From: Alteromonadales bacterium alter-6D02
GTDB lineage: Bacteria; Pseudomonadota; Gammaproteobacteria; Enterobacterales; Psychrobiaceae
Direction: 5' to 3'
Length of the DNA stretch: 64,000 bases
Assembly (NCBI GenBank): GCA_002835545.1
Contig: PIZK01000031.1
Location: 1-64,000, forward strand
Position numbers and translations under genes: made by a program. Numbering within the stretch: position 1 is the first letter of the stretch; each line of letters starts with the position of its first letter. The notes beneath the pieces are model-generated. The model ran no database searches. It worked only from the letters and a program-made list of their open reading frames with translations, and was not told the origin of the DNA. This document shows, piece by piece, positions 1-64,000 of the stretch.

Positions 1-294
1 GACACATGGCAAGGGCTTTTTGGATCTTTTATTTCAAGCGTACACAAATGAAACAATACGATTATAAATCCACCAAAACAACCCTGTTTCAAACATAATT
101 CAAGCCAATTCACTCAATATAGAGGGAAGGCAATGATCCCTGGATCAGATTCCATCATTTATTTTAGTTAATTGGATCACTCAATTGCATATAATTTAAA
201 CTATTTTAGGCGTATCGGTAGTAACTTGAATAAAAGATCTCTATTATAATGCGCTTAAGTTTCTATTTTTCTTCACTAATCTTTAGGTTACATT

Positions 295-783
295 ATGAAA
301 TCAAATAAATTCACTCCGCTACTAATTACATTCGTATTAGCTGTAGTCGGCTTCTTTGTACTACCTTTAATTGCACCAAGTATGGAAAGTGCTTCTGTTG
401 TTTTTGCTATAGGTATTGCATTAGGTGGTACAACTGTCGCTCTATTATCTCCTAGCGCTGCAACTTCTTCAGCTACCACCTCTAGCGCAGCCGTCGCTGA
501 TGACGATCGTCAAACACTATATGTAGGTAACTTGCCATACCGTGCTAATGAGTCTGTAGTTCGCGAGTTATTCGAATCACATGGACCTGTTTTCTCGGTT
601 CGCTTAGTAAAAGACAAGCAGACAGGGCGTCGTCGTGGGTTCGGCTTCGTTACGATGAATGGTGAAGGTGCGGCACAAGCCATGGCAGAACTAAACGAAC
701 AAGAGTTTCAAGAGCGCATATTGAAAGTACGCGAGGCAAAAGAAAAAACAAGCCCAGAAAACACTAGCCAAGTTGATGGTTAA
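295..783 (+). CDS. Membrane-anchored RRM RNA-binding protein
   Basis: 162 residues. Two hydrophobic segments (about residues 7-28 and 33-52) are followed by an Ala/Ser/Thr linker and one RNA-recognition motif (about 73-150). RNP2 (LYVGNL) and RNP1 (RGFGFVTM) are both intact, so single-stranded RNA binding is expected. The hydrophobic N-terminus suggests tethering to the inner membrane with the RRM in the cytoplasm. An AGG lies 8 nt before the ATG. A perfect TATAAT sits at 245-250, but the -35 is poor. The 3' end overlaps the convergent murI gene by 20 nt. The RNA target cannot be told from sequence; family assignment is firm, function inferred. Confidence 0.85.
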   Translation: MKSNKFTPLLITFVLAVVGFFVLPLIAPSMESASVVFAIGIALGGTTVALLSPSAATSSATTSSAAVADDDRQTLYVGNLPYRANESVVRELFESHGPVFSVRLVKDKQTGRRRGFGFVTMNGEGAAQAMAELNEQEFQERILKVREAKEKTSPENTSQVDG

Positions 784-1567
784 CTATAGATAGAGAACTA
801 AAGCCTTCATTAAGTAATGATTGGTTTAACATCTCTTCTAAGCTATCTTCCGTATAAAAAGCTCGGTGGTGAATCTTTCCCCCGGGCTTTTTTGATCGCT
901 GTTTGCAGTCACTAATAAGTAATGACTTAACACGTTGAGCAATAGCAATTCCCGAATCAACAAGAACAATCTTTCCTTCAGTAACACGAGCAATTTCTTT
1001 CTTTAATAGCGGAAAATGAGTGCAACCTAAAATGAGGGTGTCAATCCGCCCCATGACAGGCTCAAATATAGCTATTAGTTCTTTATCGTTTGGTTCGATA
1101 CCTTGAAACGCCATTTCTGCTATCTGGACTAATTTATTGCTGCCAAGCTTATAAAGCTCACATTGGGGGGCGTATGCATTCATTAGTTCATCAATATAAG
1201 ATCGGTTTATCGTCCCTTGCGTTGCTACAAGGCCAATTTTTTTGCTTTTTGATAACAGAGCGGCTGGTTTTATTGCGGGAACGACCCCGACTACAGGGAT
1301 ACGCAAGGTATTACGTAGCGCAGGCAACGCAACTGTACTGGCAGAGTTGCAAGCTATAACAAGTAAATCAGGTTGAGTTAACTCTATAACAGCAGGAAGT
1401 AGCTCAAGTAAGCGAGTAATTAACTGCTGCTCTGACAATTGGCCATAAGGGTAAAACTTATTATCAAATAAATAGTCAATTGACACTGAAGGTAGTAGCT
1501 TCGTGATTTCACGAAACACACTGACACCTCCGACACCGGAGTCAAAGACTAAAACACGACTAGTCAA
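764..1567 (-). CDS. murI: Glutamate racemase
   Basis: Interconverts L- and D-glutamate for peptidoglycan synthesis in the cytoplasm. The substrate motif VFDSGVGG is near the N-terminus. The two catalytic cysteines lie in IACNSAST and LGCTHFPLL, spaced as in the aspartate/glutamate racemase family. No ATG exists near the conserved start. I chose a TTG that has GAGG six bases upstream, giving 267 residues; a second TTG lies four codons further upstream at 1579. The 3' end overlaps that of the RRM gene in convergent orientation, so the two transcripts are antisense at their ends. Confidence 0.93.
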   Translation of the reverse strand: MTSRVLVFDSGVGGVSVFREITKLLPSVSIDYLFDNKFYPYGQLSEQQLITRLLELLPAVIELTQPDLLVIACNSASTVALPALRNTLRIPVVGVVPAIKPAALLSKSKKIGLVATQGTINRSYIDELMNAYAPQCELYKLGSNKLVQIAEMAFQGIEPNDKELIAIFEPVMGRIDTLILGCTHFPLLKKEIARVTEGKIVLVDSGIAIAQRVKSLLISDCKQRSKKPGGKIHHRAFYTEDSLEEMLNQSLLNEGFSSLSIVNHQLG

Positions 1568-1653
1568 AATTAACCTCAAATAAACAGCAATTCAGCGGCT
1601 ATTTTCTCTCACCGAGCCTGCGACAACAAGTTTTTTGTTTGCCAGTACTTCGA

Positions 1654-2856
1654 TTACAAGCTATTTAATATCTTCTGATTAAAATCATTAAAGCTATCTA
1701 ATGTTTTCGAAACCATCTGATCCATCAAATCAAGTTGCTTATTAGCGACATCATTAATCAATTGCTTAACATTATCGCCTGCAAATAGAGATTCGCCAGC
1801 CTTCATTACATCATCTAGCCCTTTAACATAAGGCGATAGTGTTGCAATTGGGTTGTTACTGGATTGGTCACCATTTTCTTTTACCGTTGCATAATGCTCA
1901 GTAATCGCCAGTTGTTTAACTTCTTTAAAGTCATAAGCAAAGCTGACTATTTGCTGAGAGTCAAAGCCTAATTCATTCGCTTGTTGCCACGCTTGTTCAA
2001 CATTGCCACTAAAAAAATCATCCGCTAGCTGTGCCATATCGCCTACTAAACTTGAAATAGCCTCTAGTTCATCATCATTTAAATCGCCTTCAACAGTCAA
2101 ATTAAATGATTGACCATGGCTCGTTGATATTTCTGTGTGTTTACTGTCGTTACTAACGCTTTGAGATTGACTTAGCTGAGCGCTTTGGCCGAACGAAATT
2201 GAAATCTTATCTCCATCACGGGTTTGAATATCAATACTACCAGTTTCAACCTCAGATAATTCTATGGCTCTTGAAGAAACCTGAGGGGTTGTAGCACTCT
2301 CTTTACCAAACAAAGATTTATCAAGATCATTCATTCCTTGCTGAATCAAGTCATAGCTCTTATCTATTCCTTGCTCAACATCACTCGTCAGCATATCCAT
2401 AGAACCCAGCTCTTCGCGAGCCATATCAAAACCTTTATCAATGCCTTCACGAGCTTGTTGCATCATTAAATTCAGTTTTGCATCGTCGGCACCACCGGAT
2501 TTGGCCCCATAAATAGCACCGCTAACAAAATCCATTACATTTTTAGCTACGGCTTCAAAGTCAAACGAGATTGGCTCAACATCAATTTTATCTAAAATAG
2601 AGCCGGTCTCGACATCTACGCTAATTGATTGCTGTTTTGAGGATGAAAAGCTAAAAGAGCTATTCACTGAAAGCTGTTGATTTAATGCCGCCATTAACGA
2701 CTTAGCACCAATCAATAATTTATGATTTGAGGACATAGACAGAACATCATTTTGCTTATCCTGTGCATGGTCAGGCTTATTATTCGACCCCATCTCATCC
2801 AATTTATCTTTTTTATTCATTACATTTGCTGGGGCTGTAAATTGATTGACTTTCAT
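1654..2856 (-). CDS. DUF5610-like hypothetical protein
   Basis: 400 residues, polar, rich in Ser, Gln and Asp, with no signal peptide and no membrane segment. The stretch around 95-150 (FDFEAVAKNVMDFVSGAI, then a run of Met/Gln-rich helix) resembles DUF5610 proteins of marine gammaproteobacteria; this is recognition from memory, not a search. The second half looks like long amphipathic helices broken by Ser-rich linkers. It sits between murI on the same strand and divergent trmA, so it probably has its own promoter in the 150-bp gap shared with trmA. No function can be given. Confidence 0.75.
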   Translation of the reverse strand: MKVNQFTAPANVMNKKDKLDEMGSNNKPDHAQDKQNDVLSMSSNHKLLIGAKSLMAALNQQLSVNSSFSFSSSKQQSISVDVETGSILDKIDVEPISFDFEAVAKNVMDFVSGAIYGAKSGGADDAKLNLMMQQAREGIDKGFDMAREELGSMDMLTSDVEQGIDKSYDLIQQGMNDLDKSLFGKESATTPQVSSRAIELSEVETGSIDIQTRDGDKISISFGQSAQLSQSQSVSNDSKHTEISTSHGQSFNLTVEGDLNDDELEAISSLVGDMAQLADDFFSGNVEQAWQQANELGFDSQQIVSFAYDFKEVKQLAITEHYATVKENGDQSSNNPIATLSPYVKGLDDVMKAGESLFAGDNVKQLINDVANKQLDLMDQMVSKTLDSFNDFNQKILNSL

Positions 2857-3006
2857 GAGGTCACCTAAGAAGAATAGACTATTAAAAATTTATCGGCACA
2901 ATCACACAAAACTTAAGCTCAATGTCTAATTTTTAATCGACACGTCTGGACAAATAAATAAATTACCCTAGAATCTGCGCCATTCATATTCCTTAGGATC
3001 CCATTT

Positions 3007-4104
3007 ATGTTGCCAGGTCTTGTTGATGTTGCAAATTATCAGAAGCAACTCACCGAAAAAGAAGATTTTTTAAAAGATCACTTTAAGCAATTTAACCCAC
3101 CAGCGCTAGAAAGTTACTGTTCACAACCTGAAAACTATCGGCTGCGCGCTGAATTTCGCGTATGGCATCAAGGTGATGATCTTTACCATATTGTTTTTAA
3201 CTCCGCGACCAAGGAAAAAGTCCGAGTTGATCAGTTTCCATCAGCATCGGTATTAATCAATCAAATGATGACGGCGTTGATGGCTGAACTAAAAGATAAC
3301 CCTGCGCTGCGATTTAAGTTATTTCAAATTGACTACCTCTCAACATTAAGCGGTGAAATTATCGTTTCAATGCTTTATCACCGTCAACTAGATGAAGCTT
3401 GGCAAGCAGAGGCCGTTGCGTTAAAAGAACGCTTGAGTAAAGAGTTTAACGTGCAGATCATTGGCCGTGCTCGTAAGCAAAAGATTTGCTTAGACCACGA
3501 TTTCGTTATCGAAAAACTTCAAGTAAATAACAAAGAACTTATTTATAAGCAAGTCGAGAATAGTTTCACTCAACCTAATGGCGGTATTAATCAAAAAATG
3601 CTGGAATGGGCTACCGACATCACCAAAGATGCAACAGGCGATTTACTGGAATTGTACTGTGGTAACGGTAACTTCTCATTAGCATTGGCTGAAAACTTCA
3701 ATCGCGTGCTTGCCACTGAAATCGCTAAACCATCGGTAGACTCTGCTCAATATAACATTAGCGAAAACAAAATTGATAATGTCACTATTTTGCGCATGGC
3801 AGCTGAAGAGTTCACTCAAGCGATGCATGGCGAACGCGAGTTTAGACGTTTAAAAGGCATCGATCTTAAAAGCTTCAACTGTAATACCATTTTAGTTGAC
3901 CCACCACGAGCAGGTCTTGATCAAGCAACACTAGCCATGATCCAAGCTTACGACAACATTATCTACATCTCATGTAACCCTGAGACGTTAGCCGATAACT
4001 TATTAACGCTCTGTGAAACACATAACATCACACGGTTTGCCCTGTTCGATCAATTTCCATATACCCACCATATGGAATCTGGTGTTTACCTTACAAAAAA
4101 GTAA
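3007..4104 (+). CDS. trmA: tRNA (uracil-5-)-methyltransferase
   Basis: Methylates U54 of tRNA to ribothymidine using S-adenosylmethionine. 365 residues, the usual TrmA length. The SAM-binding motif [15 protein letters not shown] is near 213-227. [13 protein letters not shown] follows, and the nucleophile Cys323 lies in YISCNPETL. The general base Glu357 is in HHMESGVYL. The short form without a TRAM or iron-sulfur domain separates it from RlmC/RlmD. Its partners across the terminator, yijD and fabR, reproduce the enterobacterial neighbourhood. Confidence 0.96.
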
Positions 4105-4130
4105 AGCAGCTACATAAACACGAGACAATA

Positions 4131-4158
4131 AAAAGGGCTATCATCAGATAGCCCTTTT
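4131..4158. terminator. Bidirectional rho-independent terminator
   Basis: A 12-bp perfect stem (AAAAGGGCTATC with GATAGCCCTTTT) closes a 4-nt loop, with A-runs on one side and T-runs on the other. It lies between convergent trmA and yijD and can serve both. Confidence 0.9.
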
Positions 4159-4192
4159 TGGTCATAACTCAAACTCATACTTGATTAAGTAC

Positions 4193-4543
4193 TTACGCCT
4201 TAAACATTCCAACTTTCTTCAACATCCAGAAGATCAGACCCATACATAACATCACAGGTAAGAAGTTACTACCAAGTTCTGGCATAGCAACACGGATACT
4301 AGCGGCATAACCTAATGCACCTAAAATAAAGCTAGCAGCTGTTAGCACAGGGATATCACCGCCGATTTCGCGAGTTTGATATTGTTGCAACATACAATAG
4401 AATGCCAAAATACAACTAACGATAGGGAAGATTGAGAACGTGACTTCCTCTAAGGTAAAACCAGTTAGGCCTGCATTAGCACTAATACCAGCAACTAAAG
4501 AAAAGATAAGAATTTTTTTATCTTCAGATGAAATTGTTAACAT
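4193..4543 (-). CDS. yijD: YijD-like inner membrane protein (DUF1422)
   Basis: 116 residues with four predicted membrane helices. It matches E. coli YijD in length and in its blocks (LVAGISANAG, FSIFPIVSCILAFYC, SFILGALGYAASIRV, PELGSNFLPVMLC). It follows fabR with a 3-nt gap, so the two are one operon, as in enterobacteria. Function unknown; the constant linkage with the unsaturated fatty acid repressor hints at a membrane-lipid role. Confidence 0.88.
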   Translation of the reverse strand: MLTISSEDKKILIFSLVAGISANAGLTGFTLEEVTFSIFPIVSCILAFYCMLQQYQTREIGGDIPVLTAASFILGALGYAASIRVAMPELGSNFLPVMLCMGLIFWMLKKVGMFKA

Positions 4544-4546
4544 TGA

Positions 4547-5161
4547 TTAAATCTCCGTATTATTGTTCGACATATAATTAGCACCGGTTGCAATCATATG
4601 TAATTGTAATATAACTCGCTCCGCAAGATCTTTGCGGTCTTCTTGTGTCATATCCAACGCTTCTGCACCTGCATTGAATACGATAATTAGCATGGCTTCA
4701 CTTTGTATTGTAGCCAATGAACGTTCTAGTGTTGTGTTTTGAATCAAATAGTCAGTTAACTCTTCGACAAAATGGCGAATCTCTCGATTCACAGCTTGTC
4801 GAAATGCAGCAGCATTTCCAGAGCGCTCTTGTAATAATAATCTAAACACATTAGGTCTAGAGTCAACGAACTCCATAAAAGTTTCCGTTGATATACGAAT
4901 AACACTGCCGCCTTTATTAATCCGTTGTCGTGCCTTACGCATTAATTGACGTAACATCAATCCCCCTTCGTCAACCATAGTTAAACCCAGTTCGTTCATG
5001 TCTTTAAAATGACGATAAAAAGAGGTAGGTGCAATACCAGCCTCTCGCGCCACTTCACGTAAACTCAAGTTAGAAAAACCATGCTCAGCAGACAATTGAT
5101 TAAATGCAGCATCAATTAAACCACGCCGTGTTTTTTCCTTTTGTTGAGCTCTTACTCCCAT
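4547..5161 (-). CDS. fabR: TetR-family repressor of unsaturated fatty acid genes
   Basis: A TetR-type DNA-binding protein that in E. coli senses saturated versus unsaturated acyl thioesters and represses fabA and fabB. The N-terminal helix-turn-helix ([20 protein letters not shown]) is nearly identical to FabR. The C-terminal ligand domain shares [18 protein letters not shown] and the [10 protein letters not shown] block. I start at the second ATG because the family begins [13 protein letters not shown]; an earlier in-frame ATG adds six residues. Neither start has a clear ribosome site. The divergent neighbour is a fatty acid desaturase with a FabR-like palindrome upstream, suggesting that FabR controls it here. 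Confidence 0.93.
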
Positions 5162-5545
5162 TGACACACCATAAAACATTATAAATTAACATAAGGGTAA
5201 TGGAACACTTAAGTTGGCACAACATAATAGAAAAAATATATGCATCTTTTTATTATTCTAGTCTAAATACTAACTGATTGGGATCAGTCAAAAGTCGGTA
5301 GTGTTCAGTTCGACGTAACCTTTAAGACACAAACGAAAAGAGTTGGTTATGATTAACACCGGAGAATAGTCACGAATAAAATTTAAGATTTCCCAGCCTA
5401 TATAAGATTATTGGTCAACTTTTGGATTGAAATTTGAGATCCCTTAGACAATAGCTTTTTATCATCACCAATGAATTAAGTTATAAAAATGGGCCTATAA
5501 AGGAATTACATTTTTAAACACACACTTGAACTCTCAATATAACTT

Positions 5546-5563
5546 AGCGTACACTTGTAAGCT
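5546..5563. promoter_or_regulatory. Candidate FabR operator before the desaturase
   Basis: AGCGTACACTTGTAAGCT is an inverted repeat of 8-nt arms with one mismatch around a 2-nt centre. It closely resembles the FabR operator half-sites (AGCGTACA / TGTACGCT) as I recall them from E. coli fabA/fabB. It ends 24 bp before the desaturase ATG, a position suited to blocking transcription start. The remaining 400 bp of this gap show no gene. Confidence 0.7.
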
Positions 5564-5587
5564 CAATTAATATATTTAGGAAGTTTA

Positions 5588-6703
5588 ATGAATAAGCCAC
5601 CTATCATTTGGACTAATGTCATACTGTTTAGCAGTACGCTATTAGCTGCGCTAATCCTTGTGCCTTGGTACCAAGTAACTTATGGCTTTGACGCCTTTGT
5701 GATTATAGCCGCCGTGGCGTCTTTATTTTTCTGTGGTCTGTCAATCACTGCTGGTTATCATCGTTTATGGTCTCATCGTACTTATCAAGCTCATTGGTCT
5801 GTACGCTTATTCTTTGCTATTGGTGGTGCATTTGCATTACAAAATTCTGCGTTACACTGGTCAAGTGACCACCGCGTCCACCATAAATTTGTCGATATTA
5901 ATGATAAAGACCCATACAGCGCCAAACGTGGTTTTTGGTTCTCACATATCGGTTGGATGCTGCGCCACTACAATCACGAGCAATACGATGATTATAGTAA
6001 TTGCCGAGATCTCCAACGTGACCCTATAGTGATGTGGCAACATAAACATTACCTAGCATTAACCTTAATCACTAATATTGGTTTTGCATTGTTAGTCGGT
6101 TGGTTAAGTGGACAAATGCTAGCAAGCTTTATTGCGGTCGGCATTACGCGATTAGTATTAAGCCATCACTTTACTTTCTTCATTAACTCATGGGCACACA
6201 TGTGGGGCTCGCAGCCTTATACTGACAAAAATACTGCCAAAGATAATGCACTTTTAGCGGTCTTCACTCACGGAGAGGGTTACCATAATTTCCATCACAT
6301 CTTTGAGTCTGATTACCGTAATGGCATAAAGTGGTATCATTACGATCCAACAAAATGGTTAATTAAGACGTTATCATGGTTGGGTTTAGCAACGAACTTA
6401 CGCAAAACACCACAACAAAAAATCGAACAAGCGCAATTGGCGATGATATTAAAGCGTAGTACGCAACGCTTAGATTTACGCCACGATGCAGAAGAAATGA
6501 AACAGAAGCTTCATGCAGAATACGAAATCCTCGTCACTAAACTAAATGAGTTTTATACGCTGAAAAAGCGTTTGTTTGAAGTTAAAAAGCGTAAAGCGCT
6601 CAAAGACTATGACAAGTTACAGCTAGTTAAGCAGCTAAAAGAGTTACAACAATCGTTTGAACAGCAGCGACAAGCCTGGTTGATGTTAGCAAATCACACC
6701 TAG
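5588..6703 (+). CDS. Acyl-CoA/acyl-lipid delta-9 fatty acid desaturase
   Basis: A membrane di-iron desaturase that introduces a cis double bond into saturated acyl chains and keeps membranes fluid in the cold. 371 residues. The three histidine boxes are complete: H58-RLWS-H63, H95-RV-HH99 and H233-NF-HH237. Hydrophobic segments lie near 10-55, 70-88 and 155-200. After about 290 a charged Lys/Gln-rich coiled-coil tail is present, longer than in minimal desaturases. AGGAAG precedes the ATG by four bases. fabR is divergent and a FabR-like site overlaps the promoter region, so oxygen-dependent desaturation may be tied to the FabR regulon. Confidence 0.93.
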   Translation: MNKPPIIWTNVILFSSTLLAALILVPWYQVTYGFDAFVIIAAVASLFFCGLSITAGYHRLWSHRTYQAHWSVRLFFAIGGAFALQNSALHWSSDHRVHHKFVDINDKDPYSAKRGFWFSHIGWMLRHYNHEQYDDYSNCRDLQRDPIVMWQHKHYLALTLITNIGFALLVGWLSGQMLASFIAVGITRLVLSHHFTFFINSWAHMWGSQPYTDKNTAKDNALLAVFTHGEGYHNFHHIFESDYRNGIKWYHYDPTKWLIKTLSWLGLATNLRKTPQQKIEQAQLAMILKRSTQRLDLRHDAEEMKQKLHAEYEILVTKLNEFYTLKKRLFEVKKRKALKDYDKLQLVKQLKELQQSFEQQRQAWLMLANHT

Positions 6704-6723
6704 CCATAGCCACGACATCGCCC

Positions 6724-6760
6724 GCAGTTAAAGTAACACGCAAATAGTTACTTTAACTGC
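6724..6760. terminator. Hairpin between convergent desaturase and cobU
   Basis: A 14-bp perfect stem (GCAGTTAAAGTAAC with its complement) surrounds a 9-nt loop. One arm is also the last codons and stop of the cobU-like gene. There is no T-run, so it may be a weak terminator or an RNA-stability element rather than a classical intrinsic terminator. Confidence 0.55.
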
Positions 6761-7242
6761 TGAGGCAAGCCATAACTGACTCGGTACACCTCATCACTCT
6801 GCGCAGCGACATATTGACCAATAATACCCGACATATCAACAAAGCGTCGTGATTGAGCTTCCATTGGAATCACCCCACAACTCACATCGTTCAATACAAA
6901 CACAATATTGCAATCCAATGAAAATAAGTATGCTAGCTGATTAATCAAATACTCTTCTGTCTGCTCGAGGTTATTAAAAATCCACATCGACAGGCAATCG
7001 ATCAAATATGTTTCGCCAGAACGCATCACCTTACTTAAATCATGACTTTGCTCTAGCGTAATAAAATCATCTTGCCGTTGCACCTGATGTTTAAACACCC
7101 TTTCAGCCATGGCTTCGTCATGATAAGAATTATCATAAGTGGCAATATAGTGAGGTTTTGGACCTTGTAAGGATAAAGTATAAGCAGCCGCTAAATTACT
7201 CTTACCACTTTTTTGACCACCAAAATATAACGTTTTCATCAT
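6748..7242 (-). CDS. cobU: Adenosylcobinamide kinase/guanylyltransferase
   Basis: A bifunctional enzyme of the nucleotide-loop branch of cobalamin synthesis or salvage. It phosphorylates adenosylcobinamide and then transfers GMP. The P-loop FGGQKSGKSN is at residues 7-16, HYIAT follows, and the late block NDVSCGVIPMEAQSRRFVDMSG fits the family's conserved NEVG.GIVP segment. At 164 residues it is slightly shorter than E. coli CobU (about 180). No other cob genes are in the window, so it is probably a scattered salvage gene. NDVSCG in place of NEVG(M/S)G is a mild divergence. Confidence 0.85.
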   Translation of the reverse strand: MMKTLYFGGQKSGKSNLAAAYTLSLQGPKPHYIATYDNSYHDEAMAERVFKHQVQRQDDFITLEQSHDLSKVMRSGETYLIDCLSMWIFNNLEQTEEYLINQLAYLFSLDCNIVFVLNDVSCGVIPMEAQSRRFVDMSGIIGQYVAAQSDEVYRVSYGLPQQLK

Positions 7243-7309
7243 CGTCGCTCTGTCATAAAAGATGAGCAGTCTATCACTTACTCATTGTTAAAACAGTTAG
7301 CTGCACTGA

Positions 7310-9793
7310 CTAAGCAACTAAATGAGTTAGATTTTTAGCGCTTACTGGTCGACTAAAATAGTAACCTTGAATTTCTTCGCAGTTAAGGTTTTGTAAGAAC
7401 ATCAATTGTTCTTCCGTTTCAACCCCTTCAGCCACAACCGTTAAGTTAAGGTTATGTGCCATTAAAATAATAGTGGAGACAAGCTCTTCATTATCTTTAC
7501 ACCCGGGAATACCTTCCATAAAACTTCGGTCCACTTTTAATTGGTCAAGGGGCATCTTAGTCAATAAGCTCAGACTGGAGTAGCCCGTACCAAAATCATC
7601 CATCGATACACTAACACCAAGCTGACGAATAACATCAAGACAACGGAAGACATATTCAGCATCTTCAATGAAACTAGTTTCTGTTACTTCAATATCTAAT
7701 AACGATGGATCGTAGTCATAGCATTCAATTAACTCGGCAAGTTGCGAAACCAAATTGTGATTTGCAAACTGCTTCACAGAAATATTCACCGAGATACGGA
7801 GTGGAGGCAGTCCCTGCTCTTTCCATGCTAATCCTTGGCAAATAGATTGCTTAAGCACCCAAAATCCAATATCAGAAATAAGGCCAAGCTCTTCAGCAAG
7901 GGGGATAAAGACATCAGGTGCCACGCGCCCTAAAATTTTATCCTGCCAACGCAGTAAAGCTTCAACACCAACCACTTTGCGTGATTTAACATCAACTTTT
8001 GGCTGATACTCTAGGAAAAACTCATTATTAATTAACGCAGCACGTAAGCGCTGTTCAAGTGCGAGTTGCATTTGAGATTCTTTATTCATTTCTGATGAAT
8101 AAAGACAGAATTGATTTCGCCCTTTCTCTTTGGCACGATGCATCGCCGAATCCGAGTTTCTCAGCAGCTCAGTTCTAGTCAAGCCGTCTTGCGGGAAAAT
8201 AGAACAGCCAACACTACTGGTGATAAATAACTTTTTATCATCAATAATTAATGGTGTTTCAAAGCATTCGATCACTTGCTGGGCAGTACGATAAGCAACT
8301 GCTTTGTCTTCAAGTTCAGATAGCACAATGACTAACTCATCACCTCCAACGCGTGCAAGAGTATCATTATGACTAATACATTGGTTTAATCGATTAGCCA
8401 CTTCACAGAGTACTAAGTCACCAATATCGTGCCCTAACGATTCATTAATTCGCTTAAAATGGTCCAAATCAATAAATAATAGCCCAAGTTGACTTTGTTC
8501 TTCGTGAGCGTGCGTTAAAGCATTATCAATACGATCAAACAGCAATTGACGATTAGGAAGCTTGGTTAGGGGGTCATAATATGCAAGGTGTTCAATGATT
8601 AATTCTGAGTTTTTACGATCAGAAATATCATTAAAAATTCCCGCGTATAATACTTGCTGGGTGGTAGGCTCAACAATACGTGTGATGGTAAGCCATTCCG
8701 GATAAATTTCTCCGTTCTTTTTTCTATTCCAGACTTCACCTTGCCAATAGCCCTCTTCATCAAGCGTCTGCCACATCACATCATAGAATTCTTTATCATG
8801 CCTGCCCGAGCTGACCATTGATGCGGGCTGACCTAGAGCCTCTGCTTCACTATAACCAGTCACCTGAGTAAACGCAGGGTTTACTGTCTTGATGATTGTA
8901 TTTCTGTCCGTCACCATGATGCCATCAACTGACGCTTCAATTAAAGCGTGAGCCATGTGCAAGTTATATTCTTTTTCTTTTAGGCTTGCACTTGTTTCAG
9001 CCAACGCACTGCGTAAGCGGTTGATATAGCTACGCTCTATACGGTTAAGAATATCAGAGAAAGAAACAATGCCTAAGAATTCACCATTATCTCCTTGAAC
9101 CCCAAGATGTCGAATATGGCGTTTTTGCATAAACGAGCGGATTGATAACAAGCTCATACTGTTAGAAACAGAGATGAGCGGCTGACTCATTACGCTTTCT
9201 ATAGAGGTATCTAACTGATTAGTCGCAATCAAACGAACAATATCCCGCTCAGTAAGCAAACCAGCAGGCTGATCATCGATAGTCGCAACTAAGGAGTCGC
9301 TTCGCCGCTTACGCATTAATTCGATTGCGTCATGAATTGGCTTTGATGCATCTAATAATGGCGCCTGCTTTTTAGGCATGATGTTTTGAACTTGAGTAAG
9401 GCTCAAAAAGTATTGCGCATCTTGATTGATAATAATATCGCTCTGTGAAACGACACCTACTAACAGCCCATCATCATCAATAACAATGAGGTGACGAACC
9501 TCCCGTAATTTCAATTCCAGCGCCACGTCATCAAGTGACAGGTGAATATTAACCATAAATAAGTTAACACTCATCACCTCACCTAAAGGCACACCCAATG
9601 CATCGGGGTTATTTAAATCCACTGATAACGAATCCGCTTCAGTCCAAATCCCTATCGGCTTATGATTTTCCGTGACAATAATTGAGCTACAACGTCTTTG
9701 ATGCATTAACCCAGTGGCTTCTCTAAGGGAGGTCTCCTTAAAGCAAGTCACCACGTTACGCTCGACTACACTACATAATGAGTTTTCGTTCAT
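7310..9793 (-). CDS. CBS-CBS-PAS-GGDEF-EAL cyclic-di-GMP protein
   Basis: About 827 residues with no membrane segment. Two CBS-domain pairs (about 1-125 and 130-250) can bind adenine nucleotides. A PAS domain (about 275-390) is followed by GGDEF (signature GGDEL near 482) and EAL (EALLRW near 610). The EAL domain keeps its expected acidic and lysine residues (TET, DDFGTGYSS, KVDRSF, AEGVET), so phosphodiesterase activity is plausible. The GGDEF retains the glycines and acids, so diguanylate cyclase activity or GTP-regulated PDE activity is possible. I prefer the ATG three codons after a GTG; neither has a strong ribosome site. It may couple energy charge or redox state to c-di-GMP. Confidence 0.92.
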   Translation of the reverse strand: MNENSLCSVVERNVVTCFKETSLREATGLMHQRRCSSIIVTENHKPIGIWTEADSLSVDLNNPDALGVPLGEVMSVNLFMVNIHLSLDDVALELKLREVRHLIVIDDDGLLVGVVSQSDIIINQDAQYFLSLTQVQNIMPKKQAPLLDASKPIHDAIELMRKRRSDSLVATIDDQPAGLLTERDIVRLIATNQLDTSIESVMSQPLISVSNSMSLLSIRSFMQKRHIRHLGVQGDNGEFLGIVSFSDILNRIERSYINRLRSALAETSASLKEKEYNLHMAHALIEASVDGIMVTDRNTIIKTVNPAFTQVTGYSEAEALGQPASMVSSGRHDKEFYDVMWQTLDEEGYWQGEVWNRKKNGEIYPEWLTITRIVEPTTQQVLYAGIFNDISDRKNSELIIEHLAYYDPLTKLPNRQLLFDRIDNALTHAHEEQSQLGLLFIDLDHFKRINESLGHDIGDLVLCEVANRLNQCISHNDTLARVGGDELVIVLSELEDKAVAYRTAQQVIECFETPLIIDDKKLFITSSVGCSIFPQDGLTRTELLRNSDSAMHRAKEKGRNQFCLYSSEMNKESQMQLALEQRLRAALINNEFFLEYQPKVDVKSRKVVGVEALLRWQDKILGRVAPDVFIPLAEELGLISDIGFWVLKQSICQGLAWKEQGLPPLRISVNISVKQFANHNLVSQLAELIECYDYDPSLLDIEVTETSFIEDAEYVFRCLDVIRQLGVSVSMDDFGTGYSSLSLLTKMPLDQLKVDRSFMEGIPGCKDNEELVSTIILMAHNLNLTVVAEGVETEEQLMFLQNLNCEEIQGYYFSRPVSAKNLTHLVA

Positions 9794-10008
9794 GTTTACC
9801 ACTTTAAAGCTCTTAGAGCTTTATTGACGCATGTAAAAATACTGACGATACTATCACAGTCCTTTTAACATAGTTTCTTGAGTCGAGTCATTATTGATCT
9901 AAATCAATAACCCTAAGGCTGTTGATATGATAAAAGTCTGATACTTTAGTTAAATAATTTCCGCTGTAATTAGCTCTCATTGACATACCTTTACCCACCG
10001 CAACAAAC

Positions 10009-10021
10009 GTTATAATATAAC
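10009..10021. promoter_or_regulatory. Zur-box-like palindrome
   Basis: GTTATAATATAAC matches the core of the gammaproteobacterial Zur operator (GTTATAATATAAC within a 23-bp consensus, recalled from the family). It is palindromic except for the centre. It contains a TATAAT that could be the -10 and ends 27 bp before the chosen ATG of the COG0523 GTPase. Bound Zur would block the promoter when zinc is sufficient. The outer arms deviate from consensus. Confidence 0.78.
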
Positions 10022-10048
10022 AAAACATACAAAGTGCAGAGACTCATA

Positions 10049-11062
10049 ATGAAAGCGAGTAATTTCGAAATAAGTGCTATTCCTACTAATATTATCACCG
10101 GCTTTTTAGGGGCAGGAAAAACATCAGCCATTCTTCATTTATTAAAAAGCAAACCGGATAATGAACGCTGGGCAGTCCTAGTCAATGAGTTCGGGGAAAT
10201 TGGTATTGATGGCAGTTTATTTGAAGGCAAGCATTCACAGGGACAAGGCATATATATCCGCGAAGTACCCGGTGGCTGTATGTGCTGCGCGGCAGGCTTG
10301 CCAATGCAAGTAGCCCTTAACCAGCTATTGACTAAAGCAAAGCCAGACCGTTTACTAATTGAACCCACAGGACTCGGCCACCCTCAGGAAGTGCTCAATA
10401 TCTTATCGTCAACACACTATCATGACGTGCTTTCGTTACAAAAAACACTAACCTTAGTTGATGCGCGAAAATTATCCAGCAAGCAATACACATCGCATGA
10501 AACCTTCAATCAACAGATAGCGATCGCAGACACGGTCATAGGCAACAAGTCCGACTTATACCGCGAAGGTGATAGCGCCAACCTAACCTCATATATCAAA
10601 AATAATTGTCAGCCACAAGCGAACGTCATCTTCGCACAACACGGCGTTATTGAGACTAGCTACCTCAATGGTGCAACAGCTGCAATCCGCCCCGCAGCCC
10701 ACCATCACCATCACCAAGCACAATCAAAACCATTGGCCTCTCAACTCGCTATCCCTGAATGTGGCTTCATTAAAGCATGTAATGAGGGTGAAGGATTTAA
10801 AAGTATCGGCTGGCGCTTCTCCCCCACCAAGGTATTTTACCGACACAAGTTAATCTCTTTTCTATCTAAGCTTCCTAAACTCCAGATTGAACGTGTAAAA
10901 GCAGTATTTATCACTAACGATGGAATCTTTGCTTATAACCTAACAACAGATATGCTAACCGAAGAAGAGCTGGATGACTGTTTGGAAAGCAGAGTTGAAA
11001 TGATCGCCACCGAACTTCCAGAATCATTAGAGACGCAGCTCATGACATGCCTTCAAGCGTGA
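10049..11062 (+). CDS. COG0523 zinc-chaperone-type GTPase (CobW/ZNG family)
   Basis: A G3E-family GTPase expected to deliver zinc to client enzymes. The Walker A GFLGAGKTS is at about 20-28. The metal-binding CxCC motif is in GGCMCCAAG. NKSD gives the guanine-specificity motif, and a His5 run near 219-223 may hold extra metal. The C-terminal CobW_C-like domain looks divergent. I take the ATG preceded by AGAG rather than the GTG five codons earlier. A Zur-like box at the promoter identifies it as a candidate zinc-starvation gene rather than a cobalamin gene, although a CobU homologue lies nearby. Confidence 0.9.
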   Translation: MKASNFEISAIPTNIITGFLGAGKTSAILHLLKSKPDNERWAVLVNEFGEIGIDGSLFEGKHSQGQGIYIREVPGGCMCCAAGLPMQVALNQLLTKAKPDRLLIEPTGLGHPQEVLNILSSTHYHDVLSLQKTLTLVDARKLSSKQYTSHETFNQQIAIADTVIGNKSDLYREGDSANLTSYIKNNCQPQANVIFAQHGVIETSYLNGATAAIRPAAHHHHHQAQSKPLASQLAIPECGFIKACNEGEGFKSIGWRFSPTKVFYRHKLISFLSKLPKLQIERVKAVFITNDGIFAYNLTTDMLTEEELDDCLESRVEMIATELPESLETQLMTCLQA

Positions 11063-11209
11063 GTGATACTGTTCAATGTTCCACATTAATTCTGTTTTTG
11101 TTTGGAAAAGCCCAGCAAGGATGCTGGATGTATAATATTTAACAAAATTATTTACAGGCTCATTTGTTGTGGCGCTTTATAAACAGCGCCCCCCCTATAA
11201 AGCTGCACT

Positions 11210-12172
11210 TTACAGTGTGCGCTTAATACCTAGAGTTTCAAACAAAATTTTATAGTTGCTTATACTTTTTTGGTTAAATGTCAGCGCCCATTGCGCATCA
11301 CTTATTGATAAATAATCGGATACCGGAAGTATTTTATTCCCATCTACGAAAGACTTCATAAAATTAGAATAATCAATCCCAGTAGTATACTTCAACCCTT
11401 GGGTAATATCGCCCAAACTGTACAACTTTTTGTCCCTGTGGAAATTAACGTACATCCAACGCATCAGTTCATCGATACTCTTGTTATTATTTGTTCTTTT
11501 TCTTATATCGTGGTCTAGCACCATTGCTACAACCCAACCACCACCGTATACGAGAAAGTAATTTTCAAACTTGAGTTTATTTGTTCGACCAGCACGTCTC
11601 ATAGATATTTTGCCAAGACCTGACGACGTTGAGTAGTAACCAATAACAGAAGACACAACCGCCAACATTTCTTCCGAGGATATCAAACCTAATTCAACAG
11701 CGGTCTTGAAAGTATAAAACTCAGAAAACCCCTCATTAAACCAATGTTCTCTCCCATCTTGATATCGAAAAGATTCAGCACTCCACAAATGAAATAGTTC
11801 ATGAAGTAATATTCTTTGCCAAGTAGAAAAACCAAATGTTTTACCATTATTCCAAGAGAGTATGATCAATTTAGGATCGGCTTCACCTCCTAAATACTTT
11901 CCTTGCCTGACATGAATAGAAATCTCAGAGTATTCGACACCTTTTTTATCTCTAGGCAGTCCACCAAAGAATTTTGTATAAGATAAAAATGCTTTATTTG
12001 TTAATTGATTGATTTCATTTTCTTTCTTAACTGACTGCTCATCCATAAAGTGATAATTAATAGTAACATTTTCTAATTGAACAACCTTTAAAGCCTCTTT
12101 AGCCTGTAGAGGTATTGAAGCAAGCAAAAAGAAAGCAAAGCTCACAAGTTTCCCTAGTTTGTTCTTAAACAT
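11210..12172 (-). CDS. Secreted gluzincin-like (M1-type) metalloprotein
   Basis: 320 residues with a signal peptide (about 1-24, cleavage near LQA-KEA). The zinc motif HELFH lies at 124-128, and a downstream glutamate in NEGFSE (Glu147) sits 19 residues after the second histidine, the gluzincin arrangement of M1/M61 peptidases. No GAMEN motif is visible and the protein is much shorter than an aminopeptidase, so it is a catalytic-domain-only relative. It overlaps the upstream AraC/GlxA-type regulator by 8 nt, so the two are translationally linked. Substrate unknown. Confidence 0.8.
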   Translation of the reverse strand: MFKNKLGKLVSFAFFLLASIPLQAKEALKVVQLENVTINYHFMDEQSVKKENEINQLTNKAFLSYTKFFGGLPRDKKGVEYSEISIHVRQGKYLGGEADPKLIILSWNNGKTFGFSTWQRILLHELFHLWSAESFRYQDGREHWFNEGFSEFYTFKTAVELGLISSEEMLAVVSSVIGYYSTSSGLGKISMRRAGRTNKLKFENYFLVYGGGWVVAMVLDHDIRKRTNNNKSIDELMRWMYVNFHRDKKLYSLGDITQGLKYTTGIDYSNFMKSFVDGNKILPVSDYLSISDAQWALTFNQKSISNYKILFETLGIKRTL

Positions 12173-13139
12173 TGTTTACTTCCTCAGTTTTAGATTGAAA
12201 TGCTTTACGGTAGGCTAACGGAGAAATAGAAAAGTTGCGTTCGAACGCTCTCCTGAACCCGTCAGGAGAACTAAAACCAACAGTTTTAGCAATAATTTTT
12301 ATTTCTTTTTGGCTTGATAACAATAGCTCTGAGGCCAATTGCATTCGATATTTTTCTACATATTGTGCAGGTGTAAATCCTGTTTCTTTTACAAAAAACC
12401 TATGACATTGCCTTTCACTCAAATGAATGACATCAGCCAAACGATTAACAGTTAACTCTTCTTCAATATGTTCTTTAATCCAATTAAATAACGACTCTAA
12501 GCGATCTGTTTTTGGTGTTTGCACATCCATAATATCTGAAAATTGTTTTTGCCCTCCTGTACGCTTTAAATAGACGACGAGGTGCTTTGCAACATGATGC
12601 GCTAAGTTTTTTCCTTCATCTATTTCTATAAGGCGTAGCGCCAAATCAATCCCCGATGTAACCCCTGCCGAAGACCAATATCGCCCATCCCTAACAAATA
12701 GCTTTTCACTGTCAACATTTAACTTGGGGTAGCGTTTCTTTAGATCACTAACAAATGCCCAATGTGTTGCGACGTTCGTATTATTAGGAAGTCCAGCTCT
12801 AGCAGTTAGGTAAACTCCGGTGCATATTGATACCACTCTCTCACATTTAGACATCAGCACTTTCAAGCGAGACAATTGCTTAGAATCAATTGACGTACTC
12901 CTCGCCCCCTTTCCTCCGGGAATGATTAAAGTATGACAATTTTTCACATCTTCTATAGAAACAGATGGGGTTATTGTTAAACCAGCCTCGCAATTGATCG
13001 CTGTATCGCAAAATCCAATTACTTGTAACTGATAACTATTTTTATGGACTTGTATTGCCTCATTAAAAGCGGATTGCGGACCAGCTAAATCAAGCAACTC
13101 AACGCCATCATAAGCTAAAAAGCAAATTGTCTTTGGCAT
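12165..13139 (-). CDS. GlxA-type AraC regulator with DJ-1/PfpI domain
   Basis: 324 residues. The N-terminal DJ-1/PfpI amidotransferase-like domain (about 3-180) has the nucleophile elbow VVSICTGVYLTARAG and a THW motif. The C-terminal AraC helix-turn-helix pair (about 215-310) includes FSSPDGFRRAFERNF and SPLAYRKAF. Relatives (GlxA, FtrA, ArgR, CdhR) activate catabolic genes in response to small nitrogenous ligands. The only cotranscribed gene is the secreted gluzincin-like protein, an unusual partner. No operator is recognised in the upstream region. Confidence 0.9.
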   Translation of the reverse strand: MPKTICFLAYDGVELLDLAGPQSAFNEAIQVHKNSYQLQVIGFCDTAINCEAGLTITPSVSIEDVKNCHTLIIPGGKGARSTSIDSKQLSRLKVLMSKCERVVSICTGVYLTARAGLPNNTNVATHWAFVSDLKKRYPKLNVDSEKLFVRDGRYWSSAGVTSGIDLALRLIEIDEGKNLAHHVAKHLVVYLKRTGGQKQFSDIMDVQTPKTDRLESLFNWIKEHIEEELTVNRLADVIHLSERQCHRFFVKETGFTPAQYVEKYRMQLASELLLSSQKEIKIIAKTVGFSSPDGFRRAFERNFSISPLAYRKAFQSKTEEVNNV

Positions 13140-13262
13140 AATAAATTTTATTCTTAATGTCGATTGAAATGCATCTTACACTGTTTAAAAAAAGGCAGCC
13201 ATGACACCAAGCCAACCAAACCTGCCATAAACCTTGCTATTCAAATGGAAAGCTTAATTCAT

Positions 13263-13570
13263 CTTTAAGATCATGAAAAACCTTGAAACTCGTGGGTTGT
13301 AATTACATGCATCAAGATGCAACTTTTCCAATTGTTCCGCCATGATATTAAACAGAGCAGTGTTCACTTAGATAATTACAACTGGCCCATAATCATCTTG
13401 TAGTTCAAACACCTCACTAATAAACTTGGTAAAGGCTTAGACTTAGCTTTGGCTAGTTTCCACCATACGCTGAACGGCCAGCTAGAGTAGCTTGCCGCCA
13501 CGCATTTCTGTAAATTGAAAGACCTTCAACAGTCATATGAGAAGACCCTTTATCAATATCATTCCATTAA
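13263..13570 (-). pseudogene. Possible decayed coding fragments
   Basis: The roughly 490-bp gap between the GlxA-type gene and the ssb terminator has no intact gene. On the minus strand, short protein-like stretches interrupted by stops and frame changes can be read, for example one ending SAYGGN, one containing KFISEVFELQDDYG, and one containing MAEQLEKLHLDACN. I do not recognise the ancestor. This may be a remnant of a lost gene or chance. Confidence 0.25.
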
Positions 13571-13598
13571 AAAAGGGCTTGTAAAAACAAGCCCTTTT
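13571..13598. terminator. Intrinsic terminator after ssb
   Basis: A 12-bp perfect stem (AAAAGGGCTTGT with ACAAGCCCTTTT) around an AAAA loop; on the minus strand the stem ends in a T-run. It lies 27 bp past the ssb stop codon. Confidence 0.88.
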
Positions 13599-13625
13599 GT
13601 GTAAATCAAGTTTATAATTCTTGAA

Positions 13626-14285
13626 TTAGAACGGGATATCGTCATCCCAGCCATCATCTAAATCTGGTGCTTTAGCTGGCTGTTGTGCAGGTTGCTGCGC
13701 AGGCTGTTGTGCTGGCTGTTGAAAACCACCTTGCTGTGGCTGACTAGCAAAATTATTTTGTTGCTGAGGCGCAGCCTGTTGCGGAGCTTGCTGATAGCCA
13801 CCTTGTTGTTGAGGTGCCGCTTGCTGTGGTGCCTGCTGTTGGAAACCGCCTTGTTGCTGTGGAGCCGCAGCTTGCTGATAGCCACCTTGCTGTTGAGGTG
13901 CTTGTTGCTGATAACCACCTTGGCCACCGCCTTGACGGCCGCCTAACATTTGCATGGTGCCATTAAAGCCTTGAACAACGACTTCAGTGGTATAACGGTC
14001 ATTACCGCTTTGGTCTTGCCATTTACGAGTTTGTAATGCGCCTTCAATGTAAACTTGTGAGCCTTTACGCAGGTATTCACCAGCAATTTCAGCTAACTTA
14101 CCGAACACTGAAATATTGTGCCATTCAGTTTTTTCTTTTTGCTCGCCGGTGTTCTTATCACGCCACGACTCTGATGTTGCTAAAGTTAAGTTAGCAACTG
14201 CGCCACCACTTGGTAAGTAACGGATCTCAGGATCTTTACCTAAGTTACCTACAAGAATGACTTTATTAATTCCCTTACTGGCCAT
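13626..14285 (-). CDS. ssb: Single-stranded DNA-binding protein
   Basis: Coats single-stranded DNA in replication, repair and recombination. The OB-fold occupies about residues 1-112 ([16 protein letters not shown] at the start). The C-terminal acidic tip DDDIPF recruits partner proteins. The linker (about 115-205) is a long, low-complexity array of Gly-Gly-Tyr-Gln-Gln and Ala-Pro-Gln-Gln repeats, making the protein longer than E. coli SSB (178). The repeated DNA in this linker creates spurious open frames on both strands. It is usually divergent from uvrA; here an esterase and a yajR-type gene lie between them. Confidence 0.97.
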
Positions 14286-14479
14286 ATTCGCCCCTATCTA
14301 TCTGTTTAGTATGGCTGTATAGCCGATAATCAATAAGTTTCACTTTAACTTAAATTACGTTTCTATCAGTTATTTAAAACCACATGAAACGTTAAAGTGC
14401 GATGATTTTCATTATACTGATTTATTAGTCACGGTGCGAGAGCTTAGCAGCCTACTTCGTCGCTTTTATGCTTAACTCA

Positions 14480-14580
14480 GGATCTATTTAGATCCTAAAC
14501 CTATGCTAGGCCTAGACTTTAGGATAGAAAATAAATTTAACTCAAATAAACATTCGTTAAATAAAAACCTTCTAGCTAGA
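14480..14580. other. Palindrome-rich part of the ssb-esterase gap
   Basis: The 457-bp gap between divergent ssb and the esterase holds no convincing gene. It contains several perfect palindromes: a GGATCTA/TAGATCC hairpin (14480-14495), ATCCTAAA/TTTAGGAT (14492-14499 with 14518-14525) enclosing CTAGGCCTAG, and CTTCTAGCTAGAAG near 14567-14580. These may be operators or RNA hairpins. Confidence 0.45.
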
Positions 14581-14742
14581 AGTTAGTGTCTCAACCGTGA
14601 TGTTATGGTGCTTTGGTCGTCTTGTTGATATTAACAATGGTGATTACACTCACTCCTTCATTTTAATAACGTTATTAAGTTCAACGTTTTTTATTGGCAG
14701 CTTTTTTCTTCCTGAAACGGGGGAAGAAAAGAAGGAGGTTTT

Positions 14743-15684
14743 ATGCGCGGAGTAGTCTCCCCAAAACTCGTACCATTACTCGAGCAAGCAAATGCAGCTA
14801 TCGCTCAAGCGAAACAGGATAATCAAGCCTTTGCGCCAAGTATCGTGCGTGCAAATCTCGACAAGCTGGCAGGGCTGATGATGACTGGCGCTGATATTCC
14901 GCTAATAAAAGATGTGATGTTTTATGCTGGTGCACAAGCTATCCCTGCTCGGTTATATAATCCCAATCCAGAAAAGACCTTGCCAGTATTATTACATTTT
15001 CATGGTGGCGGTCACATGTGTGGTAGTGTTGAGTTATATGACCCGATCAGTCGTGACCTTGCTTTAGCTGCTCAAGCTATTGTCATTTGTATCGATTACC
15101 GCCTCGCGCCGGAATTCCCTTACCCAGCAGGCGTTAATGATTGCCAACACGTATTAAGTCACTATAAAGAAGCAGTCAAAGGCATGAAACACAATGACAC
15201 GCTCTACATAGCTGGCGACAGTGCGGGCGGTGCTATTAGTACCACATTGGTGATGAATAACATTCATAATGAGCACATTAAAATTGATAAACAAATCCTG
15301 ATCTATCCTAGTGTTGATTACACCATGAGTCAGCTTTCAATCGAAGAAAATGGTACGGGATTCTTACTAGAGCAAGATAAGATCAGTTGGTATTTCGAGC
15401 AGTATTTCCAACAAAGCGATTCGACTCACCCCATCATTAAAACAGCTTCTCCACTGTTAGGTGCATTTTCTCCTTCCATGCCAAAAACCTTAGTGATCAC
15501 TGCTGGCTGCGATCCATTGCGAGACGAAGGCCATGCTTATGTTAAGGCCCTACAAGAGGTAGGCGTGCCGGTCACCCACCACCAATTTGACGACATGATT
15601 CATGCTTATATGCTGCTCAATAGCATAGTAGAGGAAGAGTATCGAGCCAGTTTAGATTTGATTAGTCGTTTCGTTGCAGCGTAA
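14743..15684 (+). CDS. Hormone-sensitive-lipase-type alpha/beta hydrolase
   Basis: 313 residues. The HSL-family oxyanion motif HFHGGG is at 85-90. The nucleophile Ser160 is in GDSAG, the acid Asp257 is in CDPLRDEG, and the catalytic His287 is in MIHAY, so the triad is complete. No signal peptide is seen, so it is probably a cytoplasmic carboxylesterase for short acyl esters. AAGGAGG lies only four bases before the ATG. A 9-bp hairpin (14704-14712 with 14722-14730) ends immediately before this ribosome site and could modulate translation. The gene separates ssb from the yajR/uvrA block, so it may be an insertion into a conserved order. Confidence 0.92.
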   Translation: MRGVVSPKLVPLLEQANAAIAQAKQDNQAFAPSIVRANLDKLAGLMMTGADIPLIKDVMFYAGAQAIPARLYNPNPEKTLPVLLHFHGGGHMCGSVELYDPISRDLALAAQAIVICIDYRLAPEFPYPAGVNDCQHVLSHYKEAVKGMKHNDTLYIAGDSAGGAISTTLVMNNIHNEHIKIDKQILIYPSVDYTMSQLSIEENGTGFLLEQDKISWYFEQYFQQSDSTHPIIKTASPLLGAFSPSMPKTLVITAGCDPLRDEGHAYVKALQEVGVPVTHHQFDDMIHAYMLLNSIVEEEYRASLDLISRFVAA

Positions 15685-15699
15685 CACCTCACTGCGACA

Positions 15700-15845
15700 T
15701 GTCCCCAACCCCGTCGTTCCGGCAGTGGGTTAGCCGGAATCTCGTGTTTGATGCACAAGCGAGGTCCTGAATAAAACACTTTCAGGATGACGAAGTGAGA
15801 GTTCCTGAATAAAACACTTCAGGACGACGAAGTGGGAGTTCTGAA
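15700..15845 (+). repeat. Two-hairpin repeat cluster 1
   Basis: One B module (TTCCGGC...GCCGGAA) is followed by two A modules (TCCTGAAT...TTCAGGA). It lies between the convergent esterase and the yajR-like gene and ends 10 bp before the latter's stop codon. Orientation is plus (B then A). Confidence 0.85.
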
Positions 15846-15854
15846 TCGATTGCC

Positions 15855-17234
15855 TTAAACTTCAATTGGCGCGAGTAACACCGCACGAGCTTCATTAAGC
15901 TCAAAAACCTTCGCATCCACTTTAAGGTAAGCGGCTTGATCATCAAAAATTACTATCGCTTCTTTAACACCGGGCAGCGCCATTAGCTGTTGTGACATGT
16001 TTTCCGCTGTCGGTTGATCATGGGCGTCAGCATCGAGGGTATATGTCTTGAGCACCTTCGGGTTAACCATGCCAGCGGTGTAAAACCACCACGCAATAAC
16101 CAAAATTGTTGATGTTGCAAACACACCAGCTAACCCTAGATATTGATAACATAAACCACCTAAGATTCCGCCCCAGAACGCACCAAAGAATTGGCTTGAT
16201 GAGTAAATCCCCATCGCCGTTCCCTTCTGGCCAGCAGGCGCAAACTTAGCGATTAATGAGGGTAATGAGGCTTCTAAATAATTAAATGCGGTAAAGAACA
16301 CAATCACAGCGACGAACAGGCCAATAAATGAACCTTGTAACAGATACATCATCACCAATGAAACCGCTAACAGCAGCAAAGAAAAGCGATACATTTGTTT
16401 CATGCTTTCATTTTTAGCACCGATGATAATCAGTGGCACCATCAACACAAAAGACACCAACAAGGTCGGGAAATAGAGTTGCCAATGATCAGTCGTAGCG
16501 AAATCAAGTTCCATTAACATCAGCGGTAATACGACAAAAATAGAGGTGATAACAAGATGCAGCACGAAAATACCGACATCTAAACGCAATAGCTGGCCGT
16601 CTTTTAACATCGCAGAAATCAGCTCTGGCGCCGCGCGAGTATCGCCTTTCGGTGCTTTGCTGACCGCATTAGGTGCGATAAATAACACCACCAGCATACC
16701 TAATAAAGCCAGCCCAGCGGTTAAGTTAAATAAGCCAGATAAACCAATACTATCTACCAGCACTGGACCTAAAATCAGCGATACCGCAAATGACAAACCA
16801 ATACACATACCAATGGTCGCCATCACTTTCGGACGATGTTCATCGCGAGTCACATCGGCAGCTAAGGCTAAAATAGTACTAGCAATCGCCCCCATCCCTT
16901 GAATAGCACGGCCAATTGTCACGCCCATTACTGAATCAGCATAAGCAGCAATTAAGCTACCAATACAGAAAATAGCAAGACCAATCAGAATCACTGGTTT
17001 GCGACCAAAGCGGTCAGAAAGCATGCCCATCGGGATTTGTAATAAGGCTTGGGTTAAGCCATAGGCACCAATAGCAATACCAACCCACATCGGAGAATAA
17101 CCGTCGAGCTCCTGACCATAAATTGCAAAAACAGGCATGATCATAAACAAACCCAGCATGCGTAAGCCAAACACCAAGGCTAGAGAAATCGCAGCACGCT
17201 TTTCAATTGAATTTAATCCACTCACGTTACTCAT
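15855..17234 (-). CDS. yajR: MFS transporter with C-terminal YAM-like domain
   Basis: 459 residues with 12 predicted helices. The MFS motif A GMLSDRFGRKPVI is in the loop between helices 2 and 3. After the last helix, about 65 residues form a soluble tail with the ferredoxin-like pattern seen in E. coli YajR (LPGVKEAIVIFDDQAAYLKV). YajR is a proton-coupled efflux-type carrier of unknown natural substrate. Placement beside uvrA and ssb is typical for Shewanella-like genomes as I recall them. Confidence 0.88.
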   Translation of the reverse strand: MSNVSGLNSIEKRAAISLALVFGLRMLGLFMIMPVFAIYGQELDGYSPMWVGIAIGAYGLTQALLQIPMGMLSDRFGRKPVILIGLAIFCIGSLIAAYADSVMGVTIGRAIQGMGAIASTILALAADVTRDEHRPKVMATIGMCIGLSFAVSLILGPVLVDSIGLSGLFNLTAGLALLGMLVVLFIAPNAVSKAPKGDTRAAPELISAMLKDGQLLRLDVGIFVLHLVITSIFVVLPLMLMELDFATTDHWQLYFPTLLVSFVLMVPLIIIGAKNESMKQMYRFSLLLLAVSLVMMYLLQGSFIGLFVAVIVFFTAFNYLEASLPSLIAKFAPAGQKGTAMGIYSSSQFFGAFWGGILGGLCYQYLGLAGVFATSTILVIAWWFYTAGMVNPKVLKTYTLDADAHDQPTAENMSQQLMALPGVKEAIVIFDDQAAYLKVDAKVFELNEARAVLLAPIEV

Positions 17235-17449
17235 CAGACAATTGCTATCCCCATAAAAAAACAGAATTGTAACATGAGCGATTTTTGATCCCCAGTGTTG
17301 AATTAGATTAGCTAATATAAAAATGTGCTAGCGCAACAAATCAGATCAATTAATAGCAAACACGGTGAGATAATTCGGGCAAAGCACTGCAATGGACAGC
17401 AAACTATGCAATAATTTCGGGTTCGATAATCGTCATAGAAGTGTTGTTC

Positions 17450-20272
17450 ATGGATAAAATTGAAGTACGGGGCGCACGCACCCACAATTTAAAAAACATC
17501 AACCTAACCATCCCACGCGATAAACTCATCGTGATCACCGGATTATCAGGGTCGGGCAAGTCCTCACTCGCCTTTGACACACTCTATGCCGAAGGACAGC
17601 GCCGCTATGTAGAATCTTTATCAGCCTATGCTCGCCAATTCTTATCATTAATGGAAAAGCCTGATGTTGATTCAATCGAAGGACTCAGTCCTGCGATTTC
17701 AATCGAACAAAAATCGACATCACATAACCCGCGCTCAACAGTGGGTACCATTACAGAAATTCACGATTATCTACGTTTATTATTTGCCCGCGTTGGTGAG
17801 CCGCGTTGCCCTACCCATGACTTACCATTAGCGGCACAAACCATTAGTCAAATGGTCGATAAAGTTTTAGCGCTGCCCCAAGGCAGTAAGCTGATGCTAT
17901 TAGCGCCCGTGGTACAACAACGTAAAGGTGAGCACACTAAATTGCTCGACAACCTCGCAGCGCAAGGCTTTATTCGCGCTCGTATCGATGGCTCGGTATG
18001 TGACTTATCTGATCCACCGACGCTAGAACTACAAAAGAAACACGATATTGAAGTGGTTGTTGACCGTTTTAAAGTTCGCGAAGATCTCCAACAACGCTTA
18101 GCCGAGTCATTTGAAACCGCACTTGAGCTTTCAGGTGGTGTCGCCAGTATTGTTGCAATGGATGATGACAGTGAACTTGAGCCTATTCTTTTTTCTGCAA
18201 ACTTTGCCTGTAGTCAGTGTGGCTATTCGATGGCTGAGTTAGAACCTCGCTTATTTTCTTTTAATAACCCAGCAGGTGCCTGTGGTAGTTGTGACGGTTT
18301 AGGGGTTAAACAGTTTTTTGATCCACAACGCATCGTGGTTAATCCAGAGCTTAGCCTTGCAGGCGGTGCAATTCGTGGCTGGGATCGTCGTAATTTCTAT
18401 TATTTCCAAATGCTCACCGCTCTGAGCGAGCATTACGGTTTTGACTTAGAAGCGCCGTTTGAATCGCTAACGGATGAAGATAAAAAACACATCTTCTTTG
18501 GTAGTGGTACCAAGTCACTTGAATTTAAGTACATGAACGATCGCGGTGATATGGTGGTTAGAAACCACCCCTTTGAAGGGATCATCAATAACATGGATCG
18601 CCGCTACCGTGAAACAGAGTCCAATGCGGTACGAGAAGAACTCACTAAATACTTAAACCAGCAGTCATGTCCAAGCTGTGATGGCAGCCGTTTACGTCAA
18701 GAAGCGCGTCATGTATTTATTGGCACAACCAATTTACCAACGGTTGCAGAATATTCCATTGGCGATTGTATGGATTTCTTTGACCAGCTTGAATTTACGG
18801 GTCAAAAAGCCCAAATTGCGGAAAAAATCCTAAAAGAGATCCGCGATCGTTTAGGCTTTTTAGTCAATGTTGGCCTTAATTACCTGAGCCTTTCGCGCAG
18901 CGCAGATACCTTATCAGGGGGTGAAGCTCAGCGTATTCGTTTAGCTAGTCAAATTGGTGCCGGCCTTGTTGGTGTCATGTATGTGCTTGACGAGCCTTCC
19001 ATTGGTTTACATCAACGTGATAACGAGCGTCTGCTAAAAACCCTAAACCACCTTCGCGATTTAGGTAATACCGTTATTGTGGTTGAACATGATGAAGATG
19101 CAATCCGCTGTGCCGATTATATTATCGATATCGGCCCTGGTGCTGGCGTTCATGGCGGTGAAATCATTGCCCAAGGCTCTTATCAACAAATCATCGATAA
19201 TGAGCAATCGGTGACAGGCCAATACTTATCGGGCGCAAAACAAATCGAATACCGCAAAGAACGTACCCAACATCAAGATCAATGGATCAAATTGTTTGGC
19301 GCACGCGGTAACAACTTAAAAAATGTTGATTTAGCGATACCGACAGGATTGCTCACCTGTGTCACAGGTGTTTCTGGCTCGGGTAAATCGACCTTAATTA
19401 ATAATACCTTCTACCCACTGGCACATATTGCGTTAAATAAAGCGGTTAATGATGAGCCCGCGCCGCATGATCGCATCGAAGGCTTAGAGCATTGCGACAA
19501 AGTCGTCGACATTGATCAAAGTCCAATTGGCCGAACGCCACGTTCAAACCCAGCAACTTATACGGGTATTTTCACCCCTATTCGTGAACTATTTGCAGCC
19601 ACCCAAGAGTCACGCTCGCGCGGTTATAAGGCAGGTCGTTTTAGTTTTAATGTCAAGGGCGGTCGTTGTGAAGCCTGTCAGGGCGACGGGGTGACTAAGG
19701 TAGAAATGCACTTCTTACCAGATGTATACGTGCCTTGTGATGTTTGTCATTCTAAACGTTATAACCGTGAAACCCTTGAAGTCCTTTATAAAGGCAAAAA
19801 CATTCACCAAGTGCTGGAAATGACGGTCGAAGATGCCAATGAGTTCTTCAAACCCGTCCCTGCTATTGCACGTAAGCTGCAAACCTTAATGGATGTTGGC
19901 CTGTCTTACATTACGCTTGGTCAATCCGCGACCACACTTTCTGGTGGTGAAGCACAGCGGGTCAAACTCGCCAAAGAGCTCTCAAAACGCGATACGGGTA
20001 AAACCTTATACATTTTAGATGAGCCAACCACGGGTCTACATTTTAAAGATATTCAAATGTTGCTCGATGTATTACATCGCCTGCGTGATCACGGCAATAC
20101 CATCGTGGTAATTGAGCATAACCTTGATGTGGTTAAGACGGCAGACTGGATCATTGATTTAGGACCTGAGGGCGGTAATGGCGGTGGTCAAATCTTGTGT
20201 GCAGGAACCCCTGAAGACATCGTTGATCATCCGGTATCCCACACGGCAAGATTCTTAAAGCCGCTACTTTAA
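17450..20272 (+). CDS. uvrA: Excinuclease ABC subunit A
   Basis: The damage-recognition ATPase of nucleotide excision repair, 940 residues as in E. coli. Two ABC modules are present: Walker [10 protein letters not shown] near residue 30 and GVSGSGKST near 640, each with an LSGGEAQR signature. Zinc modules are visible as CSQC/CGSC, CPSC and CEAC/CDVC pairs. The ATG beginning [14 protein letters not shown] matches the family; an upstream GTG adds three residues. I could not find a convincing LexA box in the 215-bp gap. Confidence 0.98.
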
Positions 20273-20301
20273 TATCAGTGTTATTGTAATTTTATGATAA
20301 A

Positions 20302-20341
20302 AAGTAGTAACTTAAGTAAGGTATCACTTAAGTTACTACTT
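20302..20341. terminator. 16-bp perfect inverted repeat after uvrA
   Basis: AAGTAGTAACTTAAGT pairs exactly with its complement across an 8-nt loop. The stem is AT-rich and no T-run follows. Each arm contains the palindrome ACTTAAGT. It lies between uvrA and the cysteine desulfurase, 46 bp before the latter's ATG, so it may be a terminator, an attenuator or an operator. Confidence 0.6.
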
Positions 20342-20387
20342 AAACTAATCTTTAGAACAACATTTGAAGACTCTAGACGAGGACATT

Positions 20388-21593
20388 ATGACCTTTGACG
20401 CTCACCAGTTTCGCCAGCAATTTCCATTGATTTGCGACAGTGACCAAATTTATTTGGATAGCGCTGCTACCGCGCAAAAGCCACAGTGTGTTATCGACTG
20501 TATCAATAAGTTCTATAGTGAGAGTAATGCCAATGTTCATCGCGCAGCACACCAGCTCAGCGCTAAAGCAACAGCGCAATATGAGTTAGCACGTTCAAAT
20601 GTCGCCAAATTTATTCATGCGCATAACAGCAAAGAAGTCATCTTCACCAAAGGCACAACAGAGTCAATTAACCTCATTGCCCAAAGTTATGCCCGACCAA
20701 ATCTCGCCGCTATTCATAATATTGTCGTAGCAGTATCAGAGCACCACGCCAATATTGTGCCATGGCAAATGGTTTGTCAGCAAACTGGCGCGGAGTTACG
20801 GGTTATTCACTTAAATGATAATTACGAGCTCGACTTAAACCATGCTTTATCATTGATTGACCAAGATACAAAAATCGTCGCTATCGCACACGCTTCCAAT
20901 GTCACGGGTGTCATTAACCCAATCGAAGAATTAATTAGCTTGGCTAAAAATGTTAATGCCGTGACAGTCATCGATGGCGCCCAAGCTATCGCGCACCTGC
21001 CCGTTGATGTGCAACAACTTGATTGTGATTTTTACGTTTTCTCGGCACATAAAATGTTTGGCCCAACCGGTGTTGGAATTCTATATGGCAAAGAAGCACT
21101 ATTAGAGGCAATGCCGCCATGGCAAGGCGGTGGTGAAATGATTAAAAAGGTGAGCTTTAGCGGTACAACGTATAATCAACTCCCCTTTAAGTTTGAGGCT
21201 GGCACGCCTAATATCAGTGGCGTTTTAGGCCTAAGTCAAGCTATCAACTTTATTCAGCAATTTGAACACAAGCAAGTTTTTGATTATGAACAACAGTTGC
21301 TAAACTATGCAACAGAACGGCTTAAGCAACTTGAAGAAGTCAATATTATTGGTGATGTGAACCATAAGCTTCCCGTTCTTAGCTTTGTGGTTGATGAAGA
21401 GCATTCATCAGACGTTGCCACCTTACTGGATCAACAGAATATTGCAGTGCGAGCAGGACACCATTGTGCAATGCCCCTAATGGAGTACATCGAGCACTCC
21501 GGGACAATTCGCGCGTCTTTTGCACCATATAATACCTTTGATGAAGTTGAAGAATTTACTAAAGCGGTCGAGAAAACCTTAAGCTTTTTTTAA
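20388..21593 (+). CDS. Group II cysteine desulfurase (SufS/CsdA-type)
   Basis: A PLP enzyme that takes sulfur from cysteine (or selenium from selenocysteine) for iron-sulfur clusters and other sulfur transfer. 401 residues from the ATG preceded by GAGGA. The PLP lysine lies in FSAHKMFGPTGVG and the active cysteine in RAGHHCAMPLM, the group II pattern. No suf or csdE gene is adjacent, so it stands alone. SufS and CsdA cannot be separated with certainty; its 401-residue length equals that of E. coli CsdA, while the RAGHHCAMPLM motif is SufS-like. Confidence 0.93.
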   Translation: MTFDAHQFRQQFPLICDSDQIYLDSAATAQKPQCVIDCINKFYSESNANVHRAAHQLSAKATAQYELARSNVAKFIHAHNSKEVIFTKGTTESINLIAQSYARPNLAAIHNIVVAVSEHHANIVPWQMVCQQTGAELRVIHLNDNYELDLNHALSLIDQDTKIVAIAHASNVTGVINPIEELISLAKNVNAVTVIDGAQAIAHLPVDVQQLDCDFYVFSAHKMFGPTGVGILYGKEALLEAMPPWQGGGEMIKKVSFSGTTYNQLPFKFEAGTPNISGVLGLSQAINFIQQFEHKQVFDYEQQLLNYATERLKQLEEVNIIGDVNHKLPVLSFVVDEEHSSDVATLLDQQNIAVRAGHHCAMPLMEYIEHSGTIRASFAPYNTFDEVEEFTKAVEKTLSFF

Positions 21594-21664
21594 CCACTGA
21601 TACAACCGTTAGCTAACACTCTATTGAGTTCAGCAACAGTTAATCAGCTTGCGATAAACTAAAG

Positions 21665-21753
21665 CCTCATTCGTTATCACGATAAGTTGAATTTATCGCT
21701 TATGTTATGATGAGGAAGTTATAACCTCATTTGGTTTATGGATAAGCTGAATT
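21665..21753 (+). promoter_or_regulatory. 60-bp-spaced direct repeats upstream of the PepSY/PhoP-like operon
   Basis: CCTCATT, about 13 variable bases, then GATAAG-T/C-TGAATT occurs at 21665 and again exactly 60 bp later. The second copy ends 35 bp before the PepSY gene. The spacing is close to an integral number of helical turns, which fits a pair of regulator sites, perhaps autoregulation by the downstream PhoP-like protein. No classical PhoP box is seen. Confidence 0.4.
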
Positions 21754-21788
21754 ACGTTCTAGTAGACATCCAATAACTCGGGAATAAA

Positions 21789-22040
21789 ATGATAACTAGC
21801 ATATTAAAGCGACTCAGTTTAATCGCTCTCATTACCTTCTCTGCGAATACCATTGCAGCGGATAGTAATGAGCAAAAAGCATCGAAGTTAGCGTTAACTA
21901 AATATAAAGCAACTAAACTGCTTAAAGTCGAGCGAGTGAAAGAACAACAGTTTAAGGTCAAATTACTTCTAGCCAATGGGCGTTTAAAAACCGTCTTCGT
22001 CAACACAAAAAGTGGCAAAGTAAGCGAAAGAAAAAAGTGA
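21789..22040 (+). CDS. Small periplasmic PepSY-like protein
   Basis: 83 residues with a signal peptide (about 1-23, ending TIAA). The mature part is Lys-rich and shows the PepSY-type pattern of strand, helix and a terminal hairpin (KVKLLLANGRLKTVFVNTKSGKV). It is 57 bp upstream of a PhoP-like regulator and kinase. Such PepSY proteins often precede two-component pairs in this group and may modulate the sensor in the periplasm; that role is inference. Confidence 0.82.
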   Translation: MITSILKRLSLIALITFSANTIAADSNEQKASKLALTKYKATKLLKVERVKEQQFKVKLLLANGRLKTVFVNTKSGKVSERKK

Positions 22041-22097
22041 CCAAACAATAAAAACAACAAGTAATGTTAGATTAATGACATTGATGAAAGGAAAACT

Positions 22098-22781
22098 ATG
22101 CGTATTTTAATTGTCGAAGATGAACCTCTATTACTCGAACAACTAAATTCAAGTCTCACCAAACAAGGTTACGCCGTTGACTGTGCTGCAGACGGTGAAG
22201 AAGGCTTATTTCAAGGAACCGAATACCCTTACGATTTAGCAATCATTGATTTAGGCTTACCGAAAATCGATGGTCTTGATGTGATTAAAAAATTGCGTGA
22301 GCAAGGTAAGAATTACCCTATTCTTATTTTAACTGCTCGTGACCAATGGCAAGAGAAAGTCATTGGCCTCGACTCTGGCGCGGATGACTACTTGACCAAA
22401 CCATTTGAAATGGATGAACTGTTAGCCCGTGTTAAAGCATTACTGCGTCGTAGCGTCGGCATGGCAAGCGCCTCCCAACACTTCGGCCCGCTATCTTTAG
22501 ACTTAAATGCACAATCAGTGGCGGTTGATGGCACTGAGATTGAGCTAACAGCTTATGAGTATAAGGTTATTGAATACCTATTGACTCACCCACATCAAGT
22601 AATCTCAAAAACAGTACTCACCGAGCATATTTACGATCAAGATTACGATCGTGATTCAAACGTTATTGAAGTGTTCGTGCGTCGCCTGCGCAAAAAACTT
22701 GACCCTAACGGTACCATTGAACCGATTGAAACATTGCGTGGCCGAGGTTATCGAATCAACCCAGCAATTGCTAACGGTTAA
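22098..22781 (+). CDS. PhoP-like OmpR-family response regulator
   Basis: 227 residues. The receiver domain carries the phospho-acceptor Asp51 (IIDLGLP), the acidic pocket EDE and Lys in TKPF. The C-terminal winged helix ends RGRGYRIN. Sequence resembles PhoP (LTARDQWQEKVIGLDSGADDY). The sensor gene starts 3 nt after its stop codon. Likely signals are divalent cations or cationic peptides by analogy to PhoPQ, but sensing specificity is not readable. Confidence 0.92.
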   Translation: MRILIVEDEPLLLEQLNSSLTKQGYAVDCAADGEEGLFQGTEYPYDLAIIDLGLPKIDGLDVIKKLREQGKNYPILILTARDQWQEKVIGLDSGADDYLTKPFEMDELLARVKALLRRSVGMASASQHFGPLSLDLNAQSVAVDGTEIELTAYEYKVIEYLLTHPHQVISKTVLTEHIYDQDYDRDSNVIEVFVRRLRKKLDPNGTIEPIETLRGRGYRINPAIANG

Positions 22782-22784
22782 TCA

Positions 22785-24128
22785 GTGAAGAACTATTCAC
22801 TTCGTACACGAATACTGCTTATGGCCAGCTTCTTTATGCTGGTCTTTTTTAGTATTACCGCCGCAGTTCTCGATTCAGCATTCACTAACGCGACCAAGAG
22901 TGCAGAAAAAGAAAAGCTCCAACTGTATATCCTGAGTTTAATCTCCAGCGCCGAACAACAAGGGCGTGACTTAATCATTCCAGCTTATCAACAAGAGTCG
23001 CGCTTTAATGAAGCAAGTTCCGGGCTTTATGGTTATGTGCTAGATCGCGCAGGCCGCGAGTTATGGCGATCACGCTCCGCCTTAACGGTCTCCCCTGTTA
23101 CAGCAAGGCCACAGCGCCCAGGCAAGAGCAGTTTTGGCATCGATAATACGCACGTTGGCGTAGAATATTTTGTTGCAACCTATGGCACCATTGAAGAAAG
23201 CCACGGTAAAGACTATCAATATACCTTTGTCGTGATGCAGGACAATATCGCCTTTCAGCGTGCTCTCACCAGCTATCGCTCCGATCTGTGGATGTGGCTC
23301 GCTATTGTGGCGCTCCTACTGCTAACAACTCAGCACTTCTTATTAAGCCGTGGTTTACGTCCGCTGTATAATTTAGCCCATGAGCTTAAAGACATAGAAG
23401 ATGGTCACATTGAAGCATTAAGTGATGATTACCCCAAAGAGCTAAGCCGTTTAACGGGCAACCTGAATCGCTTGGTTGACAGTGAACGCAAGCAACGTAC
23501 TCGCTACCATCAACGCTTGGGCGATCTCGCTCATTCGTTAAAGACACCTCTTGCGGTGCTCACGAACGCCGCTGACGAATCGACAGTCGAGCTGCATCAA
23601 TTAGTGAAAGAACAAAGCCAACGCATGGATCAAATTGTTCGTTATCAATTGCAACGTGCAGTGGTTAGCCAACAGGTTACAGGTATCACTCGGGTTAATA
23701 TCTTAGAGCACGCCACTCAAGTCAAAAATGCATTGGACAAAGTCTATAAAGATAAGGCCGTATTATGTCAGTTGCATATTCCAAGTGAGAGTTTCTTTCA
23801 TGGCGATCAAGGCGACTTACTTGAGATGCTCGGTAACCTCATGGACAACGCCTATAAATATGGCGCAGGAGAAGTCAAAGTCTCAGTAGCAGAGGATTCA
23901 AAGCAACTTCAGTTCATCATTGAAGATAACGGTCCCGGTATTGAAGAGCAAGCGCGGGAAAAAATCACCCAACGCGGCGCAAGACTTGACACCCAAGAGC
24001 AAGGGCAAGGCATTGGTATGGCCGTTGTCGTTGATATTATTAATAGCTACAACGGCAGCTTTACAATTAATGACTCTGAGTTGCTAGGCGCTAAATTTAG
24101 CCTAAGCTTTACCAAGCAACATTACTGA
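22785..24128 (+). CDS. PhoQ-like sensor histidine kinase
   Basis: 447 residues from a GTG start. Membrane helices lie near 10-30 and 172-190 with a periplasmic sensor between them, followed by a HAMP-like linker. The phospho-acceptor is His250 in LAHSLKTPLAVL, which copies the PhoQ motif. The ATPase boxes are NLMDNAYKYG, DNGPGI and GQGIGMAV. Three bases separate it from the regulator, so the PepSY, regulator and kinase genes form one operon. Confidence 0.92.
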   Translation: MKNYSLRTRILLMASFFMLVFFSITAAVLDSAFTNATKSAEKEKLQLYILSLISSAEQQGRDLIIPAYQQESRFNEASSGLYGYVLDRAGRELWRSRSALTVSPVTARPQRPGKSSFGIDNTHVGVEYFVATYGTIEESHGKDYQYTFVVMQDNIAFQRALTSYRSDLWMWLAIVALLLLTTQHFLLSRGLRPLYNLAHELKDIEDGHIEALSDDYPKELSRLTGNLNRLVDSERKQRTRYHQRLGDLAHSLKTPLAVLTNAADESTVELHQLVKEQSQRMDQIVRYQLQRAVVSQQVTGITRVNILEHATQVKNALDKVYKDKAVLCQLHIPSESFFHGDQGDLLEMLGNLMDNAYKYGAGEVKVSVAEDSKQLQFIIEDNGPGIEEQAREKITQRGARLDTQEQGQGIGMAVVVDIINSYNGSFTINDSELLGAKFSLSFTKQHY

Positions 24129-24370
24129 GATCGCCATTAAAAGTGATTAGGATCAGGGTTTATTTCGCTCACTTGATTATGCTTGATAACAACTAGTAGC
24201 CATAAGTCTTAGGTGATAAGACCAGTAATTGGCTGCCAAATGTCGCGATTTGTATATAATGTGTCGTGATAAAGTTATCTTAACGATTTGCCTATCAAAT
24301 GAAACACAGCTAGACTGGTTTTTAAATAAAAATAGCAAGATTAAAGATATACTCAGGGGATGTCTTCAAG

Positions 24371-24814
24371 ATGAGCGAAAATAACCACATCTTATTGGTA
24401 AATGGTCCAAACTTAAATATGTTAGGCCGCCGCGAGCCTGGTCATTACGGTCAACAAACTCTACCAGAGATTGTTGATACATTAACCCAGCAAGCTCAAG
24501 CAATGGATATTAGCTTAAGTCATATTCAGTCAAATGCTGAATTTGAGCTCATTAATGCAATTCACCAAACCGATGCGGATTTTATTATTATTAATCCTGC
24601 CGCCTTTACACATACCAGTGTAGCGCTGCGTGATGCCATTTTGTCTGTCAACATTCCTTTTATAGAAATTCATTTATCTAACGTTCATAAACGCGAACCA
24701 TTTCGTCACCATTCCTACTTCTCAGATGTAGCAATTGGGGTGATTTGTGGCTTAGGCCCAGCGGGTTATGAATACGCTTTACAAGCGGCAGCGTCGCATT
24801 TGGCGCAGTCCTAA
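24371..24814 (+). CDS. aroQ: Type II 3-dehydroquinate dehydratase
   Basis: Third step of the shikimate pathway (3-dehydroquinate to 3-dehydroshikimate), usually a dodecamer. 147 residues. The active-site segments are [20 protein letters not shown] (with the essential Arg/Tyr lid), [29 protein letters not shown] and HRSY-like HHSYFS. It is the first gene of the aroQ-accB-accC cluster common in gammaproteobacteria; the gap to accB is 20 nt. Confidence 0.96.
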
Positions 24815-24834
24815 ACTTTTGAGAAGAGAACACC

Positions 24835-25284
24835 ATGGATATTCGTAAAATAAAAAAATTAATTGAGCTGGTAGAAGAATCAGGTATTTCTGAGTTAGAA
24901 ATCGCTGAAGGTGAAGAGTCAGTACGCATCAGTCGTACGACAGCAGCAGTTGCAGCACCAGCTCCAGTAGCGGTAGCAGCAGCCCCAGTTGCAGCAGCTC
25001 CTGCTCCAGTAGCAGCTCCAGCAGTTGAAGCAGCACCAGCTCAAGTTAGCGGCCATCAAGTAAAATCTCCAATGGTTGGTACGTTCTACCGTGCAGCTTC
25101 TCCAGAAGCAAAGCCATTTGTTGAAGTTGGTAGCAAAGTAAACGTTGGCGATACACTATGTATCGTTGAAGCGATGAAAATGATGAACCAAATCGAAGCG
25201 GATAAAGCCGGTACTGTTGTTGCTATTGAAGTAGACGACACTGCAGCGGTTGAGTTTGACCAGGTTCTAGTAATCATCGAATAA
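24835..25284 (+). CDS. accB: Biotin carboxyl carrier protein of acetyl-CoA carboxylase
   Basis: Carries the biotin that shuttles carboxyl between AccC and AccAD in the first step of fatty acid synthesis. 149 residues. An N-terminal helical region is followed by an Ala-Pro-Val linker (about 36-70) and the biotinyl domain with the modified Lys115 in EAMKMM. It precedes accC by 12 nt. Confidence 0.97.
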
Positions 25285-25296
25285 GGCTGACTGATT

Positions 25297-26637
25297 ATGT
25301 TAGATAAAGTAGTTATCGCCAACCGTGGTGAAATAGCTTTACGTATTCTTCGTGCTTGTAAAGAAATGGGCATTAAGACCGTAGCAGTTCACTCAACGGC
25401 TGACCGCGACTTAAAACACGTACTGCTAGCTGATGAAACATTATGTATCGGCCCAGCACCAGCAACGCAAAGTTACCTAAATATTCCAGCAATCATTAGT
25501 GCTGCTGAAATTACTGGCGCTGTTGCTATTCACCCAGGTTATGGCTTCTTAGCTGAAAATGCTGATTTTGCCGAGCAAATCGAACAATCTGGTTTCATTT
25601 TCATTGGCCCTAAAGCCGATACGATTCGCCTTATGGGTGATAAAGTGTCTGCAATTGATGCGATGCGTAAAGCTGGCGTACCAACGGTACCTGGTTCAGA
25701 CGGCGTGTTAGGCGATGATGATGAAGTGAACAAGAAGATTGCTAAGCGTATTGGTTACCCTGTTATCGTTAAAGCTTCTGGCGGCGGCGGTGGTCGTGGT
25801 ATGCGCGTAGTTCGCTCTGAAGAAGAGTTAATTGAAACAATTTCACTTACGCAAGCAGAAGCGATTGCCTGTTTCAATAATGGCCAACTGTACATGGAGA
25901 AGTTCCTAGAGAACCCTCGTCATATCGAGATCCAAGTATTAGCCGATGGTCAAGGTCAAGCGATTCACCTAGGTGAACGTGACTGTTCAATGCAACGTCG
26001 TCATCAAAAAGTTGTTGAAGAAGCGCCAGCACCGGGTATCACAGAAGAAACTCGCCGTTTCATCGGTGAGCGTTGTGCGAAAGCCTGTATCGATATTGGC
26101 TACCGCGGTGCAGGTACCTTTGAGTTCTTATATGAAAACGGTGAGTTCTACTTCATTGAAATGAACACGCGTATTCAGGTAGAGCATTGTGTTACAGAAA
26201 TGGTAACTGGCGTTGATTTAATCAAAGAGCAACTACGTGTTGCTGCTGGCCAACCATTATCTATTACTCAAGACGAAGTACAAATTCGCGGCCATGCTAT
26301 TGAATGTCGTATTAATGCAGAAGATCCAGTGACTTTCATCCCTTCACCGGGTGAAATCAAACGTTTCCACGCACCAGGCGGTTTAGGTATTCGTTGGGAT
26401 TCACACATCTACGCAGGCTACAAAGTGCCACCACACTATGATTCAATGGTTGGCAAGCTAATTACTTACGGTGAAAACCGTGGTATCGCCATTGCACGTA
26501 TGCGTAACGCATTAAGCGAATTCATTGTAGAAGGGATTAAAACCAATACCCCACTACAACAACGCATTATGGATGACGAAAACTTCCAAAACGGTGGTGC
26601 AAACATCCACTACCTAGAGAAAAAACTAGGCCTATAA
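25297..26637 (+). CDS. accC: Biotin carboxylase of acetyl-CoA carboxylase
   Basis: ATP-dependent carboxylation of AccB biotin with bicarbonate. 446 residues, standard length. The ATP-grasp glycine loop SGGGGGRGM, the catalytic segments [10 protein letters not shown] and [12 protein letters not shown], and the N-terminal [12 protein letters not shown] are all intact. It is the last gene of the aroQ-accBC cluster and is followed by an intrinsic terminator. Confidence 0.98.
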
Positions 26638-26664
26638 TTAAGCCGGTTTTTCTTGAATCAAAAG

Positions 26665-26688
26665 ACCAGCCGTTTGGCTGGTTTTTTT
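26665..26688 (+). terminator. Intrinsic terminator after accC
   Basis: ACCAGCC pairs with GGCTGGT across GTTT and is followed by a T-run of seven bases, 28 bp past the accC stop codon. Confidence 0.92.
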
Positions 26689-26696
26689 ATGCCCTA

Positions 26697-26935
26697 TCGT
26701 CGTTCCGGCAGCCTCTTAACCAGAATTTCTCTTTTAACTGCAACATAAGATCCTGAATAAAACAATGTCAGAATGACATTGAGTAGGCATACCCTAAAAA
26801 CGTCGTTCTGGCAGTCTTTTAGCCAGAATCTCTCTTTTAACTGCAACATAAGATCCTGAATAAAACAATGTCAGGGTGACATTAAGTAGACATCCCCTAA
26901 AAACGTCGTTCTGGCAGTCTTTTAGCCAGAATCTA
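26697..26935 (+). repeat. Two-hairpin repeat cluster 2 (diverged, 103-bp period)
   Basis: Three B modules start at about 26698, 26801 and 26904, giving an exact 103-bp period with degraded A modules between them. The second and third B stems read TTCTGGC/GCCAGAA instead of TTCCGGC/GCCGGAA: both arms changed together, preserving the pairing. The cluster fills most of the 391-bp gap before prmA. Confidence 0.82.
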
Positions 26936-27028
26936 GCCCACCCTCCATCAAGCGCCTCAGACAAATGACACCCAACCCCCTTTTATTGCTATAATCCAAC
27001 GCAACTACCGAAATCGAGAACCCCAGCC

Positions 27029-27910
27029 ATGCCTTGGATCCAACTTAAGCTCAACGCAACCAATGAATCAGCCGAACACCTTGGTGATCTACTATCTGAA
27101 AGCGGTGCACTATCAGTGACCTTTTTAGACGCTAAAGACACCCCAGTGTTTGAGCCGCTACCGGGTGAAACTCGTCTATGGGGTGAAACTGATATCGTTG
27201 CACTCTATGAAGGCACCCAAGACATGACAGCGGTGGTTGACTTTCTCAGCGCACAGCCTGAACTTGGTCCTAACTTCACCCATAAAGTTGAAGCATTAGA
27301 GGACAAAGATTGGGTTCGTGAATGGATGGATAACTTCCACCCTATGCAATTTGGTAAACGCTTATGGATTTGCCCAAGCTGGCGTGATGTACCAGATCCA
27401 ACAGCCGTTAATGTGATGCTTGATCCTGGCCTCGCTTTTGGTACAGGCACTCATCCAACAACAGCATTGTGTTTACAATGGTTAGATGGATTAGACCTAG
27501 CGGGTAAAACTGTTGTCGACTTTGGTTGTGGTTCAGGTATTTTAGCCATCGCAGCCCTCAAATTAGGCGCAAAACGCGTCATTGGTATCGACATTGACCC
27601 ACAAGCGATTATCGCTAGTAAAGAGAATGCTAGACGTAACGGTGTTGAAGATAAGATAGAACTTTATTTACCGCAAGATCAACCCGACGGCATTCAAGCC
27701 GATGTATTGGTTGCTAACATCCTAGCAGGACCGTTAGAAGAACTAGCACCATTGATGCAAGGCTTAGTAAAAACCGGTGGCCCACTCTCGCTGTCAGGCT
27801 TATTACCTGAACAAGCAGACCGCCTGCTTGAAGTTTACAGCCAATGGTTTGACATGGAGCCTGCAACAGAACAAGACGAATGGATTCGCCTTAACGGACT
27901 TAAAAGATAA
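27029..27910 (+). CDS. prmA: Ribosomal protein L11 methyltransferase
   Basis: Trimethylates lysines and the N-terminus of ribosomal protein L11 with SAM. 293 residues. The N-terminal substrate domain ([10 protein letters not shown]...) is followed by the methyltransferase domain: [33 protein letters not shown] and ANILAGPL. Position just before dusB-fis is the usual one in gammaproteobacteria. Confidence 0.97.
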
Positions 27911-28144
27911 GTAGCTCACTTTTGCAGCAAATCATTACTGATTTGCTGCATTTTGTTAACATCATTAACGCTCTAAGCCTATATTCCCACTTGCTTTACA
28001 CCTTTTTTTATTAACAACACCGCCCAACGTCACATTTTTGACCAGTCAAGAAAAATAATTGCTTTTCGTTTAAATATTGAGCTTTTCAATTTAAGAAAAA
28101 ATGCGTACTATACGCACCCCTGACGAAGTAGAGGTAGTTATCGT

Positions 28145-29107
28145 ATGAAGATTGGAGATTACCAATTAGCCAATCCACTCATTTTAGCCCCAATGGCCGG
28201 TATTACCGATAAACCATTTCGCGAACTATGCTTTAAGCTTGGTGCCGGAATGACTGTTTCTGAAATGTGTTCATCGAACCCAAAAGTATGGCAAAGCAGC
28301 AAATCAACGCATCGCATGACCCATACCGAGGAAGCGGGTATTAGCAGCGTGCAAATTGCAGGCAGCGATCCACAAGAAATGGCATTAGCCGCTCAATTCA
28401 ACGTTGAGCAAGGCGCACAGATAATCGATATTAATATGGGTTGTCCAGCCAAGAAGGTGAACAAAAAGTTAGCGGGTTCAGCATTACTACAGCACCCAGA
28501 TTTGGTTAAGCAAATCTTAGACAGCGTTGTCAGTGCAGTTGATGTTCCGGTAACACTTAAGATTCGTACAGGCTGGGATACTGACAACCGAAATGGTGTT
28601 GATATCGCAAAGCTCGCACAAGATGCAGGCATTGCTTCCTTAGCCGTACACGGCAGAACACGTGCATGTTTGTACAAGGGTTTTGCTGAATATGACACTA
28701 TTAGAGCCATCAAACAGGCAATTTCGATTCCTGTGGTAGCCAATGGTGACATTACTAGCCCGGAAAAGGCCAGTGAAGTTTTAGACTACACCGGTGCCGA
28801 CGCTATTATGATTGGCCGTGGAGCCCAAGGTAACCCTTGGATCTTCCGTGAAATCAATCATTACCTAACGACAGGACAAAAGCTAGCGCCAGTGCCACAC
28901 ACTGAGGTTCGCGATACATTACTTAACCATGTGCATGCCCTCCACCAGTTTTATGGTGACTTTTTAGGGGTGCGTATTGCACGCAAACACATTGGTTGGT
29001 ATCTCAAGGAACAGCGTAATGAATTACGCCAAGAGTTGTTTAAGATAGAAACAGCCGAGGAACAGCTGGCTGTATTGGAACGCATTTTTACCGATAAAAT
29101 TAATTAA
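28145..29107 (+). CDS. dusB: tRNA-dihydrouridine synthase B
   Basis: An FMN enzyme that reduces specific uridines in the tRNA D-loop. 320 residues with a TIM barrel. FMN-binding start [16 protein letters not shown], catalytic Cys in [16 protein letters not shown], and [14 protein letters not shown] are present. It is cotranscribed with fis (16-nt gap), the classical dusB-fis operon. A GC-rich tract (ACGCACCCC) follows a TACTAT at 28106-28111, reminiscent of a growth-rate-controlled promoter, but the -35 is unclear. Confidence 0.97.
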
Positions 29108-29123
29108 GAAGAGCAAATTTCAC

Positions 29124-29435
29124 ATGTTTGATCAACACACTACAAGTACTACAACTGAAAACCAACTAACTGTTGACCCTATCCAATTAGCCAACGGTAC
29201 AGTTAAGCCACAATTACTACGTGACTCAGTAAAACGTGCTGTAAGCAACTTTTTTGCTCAACTAGATGGCGAAGAGCCAACTGAAGTATACGAAATGGTT
29301 TTATGTGAAATGGAACGTCCACTATTAGACCTGACTATGCAGTTTACTCGCGGTAACCAAACACGCGCAGCAAACCTATTAGGCATCAACCGCGGTACAT
29401 TACGTAAGAAATTAAAAAAATACGGCATGAACTAA
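29124..29435 (+). CDS. fis: Nucleoid-associated protein Fis
   Basis: A DNA-bending factor that activates rRNA promoters and shapes the nucleoid in rapid growth. 103 residues against 98 in E. coli. The C-terminal half, including the helix-turn-helix [17 protein letters not shown], is nearly identical to E. coli Fis; the N-terminus carries a Thr-rich extension. Confidence 0.98.
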
Positions 29436-29471
29436 GACTAGACCTTTCTAGTAGTAGTTAACCTATTTGCT

Positions 29472-29505
29472 AAAAGCCCAATCAATGAACGTTGATTGGG
29501 CTTTT
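29472..29505. terminator. Bidirectional terminator after fis
   Basis: A 14-bp perfect stem (AAAAGCCCAATCAA with its complement) and a 6-nt loop, with T-runs on both strands. It serves fis and the small opposing membrane-protein gene. Confidence 0.92.
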
Positions 29506-29657
29506 TATTTCTTCTTTTTTCGAGGTTTTGTAACAGCTTTATCCTTTTTAAAGCCCCAATACATTAAACCTATAAATCCCCCAAAAACAAATAGAAAACC
29601 TAACAACGACACGAGTTTATTATTAAGTATTGATTGCATAAAAAATAAAGCCAGCAT
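29505..29657 (-). CDS. Small two-helix membrane protein, possibly 5'-truncated
   Basis: A minus-strand frame encodes hydrophobic helices and a very basic tail ending KPRKKKK. From the internal ATG it is 50 residues. The open frame extends 14 residues further upstream (SERGILLWLICLGG), completing the first membrane helix. That extension begins directly after a TAA preceded by ATG-AAG-AAT (29703-29711). So either a nonsense codon has truncated a gene that started MKN, or translation begins at an unconventional codon. It ends inside the terminator it shares with fis. Family not recognised. Confidence 0.55.
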   Translation of the reverse strand: MLALFFMQSILNNKLVSLLGFLFVFGGFIGLMYWGFKKDKAVTKPRKKKK

Positions 29658-29742
29658 GCCACCAAGACAAATTAACCAAAGGAGAATGCCCCGCTCACTT
29701 TAATTCTTCATAATTTAATTTGCGCCTTTCTCTTATTTATTG

Positions 29743-30735
29743 TCATTTACAGTAACTATCAATTTTATTTGTGCTTTTGACATACCCATTCACTAAAGAC
29801 TTTTCAAACCACTCACATGATTGTTTCAATTTATTTTCAGTCAATAATAAAATCCCTATCGAGTGTGCAGCTCTTATATCGCCTAACTCATCAGCTTGCT
29901 TCAAATAAAAAAGAGCTTTGCTCATATCTCTAGCGACTAACTTATCAATAAAGTAATGTATCCCTAAATCAAAATTAGCGCCAGCGACTTGTCGCTCAGC
30001 ACTTTTGTGTAAAAAGCGGATAGCATCAGCGCTAGATAGTCCATGGTCGATATTACTTGATTCGCTAAAAAGGATAAAAATAGCGTGAGGGGCTCGATCA
30101 TGCTTCTTTTTATCTAAATAAATATATTCATTAAGCGCCAAAATCTCATTCTTATTAACACCTAAACCATAATGTAAGTGTTGCGCATACATAAATCTAG
30201 ACTCAAAGTTTCCTACATTGCCACTTTGTTGATAGAGCACAGCTGATTTTTCATACTGCTGCTTACCATAGTAATAGTCCGCAAGGATCTCCGTCGCTAT
30301 ATCTTTACCTGAGTTACTTGCCTCAGTTAATAGCTCTAAGGCGTATAATGTATTTTGTTCACTCTTTAATAAATGTAAATAGATTTGAGCTGTATTAACA
30401 AGAAAGTCCCCTCTCTTAGGGGTTTTTAATGCTTCAACTAAATATTCATTGATATACCTTGCGTGCTCTTTAGAACCTGATTGTAGAATCAAAATTGAAT
30501 AATCTAACAGTATTAGGTCATTGCCAAGTCGGCTTCGACCCAAGCACTCCCTATACCCTTCAAGCGCGCTAATAAAGCTATCTTTACTGTTTAGCTCCAT
30601 ACGCCCACAACTGTTAACTAAAACACTCTTAACTTGGTTTTCTTCATCGCTTATTACTGTGTTCAGTGATTGCGCATATAGAGTGTTATGAAAAAACACG
30701 ACACTTAACAATACGAAAAAAATATACCTACACAT
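29743..30735 (-). CDS. Secreted Sel1-like/TPR repeat protein
   Basis: 330 residues from the ATG preceded by AAGGAGAAGG; a TTG seven codons upstream is unlikely. The signal peptide ends near LYAQS. The rest is helical repeats; clear Sel1-like units are near 165-200 (AQHLHYGLGVNKNEILALNEY) and 235-310 (FDLGIHYF... KALFYLKQADELGDIRAAHSIG). Such proteins are periplasmic protein-interaction scaffolds. The partner is unknown and neighbours give no hint. Confidence 0.8.
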   Translation of the reverse strand: MCRYIFFVLLSVVFFHNTLYAQSLNTVISDEENQVKSVLVNSCGRMELNSKDSFISALEGYRECLGRSRLGNDLILLDYSILILQSGSKEHARYINEYLVEALKTPKRGDFLVNTAQIYLHLLKSEQNTLYALELLTEASNSGKDIATEILADYYYGKQQYEKSAVLYQQSGNVGNFESRFMYAQHLHYGLGVNKNEILALNEYIYLDKKKHDRAPHAIFILFSESSNIDHGLSSADAIRFLHKSAERQVAGANFDLGIHYFIDKLVARDMSKALFYLKQADELGDIRAAHSIGILLLTENKLKQSCEWFEKSLVNGYVKSTNKIDSYCK

Positions 30736-30825
30736 GAATCCCTTCTCCTTTCCCAAACTAAAAACGTAAAGTAGGACAGGCTTAAAATATTATTAAGATA
30801 CTAAACGTTATTAGACCAGAATACA

Positions 30826-31308
30826 TTAATTAACCGACTTAGCTATGGGCCTTAATAGCCCAAAGAGCGACAATACGAGCAGCAATACCCCACTAAATAA
30901 TTCACTGTTATAAATTAAATAGAACGACAATAGCAACGACATGACTTCTAAGCCAAATAACGCATAACTCATCGAGCTGCCACTAGGCTTATCTAAAATG
31001 AACTTAACCCCTTTCAGTTCTTCAATAACGCGGTATTTATCTAAGACTTTATTGAGTGTTAATTCAACGGGTTCCGTTGAGCTCTTCGGTGTTAAAGAAA
31101 CAGACCAATCGACCGATAAGCTCTTTACGTTGGCGTTAATTTCTATTGCTCCATCGACGGTAGTGACGCAAAAACGCTGCCTAATCTCAAAGCTCTGAGT
31201 GCTCGGCTGATGAAAAATGAGTTCATCATTACAATAGAGCAGCAACCCTTTTATCCAGTAATTATGAAGCTGATAATGATTATTGCCGTATGCAAAGTTA
31301 TAAATCAC
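30826..31308 (-). CDS. Hypothetical protein with C-terminal membrane pair
   Basis: 160 residues from a GTG start. The first 105 residues look like a soluble beta-rich domain (repeated short strands, few helices). Two membrane helices follow (about 112-132 and 137-155). I do not recognise the family. It lies upstream of the Sel1-like gene on the same strand, 90 bp away; cotranscription is possible. Confidence 0.65.
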   Translation of the reverse strand: MIYNFAYGNNHYQLHNYWIKGLLLYCNDELIFHQPSTQSFEIRQRFCVTTVDGAIEINANVKSLSVDWSVSLTPKSSTEPVELTLNKVLDKYRVIEELKGVKFILDKPSGSSMSYALFGLEVMSLLLSFYLIYNSELFSGVLLLVLSLFGLLRPIAKSVN

Positions 31309-31517
31309 AGTACAAGCAGTCCTTGTTTATAGTGAGCAAGATAATAAGCTTGAATTGTAACCTGTGACAAGCCAAAGCTCTTCGACTCAACACTTTCTTA
31401 CATTCCCTAACACTCCCTAACAAAGCGCCAACATAAATATCATACTGTTAGCTGCTACCTCGCCCTACACTACGCCCAGACAAAAGCTACCTTCATTATT
31501 ATCCAAGGAGAATAGGT

Positions 31518-32189
31518 GTGAGCAATCGACAAAACGGAATCAAAACACTGTTACTGGCAGGCTTATTAGTCGGCGTTACTGCTTGTAGTGATACTCACGA
31601 TGAGCTGTTAGATCATGCCGATAAAAAAAATAGTGCAGAAATAACCTATATTAATGCCGCAGACAATGCGACGACCTTTTATTTAAAAAGCCGGCAGTAT
31701 CTTAAAAGCGTTTATCATCGCGACTTTGTCACCACCAATTTACCCGTCGGTCAAGTGAGTCGTGCAATTGAACATAAATGGGCCAGCTCAGGCCATAAGT
31801 CAGAATTCGCGATTGAAGACAGTACCAGCGGCGAAAATATGGACGAATTAAAATATAGCTTATCAGACAATGATAAATATTGGGCGATTGCATGGATGGA
31901 TAATGGCAATGAAGTGTTAAGCGTGTTTGAAAAAAAAGCCAGTAATCAAAATGATGTGATGCGCGTTCGGGTCTTTGCCAACCAAGCTCTTAGCCTCAAC
32001 ATCTTAGACGATGACGCCAACTATCCAAATACCGAAGCAGGAAAAGCAACCCCAACTTATACGCTACAAAACTGTAGCGATCTGTATGTTGGTGGTAATG
32101 AAATTGATTTATGCCAACAAGGTAACTACGGAGAGTCGTATTTAGTGGTGGTTAATCAGCAGGGGCAAATTAGCTACGCGCCAGAATAA
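31518..32189 (+). CDS. Putative lipoprotein
   Basis: 223 residues from a GTG start with AAGGAGA upstream. A signal peptide ends in the lipobox VTAC, with acylated Cys at about residue 23. The segment AEITYINAADNATTFYLK weakly resembles the beta-sandwich of DUF4397 proteins; I would not rely on it. Two cysteines in the C-terminal part (LQNCSDLYVG, IDLCQQG) may form a disulfide. Probably an outer-membrane or periplasmic lipoprotein of unknown role. Confidence 0.75.
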   Translation: MSNRQNGIKTLLLAGLLVGVTACSDTHDELLDHADKKNSAEITYINAADNATTFYLKSRQYLKSVYHRDFVTTNLPVGQVSRAIEHKWASSGHKSEFAIEDSTSGENMDELKYSLSDNDKYWAIAWMDNGNEVLSVFEKKASNQNDVMRVRVFANQALSLNILDDDANYPNTEAGKATPTYTLQNCSDLYVGGNEIDLCQQGNYGESYLVVVNQQGQISYAPE

Positions 32190-32270
32190 CACGCCAAGCA
32201 GCTAAATCGATTAGTGTATTAAGTTCAAACGACCGCAGCGACACTTTAATCAAAATCGCTGTGAAAAAAG

Positions 32271-32301
32271 GCTCCACGCCATCGCTATGATGTCGTGGAG
32301 C
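32271..32301. terminator. Terminator between convergent lipoprotein and S9 peptidase genes
   Basis: GCTCCACG pairs with CGTGGAGC around a 15-nt loop. A-runs precede it and TTTT follows, so it may act in both directions. Confidence 0.75.
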
Positions 32302-32309
32302 TTTTGATA

Positions 32310-34370
32310 TTATAGGCTCTTCACATCTTGCGTTAAGCTCTCTAGATGCTCACGCACCTCAACATTGGTGTGTTGGCTCACTCGACCGCCTAAGTGCTTA
32401 CCAAAGAACTGCTCCATGGCGAACATCGCGGCCAACATATTATTCGACTTTTTAAAACCATGCCCTTCGTCTTTGGCAAGGATATATTCAACAGGCAAGC
32501 CTTTAGCTGCCATTTCCTTGGCGATGTTATCAGACTCCTGCTGGGTAACACGAACATCGTTAGCCCCCTGGATTAGTAAAACTGGCGCGGTAATTTGATC
32601 AATAAAGTTAATTGGCGAACGTGCTTGCATATCAGCTAATTCACTTGGAATTTTTGTATCACCAACGGCGCTAAACCATGTTCCTAAGTACGGTCGAGCC
32701 CAATCAGGAAATGCATCCATCAAGGTTGATAGGCTTGATGGGCCACAAAATGAAATCACCGCTTTATACATATCCGGTGTAAAGGTTGCACCCGCTAATG
32801 ACGCATAACCGCCATACGACCCACCCATAATGCCTAATCGTTCTTTATCCGCAATGCCTTGCTCAACAAGGAAGTTAGCACCATCGGTTAAGTCATGTTG
32901 CATGGTACCCGTGCCCCAATTTTTATCACCTAAATTAAGGAAACGCTTACCAAACCCTGTCGAGGCTCTAAAGTTAGGCTGTAACACGGCATAGCCACGA
33001 TTCGCTAATAACTGAGCCACAGGATTAAAAGTATCTGATTTCAACGTCCAATGTACTCTAGCCCACGGACCGCCATGGGGCAGGACTATCGTCGGTAGAT
33101 TGGTCTTTTCCCCTTTCGGCAAGGTTAAATAGGCTTGGATTGTTTCGCCATCACGCGCCTGATAAGTAATCGACTGACGCTTAGACAACAGCTCAGGCTG
33201 AATACTAGGTGTTTGTGTGGCTAACACACTAACTTCACCTGTTGTCGCTTGGTAAATATAATCGGTGCCCGCCTCAACATCACTGGCGACATGTAGCTGC
33301 CATGCGCCAGTTTTCTCATTACGCTTGGTAATAGTAATTTCAACATCGTGCTTAAAGTGTTGATTAATTTTCTGCCAATGACTGGCAAAGGTTGCATCTA
33401 ATGGATAAGTACGTAAACGCCCACCATAATAGGAAACACTCAGTGGCGTACCATCATCACTAAAGATCGCACTGTGTACATCAGACTCATTGTTTGGGTC
33501 GCGGTGTAATGTAGTAAATGAAAGCGTATTTAAATCTAAGCTTAATAGTTCCTGCTTATCCCTGCCCTCAATACTGGCTTTAATAAAAGCGAGTTTCTTC
33601 TCACCATTATAGGCAACGATGTCGATGGCTTCGCCCGGCAGGCTTTTAATCACACTGTGCCATTGTTGGTTAACCCTGCTAAAAAGTTCACGGCTGTTAT
33701 CAGGGTTCATAGCAACGCCTAATACCACTTGGCCTTGCTTATCAAAATGCGCAGATTGAAAGTTATTATTATTAATTAACTTGCGAGTTAATACTTTGCT
33801 GTTGATATCCAATGTATAGCCATCTAATCGTGATGGCTTATCATGGTTGGCGAAAATAGCTAATTTGTTCGCATCATTACGTACCTGCTGCGACAAAATA
33901 TAACGCACTTTGTTGTTATTGGTTAGTGCCGTTACTGTGGTGTTAACCAGTTGATTTGTTGATTCATTGGCCTCAAAAGAGACTCGATAAATTTGCGTGT
34001 TTTCACTGCCGCCGATATCTTTAGCGAAGAATAATTCATTGCCATTAGCCGACCAGAAAAACGTTTGAATCGGCTCTTTTGATTGTGTTAATGGCTGCGC
34101 CTGATCGGGGTGAGCTCCTTTAGGCATAATAAAAATATTGGCCGTCCCTAAATGCTCTTTAGTAAACGCGACCCATTGCCCATCACTCGATACATGCAAT
34201 TTGGTAGTTTCATTGCTGGTAAAAAACTGCTCCAGTGGAATTAACGCAGCTTGTTGAGTTTGCTCCATGCTCGTTGTCGCTGGCGATTGCTGTAAAAGAG
34301 TGCAGCCCGTTAATCCAGAGGTCAGTAGCCCAGCAAAAGTGGCAGCGATGAGTGTCTTCTTAAAATTCAT
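32310..34370 (-). CDS. S9 family prolyl oligopeptidase-type serine peptidase, lipoprotein
   Basis: 686 residues from the ATG preceded by AGGA; this start exposes a lipoprotein signal (lipobox LTGC). An N-terminal beta-propeller (about 50-400) covers a C-terminal alpha/beta-hydrolase domain. The nucleophile serine is in GGSYGGY, the acid in GANDVRV and the histidine in DEGHGF, so the triad is complete. It probably degrades peptides in the periplasm as an acylaminoacyl- or dipeptidyl-peptidase-like enzyme. Confidence 0.93.
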   Translation of the reverse strand: MNFKKTLIAATFAGLLTSGLTGCTLLQQSPATTSMEQTQQAALIPLEQFFTSNETTKLHVSSDGQWVAFTKEHLGTANIFIMPKGAHPDQAQPLTQSKEPIQTFFWSANGNELFFAKDIGGSENTQIYRVSFEANESTNQLVNTTVTALTNNNKVRYILSQQVRNDANKLAIFANHDKPSRLDGYTLDINSKVLTRKLINNNNFQSAHFDKQGQVVLGVAMNPDNSRELFSRVNQQWHSVIKSLPGEAIDIVAYNGEKKLAFIKASIEGRDKQELLSLDLNTLSFTTLHRDPNNESDVHSAIFSDDGTPLSVSYYGGRLRTYPLDATFASHWQKINQHFKHDVEITITKRNEKTGAWQLHVASDVEAGTDYIYQATTGEVSVLATQTPSIQPELLSKRQSITYQARDGETIQAYLTLPKGEKTNLPTIVLPHGGPWARVHWTLKSDTFNPVAQLLANRGYAVLQPNFRASTGFGKRFLNLGDKNWGTGTMQHDLTDGANFLVEQGIADKERLGIMGGSYGGYASLAGATFTPDMYKAVISFCGPSSLSTLMDAFPDWARPYLGTWFSAVGDTKIPSELADMQARSPINFIDQITAPVLLIQGANDVRVTQQESDNIAKEMAAKGLPVEYILAKDEGHGFKKSNNMLAAMFAMEQFFGKHLGGRVSQHTNVEVREHLESLTQDVKSL

Positions 34371-34445
34371 ATCAATTCCTATACAGCAAATCATGGAAGC
34401 AAACCTCTTGTTCGCCCCTTTAGTTTCGAAACATAGTATTACGCA

Positions 34446-34474
34446 AATTAATTATCGTCAAACGATAATTAATT
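34446..34474. promoter_or_regulatory. 13-bp perfect inverted repeat, candidate operator
   Basis: AATTAATTATCGT pairs with ACGATAATTAATT around a 3-nt centre. It lies in the gap between the S9 peptidase and the DUF2975/XRE pair. A TATACT that could be the -10 of the latter is 28 bp further on. It could be the autoregulatory site of the XRE protein. Confidence 0.55.
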
Positions 34475-34540
34475 ATTATTTTTATAAATTATCAAACATT
34501 GCTATACTAGCGCCACAAATGATAGGTTCTTCGAGTTGTT

Positions 34541-35065
34541 ATGAATTCTCAAATACAAAAGTTACAAAAACTGCAAAAACTTGCTTACATCTTAAGAGTA
34601 TTAGTGCTGGCAACCATTGCGCTTAGTGTGTTTTATCTCGTTTATCAATACGTGAAAAATGATGCGTTAGTATTATCAACCAGCGAACTATTCACTCAGC
34701 TGTGGCAGAGTGAACAAAGTAGTCATCCTGTTTTGGCGCTGACCTTACTGCCAAGCTTTGCCATTTTATTTTTAGCGGGCTACTGGTTACAGCGCCTATT
34801 GGCGAACTTTCAACAGGGGCAGTTCTTCTGCGATGATGCGATCAAATCATTCTTTTGGCTCATTTGGATCAAAGTGATCAGCATTGGAGTGACCGTTGTT
34901 GAAGATATTGCCGTAGCCTATTACCACTCTCAATTTTTTGAAGAAACAAAACTGGTTATTGGTGTCGACCTTGGTGAAACTTTAACTATCATATTCTTAT
35001 TACTTGTCGCCCACTTACTAAAACAAGCAAAGGCGATTGAAGCTGAAAACAAAGAGTTTATTTAA
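34541..35065 (+). CDS. DUF2975 membrane protein
   Basis: 174 residues with four membrane helices (about 15-35, 60-80, 100-120 and 140-160), the layout of DUF2975. The next gene, 3 nt downstream, is a small XRE regulator. This pairing is widespread in bacteria and suggests that the membrane protein controls or is controlled by the DNA-binding partner. The signal is unknown. Confidence 0.85.
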   Translation: MNSQIQKLQKLQKLAYILRVLVLATIALSVFYLVYQYVKNDALVLSTSELFTQLWQSEQSSHPVLALTLLPSFAILFLAGYWLQRLLANFQQGQFFCDDAIKSFFWLIWIKVISIGVTVVEDIAVAYYHSQFFEETKLVIGVDLGETLTIIFLLLVAHLLKQAKAIEAENKEFI

Positions 35066-35068
35066 GCG

Positions 35069-35275
35069 ATGGAAATTATTGTCAATTTAGATGTAATGAT
35101 GGCAATGCGCAAAGTCAGCTCAAAAGAGCTGGCAAAAGCGATTGGCATTACAGAAGCGAACTTATCGCTACTCAAACGCGGCAAGGTCAAAGGCGTGCGT
35201 TTTGAAACCTTAGCCAGCATCTGCAATTACTTAGAATGCCAACCGGGGGATTTACTGGTATTCAACAAAGAGTAA
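35069..35275 (+). CDS. Small XRE-family (YozG-type) transcriptional regulator
   Basis: 68 residues that are almost entirely one helix-turn-helix of the Cro/CI type: KELAKAIGITEANLSLLKRGKVKGVRFETLASI read across, ending CQPGDLLVF as in the YozG-type group. It is coupled to the DUF2975 gene. The inverted repeat upstream of the pair is a natural candidate for its binding site. Confidence 0.9.
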   Translation: MEIIVNLDVMMAMRKVSSKELAKAIGITEANLSLLKRGKVKGVRFETLASICNYLECQPGDLLVFNKE

Positions 35276-35555
35276 ACAATCTCAGCCACAGCCTAAAACC
35301 CAGCACCGTTAAGATTCAACTCGATCACGCCAGCGGCTGTGTCATGCTCAAAACGGGCGCATATTTTTAATAGACAGCACAACCAGTGAAAGCTGTTTGT
35401 CCTTTTATCGCTTCCTCCCCGCCTAAATCACGAACTTCAACAAACTACCCAACAGAAAATAACCCTAAAAAATCCCAGTTATTACCATAGCCGAAAGAAA
35501 AAAAACTATTTATAAACTAAGCTAAAAGATACGGTTAATTAACCATTGGCTTTGT

Positions 35556-38500
35556 ATGGCTTTTACTATTGGAAGAAAAATTGGCGCGGCATTCGCGGTT
35601 ATTTTGTTACTCATTATCGCCATGGGTATCACGGTTTATACCTTAACAACAGGGATTCTCACTGATTCTGAAGATATTCGTGATGATGATGTCCCTGGGG
35701 TTATTTTATACCTGCAAATCCTAGATGAAATTGGCGATATGCACAGTAATGTTGTTGAGTACAGCACTGGCGAAATTGACGAAGTTGAAGAGTTCCATTC
35801 TAATTTCAAAGAGTTTCAATATTACTTTTCTCAATTAGAACCACTAGAGCAAGGGACTGAAAGCGATAATGAGAAAATGGCGACGATAGAGCGTTTAGTC
35901 AATGATTACGCCAGTCAAATCATACGGGATGTGTTTGAAAAATATGATCCACAAGATGAGCTTTGGGCAAAACAAATTGTTGATGAGTTAGAACATAAGC
36001 AAGGGGCTGAATTAGAAAAGCTATTAGATTCGTTAAAAGAGCAAGAATATCAAGAGGCCCTAGCAGCGAAAAATATCGACCGAGCCATCAACGATGACCT
36101 TCCCGGTGTGAGATATTATCTAGAACTCGTGGATGAAGCTGGGGATATGCTTGCATCACTGAGTGATTATGTCAGCGGAGAGCTCGATGAAGAACAAGAG
36201 TTTAGAGCCAATGCCGAAGATTTTACCCGTTATTTCAATTTACTTGAGCCCCTAGAGCAAAAACCTTCTGAAATAAGAGATTTAATCACAATCAACCGTC
36301 TCTATAACGATATTGTCCTGACCGCCGATGCTGTTTTCCGTCGCTTCGATCCCAAAGTCCGGCTTAACGCCTTAGCGATTATTGACTCTCTTGAACACGA
36401 TAAAATAGAGCAATTAGAGAATATCCTTGATAGCTCTTCACTGGAAGAACAGCAAGATGCAAGTACGGCATTAAATCAACTATCGCAGACCTTAACAACG
36501 GTTAACGCCATTGTCATTAGTTTAGCGATAGCGTCATTAATTATTGGCGTGCTGATTAGTTACTGGATCTCTAACACCATATTGCGCGCCGTGGGTGGTG
36601 AACCCGCTGTCATCGAAGAGATGGCGAACGAAGTCGCTAAAGGTAACATTGAACTTAACTTTGATAGCAATAATGAAACCGGGATCTATGCCGCTTTGCA
36701 GAAAATGATCGTTGCCCTTCGTATAAAAATAACCATGACAGAAAAGATCGCCCAAGGTGATCTTTCCACCGATATTCCCCTCACATCAGACAAAGATAGC
36801 TTAGGTATTGCACTAAACAAAATGCAGCTCAACTTTAAAGACATGATCGAGCAAGCCAACGCCTTTGCCAATGGTAATTACAATAGTCAAATAACCCCGC
36901 GTTCTGCGCAAGACGAATTCGGCATTGCGTTATCACACATGATGCAACAAGTAACCGATAGAAATAAACAAGTTGAATCACAAAACTGGTTAAAAACGCA
37001 AGTGGTTAAAATCAGTAAAATATCTCAAGCAGTTGATAATATAGAGAAGATGTCACAACAACTCGTCAGCGAATTGGCCACCATACTCGGCGCCGGGCAT
37101 GCCGCTTTTTACATGTTGGAAGACAATGATGGAAAAAGCGAGGCAATCTTCCGTTTACTATCAAGTTACGCCTATGTTAAACGCAAAAATATTTCCAACG
37201 AGTATAAATTAGGGGAAGGGTTAGTGGGGCAATGTGCACTAGAGCAACATAATATCGTACTCACTAATGTACCAGATGATTACATAAAAATTACCTCTGG
37301 CTTGGGGGAAAAACCGCCTCTAAACATTGCTCTAATCCCAATACTGTTTGAAAACACGTGTATTGCTGTTATTGAACTTGCCAGCTTTAATCATTTCAAT
37401 GACACTCAAATGGATTTTTTAGAGCAGGCTATTCCTAGCTTAGGAATCACAATGAACAGCTTACTCAGCCGCCAGCGTATAGTGGATTTATTGCAGCAAT
37501 CTCAAAATCAGACAGAACAATTACAGGTGCAATCTGAAGAGTTACAAGCCACTAATACCGAGCTCAAACTCAAAGCTTCTGAGCTGAATAAGCAATCAGA
37601 TCAACTGCAATTGACCAACCAAGATTTAGAACAAAAAACACAAGCACTCGAAATAAAGCAACGCGATATTGAAATTAAAAACCAACAAATTGAACAAAAA
37701 GCGGAAGAGCTATCCGTGGCAAGTAAATACAAATCAGAATTTCTAGCCAATATGTCTCATGAATTAAGAACGCCTTTAAATAGTCTCCTTCTCTTAGCAA
37801 AAGCTCTGTCTAATAACAAAGATGGCAATTTAACCCCTGTTCAAGTCGAAGACGCAAAAGTCATTTTTGAGGGTGGTAGTAGTTTATTATCATTGATTAA
37901 TGACATCATGGACTTATCAAAAGTAGAAGCAGGAAAATTAACCATCAACCACGAAGCGGTCGCTTTTGATCTCTTAACGAAGAATTTAGAAAAAACCTTT
38001 ACCCCTATCGCAAAAGATCGGGAATTAACGTTTACTATAGACATCGCTGATAATGTTCCTAATACTATCATTAGTGATGGTTTACGCATTGAACAAATCC
38101 TCCGTAACTTACTCTCCAACGCCATGAAATTTACTCCCCAAGGTAATGTCACGTTAACCATCGCCAACGCTGATGAAACAGTCGTTCCATCACAAAGTAA
38201 ACTAAACCTAAGTGAAACAATCGCTCTCGCGGTCACAGATACTGGTATCGGCATCGCTGCTGATAAACAACAAGCCATTTTTGAAGCATTTCAACAAGAA
38301 GATGGCACCACCTGTCGCAAGTATGGTGGGACAGGACTAGGCCTAACTATTGCAAGAGAGCTAAGTCGATTACTCAGTGGGGAAATACACTTGCAAAGTC
38401 AACTTGATCAAGGCAGTACCTTCACACTCTACTTACCTAAAAAGTTAGCACTTCAACACGCTGACCACAACGTGATAGACACCCGCTCCAAACCCATGGG

Positions 38501-39803
38501 CAATAAAACTTTAAGTCATCATTCTCCCTTACGCGAGCCTCCTCAAGAACAACTTGTCGATACTACGGCAAATCATGCTCCACCAAGTGATATCATTGTT
38601 GATGATCGACGCAGCATTCATGCCGGAGATAAAACCGTATTAATTGCAGAATTAGACAAAAATTTAGCGTTGTTCTTATGCGAAAAAGCACGCGAAAATA
38701 ACTTTAAGTGTTTATTAGCAGAAAGTGGGCGTAGTGCGATTTACTTAGCCAAGGAGTATCAGCCAACCACCATTTTCTTAGATACTGAACTTGTTGATAT
38801 CAACATTAATCATGTTTTAGAGCAGCTAGACTTCAGTGCCGCCACCAAGCATATTCCAATCCACATTATTGCGACATCAGCGGATGACAAGCCGCGCTTT
38901 TTAACACAAGGACGCATGGGCTGCTTAACCAAACCAATTGATAACAACGAACTGCAGTCGGCCTTTGACAAAGTCTCTCGCTTGGTTAAAAACAATACCC
39001 GTCATATTTTATTGATAGAAGATTCAACAGGAAATCAACGCGCAACCTCACAACTACTAGAAACAGAAGACATTAAAGTTACCTGTGTCGCCACAGGCGA
39101 AGCCGGCCTCGCTGCGATTATAAAGGGGGATTTTGATTGCATTATTCTAGACCTTGGGTTGCCTGACATTAGTGGGTTTGAATTACTCGAATCGCTCCAT
39201 AATCAAGACGCTCCAAATATCCCTCCTATCATTATTTATACCGGTAAGGAAATCGACAATGAACAACAACGAGAGCTCGACAAGTACTCTTCTTCAATCG
39301 TTCTTAAAGGCGCTGATTCAGCCGAGCGCTTAGTTGATGACGTATCACTCTTTTTACACCAAACCCCACTCTCTCAGGTCGAGAATGTCTGTGCGTTGCA
39401 TGATGAAGAAGCCCTACTTCAAGGGCGTAAAGTACTTCTAGTCGATGATGACATGAGAAACTGCTACGCCCTGTCAAAAATGCTGATGGAGATCGGCATA
39501 GACGTTGCAATTGCAGAAAATGGCCAAGAAGCTATTGAGCTTTTAGAACAAGCTGATGATTTTGAGTTGATTCTAATGGACACCATGATGCCTGTTATGG
39601 ATGGTAATCAAGCAACCGAAGCGATTCGTAAGATGGCCGCTTACCAAGAGGTGCCTATTATTGCGCTAACAGCGAAAACTATGCCTGAAGATAAAGAGAG
39701 ATGCTTCGAGGCAGGCGCTTCAGAATATATCACCAAACCCTTTGTGTTTGATGAATTGGTGTCTGTCATGCGTATTTGGTTATTTCCCAACAAAGAAGAG
39801 TAG
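35556..39803 (+). CDS. Hybrid histidine kinase with duplicated sensor module
   Basis: 1415 residues. Membrane helices near 10-33 and 318-340 enclose a periplasmic domain made of two similar modules about 134 residues apart (DDDVPGVILYLQ... and NDDLPGVRYYLE..., each ending LEPLEQ). HAMP-like segments (about 340-470) are followed by GAF (about 490-640), a Gln/Glu-rich coiled coil (about 645-725), HisKA with His735 (NMSHELRT) and HATPase (about 840-965). Three receiver domains follow: the first with a weaker acidic pocket (IAELDKN), the others with IEDSTGN/LDLGLP and VDDDMRN/MDTMMP. A hairpin lies directly after the stop codon; 119 bp downstream begins the borosin methyltransferase. No DNA-binding output is present, so it works by phosphorelay. 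Confidence 0.93.
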   Translation: MAFTIGRKIGAAFAVILLLIIAMGITVYTLTTGILTDSEDIRDDDVPGVILYLQILDEIGDMHSNVVEYSTGEIDEVEEFHSNFKEFQYYFSQLEPLEQGTESDNEKMATIERLVNDYASQIIRDVFEKYDPQDELWAKQIVDELEHKQGAELEKLLDSLKEQEYQEALAAKNIDRAINDDLPGVRYYLELVDEAGDMLASLSDYVSGELDEEQEFRANAEDFTRYFNLLEPLEQKPSEIRDLITINRLYNDIVLTADAVFRRFDPKVRLNALAIIDSLEHDKIEQLENILDSSSLEEQQDASTALNQLSQTLTTVNAIVISLAIASLIIGVLISYWISNTILRAVGGEPAVIEEMANEVAKGNIELNFDSNNETGIYAALQKMIVALRIKITMTEKIAQGDLSTDIPLTSDKDSLGIALNKMQLNFKDMIEQANAFANGNYNSQITPRSAQDEFGIALSHMMQQVTDRNKQVESQNWLKTQVVKISKISQAVDNIEKMSQQLVSELATILGAGHAAFYMLEDNDGKSEAIFRLLSSYAYVKRKNISNEYKLGEGLVGQCALEQHNIVLTNVPDDYIKITSGLGEKPPLNIALIPILFENTCIAVIELASFNHFNDTQMDFLEQAIPSLGITMNSLLSRQRIVDLLQQSQNQTEQLQVQSEELQATNTELKLKASELNKQSDQLQLTNQDLEQKTQALEIKQRDIEIKNQQIEQKAEELSVASKYKSEFLANMSHELRTPLNSLLLLAKALSNNKDGNLTPVQVEDAKVIFEGGSSLLSLINDIMDLSKVEAGKLTINHEAVAFDLLTKNLEKTFTPIAKDRELTFTIDIADNVPNTIISDGLRIEQILRNLLSNAMKFTPQGNVTLTIANADETVVPSQSKLNLSETIALAVTDTGIGIAADKQQAIFEAFQQEDGTTCRKYGGTGLGLTIARELSRLLSGEIHLQSQLDQGSTFTLYLPKKLALQHADHNVIDTRSKPMGNKTLSHHSPLREPPQEQLVDTTANHAPPSDIIVDDRRSIHAGDKTVLIAELDKNLALFLCEKARENNFKCLLAESGRSAIYLAKEYQPTTIFLDTELVDININHVLEQLDFSAATKHIPIHIIATSADDKPRFLTQGRMGCLTKPIDNNELQSAFDKVSRLVKNNTRHILLIEDSTGNQRATSQLLETEDIKVTCVATGEAGLAAIIKGDFDCIILDLGLPDISGFELLESLHNQDAPNIPPIIIYTGKEIDNEQQRELDKYSSSIVLKGADSAERLVDDVSLFLHQTPLSQVENVCALHDEEALLQGRKVLLVDDDMRNCYALSKMLMEIGIDVAIAENGQEAIELLEQADDFELILMDTMMPVMDGNQATEAIRKMAAYQEVPIIALTAKTMPEDKERCFEAGASEYITKPFVFDELVSVMRIWLFPNKEE

Positions 39804-39829
39804 CGATAATCTTTAGCTAAGGATTATCG
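39804..39829. terminator. Hairpin between hybrid kinase and borosin genes
   Basis: CGATAATC and GATTATCG, extended by TTAGCTAA inside, form a long stem beginning directly after the kinase stop codon. No strong T-run follows, so it may only partly end transcription before the borosin genes. Confidence 0.5.
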
Positions 39830-39922
39830 TTCAAACGCAACTCCCCTTTTTCTCAAATAACCAATTGATCCAGCTATTCATATTACGCACAATGCCTTAT
39901 CGATTATAAAAAGTAATATGTA

Positions 39923-40741
39923 ATGAATAAACAAGGTTCGCTCACGGTTGTCGGCACAGGGATTAAAATTGCTGGCGACATGACACTCAATACTCAAGCG
40001 CAAATCAAGCAGGCCGACATCGTTTTTACTGTGGTGCCAGATAAAGTATCAAAACAATGGCTTGCCAAGTTAAATCCAAATACCGTTGATATGACTGAGT
40101 TTTATGGCAGCAATAAATCACGGTTAATTACCTACAACGAAATGGCCAATGCTCTTGTTGAGTCAGTCAAACAAGGCAACAACGTCTGCGCCGCCTTTTA
40201 CGGTCACCCCGGCGTATTTGCCTATGCAAGTCACTTAGCCATTCGTCAACTAAAAGCCCTAGGCTATCGTGCCAAGATGCAACCGGGCATTTCAGCTGAA
40301 GACTGGTTGGTTGCGGACCTTGGCATAGATCCGGGAAAAAGTGGTTGTATTAGTATTGAAGCGACCCAGTTTCTGTTTTATCAACGCACCATAGACCCCT
40401 ATTCACTCCTCGTGTTATGGCAAATTGGTCTGGTTGGGGATCACACCCTCGCCTTAGATAAGACCGACAACTACCAACGTGGACTAAAAGTGCTCTCGAA
40501 TGAGTTACTTAAATATTATCCGAGCGACCATCAAGTGATAATCTACGAAGCGGCTACGCTAGCATTATTTCCGCCGAGAATAGAACATATTGCCCTAGCG
40601 CAGCTACCTCAGGCGAAGCTCACTGCAATATCAACATTAGCGATTCCTCCTTACCAAGAGGCCCCCCTCGATCTTGCGGTGTTAAAACAACTGGGCTTAA
40701 CACCAGAGGATATCGATAACGCGTTATCCATTGATAAATAA
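39923..40741 (+). CDS. Split borosin peptide alpha-N-methyltransferase (SonM-like)
   Basis: 272 residues with the tetrapyrrole-methylase fold. It is expected to methylate backbone amide nitrogens of the peptide encoded next door, using SAM. It shares the borosin blocks I recall from fungal OphMA: GSLTVVGTGIK (SAM loop), YGSNKSRLITYNEM (catalytic Arg/Tyr segment), YGHPGVFAYASHLA, PGISAEDWLVADLGIDP, IEATQFLF and YSLLVLWQIGLVGD. In fungi the substrate is fused to the enzyme; here the enzyme ends before any core peptide and a separate precursor follows, as in Shewanella oneidensis SonM/SonA. Ribosome site weak. Automated annotation may call it a SAM/tetrapyrrole methyltransferase. Confidence 0.92.
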   Translation: MNKQGSLTVVGTGIKIAGDMTLNTQAQIKQADIVFTVVPDKVSKQWLAKLNPNTVDMTEFYGSNKSRLITYNEMANALVESVKQGNNVCAAFYGHPGVFAYASHLAIRQLKALGYRAKMQPGISAEDWLVADLGIDPGKSGCISIEATQFLFYQRTIDPYSLLVLWQIGLVGDHTLALDKTDNYQRGLKVLSNELLKYYPSDHQVIIYEAATLALFPPRIEHIALAQLPQAKLTAISTLAIPPYQEAPLDLAVLKQLGLTPEDIDNALSIDK

Positions 40742-40811
40742 TTCAATCCTATTACTATAGGGACTCAAATAGATATCAGAAACTCTCTGAAAAGTTAGTA
40801 AGGTATAACAA

Positions 40812-41030
40812 ATGACAGATTTACTCGTAGAATATGTATTAGAACTTAATTCAAACCCTGAAGCACTCGCTGCTCACGAAGCGAACCCTGAGCAAGCTGC
40901 TCGCGACTTCGGCTTAGATGAGGCAGACATTCAGTTAATTCTCGACCAAGATGTAGCAGAGATACAAAAACGCTGCGACTCATCGCCAATTGATACTAAA
41001 GGCACGATGATTATGTTCTTTAAGCCGTAA
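40812..41030 (+). CDS. Borosin precursor peptide (SonA-like)
   Basis: 72 residues. Residues 1-55 form a LigA-like helical recognition domain (YVLELNSNPEALAAHEANP, then ARDFGLDEADIQLILDQD). A short linker (SSPIDTKG) leads to a hydrophobic C-terminus, TMIMFFKP (65-72), the presumed methylated core. SonA is, as I recall, methylated at two hydrophobic residues separated by one position near 63-65; the matching zone here is Met66-Phe69. AGTAAGG precedes the ATG. The methyltransferase ends 70 nt upstream and the TPR hybrid kinase starts 32 nt downstream. No protease or exporter gene is adjacent, so maturation steps are unknown. Confidence 0.88.
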   Translation: MTDLLVEYVLELNSNPEALAAHEANPEQAARDFGLDEADIQLILDQDVAEIQKRCDSSPIDTKGTMIMFFKP

Positions 41031-41062
41031 CCCCACCTCAAGATAAAAGTAGCGTAAATAAT

Positions 41063-43918
41063 ATGCACATGACTTTTAAAATTGTACTGTTTGTCATGAC
41101 GGTGCTTTTATCTTCTGCCTTAACAGCAACTGATAATGTCACTCAAAAAAACCTAACTATTGACAATAAGTTAGCTGAAATTGAACAATTAGCTCTTTCA
41201 GACTTGGAGCAGTCCAAAAAGCTCATCTTAGCAACAAAAGCCTTGTTAGCGCAAAAATCCACACCTGCCCAGCTGGCAACGTTCAATAATTTAACGGCTT
41301 ATACGCATTTATTATCCAGAGAATATGAGCAAGCGTATAAGTACCTCTCTCTCAGCCAAAAGTATGCCCTTGAAGCTAATAATGTTTATGCCCAAGCAGA
41401 ATCGAAACGACTAAAAGGAGTGTTATATTCACTCACCAACCTCCCTGAAGAAAGCCTGCCTTTATTTTTAGAAGCGCTGGCCTTGCATAAACAGTTAGGT
41501 TCAAAAAAAGAGTTTCATACATTACAAGGCATCAGCCTTTACTATCGCAATCAGCATGACTTCAATAAATATTTAGAGTACGGACGCTTGCTTATTGAAC
41601 ACCCGCTTGTAAAAAGTGGCCCCCAATATAAAGGCACCGCCGAATATACTATTGGAGAGGGGCTCTTAAAACTAGGGCAATACGAAGAGGCAAGACCCCA
41701 CTTAATCAACTCGATTCGTATATTAAACAGTATGTCATCCACTTGGGTCAGCGAAGCCTATATTTCATTAGCCGAATTAGAACTGTTAACGGGCAACACT
41801 CAGCAGGCCATCGACATACTAAACACTAGCACAGCCATGGCCACCAAAAATAGTTACTTTGCTGCCCAACTAAAAGCTGAACTACTCAGAGCTAAGGTTC
41901 ATCAAACCATAGGCAATAACACTAAAGCCATTGCTATTTTACAGGCTTTGCTGCCCACCGCTAGACTCCACAAAGATCAAGCGGCAGAGCGCCAAGCTGA
42001 GCAAATGTTCGCCAGCTTATTAGAACAGCAAGGTGATTATAAAGCTGCATTGCAACATCAAATCGCATTTAAGAACATTAGTGATAACATCAATCAGAAA
42101 AACCAACAGAGTAAATCAACCTTCTTACGTGCCCGCTTAGATTTAGAGCATCAAGAGCAACAAATCAAACTGCTCAAACAGCAACAAGAGCAACAAGCGT
42201 TTCAACAAGCTCAAAAGCAACGAACATCTCAACTTCGAGATATTGCATTAGGCCTGTTCATTGTGCTCGTGCTTTTCATGGTTTACTACCTCATTAAAGC
42301 GCACAAAGTGAAGAGAAAAATGCAGCAATTGGCTCTTGAGGCTGAAACCGCAAATAAAGCTAAAAGTAACTTTCTTGCTAAAATGAGCCATGAGATACGC
42401 ACGCCAATGAATGCGATTATCGGCCTAAGTCAGCTGAGTCTCAAAGACGCGCTGTCTGACAAACAGCGTGAAAACATTTCGATGGTCCATGCCTCGTCTC
42501 AATCGTTATTAACCTTACTGAACGATTTATTAGATTTTTCTAAAATTGAGGCGCACAAACTAGAACTCGAACAAGCCGATTTTTCACTGAGCGACTCGAT
42601 AGACCGCTTACTAAATGTCTGTCACTTCAGTGCCCAAGAAAAACAACTTAAGCTCAATATCGTCATTGATAGTGACGTGCCCGATGCGTTTAATGGTGAT
42701 GCGCTGCGCCTTGAGCAAGTGTTAATTAATCTAGTGAATAACGCGATTAAATTTACTGAGCAAGGCGATATCGCGCTTCACATTTCGCTGCTTGAACAAC
42801 AGGGATCGGTTAGTCGCTTATCGTTCGCCGTAACCGATCACGGAATTGGTATCGCCGAAGAGCAGCTCGATAAGCTATTTCAAGCGTTCTCTCAATCTGA
42901 CAACTCTATCACTCGGCGCTATGGCGGCACTGGATTAGGGTTAGTCATCTGTAAAGAAATCGTCGAGTTGATGTCTGGCAGTATCCATGTCACCAGTGAA
43001 CTCGGCAAAGGGTCGTGCTTTAGCTTTAATGTCGTTCTTTCTAGCGGCAGTGACGTTAATTCTTCATTAATGAACCCAGCAGTCGTTAGTTTACCAGCAT
43101 TCAAAATCTTAATCGTTGATGATAGCAAAAGCTCTCGAGCGCTATTGAGTGATATGCTAAACAAATTCAACCTCGAGGTTGAGCAAGCACAGGGGGGGCT
43201 CGAAGCCTTAGAAATATTAAAACAAGCGGTCACCGAACAAGCTCCCTTTGATGTCGTATTGATGGACTGGCGCATGCCCGGTCTGGATGGCTTTGAATCG
43301 ATTCGCATCATCAATCAAGTGATCACAGACAATTTACCGCACTTTATCTTAATTTCTTCGTTTGATAAGAGTGACGCTGCTGATTTAAGTCGCACGACCC
43401 CCGTTGCCGATATTTTAGAGAAACCAGTCAAGCCTACACAATTAATCGCGAGCTTAGCCAAACTTGAAAAGGCCACATCAGCTCCCACGCTTCCAAAGCC
43501 AACAATAGAAAATAATGACTCTAATTCAGCGCATTTAAATTTACTGCTAGCTGAAGATAACCTGATTAATCAACGGGTCATTCAAGGGTTTTTAGAAGAT
43601 CTTAATGTCACTATCGATTGTGTCAACAACGGCTTAGAAGCCGTTAAAGCCGTGCAAAAACAACACTACGATCTTGTGTTAATGGATGTGCAAATGCCGC
43701 AAATGGATGGGCTAGAAGCGACCCAAATGATCCGTCAAAAGTTTAATAATGATACGCCTATTATTGCCATGACCGCGCACAGCACCAAAGAAGACGAAGA
43801 GAAGAGTTTAAACGCTGGCATGAATATGCACCTAACCAAACCCGTCGATTCCAAAGCATTAATTGCACTAGTTCATGATTTAATGGAAAAAAAAGCAATG
43901 GCCAATACATCGGTTTAA
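41063..43918 (+). CDS. TPR-sensor hybrid histidine kinase
   Basis: 951 residues. A signal peptide or N-terminal helix (1-22) precedes periplasmic TPR-like repeats (about 60-350), a Gln-rich coiled coil, a membrane helix (about 393-412), HisKA with His443 (KMSHEIRTPMNAIIG), HATPase (DHGIGIAEEQ, GGTGLGL) and two receiver domains (from about 680, VDDSKSS/MDWRMPG; from about 826, AEDNLIN/MDVQMPQ). No output domain. TPRs in the periplasm bind peptides or proteins, and the gene follows the borosin precursor by 32 bp, so it could sense the N-methylated product; that is inference. An ATG two codons later is an alternative start. Confidence 0.93.
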   Translation: MHMTFKIVLFVMTVLLSSALTATDNVTQKNLTIDNKLAEIEQLALSDLEQSKKLILATKALLAQKSTPAQLATFNNLTAYTHLLSREYEQAYKYLSLSQKYALEANNVYAQAESKRLKGVLYSLTNLPEESLPLFLEALALHKQLGSKKEFHTLQGISLYYRNQHDFNKYLEYGRLLIEHPLVKSGPQYKGTAEYTIGEGLLKLGQYEEARPHLINSIRILNSMSSTWVSEAYISLAELELLTGNTQQAIDILNTSTAMATKNSYFAAQLKAELLRAKVHQTIGNNTKAIAILQALLPTARLHKDQAAERQAEQMFASLLEQQGDYKAALQHQIAFKNISDNINQKNQQSKSTFLRARLDLEHQEQQIKLLKQQQEQQAFQQAQKQRTSQLRDIALGLFIVLVLFMVYYLIKAHKVKRKMQQLALEAETANKAKSNFLAKMSHEIRTPMNAIIGLSQLSLKDALSDKQRENISMVHASSQSLLTLLNDLLDFSKIEAHKLELEQADFSLSDSIDRLLNVCHFSAQEKQLKLNIVIDSDVPDAFNGDALRLEQVLINLVNNAIKFTEQGDIALHISLLEQQGSVSRLSFAVTDHGIGIAEEQLDKLFQAFSQSDNSITRRYGGTGLGLVICKEIVELMSGSIHVTSELGKGSCFSFNVVLSSGSDVNSSLMNPAVVSLPAFKILIVDDSKSSRALLSDMLNKFNLEVEQAQGGLEALEILKQAVTEQAPFDVVLMDWRMPGLDGFESIRIINQVITDNLPHFILISSFDKSDAADLSRTTPVADILEKPVKPTQLIASLAKLEKATSAPTLPKPTIENNDSNSAHLNLLLAEDNLINQRVIQGFLEDLNVTIDCVNNGLEAVKAVQKQHYDLVLMDVQMPQMDGLEATQMIRQKFNNDTPIIAMTAHSTKEDEEKSLNAGMNMHLTKPVDSKALIALVHDLMEKKAMANTSV

Positions 43919-44198
43919 AATAATTTATCCTCTCACCGCCCCAAACACGGGCTGTTGATTCGAATAAGCAGTTACCGCAGTTAGAACAAATAGTTGCAAT
44001 ATTGGGTTGCCACTATCATCCTGACGATGCCACGTTAAGCCTTCCGTCACTTAACGTTTAACGGAGTCTTTACTTCACATTAACGAAAGCGATTAGCGTG
44101 ATCAACCTCTCGTTTTGATAGGATAAAGCTGTAACGTTCGTACAGCGTTAATAGAAGGGTTATAATCTAGCCGCTTTCAACTATTTCAAGGCCTTAAC

Positions 44199-45458
44199 GT
44201 GAAACATATCACCCTCTTACTGCTCACTAGCGTCTTAATCGCTTGCAGCCACCAGCCTGATATTTACAACACTACCAACCAATCTCAGAATAATGAACAA
44301 AGTCATCAAGCACCGTATGTGCTCTTGGTATCCATTGATGGCTTTCGCTGGGATTACATTGAGAAGTACCAGCCACCCTTTTTAAGCCAGTTCGCTAAGA
44401 ACAGTGCCAGCCTAAAGTCACTACAGCCTTCGTTTCCAACTAAGACCTTTCCTAATCATTTATCCATTGTAACCGGGTCATACCCACAACATCACGGTAT
44501 CTTAAACAATCGCTTTCATGCTCCCGATCTCAATAAAGATTATTCAATTTCCGACCCTACTGCTGTAACTAATGGTGATTTCTATTTACGAAAACCTATT
44601 TGGGTTATGGCCGAAGAGCAAGGAATGAGAACCGCCAGTTTCTTTTGGCCAGGCTCTGAAGCTAAAATTTTTGGAAAAAAGCCAACGTACTTTGTCAACT
44701 ATGACCACAATGCACCACACCAACCTAGACTAGATACGGTTGTAAATTGGTTTAAGCTGTCAGCAGCGCGCCGACCACACTTTGTCACTACCTACTTTCA
44801 CGATGTTGATAGTGCTGGTCATCACTATGGCCCTAACTCACCACAAGTCGCTGCGGCCATTAGTAAAGTGGATAGCTCTTTACAGCAACTCCATCATGAA
44901 CTTACAAAGCTTGATATTGCCGTCAACATAGTCATTGTGTCTGATCATGGCATGGCACAACATAACACTGGAAATTTTGAAACTCTCCCGAAAGGCTTGC
45001 AACAGCAATTCTTTAGTAAAGGCAAAGGGCCTATCGTTCACCTTTATCACAACAATAAAGTGCCATCGCTGCGTCAAGCTGATATCACTCAAGCTTTAAC
45101 GCAATTAAACCAACAAGCACAACATTACCGTTGCTTTGAATATCAAACGATCCCCGTTAAATTTAATGCTCACAAGTCACAACGCATTGGTGATATTACC
45201 TGCTTGGCCAATCAAGGCTGGGCAATTGGCTTTAGTGAACACCGAATTAAGGGAGACCACGGTTGGAGTCAATTCGCGAGTAAAGATATGGACGGGATTT
45301 TCTATGCGTCGGGTCCAGCTTTCAAGCAAGGTTATCAACACCCAACAACGGAAAACATCCATATCATGCCATTATTAGCACACATATTAGGACTGCAAGT
45401 TACAGGACCAATTGACGGTAAACTGGAACAATTAACCCCATTACTCATCGATAAATAA
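44199..45458 (+). CDS. Alkaline-phosphatase-superfamily phosphodiesterase (NPP type), lipoprotein
   Basis: 419 residues from a GTG start with a lipobox (LIAC). The family core reads LVSIDGFRWDYI (metal-binding Asp), PTKTFPNHLSIVTG (nucleophile Thr), FHDVDSAGHHYGP, VSDHGM and KGDHGW. These match nucleotide pyrophosphatase/phosphodiesterases, which hydrolyse nucleotide or lipid phosphodiesters with two zinc ions. Probably periplasmic or surface exposed. The 280-bp gap before it has no gene but has repeated AACGTT-type motifs, including an ACGTTAAG/CTTAACGT inverted repeat at 44032-44057. Confidence 0.92.
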   Translation: MKHITLLLLTSVLIACSHQPDIYNTTNQSQNNEQSHQAPYVLLVSIDGFRWDYIEKYQPPFLSQFAKNSASLKSLQPSFPTKTFPNHLSIVTGSYPQHHGILNNRFHAPDLNKDYSISDPTAVTNGDFYLRKPIWVMAEEQGMRTASFFWPGSEAKIFGKKPTYFVNYDHNAPHQPRLDTVVNWFKLSAARRPHFVTTYFHDVDSAGHHYGPNSPQVAAAISKVDSSLQQLHHELTKLDIAVNIVIVSDHGMAQHNTGNFETLPKGLQQQFFSKGKGPIVHLYHNNKVPSLRQADITQALTQLNQQAQHYRCFEYQTIPVKFNAHKSQRIGDITCLANQGWAIGFSEHRIKGDHGWSQFASKDMDGIFYASGPAFKQGYQHPTTENIHIMPLLAHILGLQVTGPIDGKLEQLTPLLIDK

Positions 45459-45472
45459 ATCGTTCAAAACCA

Positions 45473-45511
45473 GCAAACGCTTCAAATATTTAATTTATTT
45501 GAAGCGTTTGC
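45473..45511. terminator. Bidirectional hairpin terminator
   Basis: A 16-bp perfect stem (GCAAACGCTTCAAATA and its complement) with a 7-nt loop between convergent genes, followed by TTTAG. T-runs are short, but the stem is strong. Confidence 0.75.
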
Positions 45512-45537
45512 TTTAGTATTAACATTGGCATTAAGTA

Positions 45538-47268
45538 TTAATGACTCTGCACTCTAAAGACCTTATCGCCAACTCTTACGTCTTGATAGCGTGCCGGTTG
45601 CAATTCAAACGCTCCTTGCCTTAACGATTCTAATAACACGCCTCGCTGTTCGTCATTGCCCCCATTGTTCGGTAAATATCCCGTCACTTGCCAACGATTA
45701 TTAACCTCATCAAGGATTTCAATGTTGCCCCAATTGTTGTTATCAAAGAATAACACCTCACTTTCTCCATCAGAGTTTAAGTCAATCGGAAATAAAGCAC
45801 AGGCTTTCTCAAGACAACTCGCCACCTCAATTAAGCTAGCAAGGCGCTCTGCTGAAATTAATGGTTGCAGGGGCCACACAAATTTAGCCTCAGCTTTGTT
45901 CAAGTCATGCAAGGCATCCTGCCATTGCCACGCACTCTCACTCAATGCTAATAGGGTCAATCGGCTGTTAATTACCTCAAATTCAGAGTGTGTTGTGTCA
46001 TTCGCTAATTGTTCGAGTGCTTCCTGCCCAACTTGTCCCATGCCAAATTTTAACGCACCATAATCAAATTCCAGAGCAGTGACTTGCTGTTGATGTAAAC
46101 GCGCTAACTGACTATTCACACTCACCGTAAGCGGATTAAGCCACGGTGAATGACCAACCGATAACATTATAATGACGAGGCCTGTACTCATCACATTAGC
46201 CCGCTTTAACCAACAAAAGCTTGCTTGTGGCTTTATTAGCAGCGTTAAGTAGCTCAAGACGTATGCACCAATGCCCATCACCGCAAAACTTAAATACACC
46301 CGCGGTGGTGTCCAGCCATATTGCCCAACACGCAAAGAGACCGAATAAGCAGCAATCACAATTAAGATACTCAATGAGGCGATGCTGGCCAACACCAACC
46401 AACGGACGGCGCTCGGGTAAGGAAAATGTAAACACTGACTGTCTAGCGCTTCTTTTGGGTAACAAGCACCATTGAATAAGAAAATATTTAATGCAATCAG
46501 TACTAAAATTAGCGGGGTCGCGAACCCTGTTGACCACACCCCGTCTAAGCCAGAAAAAGGCAAGTTGGCCACAAAGATGACGGTTAAAAATGCCACTAGC
46601 GGTAGGAGCATTTTACAGATAGATAACAGCAAACTTTTTAATGAGGTGATGATATTTTGATAGCTCATCGCCATATATAGACCCACACCAAAAGCAGCTC
46701 CAAGCGTTGGCCAAGCAAACCATTCGTGATAAAAGATATCCTCAAACACTGCAATACCAATCACCGAAAACAGTGTCACCCACAACACAATAACGAGCCA
46801 ATATAAGCTAGTAAAAAACAAGGCAAAGCCAACAATTAACACATTACTCCAGCTATGAACGAACAGCTGATGATAGGCATCATTACACCAAGAGTTTGGC
46901 TGCGTAAAACCTGCAGCGCTAAGCTGAATAAAAGGTAAAGTGATATAACTTAAAACTAGCGCACTCACTACCCATAATGGATATAACTCATCAACATCTT
47001 GTAAGGCGACATAATACGAGGTGAAGCCTAGAAACATGCTTAATACGAAAAGCGGCAACCAACTGTATCGACGACTAACCGTCGACACATTGCTTTGCAA
47101 CACCTCTGGGCACAATTGAAGAAAAAGTAACATCGACATTAATCCCATATCGATACCTAGCAATAACGTTTGGTGGGCTTGCCATGAATCCCACCATGCA
47201 ATATTTAACGCCAGCAATATACCTTGTAACATACCTAACAAAACGTGCACACTTAATCGATAAGGCAT
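45538..47268 (-). CDS. Polytopic membrane protein (DUF4153-like)
   Basis: 576 residues from the ATG preceded by AAGGAAAG; a TTG 23 codons upstream has no such site. About ten membrane helices fill residues 1-385, followed by a soluble domain of about 180 residues. The membrane part resembles DUF4153 proteins. The soluble part contains DLNSDGESEVLFFD, a calcium-loop-like motif of the kind seen in FG-GAP repeats. Function unknown; the soluble part is probably periplasmic. Confidence 0.8.
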   Translation of the reverse strand: MPYRLSVHVLLGMLQGILLALNIAWWDSWQAHQTLLLGIDMGLMSMLLFLQLCPEVLQSNVSTVSRRYSWLPLFVLSMFLGFTSYYVALQDVDELYPLWVVSALVLSYITLPFIQLSAAGFTQPNSWCNDAYHQLFVHSWSNVLIVGFALFFTSLYWLVIVLWVTLFSVIGIAVFEDIFYHEWFAWPTLGAAFGVGLYMAMSYQNIITSLKSLLLSICKMLLPLVAFLTVIFVANLPFSGLDGVWSTGFATPLILVLIALNIFLFNGACYPKEALDSQCLHFPYPSAVRWLVLASIASLSILIVIAAYSVSLRVGQYGWTPPRVYLSFAVMGIGAYVLSYLTLLIKPQASFCWLKRANVMSTGLVIIMLSVGHSPWLNPLTVSVNSQLARLHQQQVTALEFDYGALKFGMGQVGQEALEQLANDTTHSEFEVINSRLTLLALSESAWQWQDALHDLNKAEAKFVWPLQPLISAERLASLIEVASCLEKACALFPIDLNSDGESEVLFFDNNNWGNIEILDEVNNRWQVTGYLPNNGGNDEQRGVLLESLRQGAFELQPARYQDVRVGDKVFRVQSH

Positions 47269-47426
47269 TACTTTCCTTAGAGTTATATAATTTTTATCAT
47301 CATAAACAACCCTAGCTGACTTAACGATGAACACCAAGATAAATTAAGAAATATATCTATGGTCAGGCGCAATTGGTCAACCATATTGTTATAATCTGCT
47401 TATGATTCCCCGATAAAGAAACAGCC

Positions 47427-47927
47427 ATGAGTTACACGCCATTAGATCAACACAAGAAAGCTTGGATTTTCCGTCAACACAGCTTACCTATTAGCGAAGA
47501 AGACAAAGCCAAAATTAAACCAATGGAAGCCCAGCGTGCGACTGTATTTTGGAATACCTTTATCAGTAAACAAGTGGACCACCCTGATTTTTTCAAGAAA
47601 GGTGACTGGCCATTCAATCCAAACACATGGTTTGAACAAGGAAAATGGGAACCCACTTGGGACAGTGACGAGAGTGATTTACCCGAGTTAATTTTAGAAC
47701 ACTTAACATGGCCAAATAATACGGTGGTCTATTTTTGTAATGACCGACAGCATGTCATTGAAACCACATGGGAAGTTTTTAAGCGCTGTTGGAAAAATTT
47801 CTTATTTATGGACGATGGGCCTTTATTGGTGGGAAAAAAACGTGATCAGGCAGTACAGTTTATGTCAAATGGTACCTTCCGCGTCGGTACAAAAGTTGTG
47901 AATCCAGCCAAGACATCTGTGCAATAA
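47427..47927 (+). CDS. DUF2947-like protein
   Basis: 166 residues, rich in Trp, Phe and Asp, with no signal peptide. From memory it resembles DUF2947 proteins of Vibrio/Shewanella-type genomes. Its last base is shared with the start codon of rlmF (TAATG), so the two are translationally coupled. A role linked to rRNA modification is possible only by association. Confidence 0.78.
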   Translation: MSYTPLDQHKKAWIFRQHSLPISEEDKAKIKPMEAQRATVFWNTFISKQVDHPDFFKKGDWPFNPNTWFEQGKWEPTWDSDESDLPELILEHLTWPNNTVVYFCNDRQHVIETTWEVFKRCWKNFLFMDDGPLLVGKKRDQAVQFMSNGTFRVGTKVVNPAKTSVQ

Positions 47928-48883
47928 TGACAACTAAAGCGGCATTAAAAAACAAATTACATCCAAGAAATCGCCATAAAAATGGCTATGACTTTGATGC
48001 GCTATGTAAAACCTCACCAGCCCTTGCCCAGTTTGTTGCGCCAAACAGGTTTGGCAACGCATCAATTGACTTTGCCAATGCTAATGCAGTAAAAGCGCTA
48101 AATGCCGCCATTTTAAAGCTGCAATATAAACTAGAGCACTGGGATATTCCCCAGGGCTTCTTATGCCCACCTATTCCTGGGCGAGTGGACTATATTCATT
48201 ACTTAGCCGATTTATTACGCCAAACTAATAATGACAAAGTCCCTGCAGGAAAAAAAATCACAGGGCTTGATATTGGTACTGGCGCAAGTTGTATTTACCC
48301 AGTTTTAGGACAGCGTGAATATGGTTGGCACTTTGTGGCTTCAGATATCGACCCTATATCGATTAAATCAAGCCAATTGATTATTGAGAGTAACCAAGGC
48401 CTAGATTCGACTGTTAGTACACGGTTACAACCAAACGCAAACGCCATTTTCGAAGGGATCATTAACGCCAGTGAATACTTCGATTTTACCTTGTGCAACC
48501 CGCCATTTCACAAGTCATTAGCAGATGCAGCGGTTGGCTCACAACGTAAGCGACACAATCTAGGAACCAATAAACAGCATCAAGACAAGCTGAACTTTGG
48601 TGGTCAAAAGGCCGAACTGTGGTGTCCTGGTGGCGAGCTCACCTTTATTCGTAATATGATTAAAGAAAGCAAGAGTTATGGCCATCAAGTCTTATGGTTT
48701 ACTGCGTTAGTCTCAAAGAAAGATAATTTAAGGCCGTTGAAACAAAGCCTCAAAAAAGCACATGCGAGTGACGTCAAAGTAGTGAGCATGGCGCAAGGCC
48801 AGAAGACTAGCCGCTTTATTGCATGGACATTTTTGAATAAGGCCCAACAACAAACATGGTGTGAAGAAAGGTTTAGTGACTAA
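47927..48883 (+). CDS. rlmF: 23S rRNA (adenine(1618)-N6)-methyltransferase
   Basis: Methylates A1618 of 23S rRNA with SAM. 318 residues. N-terminal LHPRNRHKNGYDFDAL is characteristic of RlmF. The SAM motif LDIGTGASCIYP and the catalytic NPPF motif (CNPPFHKSLADA) are intact, followed by GGELTFI. Coupled to the DUF2947 gene through TAATG. Confidence 0.95.
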   Translation: MTTKAALKNKLHPRNRHKNGYDFDALCKTSPALAQFVAPNRFGNASIDFANANAVKALNAAILKLQYKLEHWDIPQGFLCPPIPGRVDYIHYLADLLRQTNNDKVPAGKKITGLDIGTGASCIYPVLGQREYGWHFVASDIDPISIKSSQLIIESNQGLDSTVSTRLQPNANAIFEGIINASEYFDFTLCNPPFHKSLADAAVGSQRKRHNLGTNKQHQDKLNFGGQKAELWCPGGELTFIRNMIKESKSYGHQVLWFTALVSKKDNLRPLKQSLKKAHASDVKVVSMAQGQKTSRFIAWTFLNKAQQQTWCEERFSD

Positions 48884-48919
48884 TATAACGCTTACCGCTA
48901 CCTAATAACTCACAGCTTC

Positions 48920-49385
48920 CACCCTGAAAATGTTTACTCAGGACCTCTCAGCCGGTCATCCTGAAAGTGTTTACTCAGGATCTTTGTTTTCAGTAAAGCG
49001 AGATTCCGGCTAAAAACCTGCCGGAACAACGAGGTTGGGGTTGTCACAGCCTTCACACTGACTATGTTTACTCAGACCTCACAGCCGGTCATCCTGAAAG
49101 TGTTTACTCAGGACCCCTCAACCAGTCATCCTGAAAATGTTTAATTCAGGATCTTTGTTTTCAGTAAAGCGAGATTCCGGCTAAAAACCTGCCGGAACGA
49201 CGAGGTTGGGATTGTCACAGTCTTCACACTGACTACTTTTACTCAGACCTCTCAGCCGGTCATCCTGAAAGTGTTTACTCAGGACCCCTCAACCAGTCAT
49301 CATGAAAGTGTTTAATTCAGGATCTTTGTTTTCAGTAAAGCGAGGTTCCGGCTAAAAACCTGCCGGAACGACGGGGTTGGGGTAT
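48920..49385 (-). repeat. Two-hairpin repeat cluster 3 (inverted orientation)
   Basis: A and B modules appear here as reverse complements: CATCCTGAAAGTGTTTACTCAGGA followed by GATTCCGGC...GCCGGAAC, but with each named part kept short. Units recur at 48951, 49084 and 49255; the last two are 171 bp apart. It is the only cluster in the window in this orientation. It follows rlmF and ends 25 bp before a small minus-strand gene. Confidence 0.88.
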
Positions 49386-49409
49386 GACGAGTGACATTAG
49401 ATTCAGCTA

Positions 49410-49553
49410 TTACGCTGGTTTATCACAGCGTTTCTGCTGTGGTTCCGTCTGACAAGACTTTACCTTGTTTACTTTATTTTGTTCTTTTTCAGTAAAGTAT
49501 GATGTTGTACCGACAATTAGGATAACTGCTATCAAAGCGATTAGCTGTTTCAT
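49410..49553 (-). CDS. Small membrane-anchored or secreted protein
   Basis: 47 residues: an N-terminal hydrophobic segment (about 3-16) and a polar tail with two cysteines nine residues apart (KSCQTEPQQ, KRCDKP). GAGG lies seven bases before the ATG, supporting translation. Unrecognised family. It could be anchored in the membrane with an oxidised, disulfide-linked tail outside. It was missed by length-limited gene finding. Confidence 0.6.
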   Translation of the reverse strand: MKQLIALIAVILIVGTTSYFTEKEQNKVNKVKSCQTEPQQKRCDKPA

Positions 49554-49750
49554 ATTAACACCTCAATCTATGTTCGATTAACTTGTATCTCACCATAACA
49601 CTGAAAAAGCCAATAGATCGTTATCAATTGTAACCTTTTGTACAGTAATTATTGAAAAGGTGAGCTCGCGCTAGTAAATTGCATCTTATCCTAGCACTGA
49701 CTATAACTAAAAGTTATAGTTTAATAATTTTTTCTTATTTTAGGTTTTCT

Positions 49751-50506
49751 ATGCACGCAGTTCAGCGCCTTCATCAATATCGTGAAAGTATCGCCACTCG
49801 GCCATTTAAAGGCCGAGGCTACAAAGTTGAGCGCTGTGAAAACTGCCGTATCTCAATAAAATACTGTATTTGTCTACATAAGCCTCAGTGCCACAGTGAC
49901 GCCGCTTTTCTACTATTGATGTGGGATGATGAAGTACTCAAACCCAGTAATACAGGTAGGCTCATCGCAGATTTAGTCGACGATACCCACGCTTTTATCT
50001 GGCAACGCACTGAAGTCGACCCGAAACTGCTGGCATTGATCAATGATCCCCAATATCAGCCCTTTGTTGTCTTTCCACAAGTATACGCCCACGAAGGCCA
50101 AACCATCGTCAATCATGTGCCTCCATTGGAGAACGGTAAGCGTCCATTATTTATTTTACTCGATGGTACTTGGCGAGAAGCGAAGAAGATGTATCGTAAA
50201 AGCCCATATCTTAACGGCTTTCCTTTATTATCAATCAATTTAGAGCAGCAGAGTGAGCGCTACCGTCTGCGAAAAGCAATTACCGAGGGACAATTAGCAA
50301 CAGCAGAGGTCGCGGCGCAAGTACTTTATAGTTTTGGCGAAAGTGACAACGCCCAGTTATTGGATTTATGGTTTGACGTATTTAGCTACTATTCCCAGCA
50401 GGGTGCATCACAACGTCACCAAGGCAATGAGGATGCATTAGAGAAATTACAGCGATTAGCTCAAACGATTAGCTACGAAAAGGGCAATAAAAAAGCGACT
50501 AATTAG
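49751..50506 (+). CDS. DTW-domain tRNA-uridine aminocarboxypropyltransferase
   Basis: 251 residues. DTW-domain proteins such as E. coli TapT (YfiP) make acp3U47 in tRNA from SAM. An N-terminal zinc-type CXXC...CXC cluster (CENCRISIKYCIC) and the signature DGTWREAKKM are present. I use the ATG beginning MHAVQRLHQYR; an earlier TTG would add 24 hydrophobic residues with no ribosome site. The stop codon falls within the terminator palindrome. Confidence 0.9.
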   Translation: MHAVQRLHQYRESIATRPFKGRGYKVERCENCRISIKYCICLHKPQCHSDAAFLLLMWDDEVLKPSNTGRLIADLVDDTHAFIWQRTEVDPKLLALINDPQYQPFVVFPQVYAHEGQTIVNHVPPLENGKRPLFILLDGTWREAKKMYRKSPYLNGFPLLSINLEQQSERYRLRKAITEGQLATAEVAAQVLYSFGESDNAQLLDLWFDVFSYYSQQGASQRHQGNEDALEKLQRLAQTISYEKGNKKATN

Positions 50507-50511
50507 TCGCT
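50494..50511. terminator. Terminator overlapping the DTW gene stop codon
   Basis: AGCGACTAATTAGTCGCT is an 18-bp palindrome with A-run before and CTTTT after. It lies between convergent genes and contains the stop codon of the DTW gene. Confidence 0.8.
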
Positions 50512-50532
50512 CTTTTCAAATCGAACCTCTCA

Positions 50533-50775
50533 TTATGATGCTTTTTTAAGCATCACGAATAGTTCATCTTTAAGGTGCAGTCGACGAAGCTTTAAGGCTT
50601 CTAGGCGCTCATCAGAAGCGGCTTCTGCTGCATCTTCAATTCTACGAACATTACGGTCAACATCATGATACTCGTCAAACAATTTAATAAAGTGACGGTC
50701 ACTCATTTTTAGATCATGAATCTGTTGGTGAAACTCTGGAAATTCGTTATGTAAATGATGATTTTCAACGCTCAT
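50533..50775 (-). CDS. YdcH-family (DUF465) protein
   Basis: 80 residues forming a helical hairpin. FHQQIHDLKMSDRHFIKLFDEY followed by DVDRNVRRIE, and LRRLHLKDEL, is the DUF465 signature. Members are small cytoplasmic coiled-coil proteins of unknown role. Confidence 0.88.
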   Translation of the reverse strand: MSVENHHLHNEFPEFHQQIHDLKMSDRHFIKLFDEYHDVDRNVRRIEDAAEAASDERLEALKLRRLHLKDELFVMLKKAS

Positions 50776-50976
50776 TTTTCTATTCCTTTTTAAATCTAAC
50801 TCTTAATTAACTGTCTCCAGATTACGCCTAAACGATTAAAAAAAGTTGATCCAAATCAGGAAATAATTTGTTGTTAAAAAAATTTTTTTTCTAAAAGAAT
50901 TAGACTATTTTCAACTGAGGTTCAGCTTTGGTGCCATACTATCTTAAGCATCTAGATTTTAGCTAAAGGCTTTGCC

Positions 50977-51561
50977 ATGAAATATTTTGCTGCACTTGTT
51001 TTACTCACAGCCAGTCTAAACACTTATGCGTCTGACACCCTGTCATCATTCTTTGTGACTCATGACACCAATGGCGAAAGCACAATCTCAAGTGTGGGCA
51101 GTGGTATCATTTTCAAAGATGACTATTCTCACATGGGTTTTGCTGTAAATACTTCACTTGGTAATGCTGAAGTGCTCACTGAGGATAATTACATTGAAGA
51201 ATATGTCGCTTGGGAGCTTGGATTAAAATTCGGCTATTTCTCTGATATTTCCGTTTATGGCGAAATTGGTATCGATTTGGGGGAGCTCATCTTTAATCAA
51301 CATAAATATGATGATCACGATTTAGTCTATGACAATGATGACTATTTTAATAACACTAACTTTAACCACTACCACAACGAATACGACGATAGAGACCACG
51401 ACCACTCAAACTCCCTTGATGCTTACATCGGCGTTGGCGCTGGCATTAACCTCGGCCATCTTGAACTAACAGGTCATGTCCGTTTGCGACAAATAGACGG
51501 TGATCATTGGAGTGCTGCGGAGTTTATCTATAGTGGTGTGCAAATGTCAGTATCATTTTAA
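50977..51561 (+). CDS. Small outer-membrane beta-barrel-like protein
   Basis: 194 residues with a signal peptide ending NTYAS. The mature part alternates short amphipathic strands and ends in aromatic SVSF, typical of outer-membrane barrels. Residues about 106-145 form an Asp/His/Asn-rich loop (DDHD, HYHNEYDDRDHDHS) that could bind metal ions. Family not recognised. Confidence 0.7.
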   Translation: MKYFAALVLLTASLNTYASDTLSSFFVTHDTNGESTISSVGSGIIFKDDYSHMGFAVNTSLGNAEVLTEDNYIEEYVAWELGLKFGYFSDISVYGEIGIDLGELIFNQHKYDDHDLVYDNDDYFNNTNFNHYHNEYDDRDHDHSNSLDAYIGVGAGINLGHLELTGHVRLRQIDGDHWSAAEFIYSGVQMSVSF

Positions 51562-51589
51562 CCAGCGTCTCATGCCCCACAATCAAAGA

Positions 51590-51715
51590 AATCTCTTGAA
51601 TAGAATATTTTCAGGATGACTGGCTGAGAGGTCCTGAATAGAACACTCTTAGGGATTATCTGTGACAATCGCCAACCCGTCGTTCCGGTACACTTTTATC
51701 TGGAATCTCGGGCTT
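51590..51715 (+). repeat. Two-hairpin repeat cluster 4 (diverged)
   Basis: Two A modules (the second eroded, CCTGAATAGAACACTCTTAGG) and one B module in which the stem has become TTCCGGT...TCTGGAA. It lies between two genes on the same strand. Confidence 0.7.
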
Positions 51716-51790
51716 CACCCAATCGCCAGTTGACATAAAATGTCTCATTGCTAATATGTTGTCTTTATTTGAACTCGACTTGGGCAAGAC

Positions 51791-52636
51791 ATGAAAACAT
51801 TTGTAACAATGCTCGCGGTGATTTTCGCATTATTCACCACGATTCCTGACGCAGAAGCACGTAAATTTGGCGGTAAGCGTTCAATTGGTAAAACTCAAAA
51901 AACAGCGGCTGAGCAACCTAAACAGACCGACGCAGCTAAAGCTAACACTGCAACTGCGGGTAAGACATCAAGTAAGAAAGGCCTAATGGGCGGCTTATTA
52001 GGTGGTTTACTGGCCGGTGGTTTAATCGCAGCTATGATGGGAGGAGCTTTTGAAGGCTTCCAGTTCATGGACTTCCTAATCATGGCAATCATTGGTTTTG
52101 TCTTATTTAAACTATTCCGCAGTATGAGCCAAGCGAAAGCGAGTGCACAAAAGCCCGCATATGCCGCTAACCAAGCACAGTTTAGAGAACAGCAGCAACC
52201 ACAAAACCCACAAGGCTCGGGTTTAGGTGGTGGTTTTGCTAACTCAGCCGATCAAGTTCCATTTAACCTACCAACAGGTTTTGATCTTAGTTCATTCCTT
52301 GAAGGTTCGCGCGGTCACTATAAGACACTACAACAAGCGTGGAATGACAATGACTTAGAAAAGATTCAAGAGTATGTTTCTAACGAGTTATACAACGAGC
52401 TTAGTAAAGAGCGACGCGAACTAGAAACGACACCTCAAACCGAAGTGATGTTCTTAGATGCGGAGTTAGTACGTGCTGATAACAACGCACAAGTAGCTGA
52501 AGTTAGTGTCAAATTCTCAGGTCGCTACCGTGACACAGTTGAAGGTATCGAAGAAGATATCGCTGAGGTATGGCATTTAGAGCGTCAACTTAGCCACGCT
52601 GATGCACCATGGTTAATCGTTGGTATTGAGCAGTAA
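51791..52636 (+). CDS. Tim44-like domain protein
   Basis: 281 residues. Signal peptide or first helix (1-23), a basic Ala/Lys linker, a Gly/Met-rich helix region (about 64-82), a membrane helix (about 92-110), and a C-terminal Tim44-like domain (about 165-281; FLEGSRGHYKTLQQAWNDND, VWHLERQL). Bacterial relatives are membrane-anchored and of uncertain role, probably in protein handling at the envelope. Confidence 0.88.
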   Translation: MKTFVTMLAVIFALFTTIPDAEARKFGGKRSIGKTQKTAAEQPKQTDAAKANTATAGKTSSKKGLMGGLLGGLLAGGLIAAMMGGAFEGFQFMDFLIMAIIGFVLFKLFRSMSQAKASAQKPAYAANQAQFREQQQPQNPQGSGLGGGFANSADQVPFNLPTGFDLSSFLEGSRGHYKTLQQAWNDNDLEKIQEYVSNELYNELSKERRELETTPQTEVMFLDAELVRADNNAQVAEVSVKFSGRYRDTVEGIEEDIAEVWHLERQLSHADAPWLIVGIEQ

Positions 52637-52659
52637 TTTCTAACACCCTTTAACCGTTT

Positions 52660-52697
52660 AAAGCGAGAATAGTTGTAGAGACTATTCTCGCTTTTTT
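52660..52697 (+). terminator. Intrinsic terminator after the Tim44-like gene
   Basis: AAAGCGAGAATAGT pairs perfectly with its complement around a 7-nt loop, and a T-run follows. Confidence 0.92.
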
Positions 52698-52727
52698 ATA
52701 CTCTTTTCTAACTGCTTATTTTAATTA

Positions 52728-53020
52728 ACAGCAAGATCCTGAATTAAACACTTTCAGGATGACGCTAAGTGACAGCCCCAACCCGTCGTTCCGGCATGCT
52801 GTTAGCCGGAATCTCGCGCTTAACTGCAAAACAGAGATCCTGAATTAAACACTTTCAGGATGACGCTAAGTGACAGCCCCAACCCGTCGTTCCGGCATGC
52901 TGTTAGCCGGAATCTCACGCTTAACTGCAAAACAGAGATCCTGAATTAAACACTTTCATGATGGCACTAAGTGATAGCCCCAACGCCGTCGTTCCGGCAG
53001 GCTGTTAGCCGGAATCTCTT
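52728..53020 (+). repeat. Two-hairpin repeat cluster 5 (101-bp tandem)
   Basis: Three nearly identical A+B units begin at 52735, 52836 and 52937, an exact 101-bp period. The third carries small changes (TTTCATGATGGC). The cluster fills the gap between the Tim44-like gene and the GIY-YIG gene and is the left half of a repeat pair bracketing that gene. Confidence 0.92.
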
Positions 53021-53082
53021 TCTTATACATATACAGGAAAAAATTAAAACCAGAACTACACTAGCAAGAAAAGGAGAACTAA

Positions 53083-53370
53083 ATGCAACCAGCTACCTAT
53101 ATACTGACCAATAAATCCAACACAGTATTATATATCGGTGTAACCAGCGATCTAATAAAGCGAGTGTGGCAACACAAAAATAAATCATGCCAAGGCTTCA
53201 GCAACACATATAATTTAAGTAAGTTAATTTACTTTGAGCTTCACGAAGAAATGTACGAAGCGATTACAAGGGAGAAGCAATTAAAGAACTGGAAACGACA
53301 ATGGAAAATAAGTCTGATCGAGAAAGAAAACCCACGTTGGCAAGACCTTTATGATGAACTGAGCCATTGA
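53083..53370 (+). CDS. Single-domain GIY-YIG nuclease family protein
   Basis: 95 residues, almost entirely one GIY-YIG domain. The first motif appears as TYILTNKSN and the second as LYIGVTSDL. The catalytic arginine lies in DLIKRVWQHK; the Glu is in AITREKQLKNWKR, and NPRWQDLY ends the domain. AAGGAG precedes the ATG by seven bases. The family (often annotated as UPF0213 or excinuclease-C-like) has no known cellular role. Its gene is enclosed on both sides by A+B repeat clusters in the same orientation, which suggests a link with repeat spread. Confidence 0.92.
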   Translation: MQPATYILTNKSNTVLYIGVTSDLIKRVWQHKNKSCQGFSNTYNLSKLIYFELHEEMYEAITREKQLKNWKRQWKISLIEKENPRWQDLYDELSH

Positions 53371-53374
53371 GCAA

Positions 53375-53940
53375 GATCCTAAATGAAACATTTTCAGGAC
53401 GACACTAGGTGACAATCCCCACCTCGTCATTCCGGCATGCTTTTAGCCGGAATCTCGCGCTTAACTGCAAAACAGAGATCCTGAATTAAACACTTTCAGG
53501 ATGACAGGCTGTGTGTTCTTGAATTAAATGCTTTCAGGATGACGCTAAGTGACAGCCCCAACCCGTCGTTCCGGCATGCTGTTAGCCGGAATCTCACGCT
53601 TAGCTGCAAAACAGAGATCCTGAATTAAACACTTTCAGGATGACACTAAGTGACAATCCCCACCTCGTCGTTCCGGCATGTTTTTAGCCGGAATCTCACG
53701 CTTAGCTGCAAAACAGAGATCCTGAATTAAACACTTTCAGGATGACACTAAGTGACAATCCCCACCTCGTCGTTCCGGCATGTTTTTAGCCGGAATCTCG
53801 CGCTTAGCTGCAAAACAGAGATCCTGAATTAAACACTTTCAGGATGACAGGCTGTGTGTTCTTGAATGAAACACTTTCTGGACGACAATATGCGGTAACC
53901 CCAACACCGTCGTTCCGGCACGCTTTTAGCCTGAATCTCG
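53375..53940 (+). repeat. Two-hairpin repeat cluster 6
   Basis: Alternating A and B modules, about five of each, with linkers such as AACTGCAAAACAGA and GACAGGCTGTGTGTTC. Several units are separated by about 101-120 bp. The last B module (53911-53937, GTTCCGGCACGCTTTTAGCC then TGAATCTCG) runs into the sensor-kinase gene and encodes its final residues and stop. Confidence 0.92.
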
Positions 53941-55257
53941 GTTTCTGACAGCCTTTAGAGAACTACGTGGAAAGCGCACACTAATCTTGGCCCCTTGTAA
54001 TACTGGGTCTTGGCTAATGGTTATGTCGCCTTGATGCCATTCTAAGATTCGTTTCACAATTGCCAGTCCCATGCCATAGCCTTTGACTTGTTGCTCGCTA
54101 CCGTTACCACGAATAAAAGGCTTTAAGATTTGTTCACGTTGCTCAACAGCTATACCAGGTCCATCATCACTGATACTTAGTTCAACACTGTCAGCTGTTT
54201 GGGTGAGTGAAACCTGTACCAGCGAGTGACAATATTGAGTCGCATTTTGTAGTAAGTTGCTAATCATAATCATAATATAAGCAGGATCGGCAAGGATTCT
54301 CGTATCTTGGTCTATGATATCAACCGCAATAGTTAGCTCATCACTACTCTTGTTTTTAACACAGCTATCAATTAACGGCTTAAGCTCAATGTTACTTTGA
54401 TTTAACTCCAGCATCGCCTGATCGAGGCGCGCGTATTTAAGTAATGTTTCCACCAGCTCAACCATTTCGTCAACGTTATCGCTGATACGCTGCTCAAAAC
54501 GGCGACGCATCACCGGATCATCTTCTTCTTCCAATGTGTCCAAGCCAAAGCGAATACGTGCCAACGGGGTGCGTAAATCATGGGAAACGGCACGGCTTAA
54601 TAACTTGACATCACTGACCAAATTTTCAATCCGCTGTGCCATGTTATTAAACTCACTCTCTAAGTCACTAATATAGCTAATGGTGCCGACATTAACACGT
54701 TGAGTTAAATCGCCATCACCAAACGCTTTAGCCGTTGTTCTTAGTGCTAATAAACGTTTTGCCAGTGGGTACAACCACAACAAAACAACCACCAGCATTA
54801 ACACGTAAAATAAACTGGTCAGAATCAGGTTTCTTAAGCCTGTTGGCTGTGGGCTAACTTGTGCAGGGGCATGAAGAATGAGCAGTTCTTGGCTGCTGGA
54901 TAGGTAAAAATGTAATGCGATACTATCATCGGTCTCTAATAATAAAGACTGCCCTGATTTAACTTCATTAATAAGTGCTTGAGGCATCGGGAAGCTATCG
55001 ATCGATACTAAATTAAGCTGATATTGATTTTTGTTTTGCCACTTTGCCACAAACTGTGCTTTTTGCTCCAAACCGTTCAACGCTAATGCTAGATTTTCTC
55101 CGACCTGCTCTAGCGCTGAAATAGCATCGCTTTGAGGTTCATCTTCTGCAGAGGCATATTGGCTATAAACATTATCAAACATCCAGCCTAAGCCAATCGT
55201 AGCCACCAGTACTACGGCGACAAGGGATAAGGTTAGTGTACGCATTTGCTTTACCAC
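53926..55257 (-). CDS. RstB-like sensor histidine kinase
   Basis: 443 residues. Helix near 8-28, periplasmic domain, second helix near 143-165, HAMP, HisKA with His226 (AVSHDLRTPLARIRFG) and HATPase (NLLQNATQY, DDGPGI, GYGMGLAI). A GTG start overlaps the regulator's stop by 7 nt and has AAGGA upstream. The last residues (RDSG and the TAA) come from a B-module repeat. Last gene of the mipA operon. Confidence 0.92.
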   Translation of the reverse strand: MVKQMRTLTLSLVAVVLVATIGLGWMFDNVYSQYASAEDEPQSDAISALEQVGENLALALNGLEQKAQFVAKWQNKNQYQLNLVSIDSFPMPQALINEVKSGQSLLLETDDSIALHFYLSSSQELLILHAPAQVSPQPTGLRNLILTSLFYVLMLVVVLLWLYPLAKRLLALRTTAKAFGDGDLTQRVNVGTISYISDLESEFNNMAQRIENLVSDVKLLSRAVSHDLRTPLARIRFGLDTLEEEDDPVMRRRFEQRISDNVDEMVELVETLLKYARLDQAMLELNQSNIELKPLIDSCVKNKSSDELTIAVDIIDQDTRILADPAYIMIMISNLLQNATQYCHSLVQVSLTQTADSVELSISDDGPGIAVEQREQILKPFIRGNGSEQQVKGYGMGLAIVKRILEWHQGDITISQDPVLQGAKISVRFPRSSLKAVRNRDSG

Positions 55258-55982
55258 ACATCCTTAGCCAATAAGTAACCTTTGCCCCAAATGGTTTTAA
55301 TCCGAAAAGGCTCGGCAGAGTTATCATTAAGTTTTTTGCGTAAACGTGAGATTCGCAGATCTATTGAGCGGTCAAAGCCATCATAATCAAAACCACGTAA
55401 GTGACTAACCAGCTCTTCCCGTGATACCACCTCACCTGCTTTACTGGCAAGAAACCACAATACATCGAACTCATTCGAAGAGAGTTTAATCACTTCACCA
55501 TCAAGCGATACCGTGCGCGACTGTAAACTAATCACTAAACCACTAAATTGGAGGCGGTCGATTTCTGCCGATGATTCATCATTGACCGTAGCGGGCTGTT
55601 GCATTCGTTCACTGCGTCTTAATGCTCCTCTAATCCGCGCTAACAGTGCCCTTGCCCTCACCGGCTTAGTCATATAATCGTCGGCCCCCATTTCTAAGCC
55701 CAGCACTTCATCGATTTCTTCATCACGTGCAGTGATCATAATAATAGGGTTGGTAAATTGTGGCCGCACTGCCTTACACACATCGATGCCATCAAGCCCC
55801 GGTAACATGCCATCAAGTAACACTAAGTCAGGATTCAATTGCGCAATTAAATTAACAGCCTCATCACCTCGAGTGGTATGAGTCATTTTAAAATCACGTG
55901 CTTGTAAGTAGTCAACGACCCACTCAGCTAATGCCACGTCATCCTCAACTAATAGAATATGTGGTTTTGCTTGCTCTTCCAT
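55251..55982 (-). CDS. RstA-like OmpR-family response regulator
   Basis: 243 residues. Receiver domain with Asp57 (LLDGMLPG), acidic pair in VEDD and Lys in TKPV; the C-terminal winged helix ends IWGKGYLL. I start at the ATG overlapping the DUF3019 stop (TAATG), which has GGCGGA upstream. It probably controls its own operon. Confidence 0.92.
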   Translation of the reverse strand: MEEQAKPHILLVEDDVALAEWVVDYLQARDFKMTHTTRGDEAVNLIAQLNPDLVLLDGMLPGLDGIDVCKAVRPQFTNPIIMITARDEEIDEVLGLEMGADDYMTKPVRARALLARIRGALRRSERMQQPATVNDESSAEIDRLQFSGLVISLQSRTVSLDGEVIKLSSNEFDVLWFLASKAGEVVSREELVSHLRGFDYDGFDRSIDLRISRLRKKLNDNSAEPFRIKTIWGKGYLLAKDVW

Positions 55983-56473
55983 TAAAACATCCGCCATGAC
56001 ATGCGTGGTTTACCCTTTTTCTTATAGACCCAAGCGATCTTCACTTCACCATCGGCCAAGTCATCCCTTTCGCCTTGGATGCGTAACGCGAGCTTAATAT
56101 TACGACGCACCATAATTTCTTGTTTAAACTCTCCTTGTGCCTGCGCTCGCCAGCATTGCAATGGCTGTAAGACTTCAGAAGAAAACAAACAATAATTGGC
56201 AACCGTTGGTGCCTGCCAATTCACAGAAAGTACCACGTAACAGTCTTGCCCTTGATGCAAGGTAACACACTGCTCCGGCGAAACAGCCATGCTCACAGGC
56301 TGAGTGGTAACGTCAGTAGTGGCTTCTGTAAGCGGCGCATCTTCAATCAGCTGTACTCGAGCCTGCGCTTGCACAGGCCAAGCCATAAAAAGCACTAGTG
56401 TTAGCACGACTAACATTGCCGAACCGGCAGTGTTAGTGGCTAAGCGTAGTGGCTGATGAATCAAACTATTCAT
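55982..56473 (-). CDS. DUF3019 protein
   Basis: 163 residues from the ATG preceded by AGGAGG; the earlier ATG seven codons upstream is not favoured. An N-terminal signal or anchor helix (about 15-38) ends QAQA. The mature domain has four or so conserved Cys (EQCVTLHQGQDCYV, NYCLFSS, LQCWRAQ) and beta-strand patterns. DUF3019 genes sit with mipA and this type of two-component pair in Shewanella-like bacteria. It may be a periplasmic accessory of the sensor. Confidence 0.88.
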   Translation of the reverse strand: MNSLIHQPLRLATNTAGSAMLVVLTLVLFMAWPVQAQARVQLIEDAPLTEATTDVTTQPVSMAVSPEQCVTLHQGQDCYVVLSVNWQAPTVANYCLFSSEVLQPLQCWRAQAQGEFKQEIMVRRNIKLALRIQGERDDLADGEVKIAWVYKKKGKPRMSWRMF

Positions 56474-56483
56474 TAGCCACCTC

Positions 56484-57362
56484 CTAAAAAACATACGTTA
56501 ATAAAACACCAGCACGATGGCCATCTTCAACATCATCATCACGACTAGAAATCACACGGTCAGATAGAGTGTTATAACTAACAAAGCTACCAAAAACCCA
56601 GTCTTTACTTAGTGGGTACTCTAAGCCAATCTCAGCGGCATGACTAATTCCAGAGGCACGCGAGTCTTTGTATTCCATCGCTTGGAAACCATTTTGAGCA
56701 AGGTTGGCATCGACTTCTTTCGAACGATAGCGCATGCCAACATTCGCATAGAAATTCCAATTTTTTACTTGCCAGTTATGTGCATAAGATAATGATGCCT
56801 CAATGCCATCGCTGCCATTTTTATTTGACGAATAAGGAGTAAAAATAGCCTGAACCTGACCGTTATCGAAATAACCTGTTGCTCGAAGACCGCCACGTTT
56901 GTGTTGATTGAGTTGCTGGATACCCTCAATGCCATCAATGCCATCAGTGTCTGTTTCGTAAAATAAATCTAAGCCCCAAGTCTCATTATTAAAGAAGTTT
57001 AAGCCCCAAGCAGGGGTTGCATATAAGCCATGAATTCGTCGAGAGCTAAGTCCAGGTGACTCAAAGAATAAACCAAGAAACTGCACACGGTAGCTAACAT
57101 CAACATCAAATTCTGCTTCTGAGTCATCATGAGTTGAGAAATAGAAATTATCACCGACACTGCTAATTGCACTGACCCCCAAATAAAAGCCATCACGTTG
57201 ATTGCCATCAAAGTCGATATCAATATGACGTTCACCATCATGTTTCTCGTGCTTTTCATTCTTGTCGTGCTTGTGTTTTGTACCATGCTCACCATGAGCC
57301 AATACAGCCGTTGGAGACAGTAATAATGCGCTGATTAAAAGAGTATTCGATAACGTAGTCAT
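56484..57362 (-). CDS. MipA/OmpV-family outer membrane protein
   Basis: 292 residues with a signal peptide ending VLAHG. A His/Lys-rich stretch follows (HGEHGTKHKHDKNEKHEKHD), which may bind metals. The rest has the alternating strands of a MipA/OmpV beta-barrel and ends in aromatic LLTYVF. First gene of the operon with DUF3019, regulator and kinase; AGGGAACG precedes the ATG. Confidence 0.88.
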   Translation of the reverse strand: MTTLSNTLLISALLLSPTAVLAHGEHGTKHKHDKNEKHEKHDGERHIDIDFDGNQRDGFYLGVSAISSVGDNFYFSTHDDSEAEFDVDVSYRVQFLGLFFESPGLSSRRIHGLYATPAWGLNFFNNETWGLDLFYETDTDGIDGIEGIQQLNQHKRGGLRATGYFDNGQVQAIFTPYSSNKNGSDGIEASLSYAHNWQVKNWNFYANVGMRYRSKEVDANLAQNGFQAMEYKDSRASGISHAAEIGLEYPLSKDWVFGSFVSYNTLSDRVISSRDDDVEDGHRAGVLLTYVF

Positions 57363-57440
57363 AAGCGTTCCCTGAAAATGTAAGTGATACCAACAACTGG
57401 TAAGATAGACACATCTTAACCAAGGCGATCAAAAAAGGAC

Positions 57441-57484
57441 GTATCACTGTCTATGTAAATGTATCAGTTTGTATCCAAACTGAT
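57441..57484 (-). promoter_or_regulatory. Phased GTATC repeats and hairpin upstream of mipA
   Basis: GTATCA occurs at 57441 and 57461, and GTATCC at 57471, on multiples of 10 bp. A 9-bp hairpin (ATCAGTTTG/CAAACTGAT) overlaps the last two. This phasing is typical of OmpR-family regulator sites, so it is a candidate site for the operon's own regulator. It lies 79-122 bp before the mipA ATG. TAAGAT/ATCTTA at 57401-57418 is a further inverted repeat. Confidence 0.45.
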
Positions 57485-57563
57485 GAAGCGGCATTACAAC
57501 AGGTTACACTTATCGCTTCAACAGCCTTACTCCGCTTAGGGTCGTGAAAAAAGTAACGAGATA

Positions 57564-57968
57564 TTACTCAGGCAATTCATTAAGCGCCGCTAATACCTGG
57601 CATTGATAAGGATCGCCCTGATGGCAGCTACCAACCATATTCTTTAATTCAGTTTCTAATGCTTGCAGCTGCTTTATTTTCTGTTGCACATCAATTAAAT
57701 GCGTTTGTGCGATTTGATGAGCTTCATGAGGAGAGTGAGCAGCGCAGGTTTGTAGGTGAATTAACTGCTTAATTTCTTCAAGATTAAAACCCAGAGCGCG
57801 GCTATGACGGATAAACGCCAAACGCTGTAAATGATCTTGATTATACCGACGCTGATTACCCGCGCTTCGCATCGCTTGCTCAAGTAAGCCAATTTGTTCA
57901 TAGTAACGAATAGTAGGGATTTTACAGTGCGTAAGTTTAGAAAGTTGACCAATGCTGTAAATAGCCAT
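57564..57968 (-). CDS. MerR-family metal-responsive regulator (ZntR/CadR-like)
   Basis: 134 residues. N-terminal winged helix (YSIGQLSKLTHCKIPTIRYY, then GNQRRY) and a dimer helix. Cys75, Cys115 (GSCHQGDPYQC) and Cys123 with His116 correspond to the metal loop of ZntR/CadR/PbrR-type sensors of Zn(II), Cd(II) or Pb(II). It is divergent from a CDF-type transporter, and the shared gap holds a textbook MerR-type promoter. Confidence 0.93.
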   Translation of the reverse strand: MAIYSIGQLSKLTHCKIPTIRYYEQIGLLEQAMRSAGNQRRYNQDHLQRLAFIRHSRALGFNLEEIKQLIHLQTCAAHSPHEAHQIAQTHLIDVQQKIKQLQALETELKNMVGSCHQGDPYQCQVLAALNELPE

Positions 57969-58001
57969 AATAAAAAACCTGCAATAAATTAATAAAAGCG
58001 C

Positions 58002-58032
58002 TTGAAGCTCTAGTTACTAGAGGTTTTATCAT
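58002..58032 (+). promoter_or_regulatory. MerR-type promoter of the CDF transporter gene
   Basis: -35 TTGAAG and -10 TATCAT are separated by 19 bp, the over-long spacer of MerR-activated promoters. Within the spacer lies CTCTAGTTACTAGAG, a perfect dyad with a 3-nt centre, the expected regulator site. The transporter ATG is 40 bp downstream. Confidence 0.88.
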
Positions 58033-58071
58033 AACTTTATTGCTTAGGTATTACGAATCAGGGGATGAACA

Positions 58072-58695
58072 ATGGCAGGATGTTGCGGACACAATAAAAA
58101 CTTCGATGGTATGAGCGCCGCCTATAAGCGCATTTTATTATGGATTATTGCGATTAACGCCAGCATGTTCTTTGTCGAGATGAGCGCGGGGATCAGTGCA
58201 CAATCGCAAGCCTTGCAAGCTGATGCGCTAGACTTTTTAGGCGACACCTTTACCTATGGCTTGAGTTTATGGGTCATTGGTAAGTCGATTGCGGTGCGCA
58301 GCAATGCGGCCATTTTTAAAGGGATTAGCTTATTTGTTATTGCCGCTTGGGTTTTTGGCTCAACGGTTTATCGCATCTTTGTCTTGAATTCCCCAGATGC
58401 TTACACCATGGGAACAATCGCTATGTTAGCCTTTGTAGCTAATGTAGTGAGTGTCGTATTACTGCGAAAATATAAAGACGGTGATGCCAATGTCCGCTCG
58501 GTCTGGCTATGTAGCCGTAATGACGCCATCGGAAATTTAGTCGTGGTTGCAGCCGCCTCCGGTGTTTGGTACACAGGGACGGCTTGGGCAGATTTAGCCG
58601 TCGCGTTAATACTCGCCTCACTGTTTTTCAGCTCTGCTTGGCAAATTTTAAGACAAGCAATTGCTGAAAAGCGCCAACCTGTTTGCGCAGAGTAA
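58072..58695 (+). CDS. CDF-family cation transporter, transmembrane domain only
   Basis: 207 residues with about six membrane helices and no cytosolic C-terminal CDF domain. An N-terminal CCGH motif may bind metal. Helix 2 keeps an acidic pair in ADALDFLGD, but the position expected to be His-x3-Asp in helix 5 reads SRNDAIGN, so the transport site differs from classical zinc CDFs. Control by a MerR regulator points to heavy-metal export. Confidence 0.88.
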   Translation: MAGCCGHNKNFDGMSAAYKRILLWIIAINASMFFVEMSAGISAQSQALQADALDFLGDTFTYGLSLWVIGKSIAVRSNAAIFKGISLFVIAAWVFGSTVYRIFVLNSPDAYTMGTIAMLAFVANVVSVVLLRKYKDGDANVRSVWLCSRNDAIGNLVVVAAASGVWYTGTAWADLAVALILASLFFSSAWQILRQAIAEKRQPVCAE

Positions 58696-58707
58696 TAGCG
58701 TATCATC

Positions 58708-59390
58708 TCCTATGGCTCCGGCGTGCTTTGAGCTGGAACCTCGTATTTAACAGCACAGCGAGATCCTGAATTAAACACTTTCAGGACGACAGGCAGTGGT
58801 AGCCCCAACTCGTCGTTCCGGCAGGCTGTAAGATCCCCACCCCGTCGTTCCGGCATGCTTTTAGCCGGAATCTCGCTTTTAACACTAAAACAAAGATCCT
58901 GAATTAAACACTTTCAGGATGACAATATTCGACAGCCCCACCCCGTCGTTCCGGCAGGCTGTAAGACCCCCAACTCGTCGTTCCGGCAGGCTTTTAGCCG
59001 GAATCTCGTCTTTAACACCAAAACAGAGATCCTGAATTAAACACTTTCAGGATGACACTAAGTGACAGCCCCACCCCGTCGTTCCGGCATGCTTTTAGCC
59101 GGAATCTCGCTTTTAACACCAAAACAGAGATCCTGAATTAAACACTTTCAGGATGACAGGCTGTAAGATCCCCACCCCGTCGTTCCGGCAGGCTGTTAGC
59201 CGGAATCTCGCTTTTAACACCAAAACAAAGATCCTGAATTAAATACTTTCAGGATGACAAGCTGTGTGTTCCTGAATTAAACACTTTCAGGATGACAGGC
59301 TGTGTGTTCCTGAATTAAACACTTTCAGGATGACAGGCTGTGTGTTCCTGAACAAAAAACTTCAGGATGACAGATTGTGGGAATCTAAAA
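58708..59390 (+). repeat. Two-hairpin repeat cluster 7
   Basis: Five A+B units, plus extra A modules in tandem at the right end (three successive GACAGGCTGTGTGTTCCTG units about 42 bp apart). Linker variants include CTTTTAACACCAAAACAAA. It lies between the convergent CDF and arsH genes. Confidence 0.92.
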
Positions 59391-59411
59391 AGACCCCTTT
59401 ATGATGGCAAT

Positions 59412-60116
59412 CTACTCTAAAACTTCTTCAACAATTTTAGTAACAAGAGCATCTTGATACTCTTCAACATTTTCAGAATAGCGATGTGTTAACCATTCTT
59501 GGTTATCACGCAAGATAATCGTCATTCGAAACAATTCTTCCATTACATCAACGACGCGCTTCTTATAATTAGACTCTTTCATCGAGCCATCTTCATTAAA
59601 CTCTTGCCACGCCATTGGTACAGATGATTGGTTAGGTATCGTAAACATGCGCATCCAGCGCCCTAAGGTTCTTAAGTTATTCACCACATTAAATGATTGA
59701 GAGCCACCACATACTTGCATCACCGCCAGCGTGCGCCCTTGCGTTGGCCTAATTGCTCCGACACTAAGTGGGATCCAATCAATTTGATTTTTAAAAACGG
59801 ATGACATATTGCCGTGTATCTCAGGTGAGCACCACACCATCCCTTCAGACCAAATAGCTAATTCAGTTAGCTCTTTTACTTTAGAGTGCTCTTTGTCAAC
59901 ACTGCCGTAGATAGGAAGTTCACTCGGATCAAACACCCTGACCTCTGCGCCAAAACTTGACAGGATATTAGCAGCTTCTAAAGCAAGCTTTTTACTATAT
60001 GATTCTTCACGCAATGAGCCATATAACACCAAGATACGGGGCGCGTGAGATTGTGGTTCTCTTATCTGTTCTTGCACACTCACCACGCTATGACTGGGTA
60101 ATTTTAATTTAGACAT
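59412..60116 (-). CDS. arsH: ArsH NADPH-dependent FMN reductase
   Basis: 234 residues, a flavodoxin-like FMN enzyme of arsenic resistance that oxidises trivalent organoarsenicals or lowers oxidative stress. [13 protein letters not shown] binds [40 protein letters not shown] and [15 protein letters not shown] are ArsH blocks. An intrinsic terminator and a putative ArsR site separate it from arsR. Confidence 0.95.
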
Positions 60117-60177
60117 TCCTCATAAACTCCATCAACACACTCAATTACTAAACCCAAAGCCATTCGATCATTCTAGG

Positions 60178-60188
60178 TTTGTCGAAAT
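60178..60188. promoter_or_regulatory. Candidate ArsR site upstream of arsH
   Basis: TTTGTCGAAAT, 62 bp before arsH. The exact reverse complement lies upstream of arsR at 60568-60578, which suggests a shared regulator. Confidence 0.6.
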
Positions 60189-60204
60189 ATAAAATAAAAA
60201 GAAA

Positions 60205-60221
60205 GGCCGCAATACGCGACC
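60205..60221 (-). terminator. Intrinsic terminator after arsR
   Basis: Read on the minus strand, GGTCGC pairs with GCGGCC (one G-T pair) around a 5-nt loop and is followed by TTTCTTTTTATTTT. It would separate the arsR and arsH transcripts. Confidence 0.75.
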
Positions 60222-60226
60222 ATTAA

Positions 60227-60529
60227 CTAACAGCAATCAGTTGGTTCTTTACTACAACACTCTTCCATCAAAAAATCGATTAAACCATTTAGCTGATCAT
60301 ACTGAGCAAAACAGCGTAATACCCGCCCTTCTCTCACTTGTTTTATCAAACCAACATTAATCATCCGATTAATGTGATGTGACAGGGTCGAACCCGGCAC
60401 ATTCACTTGGTGTTGTATGTCTGCGACAGGTAACCCACTAGTGCCACTTTTCACCAATGCCCTAAAAATACCTAGGCGAGTAACATGACCTAATTCTGCT
60501 AATTGCTCAGCTGCTTTTTCAATTTTCAT
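60227..60529 (-). CDS. arsR: ArsR-family arsenic-responsive repressor
   Basis: 100 residues. The winged helix carries VPGSTLSHHINRM as recognition helix. The classical ELCVCDL metal site of E. coli ArsR is replaced by GLPVADIQ. Instead the C-terminus has Cys91, Cys92, Cys99 and Cys100 (ECCSKEPTDCC), resembling the C-terminal As(III) site of Acidithiobacillus ferrooxidans ArsR. arsH follows on the same strand beyond a terminator. Confidence 0.92.
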   Translation of the reverse strand: MKIEKAAEQLAELGHVTRLGIFRALVKSGTSGLPVADIQHQVNVPGSTLSHHINRMINVGLIKQVREGRVLRCFAQYDQLNGLIDFLMEECCSKEPTDCC

Positions 60530-60567
60530 TCGCTAAGCTTAATAAGCCTTGCTCGCTAACGTAAATC

Positions 60568-60578
60568 ATTTCGACAAA
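60568..60578. promoter_or_regulatory. Candidate ArsR autoregulatory site
   Basis: ATTTCGACAAA, 39 bp before the arsR ATG on the minus strand. It is the exact reverse complement of the motif upstream of arsH. Confidence 0.6.
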
Positions 60579-60723
60579 TATGGAAATATAATGATATTTT
60601 CTCGCCATTGCTCACAAAAAATCACCCAAAGCGAAAAATACTTTTATCCCTAGAATCCGAGTTGCTTTATACTACGCGCCATTCAACGGCGATCCGCCCA
60701 ATAAAGGTTTATTAAGGACTCTC

Positions 60724-61056
60724 ATGCACGATTTGTATTACAAAGGGCGTATCCATACTCGCGTTAATCATGTTAAATCTGGTTATAACACTAAGCGTGC
60801 AGTTAAATTAGGTACTGAAGAAAACCCTTTAACGCTTAATGTTACAAGTGAAGAACGTAAAGTCGACGTTGCAGCGATTGTATTAGAGCATGCTCTATTC
60901 GCTGATATTACTGTTAACGCTGATAGTGAAGAGAATATTCTAGAGCTGGAAGGAATACTAAATAAGCCTCAAACAACACGCTTTGAAAAAACACCTAACC
61001 GTAACGATCCGTGTTCATGTGGAAGTGGTAAAAAATATAAGAAGTGCTGTGGCTAA
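60724..61056 (+). CDS. SEC-C metal-binding protein (PBPRA1643 family)
   Basis: 110 residues. N-terminal domain with [26 protein letters not shown], characteristic of the PBPRA1643 family. The C-terminus is a SEC-C zinc motif ([18 protein letters not shown]), similar to that at the end of SecA. Function unknown; the motif suggests zinc-dependent protein contact, perhaps with ribosome or Sec partners. Confidence 0.92.
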
Positions 61057-61128
61057 TCTGATTTGCACAGTTAGCGCTGGCGTTTGTCCTACACTCTACA
61101 ACGCCAGCAACAATGTGAAATAGCGCGA

Positions 61129-62118
61129 TTAGCTCGCCACCTTTTTAATTTCCTTTTTCAATGCCTTAACTTCATCTTTTAAACGCTCATCATTTGAAGT
61201 ATCAACTTGTTTTAACAAAGCGTTCGCCTTGGATATTTGCCCATCCATCACATAAAGCTGAGCTAAGCGAAATGGAACCCATTGTTTATACATTGGCGCA
61301 TCAATTTCGGTCAGTTGTAATAACGATTCAATCCCCATTGTAAGATGCTCACCTGACTCAGCAGCCACTTTTCCCAGTTGATATAAAGCTTGTTGTTTTT
61401 CAGTATCTTTCTGGCCATGTTTTACGGCGGCCGAAAAGTAAGTTCGAGCCAATCCCCAATCTTGAGCTTCTACTTGAGTTAGTCCGCGAAAGAAATACAG
61501 CTGATGACTCTGTGGGAACTGCTCAATACCTTCAGCAAGTGTTTGCTCGGTTAGCTCTGTGTTTTCCATTTTTTGATAGACCGTAGCTAAGTGAAAGAAG
61601 CCTTTTTCTGCATCAATTGATTTGAGTTTTTTAGCTAAGACAAGTGCTTCATCAACATCGCCACCAGCAATACCGGGGGCAATACGATAGAAGCCAATCA
61701 ATGCTTCCAATGCTTCAATATGCTGTGGGTTGCGTTTAACTACCCGCTCCCACGCTTTGCGACCCTCTTTGGCATAACCTAACTTTGAGAAAATACTCGC
61801 CTGCTGTGCCATCGCAACCGATGCTAACCCAAAGCGATAATGCAGCTCATCATGGTCGGGGTGCTTTTCTAATAACTCTTCTAGCGAGTCATAGGCTTGT
61901 TCCGCTTTTCGCTCCCCTAACCAAATTCGCGCCTGTAAAATTGCACCTTCTAAATTGGTTTGCTGAGCTTTTGGCAGTGTAGAGAAATGTTGCGCTGCAA
62001 CCTCAACATTGCCATTTTCTAGTGCCTGTGTCACATCACTTGTTGCAGTGAAGGTACTTGCAAAAGAGGCTGTTGAAATAGCTAAAGAAATACATAATGC
62101 TGTTATTGTTTTTTTCAT
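61129..62118 (-). CDS. Secreted TPR protein
   Basis: 329 residues with a signal peptide ending ASFAS. About seven TPR-like helical pairs fill the rest (e.g. AEQAYDSLEELLEKHPDHDELHY, AWERVVKRNPQHIEALEALIG). A GIAGGD insert lies at about 145-155. Probably a periplasmic scaffold. A repeat cluster fills the upstream gap. Confidence 0.85.
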   Translation of the reverse strand: MKKTITALCISLAISTASFASTFTATSDVTQALENGNVEVAAQHFSTLPKAQQTNLEGAILQARIWLGERKAEQAYDSLEELLEKHPDHDELHYRFGLASVAMAQQASIFSKLGYAKEGRKAWERVVKRNPQHIEALEALIGFYRIAPGIAGGDVDEALVLAKKLKSIDAEKGFFHLATVYQKMENTELTEQTLAEGIEQFPQSHQLYFFRGLTQVEAQDWGLARTYFSAAVKHGQKDTEKQQALYQLGKVAAESGEHLTMGIESLLQLTEIDAPMYKQWVPFRLAQLYVMDGQISKANALLKQVDTSNDERLKDEVKALKKEIKKVAS

Positions 62119-62219
62119 CGTTAATCCGTCAAGTTATTATTCTCATCAGCCAATCAACTGGCAGCGTATAAAACTAGACCTAGCAAAGTTGAAAAAGTTT
62201 AATTGTTTTCAAAAGAGGG

Positions 62220-62872
62220 TAAGATCCTGAATTAAACACTTTCAGGATGACAGGCTGTGACAACCCCAACCCCGTCGTTCCGGCAGTGTTTTAGCCGGAA
62301 TCTCGTGTTTAACACCGAAACAGAGATCCTGAATTAAACACTTTCAGGACGACAGGCTGTGAGGTCCAAATAAACATGACCAGTATGCAGGCTGTGACAA
62401 CCCCCACCTCGTCGTTCCGGCAGGCTTTTAGCCGGAATCTCGCTTTTAACACCAAAACAAAGATCCTGAATTAAACACTTTCAGGATGACAGGCTGTGTG
62501 TTCCTGAATTAAACATTTTCAGGACGACAGGCTGTGTGTTCTTGAATTAAACATTTTCAGAACGACAGGCTGTGAGGTCCGAATAAACATGGCAAGTATG
62601 CAGGTTGTGACAACCCCCACTCCGTCGTTCCGGCAGGCTTTTAGCCGGAATCTCGCTTTTAACACCAAAACAAAGATCCTGAATTAAACACTTTCAGGAT
62701 GACAGGCTGTGTGTTCCTGAATTAAACATTTTCAGGATGACAGGCTGTGTGTTCTTGAATTAAACATTTTCAGAACGACAGGCTGTGAGGTCCGAATAAA
62801 CATGCCAGTATGCAGGTTGTGACAACCCCCACTCCGTCGTTCCGGCAGGCTTTTAGCCGGAATCTCGCTTTA
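62220..62872 (+). repeat. Two-hairpin repeat cluster 8 (213-bp higher-order unit)
   Basis: A higher-order unit of three A modules plus one B module and a linker containing GAATAAACATG recurs at 62462 and 62675 (213 bp apart). A variants include GTTCTTGAA...TTCAGAAC, where both arms changed together. It lies upstream of the TPR gene and downstream of the M28 peptidase, both on the minus strand. Confidence 0.9.
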
Positions 62873-62875
62873 CAC

Positions 62876-62909
62876 AAAAAAGCCCCGCATCATCACAATG
62901 CAGGGCTTC
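62876..62909 (-). terminator. Intrinsic terminator of the M28 peptidase gene
   Basis: An 11-bp stem with one mismatch (AAGCCCTGCAT with ATGCGGGGCTT, minus strand) is followed by TTTTTTG. It lies 26 bp past the stop codon. Confidence 0.82.
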
Positions 62910-62934
62910 GATTTTTTACTCAATAAAAACGAAA

Positions 62935-64000
62935 TTAACGCTTAAATTCAGACGTTTTACTCCATTGCGGCCATGCACCATCATTTGATAGCTTATAACC
63001 CACTTCGAAGAATAATTGCATGTCTTCAACGGCACCGGTTAAGTCCCACTCCGTGCTGTATTCATCACATAAACCGTGATAACAGCTTTTTAAGATAGGG
63101 TCTAACTTAGCGCGTAATGCGGCCGTCGCTTCATCAGCAGCTTGTGCGCCGCCTTTAGCATAAAGCGCAGGAATACCGATGTTCGCGAAAGCGAAGTGAT
63201 CTGAGCGGTAGTAGATGCCTGCTGCTGGAGATGGGTCACCAGAAATCACGCGATCTTGCTTCTTCGCTGCAACCGTTAAGTAATCGTCAAGCTGTGATTG
63301 ACCTAAGCCGTAAACAGCAACATCTTTACTCTTACCATTAACGTTTAATGCATCCATGTTGATGTTAGCAACGGTTTTCGCTGCTGGGATCACAGGGTTA
63401 GCCGCATAGAACTTAGAACCTAATAGGCCTTGTTCTTCAGCTGTCACCGCTAAGAAAGTAATTGAACGCTTTGGCTTTTGAGGCAATTTAGAAAACGCTT
63501 CAGCTACTTCGATTAATGCGCCTGTACCAGTTGCGTTATCACGTGCACCGTTATAAACCTGATCGCCTTGTTTAGTAATATCAGTGCCTAGGTGGTCCCA
63601 ATGCGCCGTATAGATGATGTGCTCATCAGGATTTTCCGTACCCGGTAAGGTCGCAATAAAGTTATTTGAAACTGAGTGCTTAATGGTGTTTTTAACCGTC
63701 ACAGAAGCCGTTAAGTCGCCCATATCAACGTTATAGCTGCCCTTTGCAGCGTTAGCTTTTGCTGTCGCAAAGTCTAAACCCGCTTTAGCAAATAGTTCTG
63801 TTGCAACATCAACATTAACCCAGCCTTCAACAGCGACACGATCTTTATTTAAGTCGTCGCGTTGGAAGCCAAACTGAGGGCCAGACCACGAGTTTTTCAC
63901 CACATCCCAGCCATAAGAGGCTGGCGCTGTTTCATGAACAATGATTGCACCTTCAGCACCCTGACGACTCGCCTCTTCATATTTATACGTCCAGCGACCG
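62935..64000 (-). CDS. M28-family zinc aminopeptidase (5' end outside the window)
   Basis: A partial gene of 354 visible residues; the frame stays open to the window edge, where it reads GRWTYKYEEASRQGAEGAIIVHE, a PA-domain-like segment (each quoted piece is short of the full stretch). The GTG at 63903 is internal and not the start. Zinc ligands: His and Asp in AHWDHLG and ARDNATG, Glu pair in TAEEQGLLG, Asp in NMDALN and His in RSDHFAF. It is likely secreted like its relatives and releases N-terminal amino acids from peptides. Confidence 0.92.
   Translation of the reverse strand, partial: GRWTYKYEEASRQGAEGAIIVHETAPASYGWDVVKNSWSGPQFGFQRDDLNKDRVAVEGWVNVDVATELFAKAGLDFATAKANAAKGSYNVDMGDLTASVTVKNTIKHSVSNNFIATLPGTENPDEHIIYTAHWDHLGTDITKQGDQVYNGARDNATGTGALIEVAEAFSKLPQKPKRSITFLAVTAEEQGLLGSKFYAANPVIPAAKTVANINMDALNVNGKSKDVAVYGLGQSQLDDYLTVAAKKQDRVISGDPSPAAGIYYRSDHFAFANIGIPALYAKGGAQAADEATAALRAKLDPILKSCYHGLCDEYSTEWDLTGAVEDMQLFFEVGYKLSNDGAWPQWSKTSEFKR

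Follow-up and report, generated by a model that had tools for sequence, protein, structure and literature searches.

We found that a borosin-type methyltransferase gene and the gene of its small precursor are followed directly by the gene of a membrane sensor kinase with a tetratricopeptide repeat (TPR) region, and we propose, with a probability of about 70%, that the three genes form a ligand-receptor signalling module working like ComQXPA of Bacillus, the methylated core of the precursor being the ligand of the TPR sensor. The window, that is, the whole stretch of 64,000 nucleotides analysed, covers positions 1 to 64,000 of contig PIZK01000031.1 from Alteromonadales bacterium alter-6D02. An earlier sequence-only reading had described a two-gene natural-product pair at this place. 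Both genes are real; the conserved unit, however, consists of three genes, and the third one, encoding the TPR sensor kinase directly downstream, is tied to the core by comparison of relatives.

In the mechanism that we propose, the methyltransferase would dock the leader of the precursor and N-methylate the backbone of the C-terminal core, and an unlinked protease would free a short hydrophobic N-methylated peptide, which, perhaps permeating passively, would arrive in the periplasm or outside the cell. The hybrid kinase encoded next to the precursor would then bind its own cognate peptide with its periplasmic TPR domain and be switched thereby, while in most relatives the output switched by the TPR domain would be a diguanylate cyclase. 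Core and TPR domain would diversify and be swapped together as a matching pair, a behaviour known from peptide pheromone systems. Most likely, a core-derived peptide is the ligand of the TPR sensor and the window pair belongs to a module of this kind with histidine-kinase output. For the species of the window we infer methylation, release, export and binding, as well as what the signal controls; we know of no dedicated protease or exporter for such peptides.

The open reading frames of the methyltransferase (39923-40741) and of the precursor (40812-41030) are uninterrupted and lie both on the plus strand. The first encodes a SonM-like borosin alpha-N-methyltransferase of 272 aa, recognised by Pfam (TP_methylase, E 1.2e-22) and by alignment to SonM (PDB 7LTC, E 1.1e-79); it also matches the fungal OphMA (E 3e-52), in both cases over nearly its whole length. 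Residues Y58, R67, Y71 and Y93 of SonM were examined by mutation (PMC8429565) and correspond in the alignment to Y61, R67, Y71 and Y93 of the window's enzyme, all four being invariant in an alignment of 21 sequences. The borosin catalytic Tyr and Arg residues, on whose presence the sequence-only reading had made its claim depend, are therefore in place, in a discrete methyltransferase as is characteristic of type IV split borosins. Between the upstream kinase gene and the methyltransferase there is an inverted repeat, CGATAATC...GATTATCG (39804-39829), with no clear T run, and it is absent from the list of the terminator scan.

The precursor gene starts 70 nt past the methyltransferase gene and encodes 72 aa, so it is separate, adjacent and close to the size of about 75 aa of type IV precursors. 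As judged by its reading frame, profile searches and a structural model, it consists of a SonA-type leader, i.e. a borosin binding domain, and a C-terminal core; the C-terminal end reads ...DTKGTMIMFFKP. Searched alone against SonA, the precursor gave a weak match (E about 1.3), but a profile built from 15 relatives with no Shewanella sequence included found SonA with an E value of 5e-8 over the leader. The AF2 model (mean pLDDT 75.7) contains five helices in residues 4-57, consistent with the five-helix bundle of the borosin-binding-domain leader, and SonA chains are its best structural likeness (top ten rows: prob 0.94-0.99, TMt 0.64-0.82), with weak Foldseek E-values, all of at least 0.28. 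Together with the SonM match, the leader profile upholds the previous description of a split borosin methyltransferase with a discrete LigA-like precursor and, on these similarities, we assign the window pair, as a new member, to the type IV split borosins.

The core peptide is predicted as GTMIMFFKP (residues 64-72, positions 41001-41027 of the plus strand) from the alignment with SonA (PMC8429565), and it differs from the SonA core SYLVISHGNGD, as had been noticed from the letters alone. A related core, VMVGFFKQ, occurs in a relative of the same genus. Since cores vary between most lineages compared, an unfamiliar core is not unusual in itself. The methylation sites of SonA, L63/I65 (PMC8429565), align to residues 64 and 66 of the precursor, where the hydrophobic run begins at 66, and by this alignment N-methylation is expected somewhere within residues 64-70. 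A Pfam scan of the seven neighbouring ORFs recognised no protease or exporter, in agreement with the first description of the locus.

The sensor gene (41063-43918, plus strand) starts 32 nt past the stop codon of the precursor, just outside the interval described previously. Pfam and a hydropathy scan divide its product of 951 aa, the proposed receptor of the core peptide, into a signal peptide or anchor, a TPR superhelix, a transmembrane segment, HisKA, HATPase and two receiver domains. According to the model and the comparison with relatives, the TPR superhelix spans residues ~32-345 (41156-42097, plus strand) and is the part that, among relatives, varies with the core. A predicted transmembrane helix follows at residues 388-416 (42224-42310, plus strand, hydropathy scan), then HisKA and HATPase_c at residues 433-657 (42359-43033, plus strand, Pfam), which are conserved among genus mates, and the C-terminal receiver at residues 828-937 (43544-43873, plus strand, Pfam), with the second receiver before it. 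In the structural model (pLDDT 89.8) the TPR superhelix is followed by one long helix (326-405) that enters the membrane segment. The hydropathy scan places hydrophobic segments at residues 1-23 and 388-416, on both sides of the TPR region; since the kinase is presumably cytoplasmic, the TPR region is predicted to lie in the periplasm. By the same scan, precursor and methyltransferase have no hydrophobic segment. For scale, TPR_12 is matched 16 times in the genome of the window, within 10 open frames.

Directly upstream of the trio, a large hybrid sensor kinase is encoded at 35556-39803 (HAMP, GAF, HisKA, HATPase and three receivers). It was considered as a partner and set aside, because three genus mates with the trio have other genes upstream. 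Also, the phosphodiesterase gene that follows the trio (44199-45458) is present in seven of nine genomes of the genus, and it was rejected as a part of the module since in the three mates (G001, G006 and G007) it lies on a contig other than that of the trio.

Relatives of the methyltransferase were found in 70 of the 295 genomes of the order (E 1e-20). For the survey of loci we took the best 80 of 576 confirmed candidates, those with organism titles, with ORFs from a purpose-written greedy caller by which starts and some genes are approximate. These loci come from Shewanella, Alteromonas, Paraglaciecola, Rheinheimera, Neiella, Pleionea, Dyella, Rhodanobacter and others. A same-strand gene of at least 350 aa lies close by in 71 of these best 80 loci, downstream in 67 and upstream in four; for L045 the count refers to the nearest gene downstream, though this locus has a TPR-kinase upstream. 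The other nine of the 80 have no large same-strand neighbour, and at least two of them (L035 and L057) have little DNA on that side. Among the 71 large neighbours from the best 80 loci plus the window's protein, GGDEF was detected in 49, HATPase in 13 and TPR_12 in 44 (E 1e-3). Next after the methyltransferase, 64 of 81 loci (the best 80 of 576 plus L003) have a leader-type precursor and 17 have none, and the gap between precursor and sensor is at most 60 nt in 53 of 59 loci, with a median of 10. Of the 57 sensors in which an output motif was recognised, 45 have both hydrophobic segments and 12 lack one at the hydropathy threshold used. In the gammaproteobacterial relatives, the precursor is usually followed at once by the gene of a TPR-kinase or TPR-diguanylate cyclase. 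The three genes also go together within the window's genus: the methyltransferase is present in four of nine genomes, and precursor and TPR domain in the same four. The other five, of which three are at least 93% complete, are without the trio, with these exceptions: one has a TPR hit of 22% identity, and two have hits to the precursor with E values of 0.08 and 0.7, inside longer frames.

Core and TPR domain change together more sharply in Shewanella than in the window's genus. Of 249 pairs of loci with flank orthologues, the best 60 by flank identity were examined. Between S. oncorhynchi (L040) and S. hafniensis (L047) the flanks are 95% identical (five proteins), the methyltransferases 97% and the GGDEF domains 99%, while the TPR domains share only 46%; the respective cores are YQTFILVNHGNN and YQSYLVISHGNGE. 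Conversely, L040 and strain ANA-3 (L039), with nearly the same core, have TPR domains 93% identical and GGDEF domains just 77% identical. Along the nucleotides of L040 and L047, identity is 83-100% per 100 nt over the methyltransferase and most of the leader, falls to ~50% from the core on, and recovers at sensor residue ~300-350, ahead of the membrane segment (~378). Loci L074 and L083 show the same pattern of divergence. The product may act with its leader still on, as the sequence-only reading had suggested, but the exchanged segment sets in near the core instead of where the leader begins, an indication that it is the core that is recognised. In S. morhuae (L044:7846-8363) two tandem precursors, one of each of the L040 and L047 core types, stand before one sensor; the first of them is without the usual stop and extends beyond the usual end, as if a former allele may have been left behind.

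A variable block was also found in the window's genus. In three genus mates the trio occupies one shared locus whose flanking proteins are mostly 80-99% identical, with a few lower; a peroxiredoxin-like protein (93-99%) and a CheY-like protein (95%) are among these flanks. Between G006 and G007 the kinase is 94% identical, the first receiver 92% and the second 85%, versus 42% for the TPR region, 46% for the precursor and 54% for the methyltransferase. Nucleotide identity drops from ~80% to 44-62% in a stretch that begins upstream of the methyltransferase and lasts until the TPR region ends; the remaining sensor has 66-82%. Here the methyltransferase is variable too, so that the block is wider than core and TPR. 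None of the close relatives examined has the window's flanks, and exchange at the window's own locus is for this reason deduced from the genus mates. Taken over both genera, whose output domains differ, core and TPR are replaced jointly, in a stretch that has its edges near the leader/core boundary and where the TPR fold ends; by these comparisons this is the pattern of a diversifying ligand-receptor pair. Just upstream of the methyltransferase, G007 and G001 have a divergently transcribed gene of a PhyH-family dioxygenase (L132:8416-9306 and L133:9906-10718, respectively, both on the minus strand), a possible further tailoring enzyme; the two copies are just 40% identical, with flanks beyond them of 97-99%. 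In G001 (L002, L031, L133) two unlike precursors, ...LMLTIHS and ...AILGFFNQ, follow one another ahead of a single sensor.

As a control for the sensors, 25 orthologous GGDEF/TPR pairs were hand-picked by like ORF length from the L040 and L047 genomes, out of 53 and 54 GGDEF matches plus TPR matches; 20 of these pairs were scored, and five were unscorable by the script. In 19 of the 20, N-terminal identity is 78-99%, including an unlinked TPR-GGDEF protein (84%), with one scored N-terminal stretch of 68 residues and one protein cut by a contig end. The borosin-linked sensor is the single exception, with 46% in the N-terminal part and 99% in GGDEF.

The relation was also measured across 24 of the 28 Shewanella-group loci listed, L043, L048, L091 and L094 being dropped as no output motif was found. 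With core similarity taken as the best ungapped overlap and 5000 permutations, the partial correlation of core and TPR was 0.53 (p 2e-4) given methyltransferase, leader and output; a core measure with cheap end gaps, in which unrelated short cores score high, gave 0.35 (p 5e-4). Output and TPR gave 0.12 (p 0.09), and core and output 0.32 (p 2e-4). The TPR domains form 16 clusters at 60% identity, and each of the six clusters with several members has one core type; L095, with a core much like that of the L036 group, has a TPR domain in a cluster of its own. Among 76 pairs from 34 loci with methyltransferase identity of at least 80%, 63 have core and TPR on the same side of 60% identity (both at or above it, or both under it), and the other 13 comprise 12 with a like core and a different TPR and one of the reverse kind (2x2 table 19, 12, 1, 44), the pairs being non-independent and the 0.6 cut-offs set after inspection of the data. 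At a core threshold of 70% there are five exceptions, all of Rheinheimera type, whose cores have a common PAEEP frame. In Rheinheimera-type loci (L058, L059, L061, L065, L071, L100, L101, L108) a GNAT-like gene stands between methyltransferase and precursor, and the precursors have a VCG..PAEEP core and an acidic tail, with strongly different TPR domains despite similar cores.

The adjacency of precursor and TPR DNA alone could make core and TPR co-vary. In this sense, we weighed an explanation that we consider unlikely, namely that the locus makes an ordinary split borosin product, e.g. antimicrobial or metal-related, that the sensor regulates the pathway in response to another cue, and that core and TPR co-vary by adjacency in a recombination-prone stretch. 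Fungal borosins are indeed bioactive products (PMC8429565), precursor and TPR are physically adjacent, and the leader also correlates with the TPR domain (partial correlation 0.48, p 2e-4, 24 loci). However, the methyltransferase, which borders the precursor on its other side, does not track the TPR in Shewanella (partial correlation 0.07, p 0.28, 24 loci), the divergence extends from the core to the end of the TPR fold inside the sensor gene in two genera with different output domains, and unlinked sensors of the same genomes are not hypervariable. Allelic core/TPR pairs would fit kin discrimination as well as a pheromone system, and a self/non-self or immunity role, in which neighbours are harmed or marked by the methylated peptide and a response is armed when the TPR sensor detects peptide of the cell's own type, has to be considered. 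We judge it quite improbable, since the outputs known are signalling domains, kinase or GGDEF, and no toxic activity of these peptides was found in the literature examined. Binding of the TPR domain to the precursor itself or to its complex with the methyltransferase instead of to a released peptide, e.g. as a chaperone or anchor, would agree with the correlation of the leader and with the lack of a linked protease or exporter, but is very improbable given a TPR region predicted in the periplasm between segments 1-23 and 388-416, a precursor and a methyltransferase without hydrophobic segments, and an exchanged stretch that spans the core rather than the whole leader.

The signalling module that we favour resembles known systems in different respects. 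SonM/SonA of Shewanella oneidensis (PMC8429565) also consists of a discrete methyltransferase with the same active-site residues and an adjacent precursor of ~70 aa whose leader belongs to the same family and whose C-terminal core is hydrophobic; the core sequence differs. The output of the neighbouring sensor differs as well, being a hybrid kinase in the window and GGDEF in the Shewanella loci examined (e.g. ANA-3, L039). The available text of PMC8429565 does not mention GGDEF, diguanylate, histidine kinase, tetratricopeptide or operon.

In ComQXPA of Bacillus, the known case of such a diversifying ligand-receptor pair, a modifying enzyme, a precursor and a sensor kinase are likewise encoded side by side and, according to PMC4408185 and PMC4008528, enzyme, precursor and part of the sensor are polymorphic between strains while other loci are conserved. 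For instance, comQ is just 65-70% identical between clusters and diverges by more than 30% among strains with clonal gyrA (PMC4408185). A polymorphic precursor and sensory domain between conserved flanks and a conserved output was found here too, in the relatives rather than at the window's own locus. On the other hand, ComQ is an isoprenyl transferase whereas the modifying enzyme of the window is a TP_methylase, a backbone N-methyltransferase, which sets it outside the ComQXPA family; the sensory part is a TPR superhelix, the host is Gram-negative and the output is often GGDEF. The comparison would therefore be one of working and not of membership, and common ancestry is not claimed.

RRNPP receptors such as Rap and NprR share with the window's sensor a TPR superhelix, which in them is the receptor of short peptides. 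They are cytoplasmic and bind unmodified linear peptides, whereas the TPR region of the window is flanked by the two hydrophobic segments. The best structural matches of the TPR model include Rap and NprR chains (VIA Z 22-26), which fits the proposal, but equal or higher scores are reached by LGN and other unrelated TPR proteins, so the fold is uninformative on function.

Beyond the window, we lean slightly towards the view that gammaproteobacterial split borosins as a class may be peptide pheromones, with backbone-N-methylated ligands, matching periplasmic TPR receptors that feed into histidine kinases or diguanylate cyclases, and pherotypes arising through exchange of core-plus-TPR cassettes. 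If true, this would be a new kind of Gram-negative peptide communication and would give a function to SonA-type pathways. It would also connect c-di-GMP and two-component signalling with a backbone modification that is rare, and bring modified-peptide pheromones with periplasmic TPR receptors into Gram-negative biology. The proposed cognate receptor in the adjacent gene makes this a concrete, testable hypothesis, with two purified parts and the tractable Shewanella oneidensis MR-1. In the literature searched, outside of which the main borosin surveys fall, we found no description of a borosin together with a diguanylate cyclase and, in the available parts of those sources, no link of borosins to histidine kinases or quorum sensing; it is uncertain whether the neighbourhood of borosin and TPR sensor genes is new.

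Some relatives have other gene arrangements. An uncultured Alteromonadaceae bacterium (L052:7001-8640) has two tandem methyltransferase genes and then one precursor. Beside a Colwellia methyltransferase (L066:7871-8311), a 146-aa ORF with about five near-identical HKA(F/L/V)(F/L)-ANDGQEF repeats is a candidate multi-core precursor, in which the profile used found no leader homology. Kangiella-type precursors (L005, L006, L007, L035) have two like cores per peptide, KLLLLEP... and KLLLLTP..., and in L006, L007 and L035 a GNAT-like gene is located upstream. In the cyanobacterial relatives L067, L075 and L110 the methyltransferase is followed by TPR-repeat proteins with no signal peptide by eye, nine TPR families being matched in Pfam in L110, and this arrangement is possibly a different form of the same theme.
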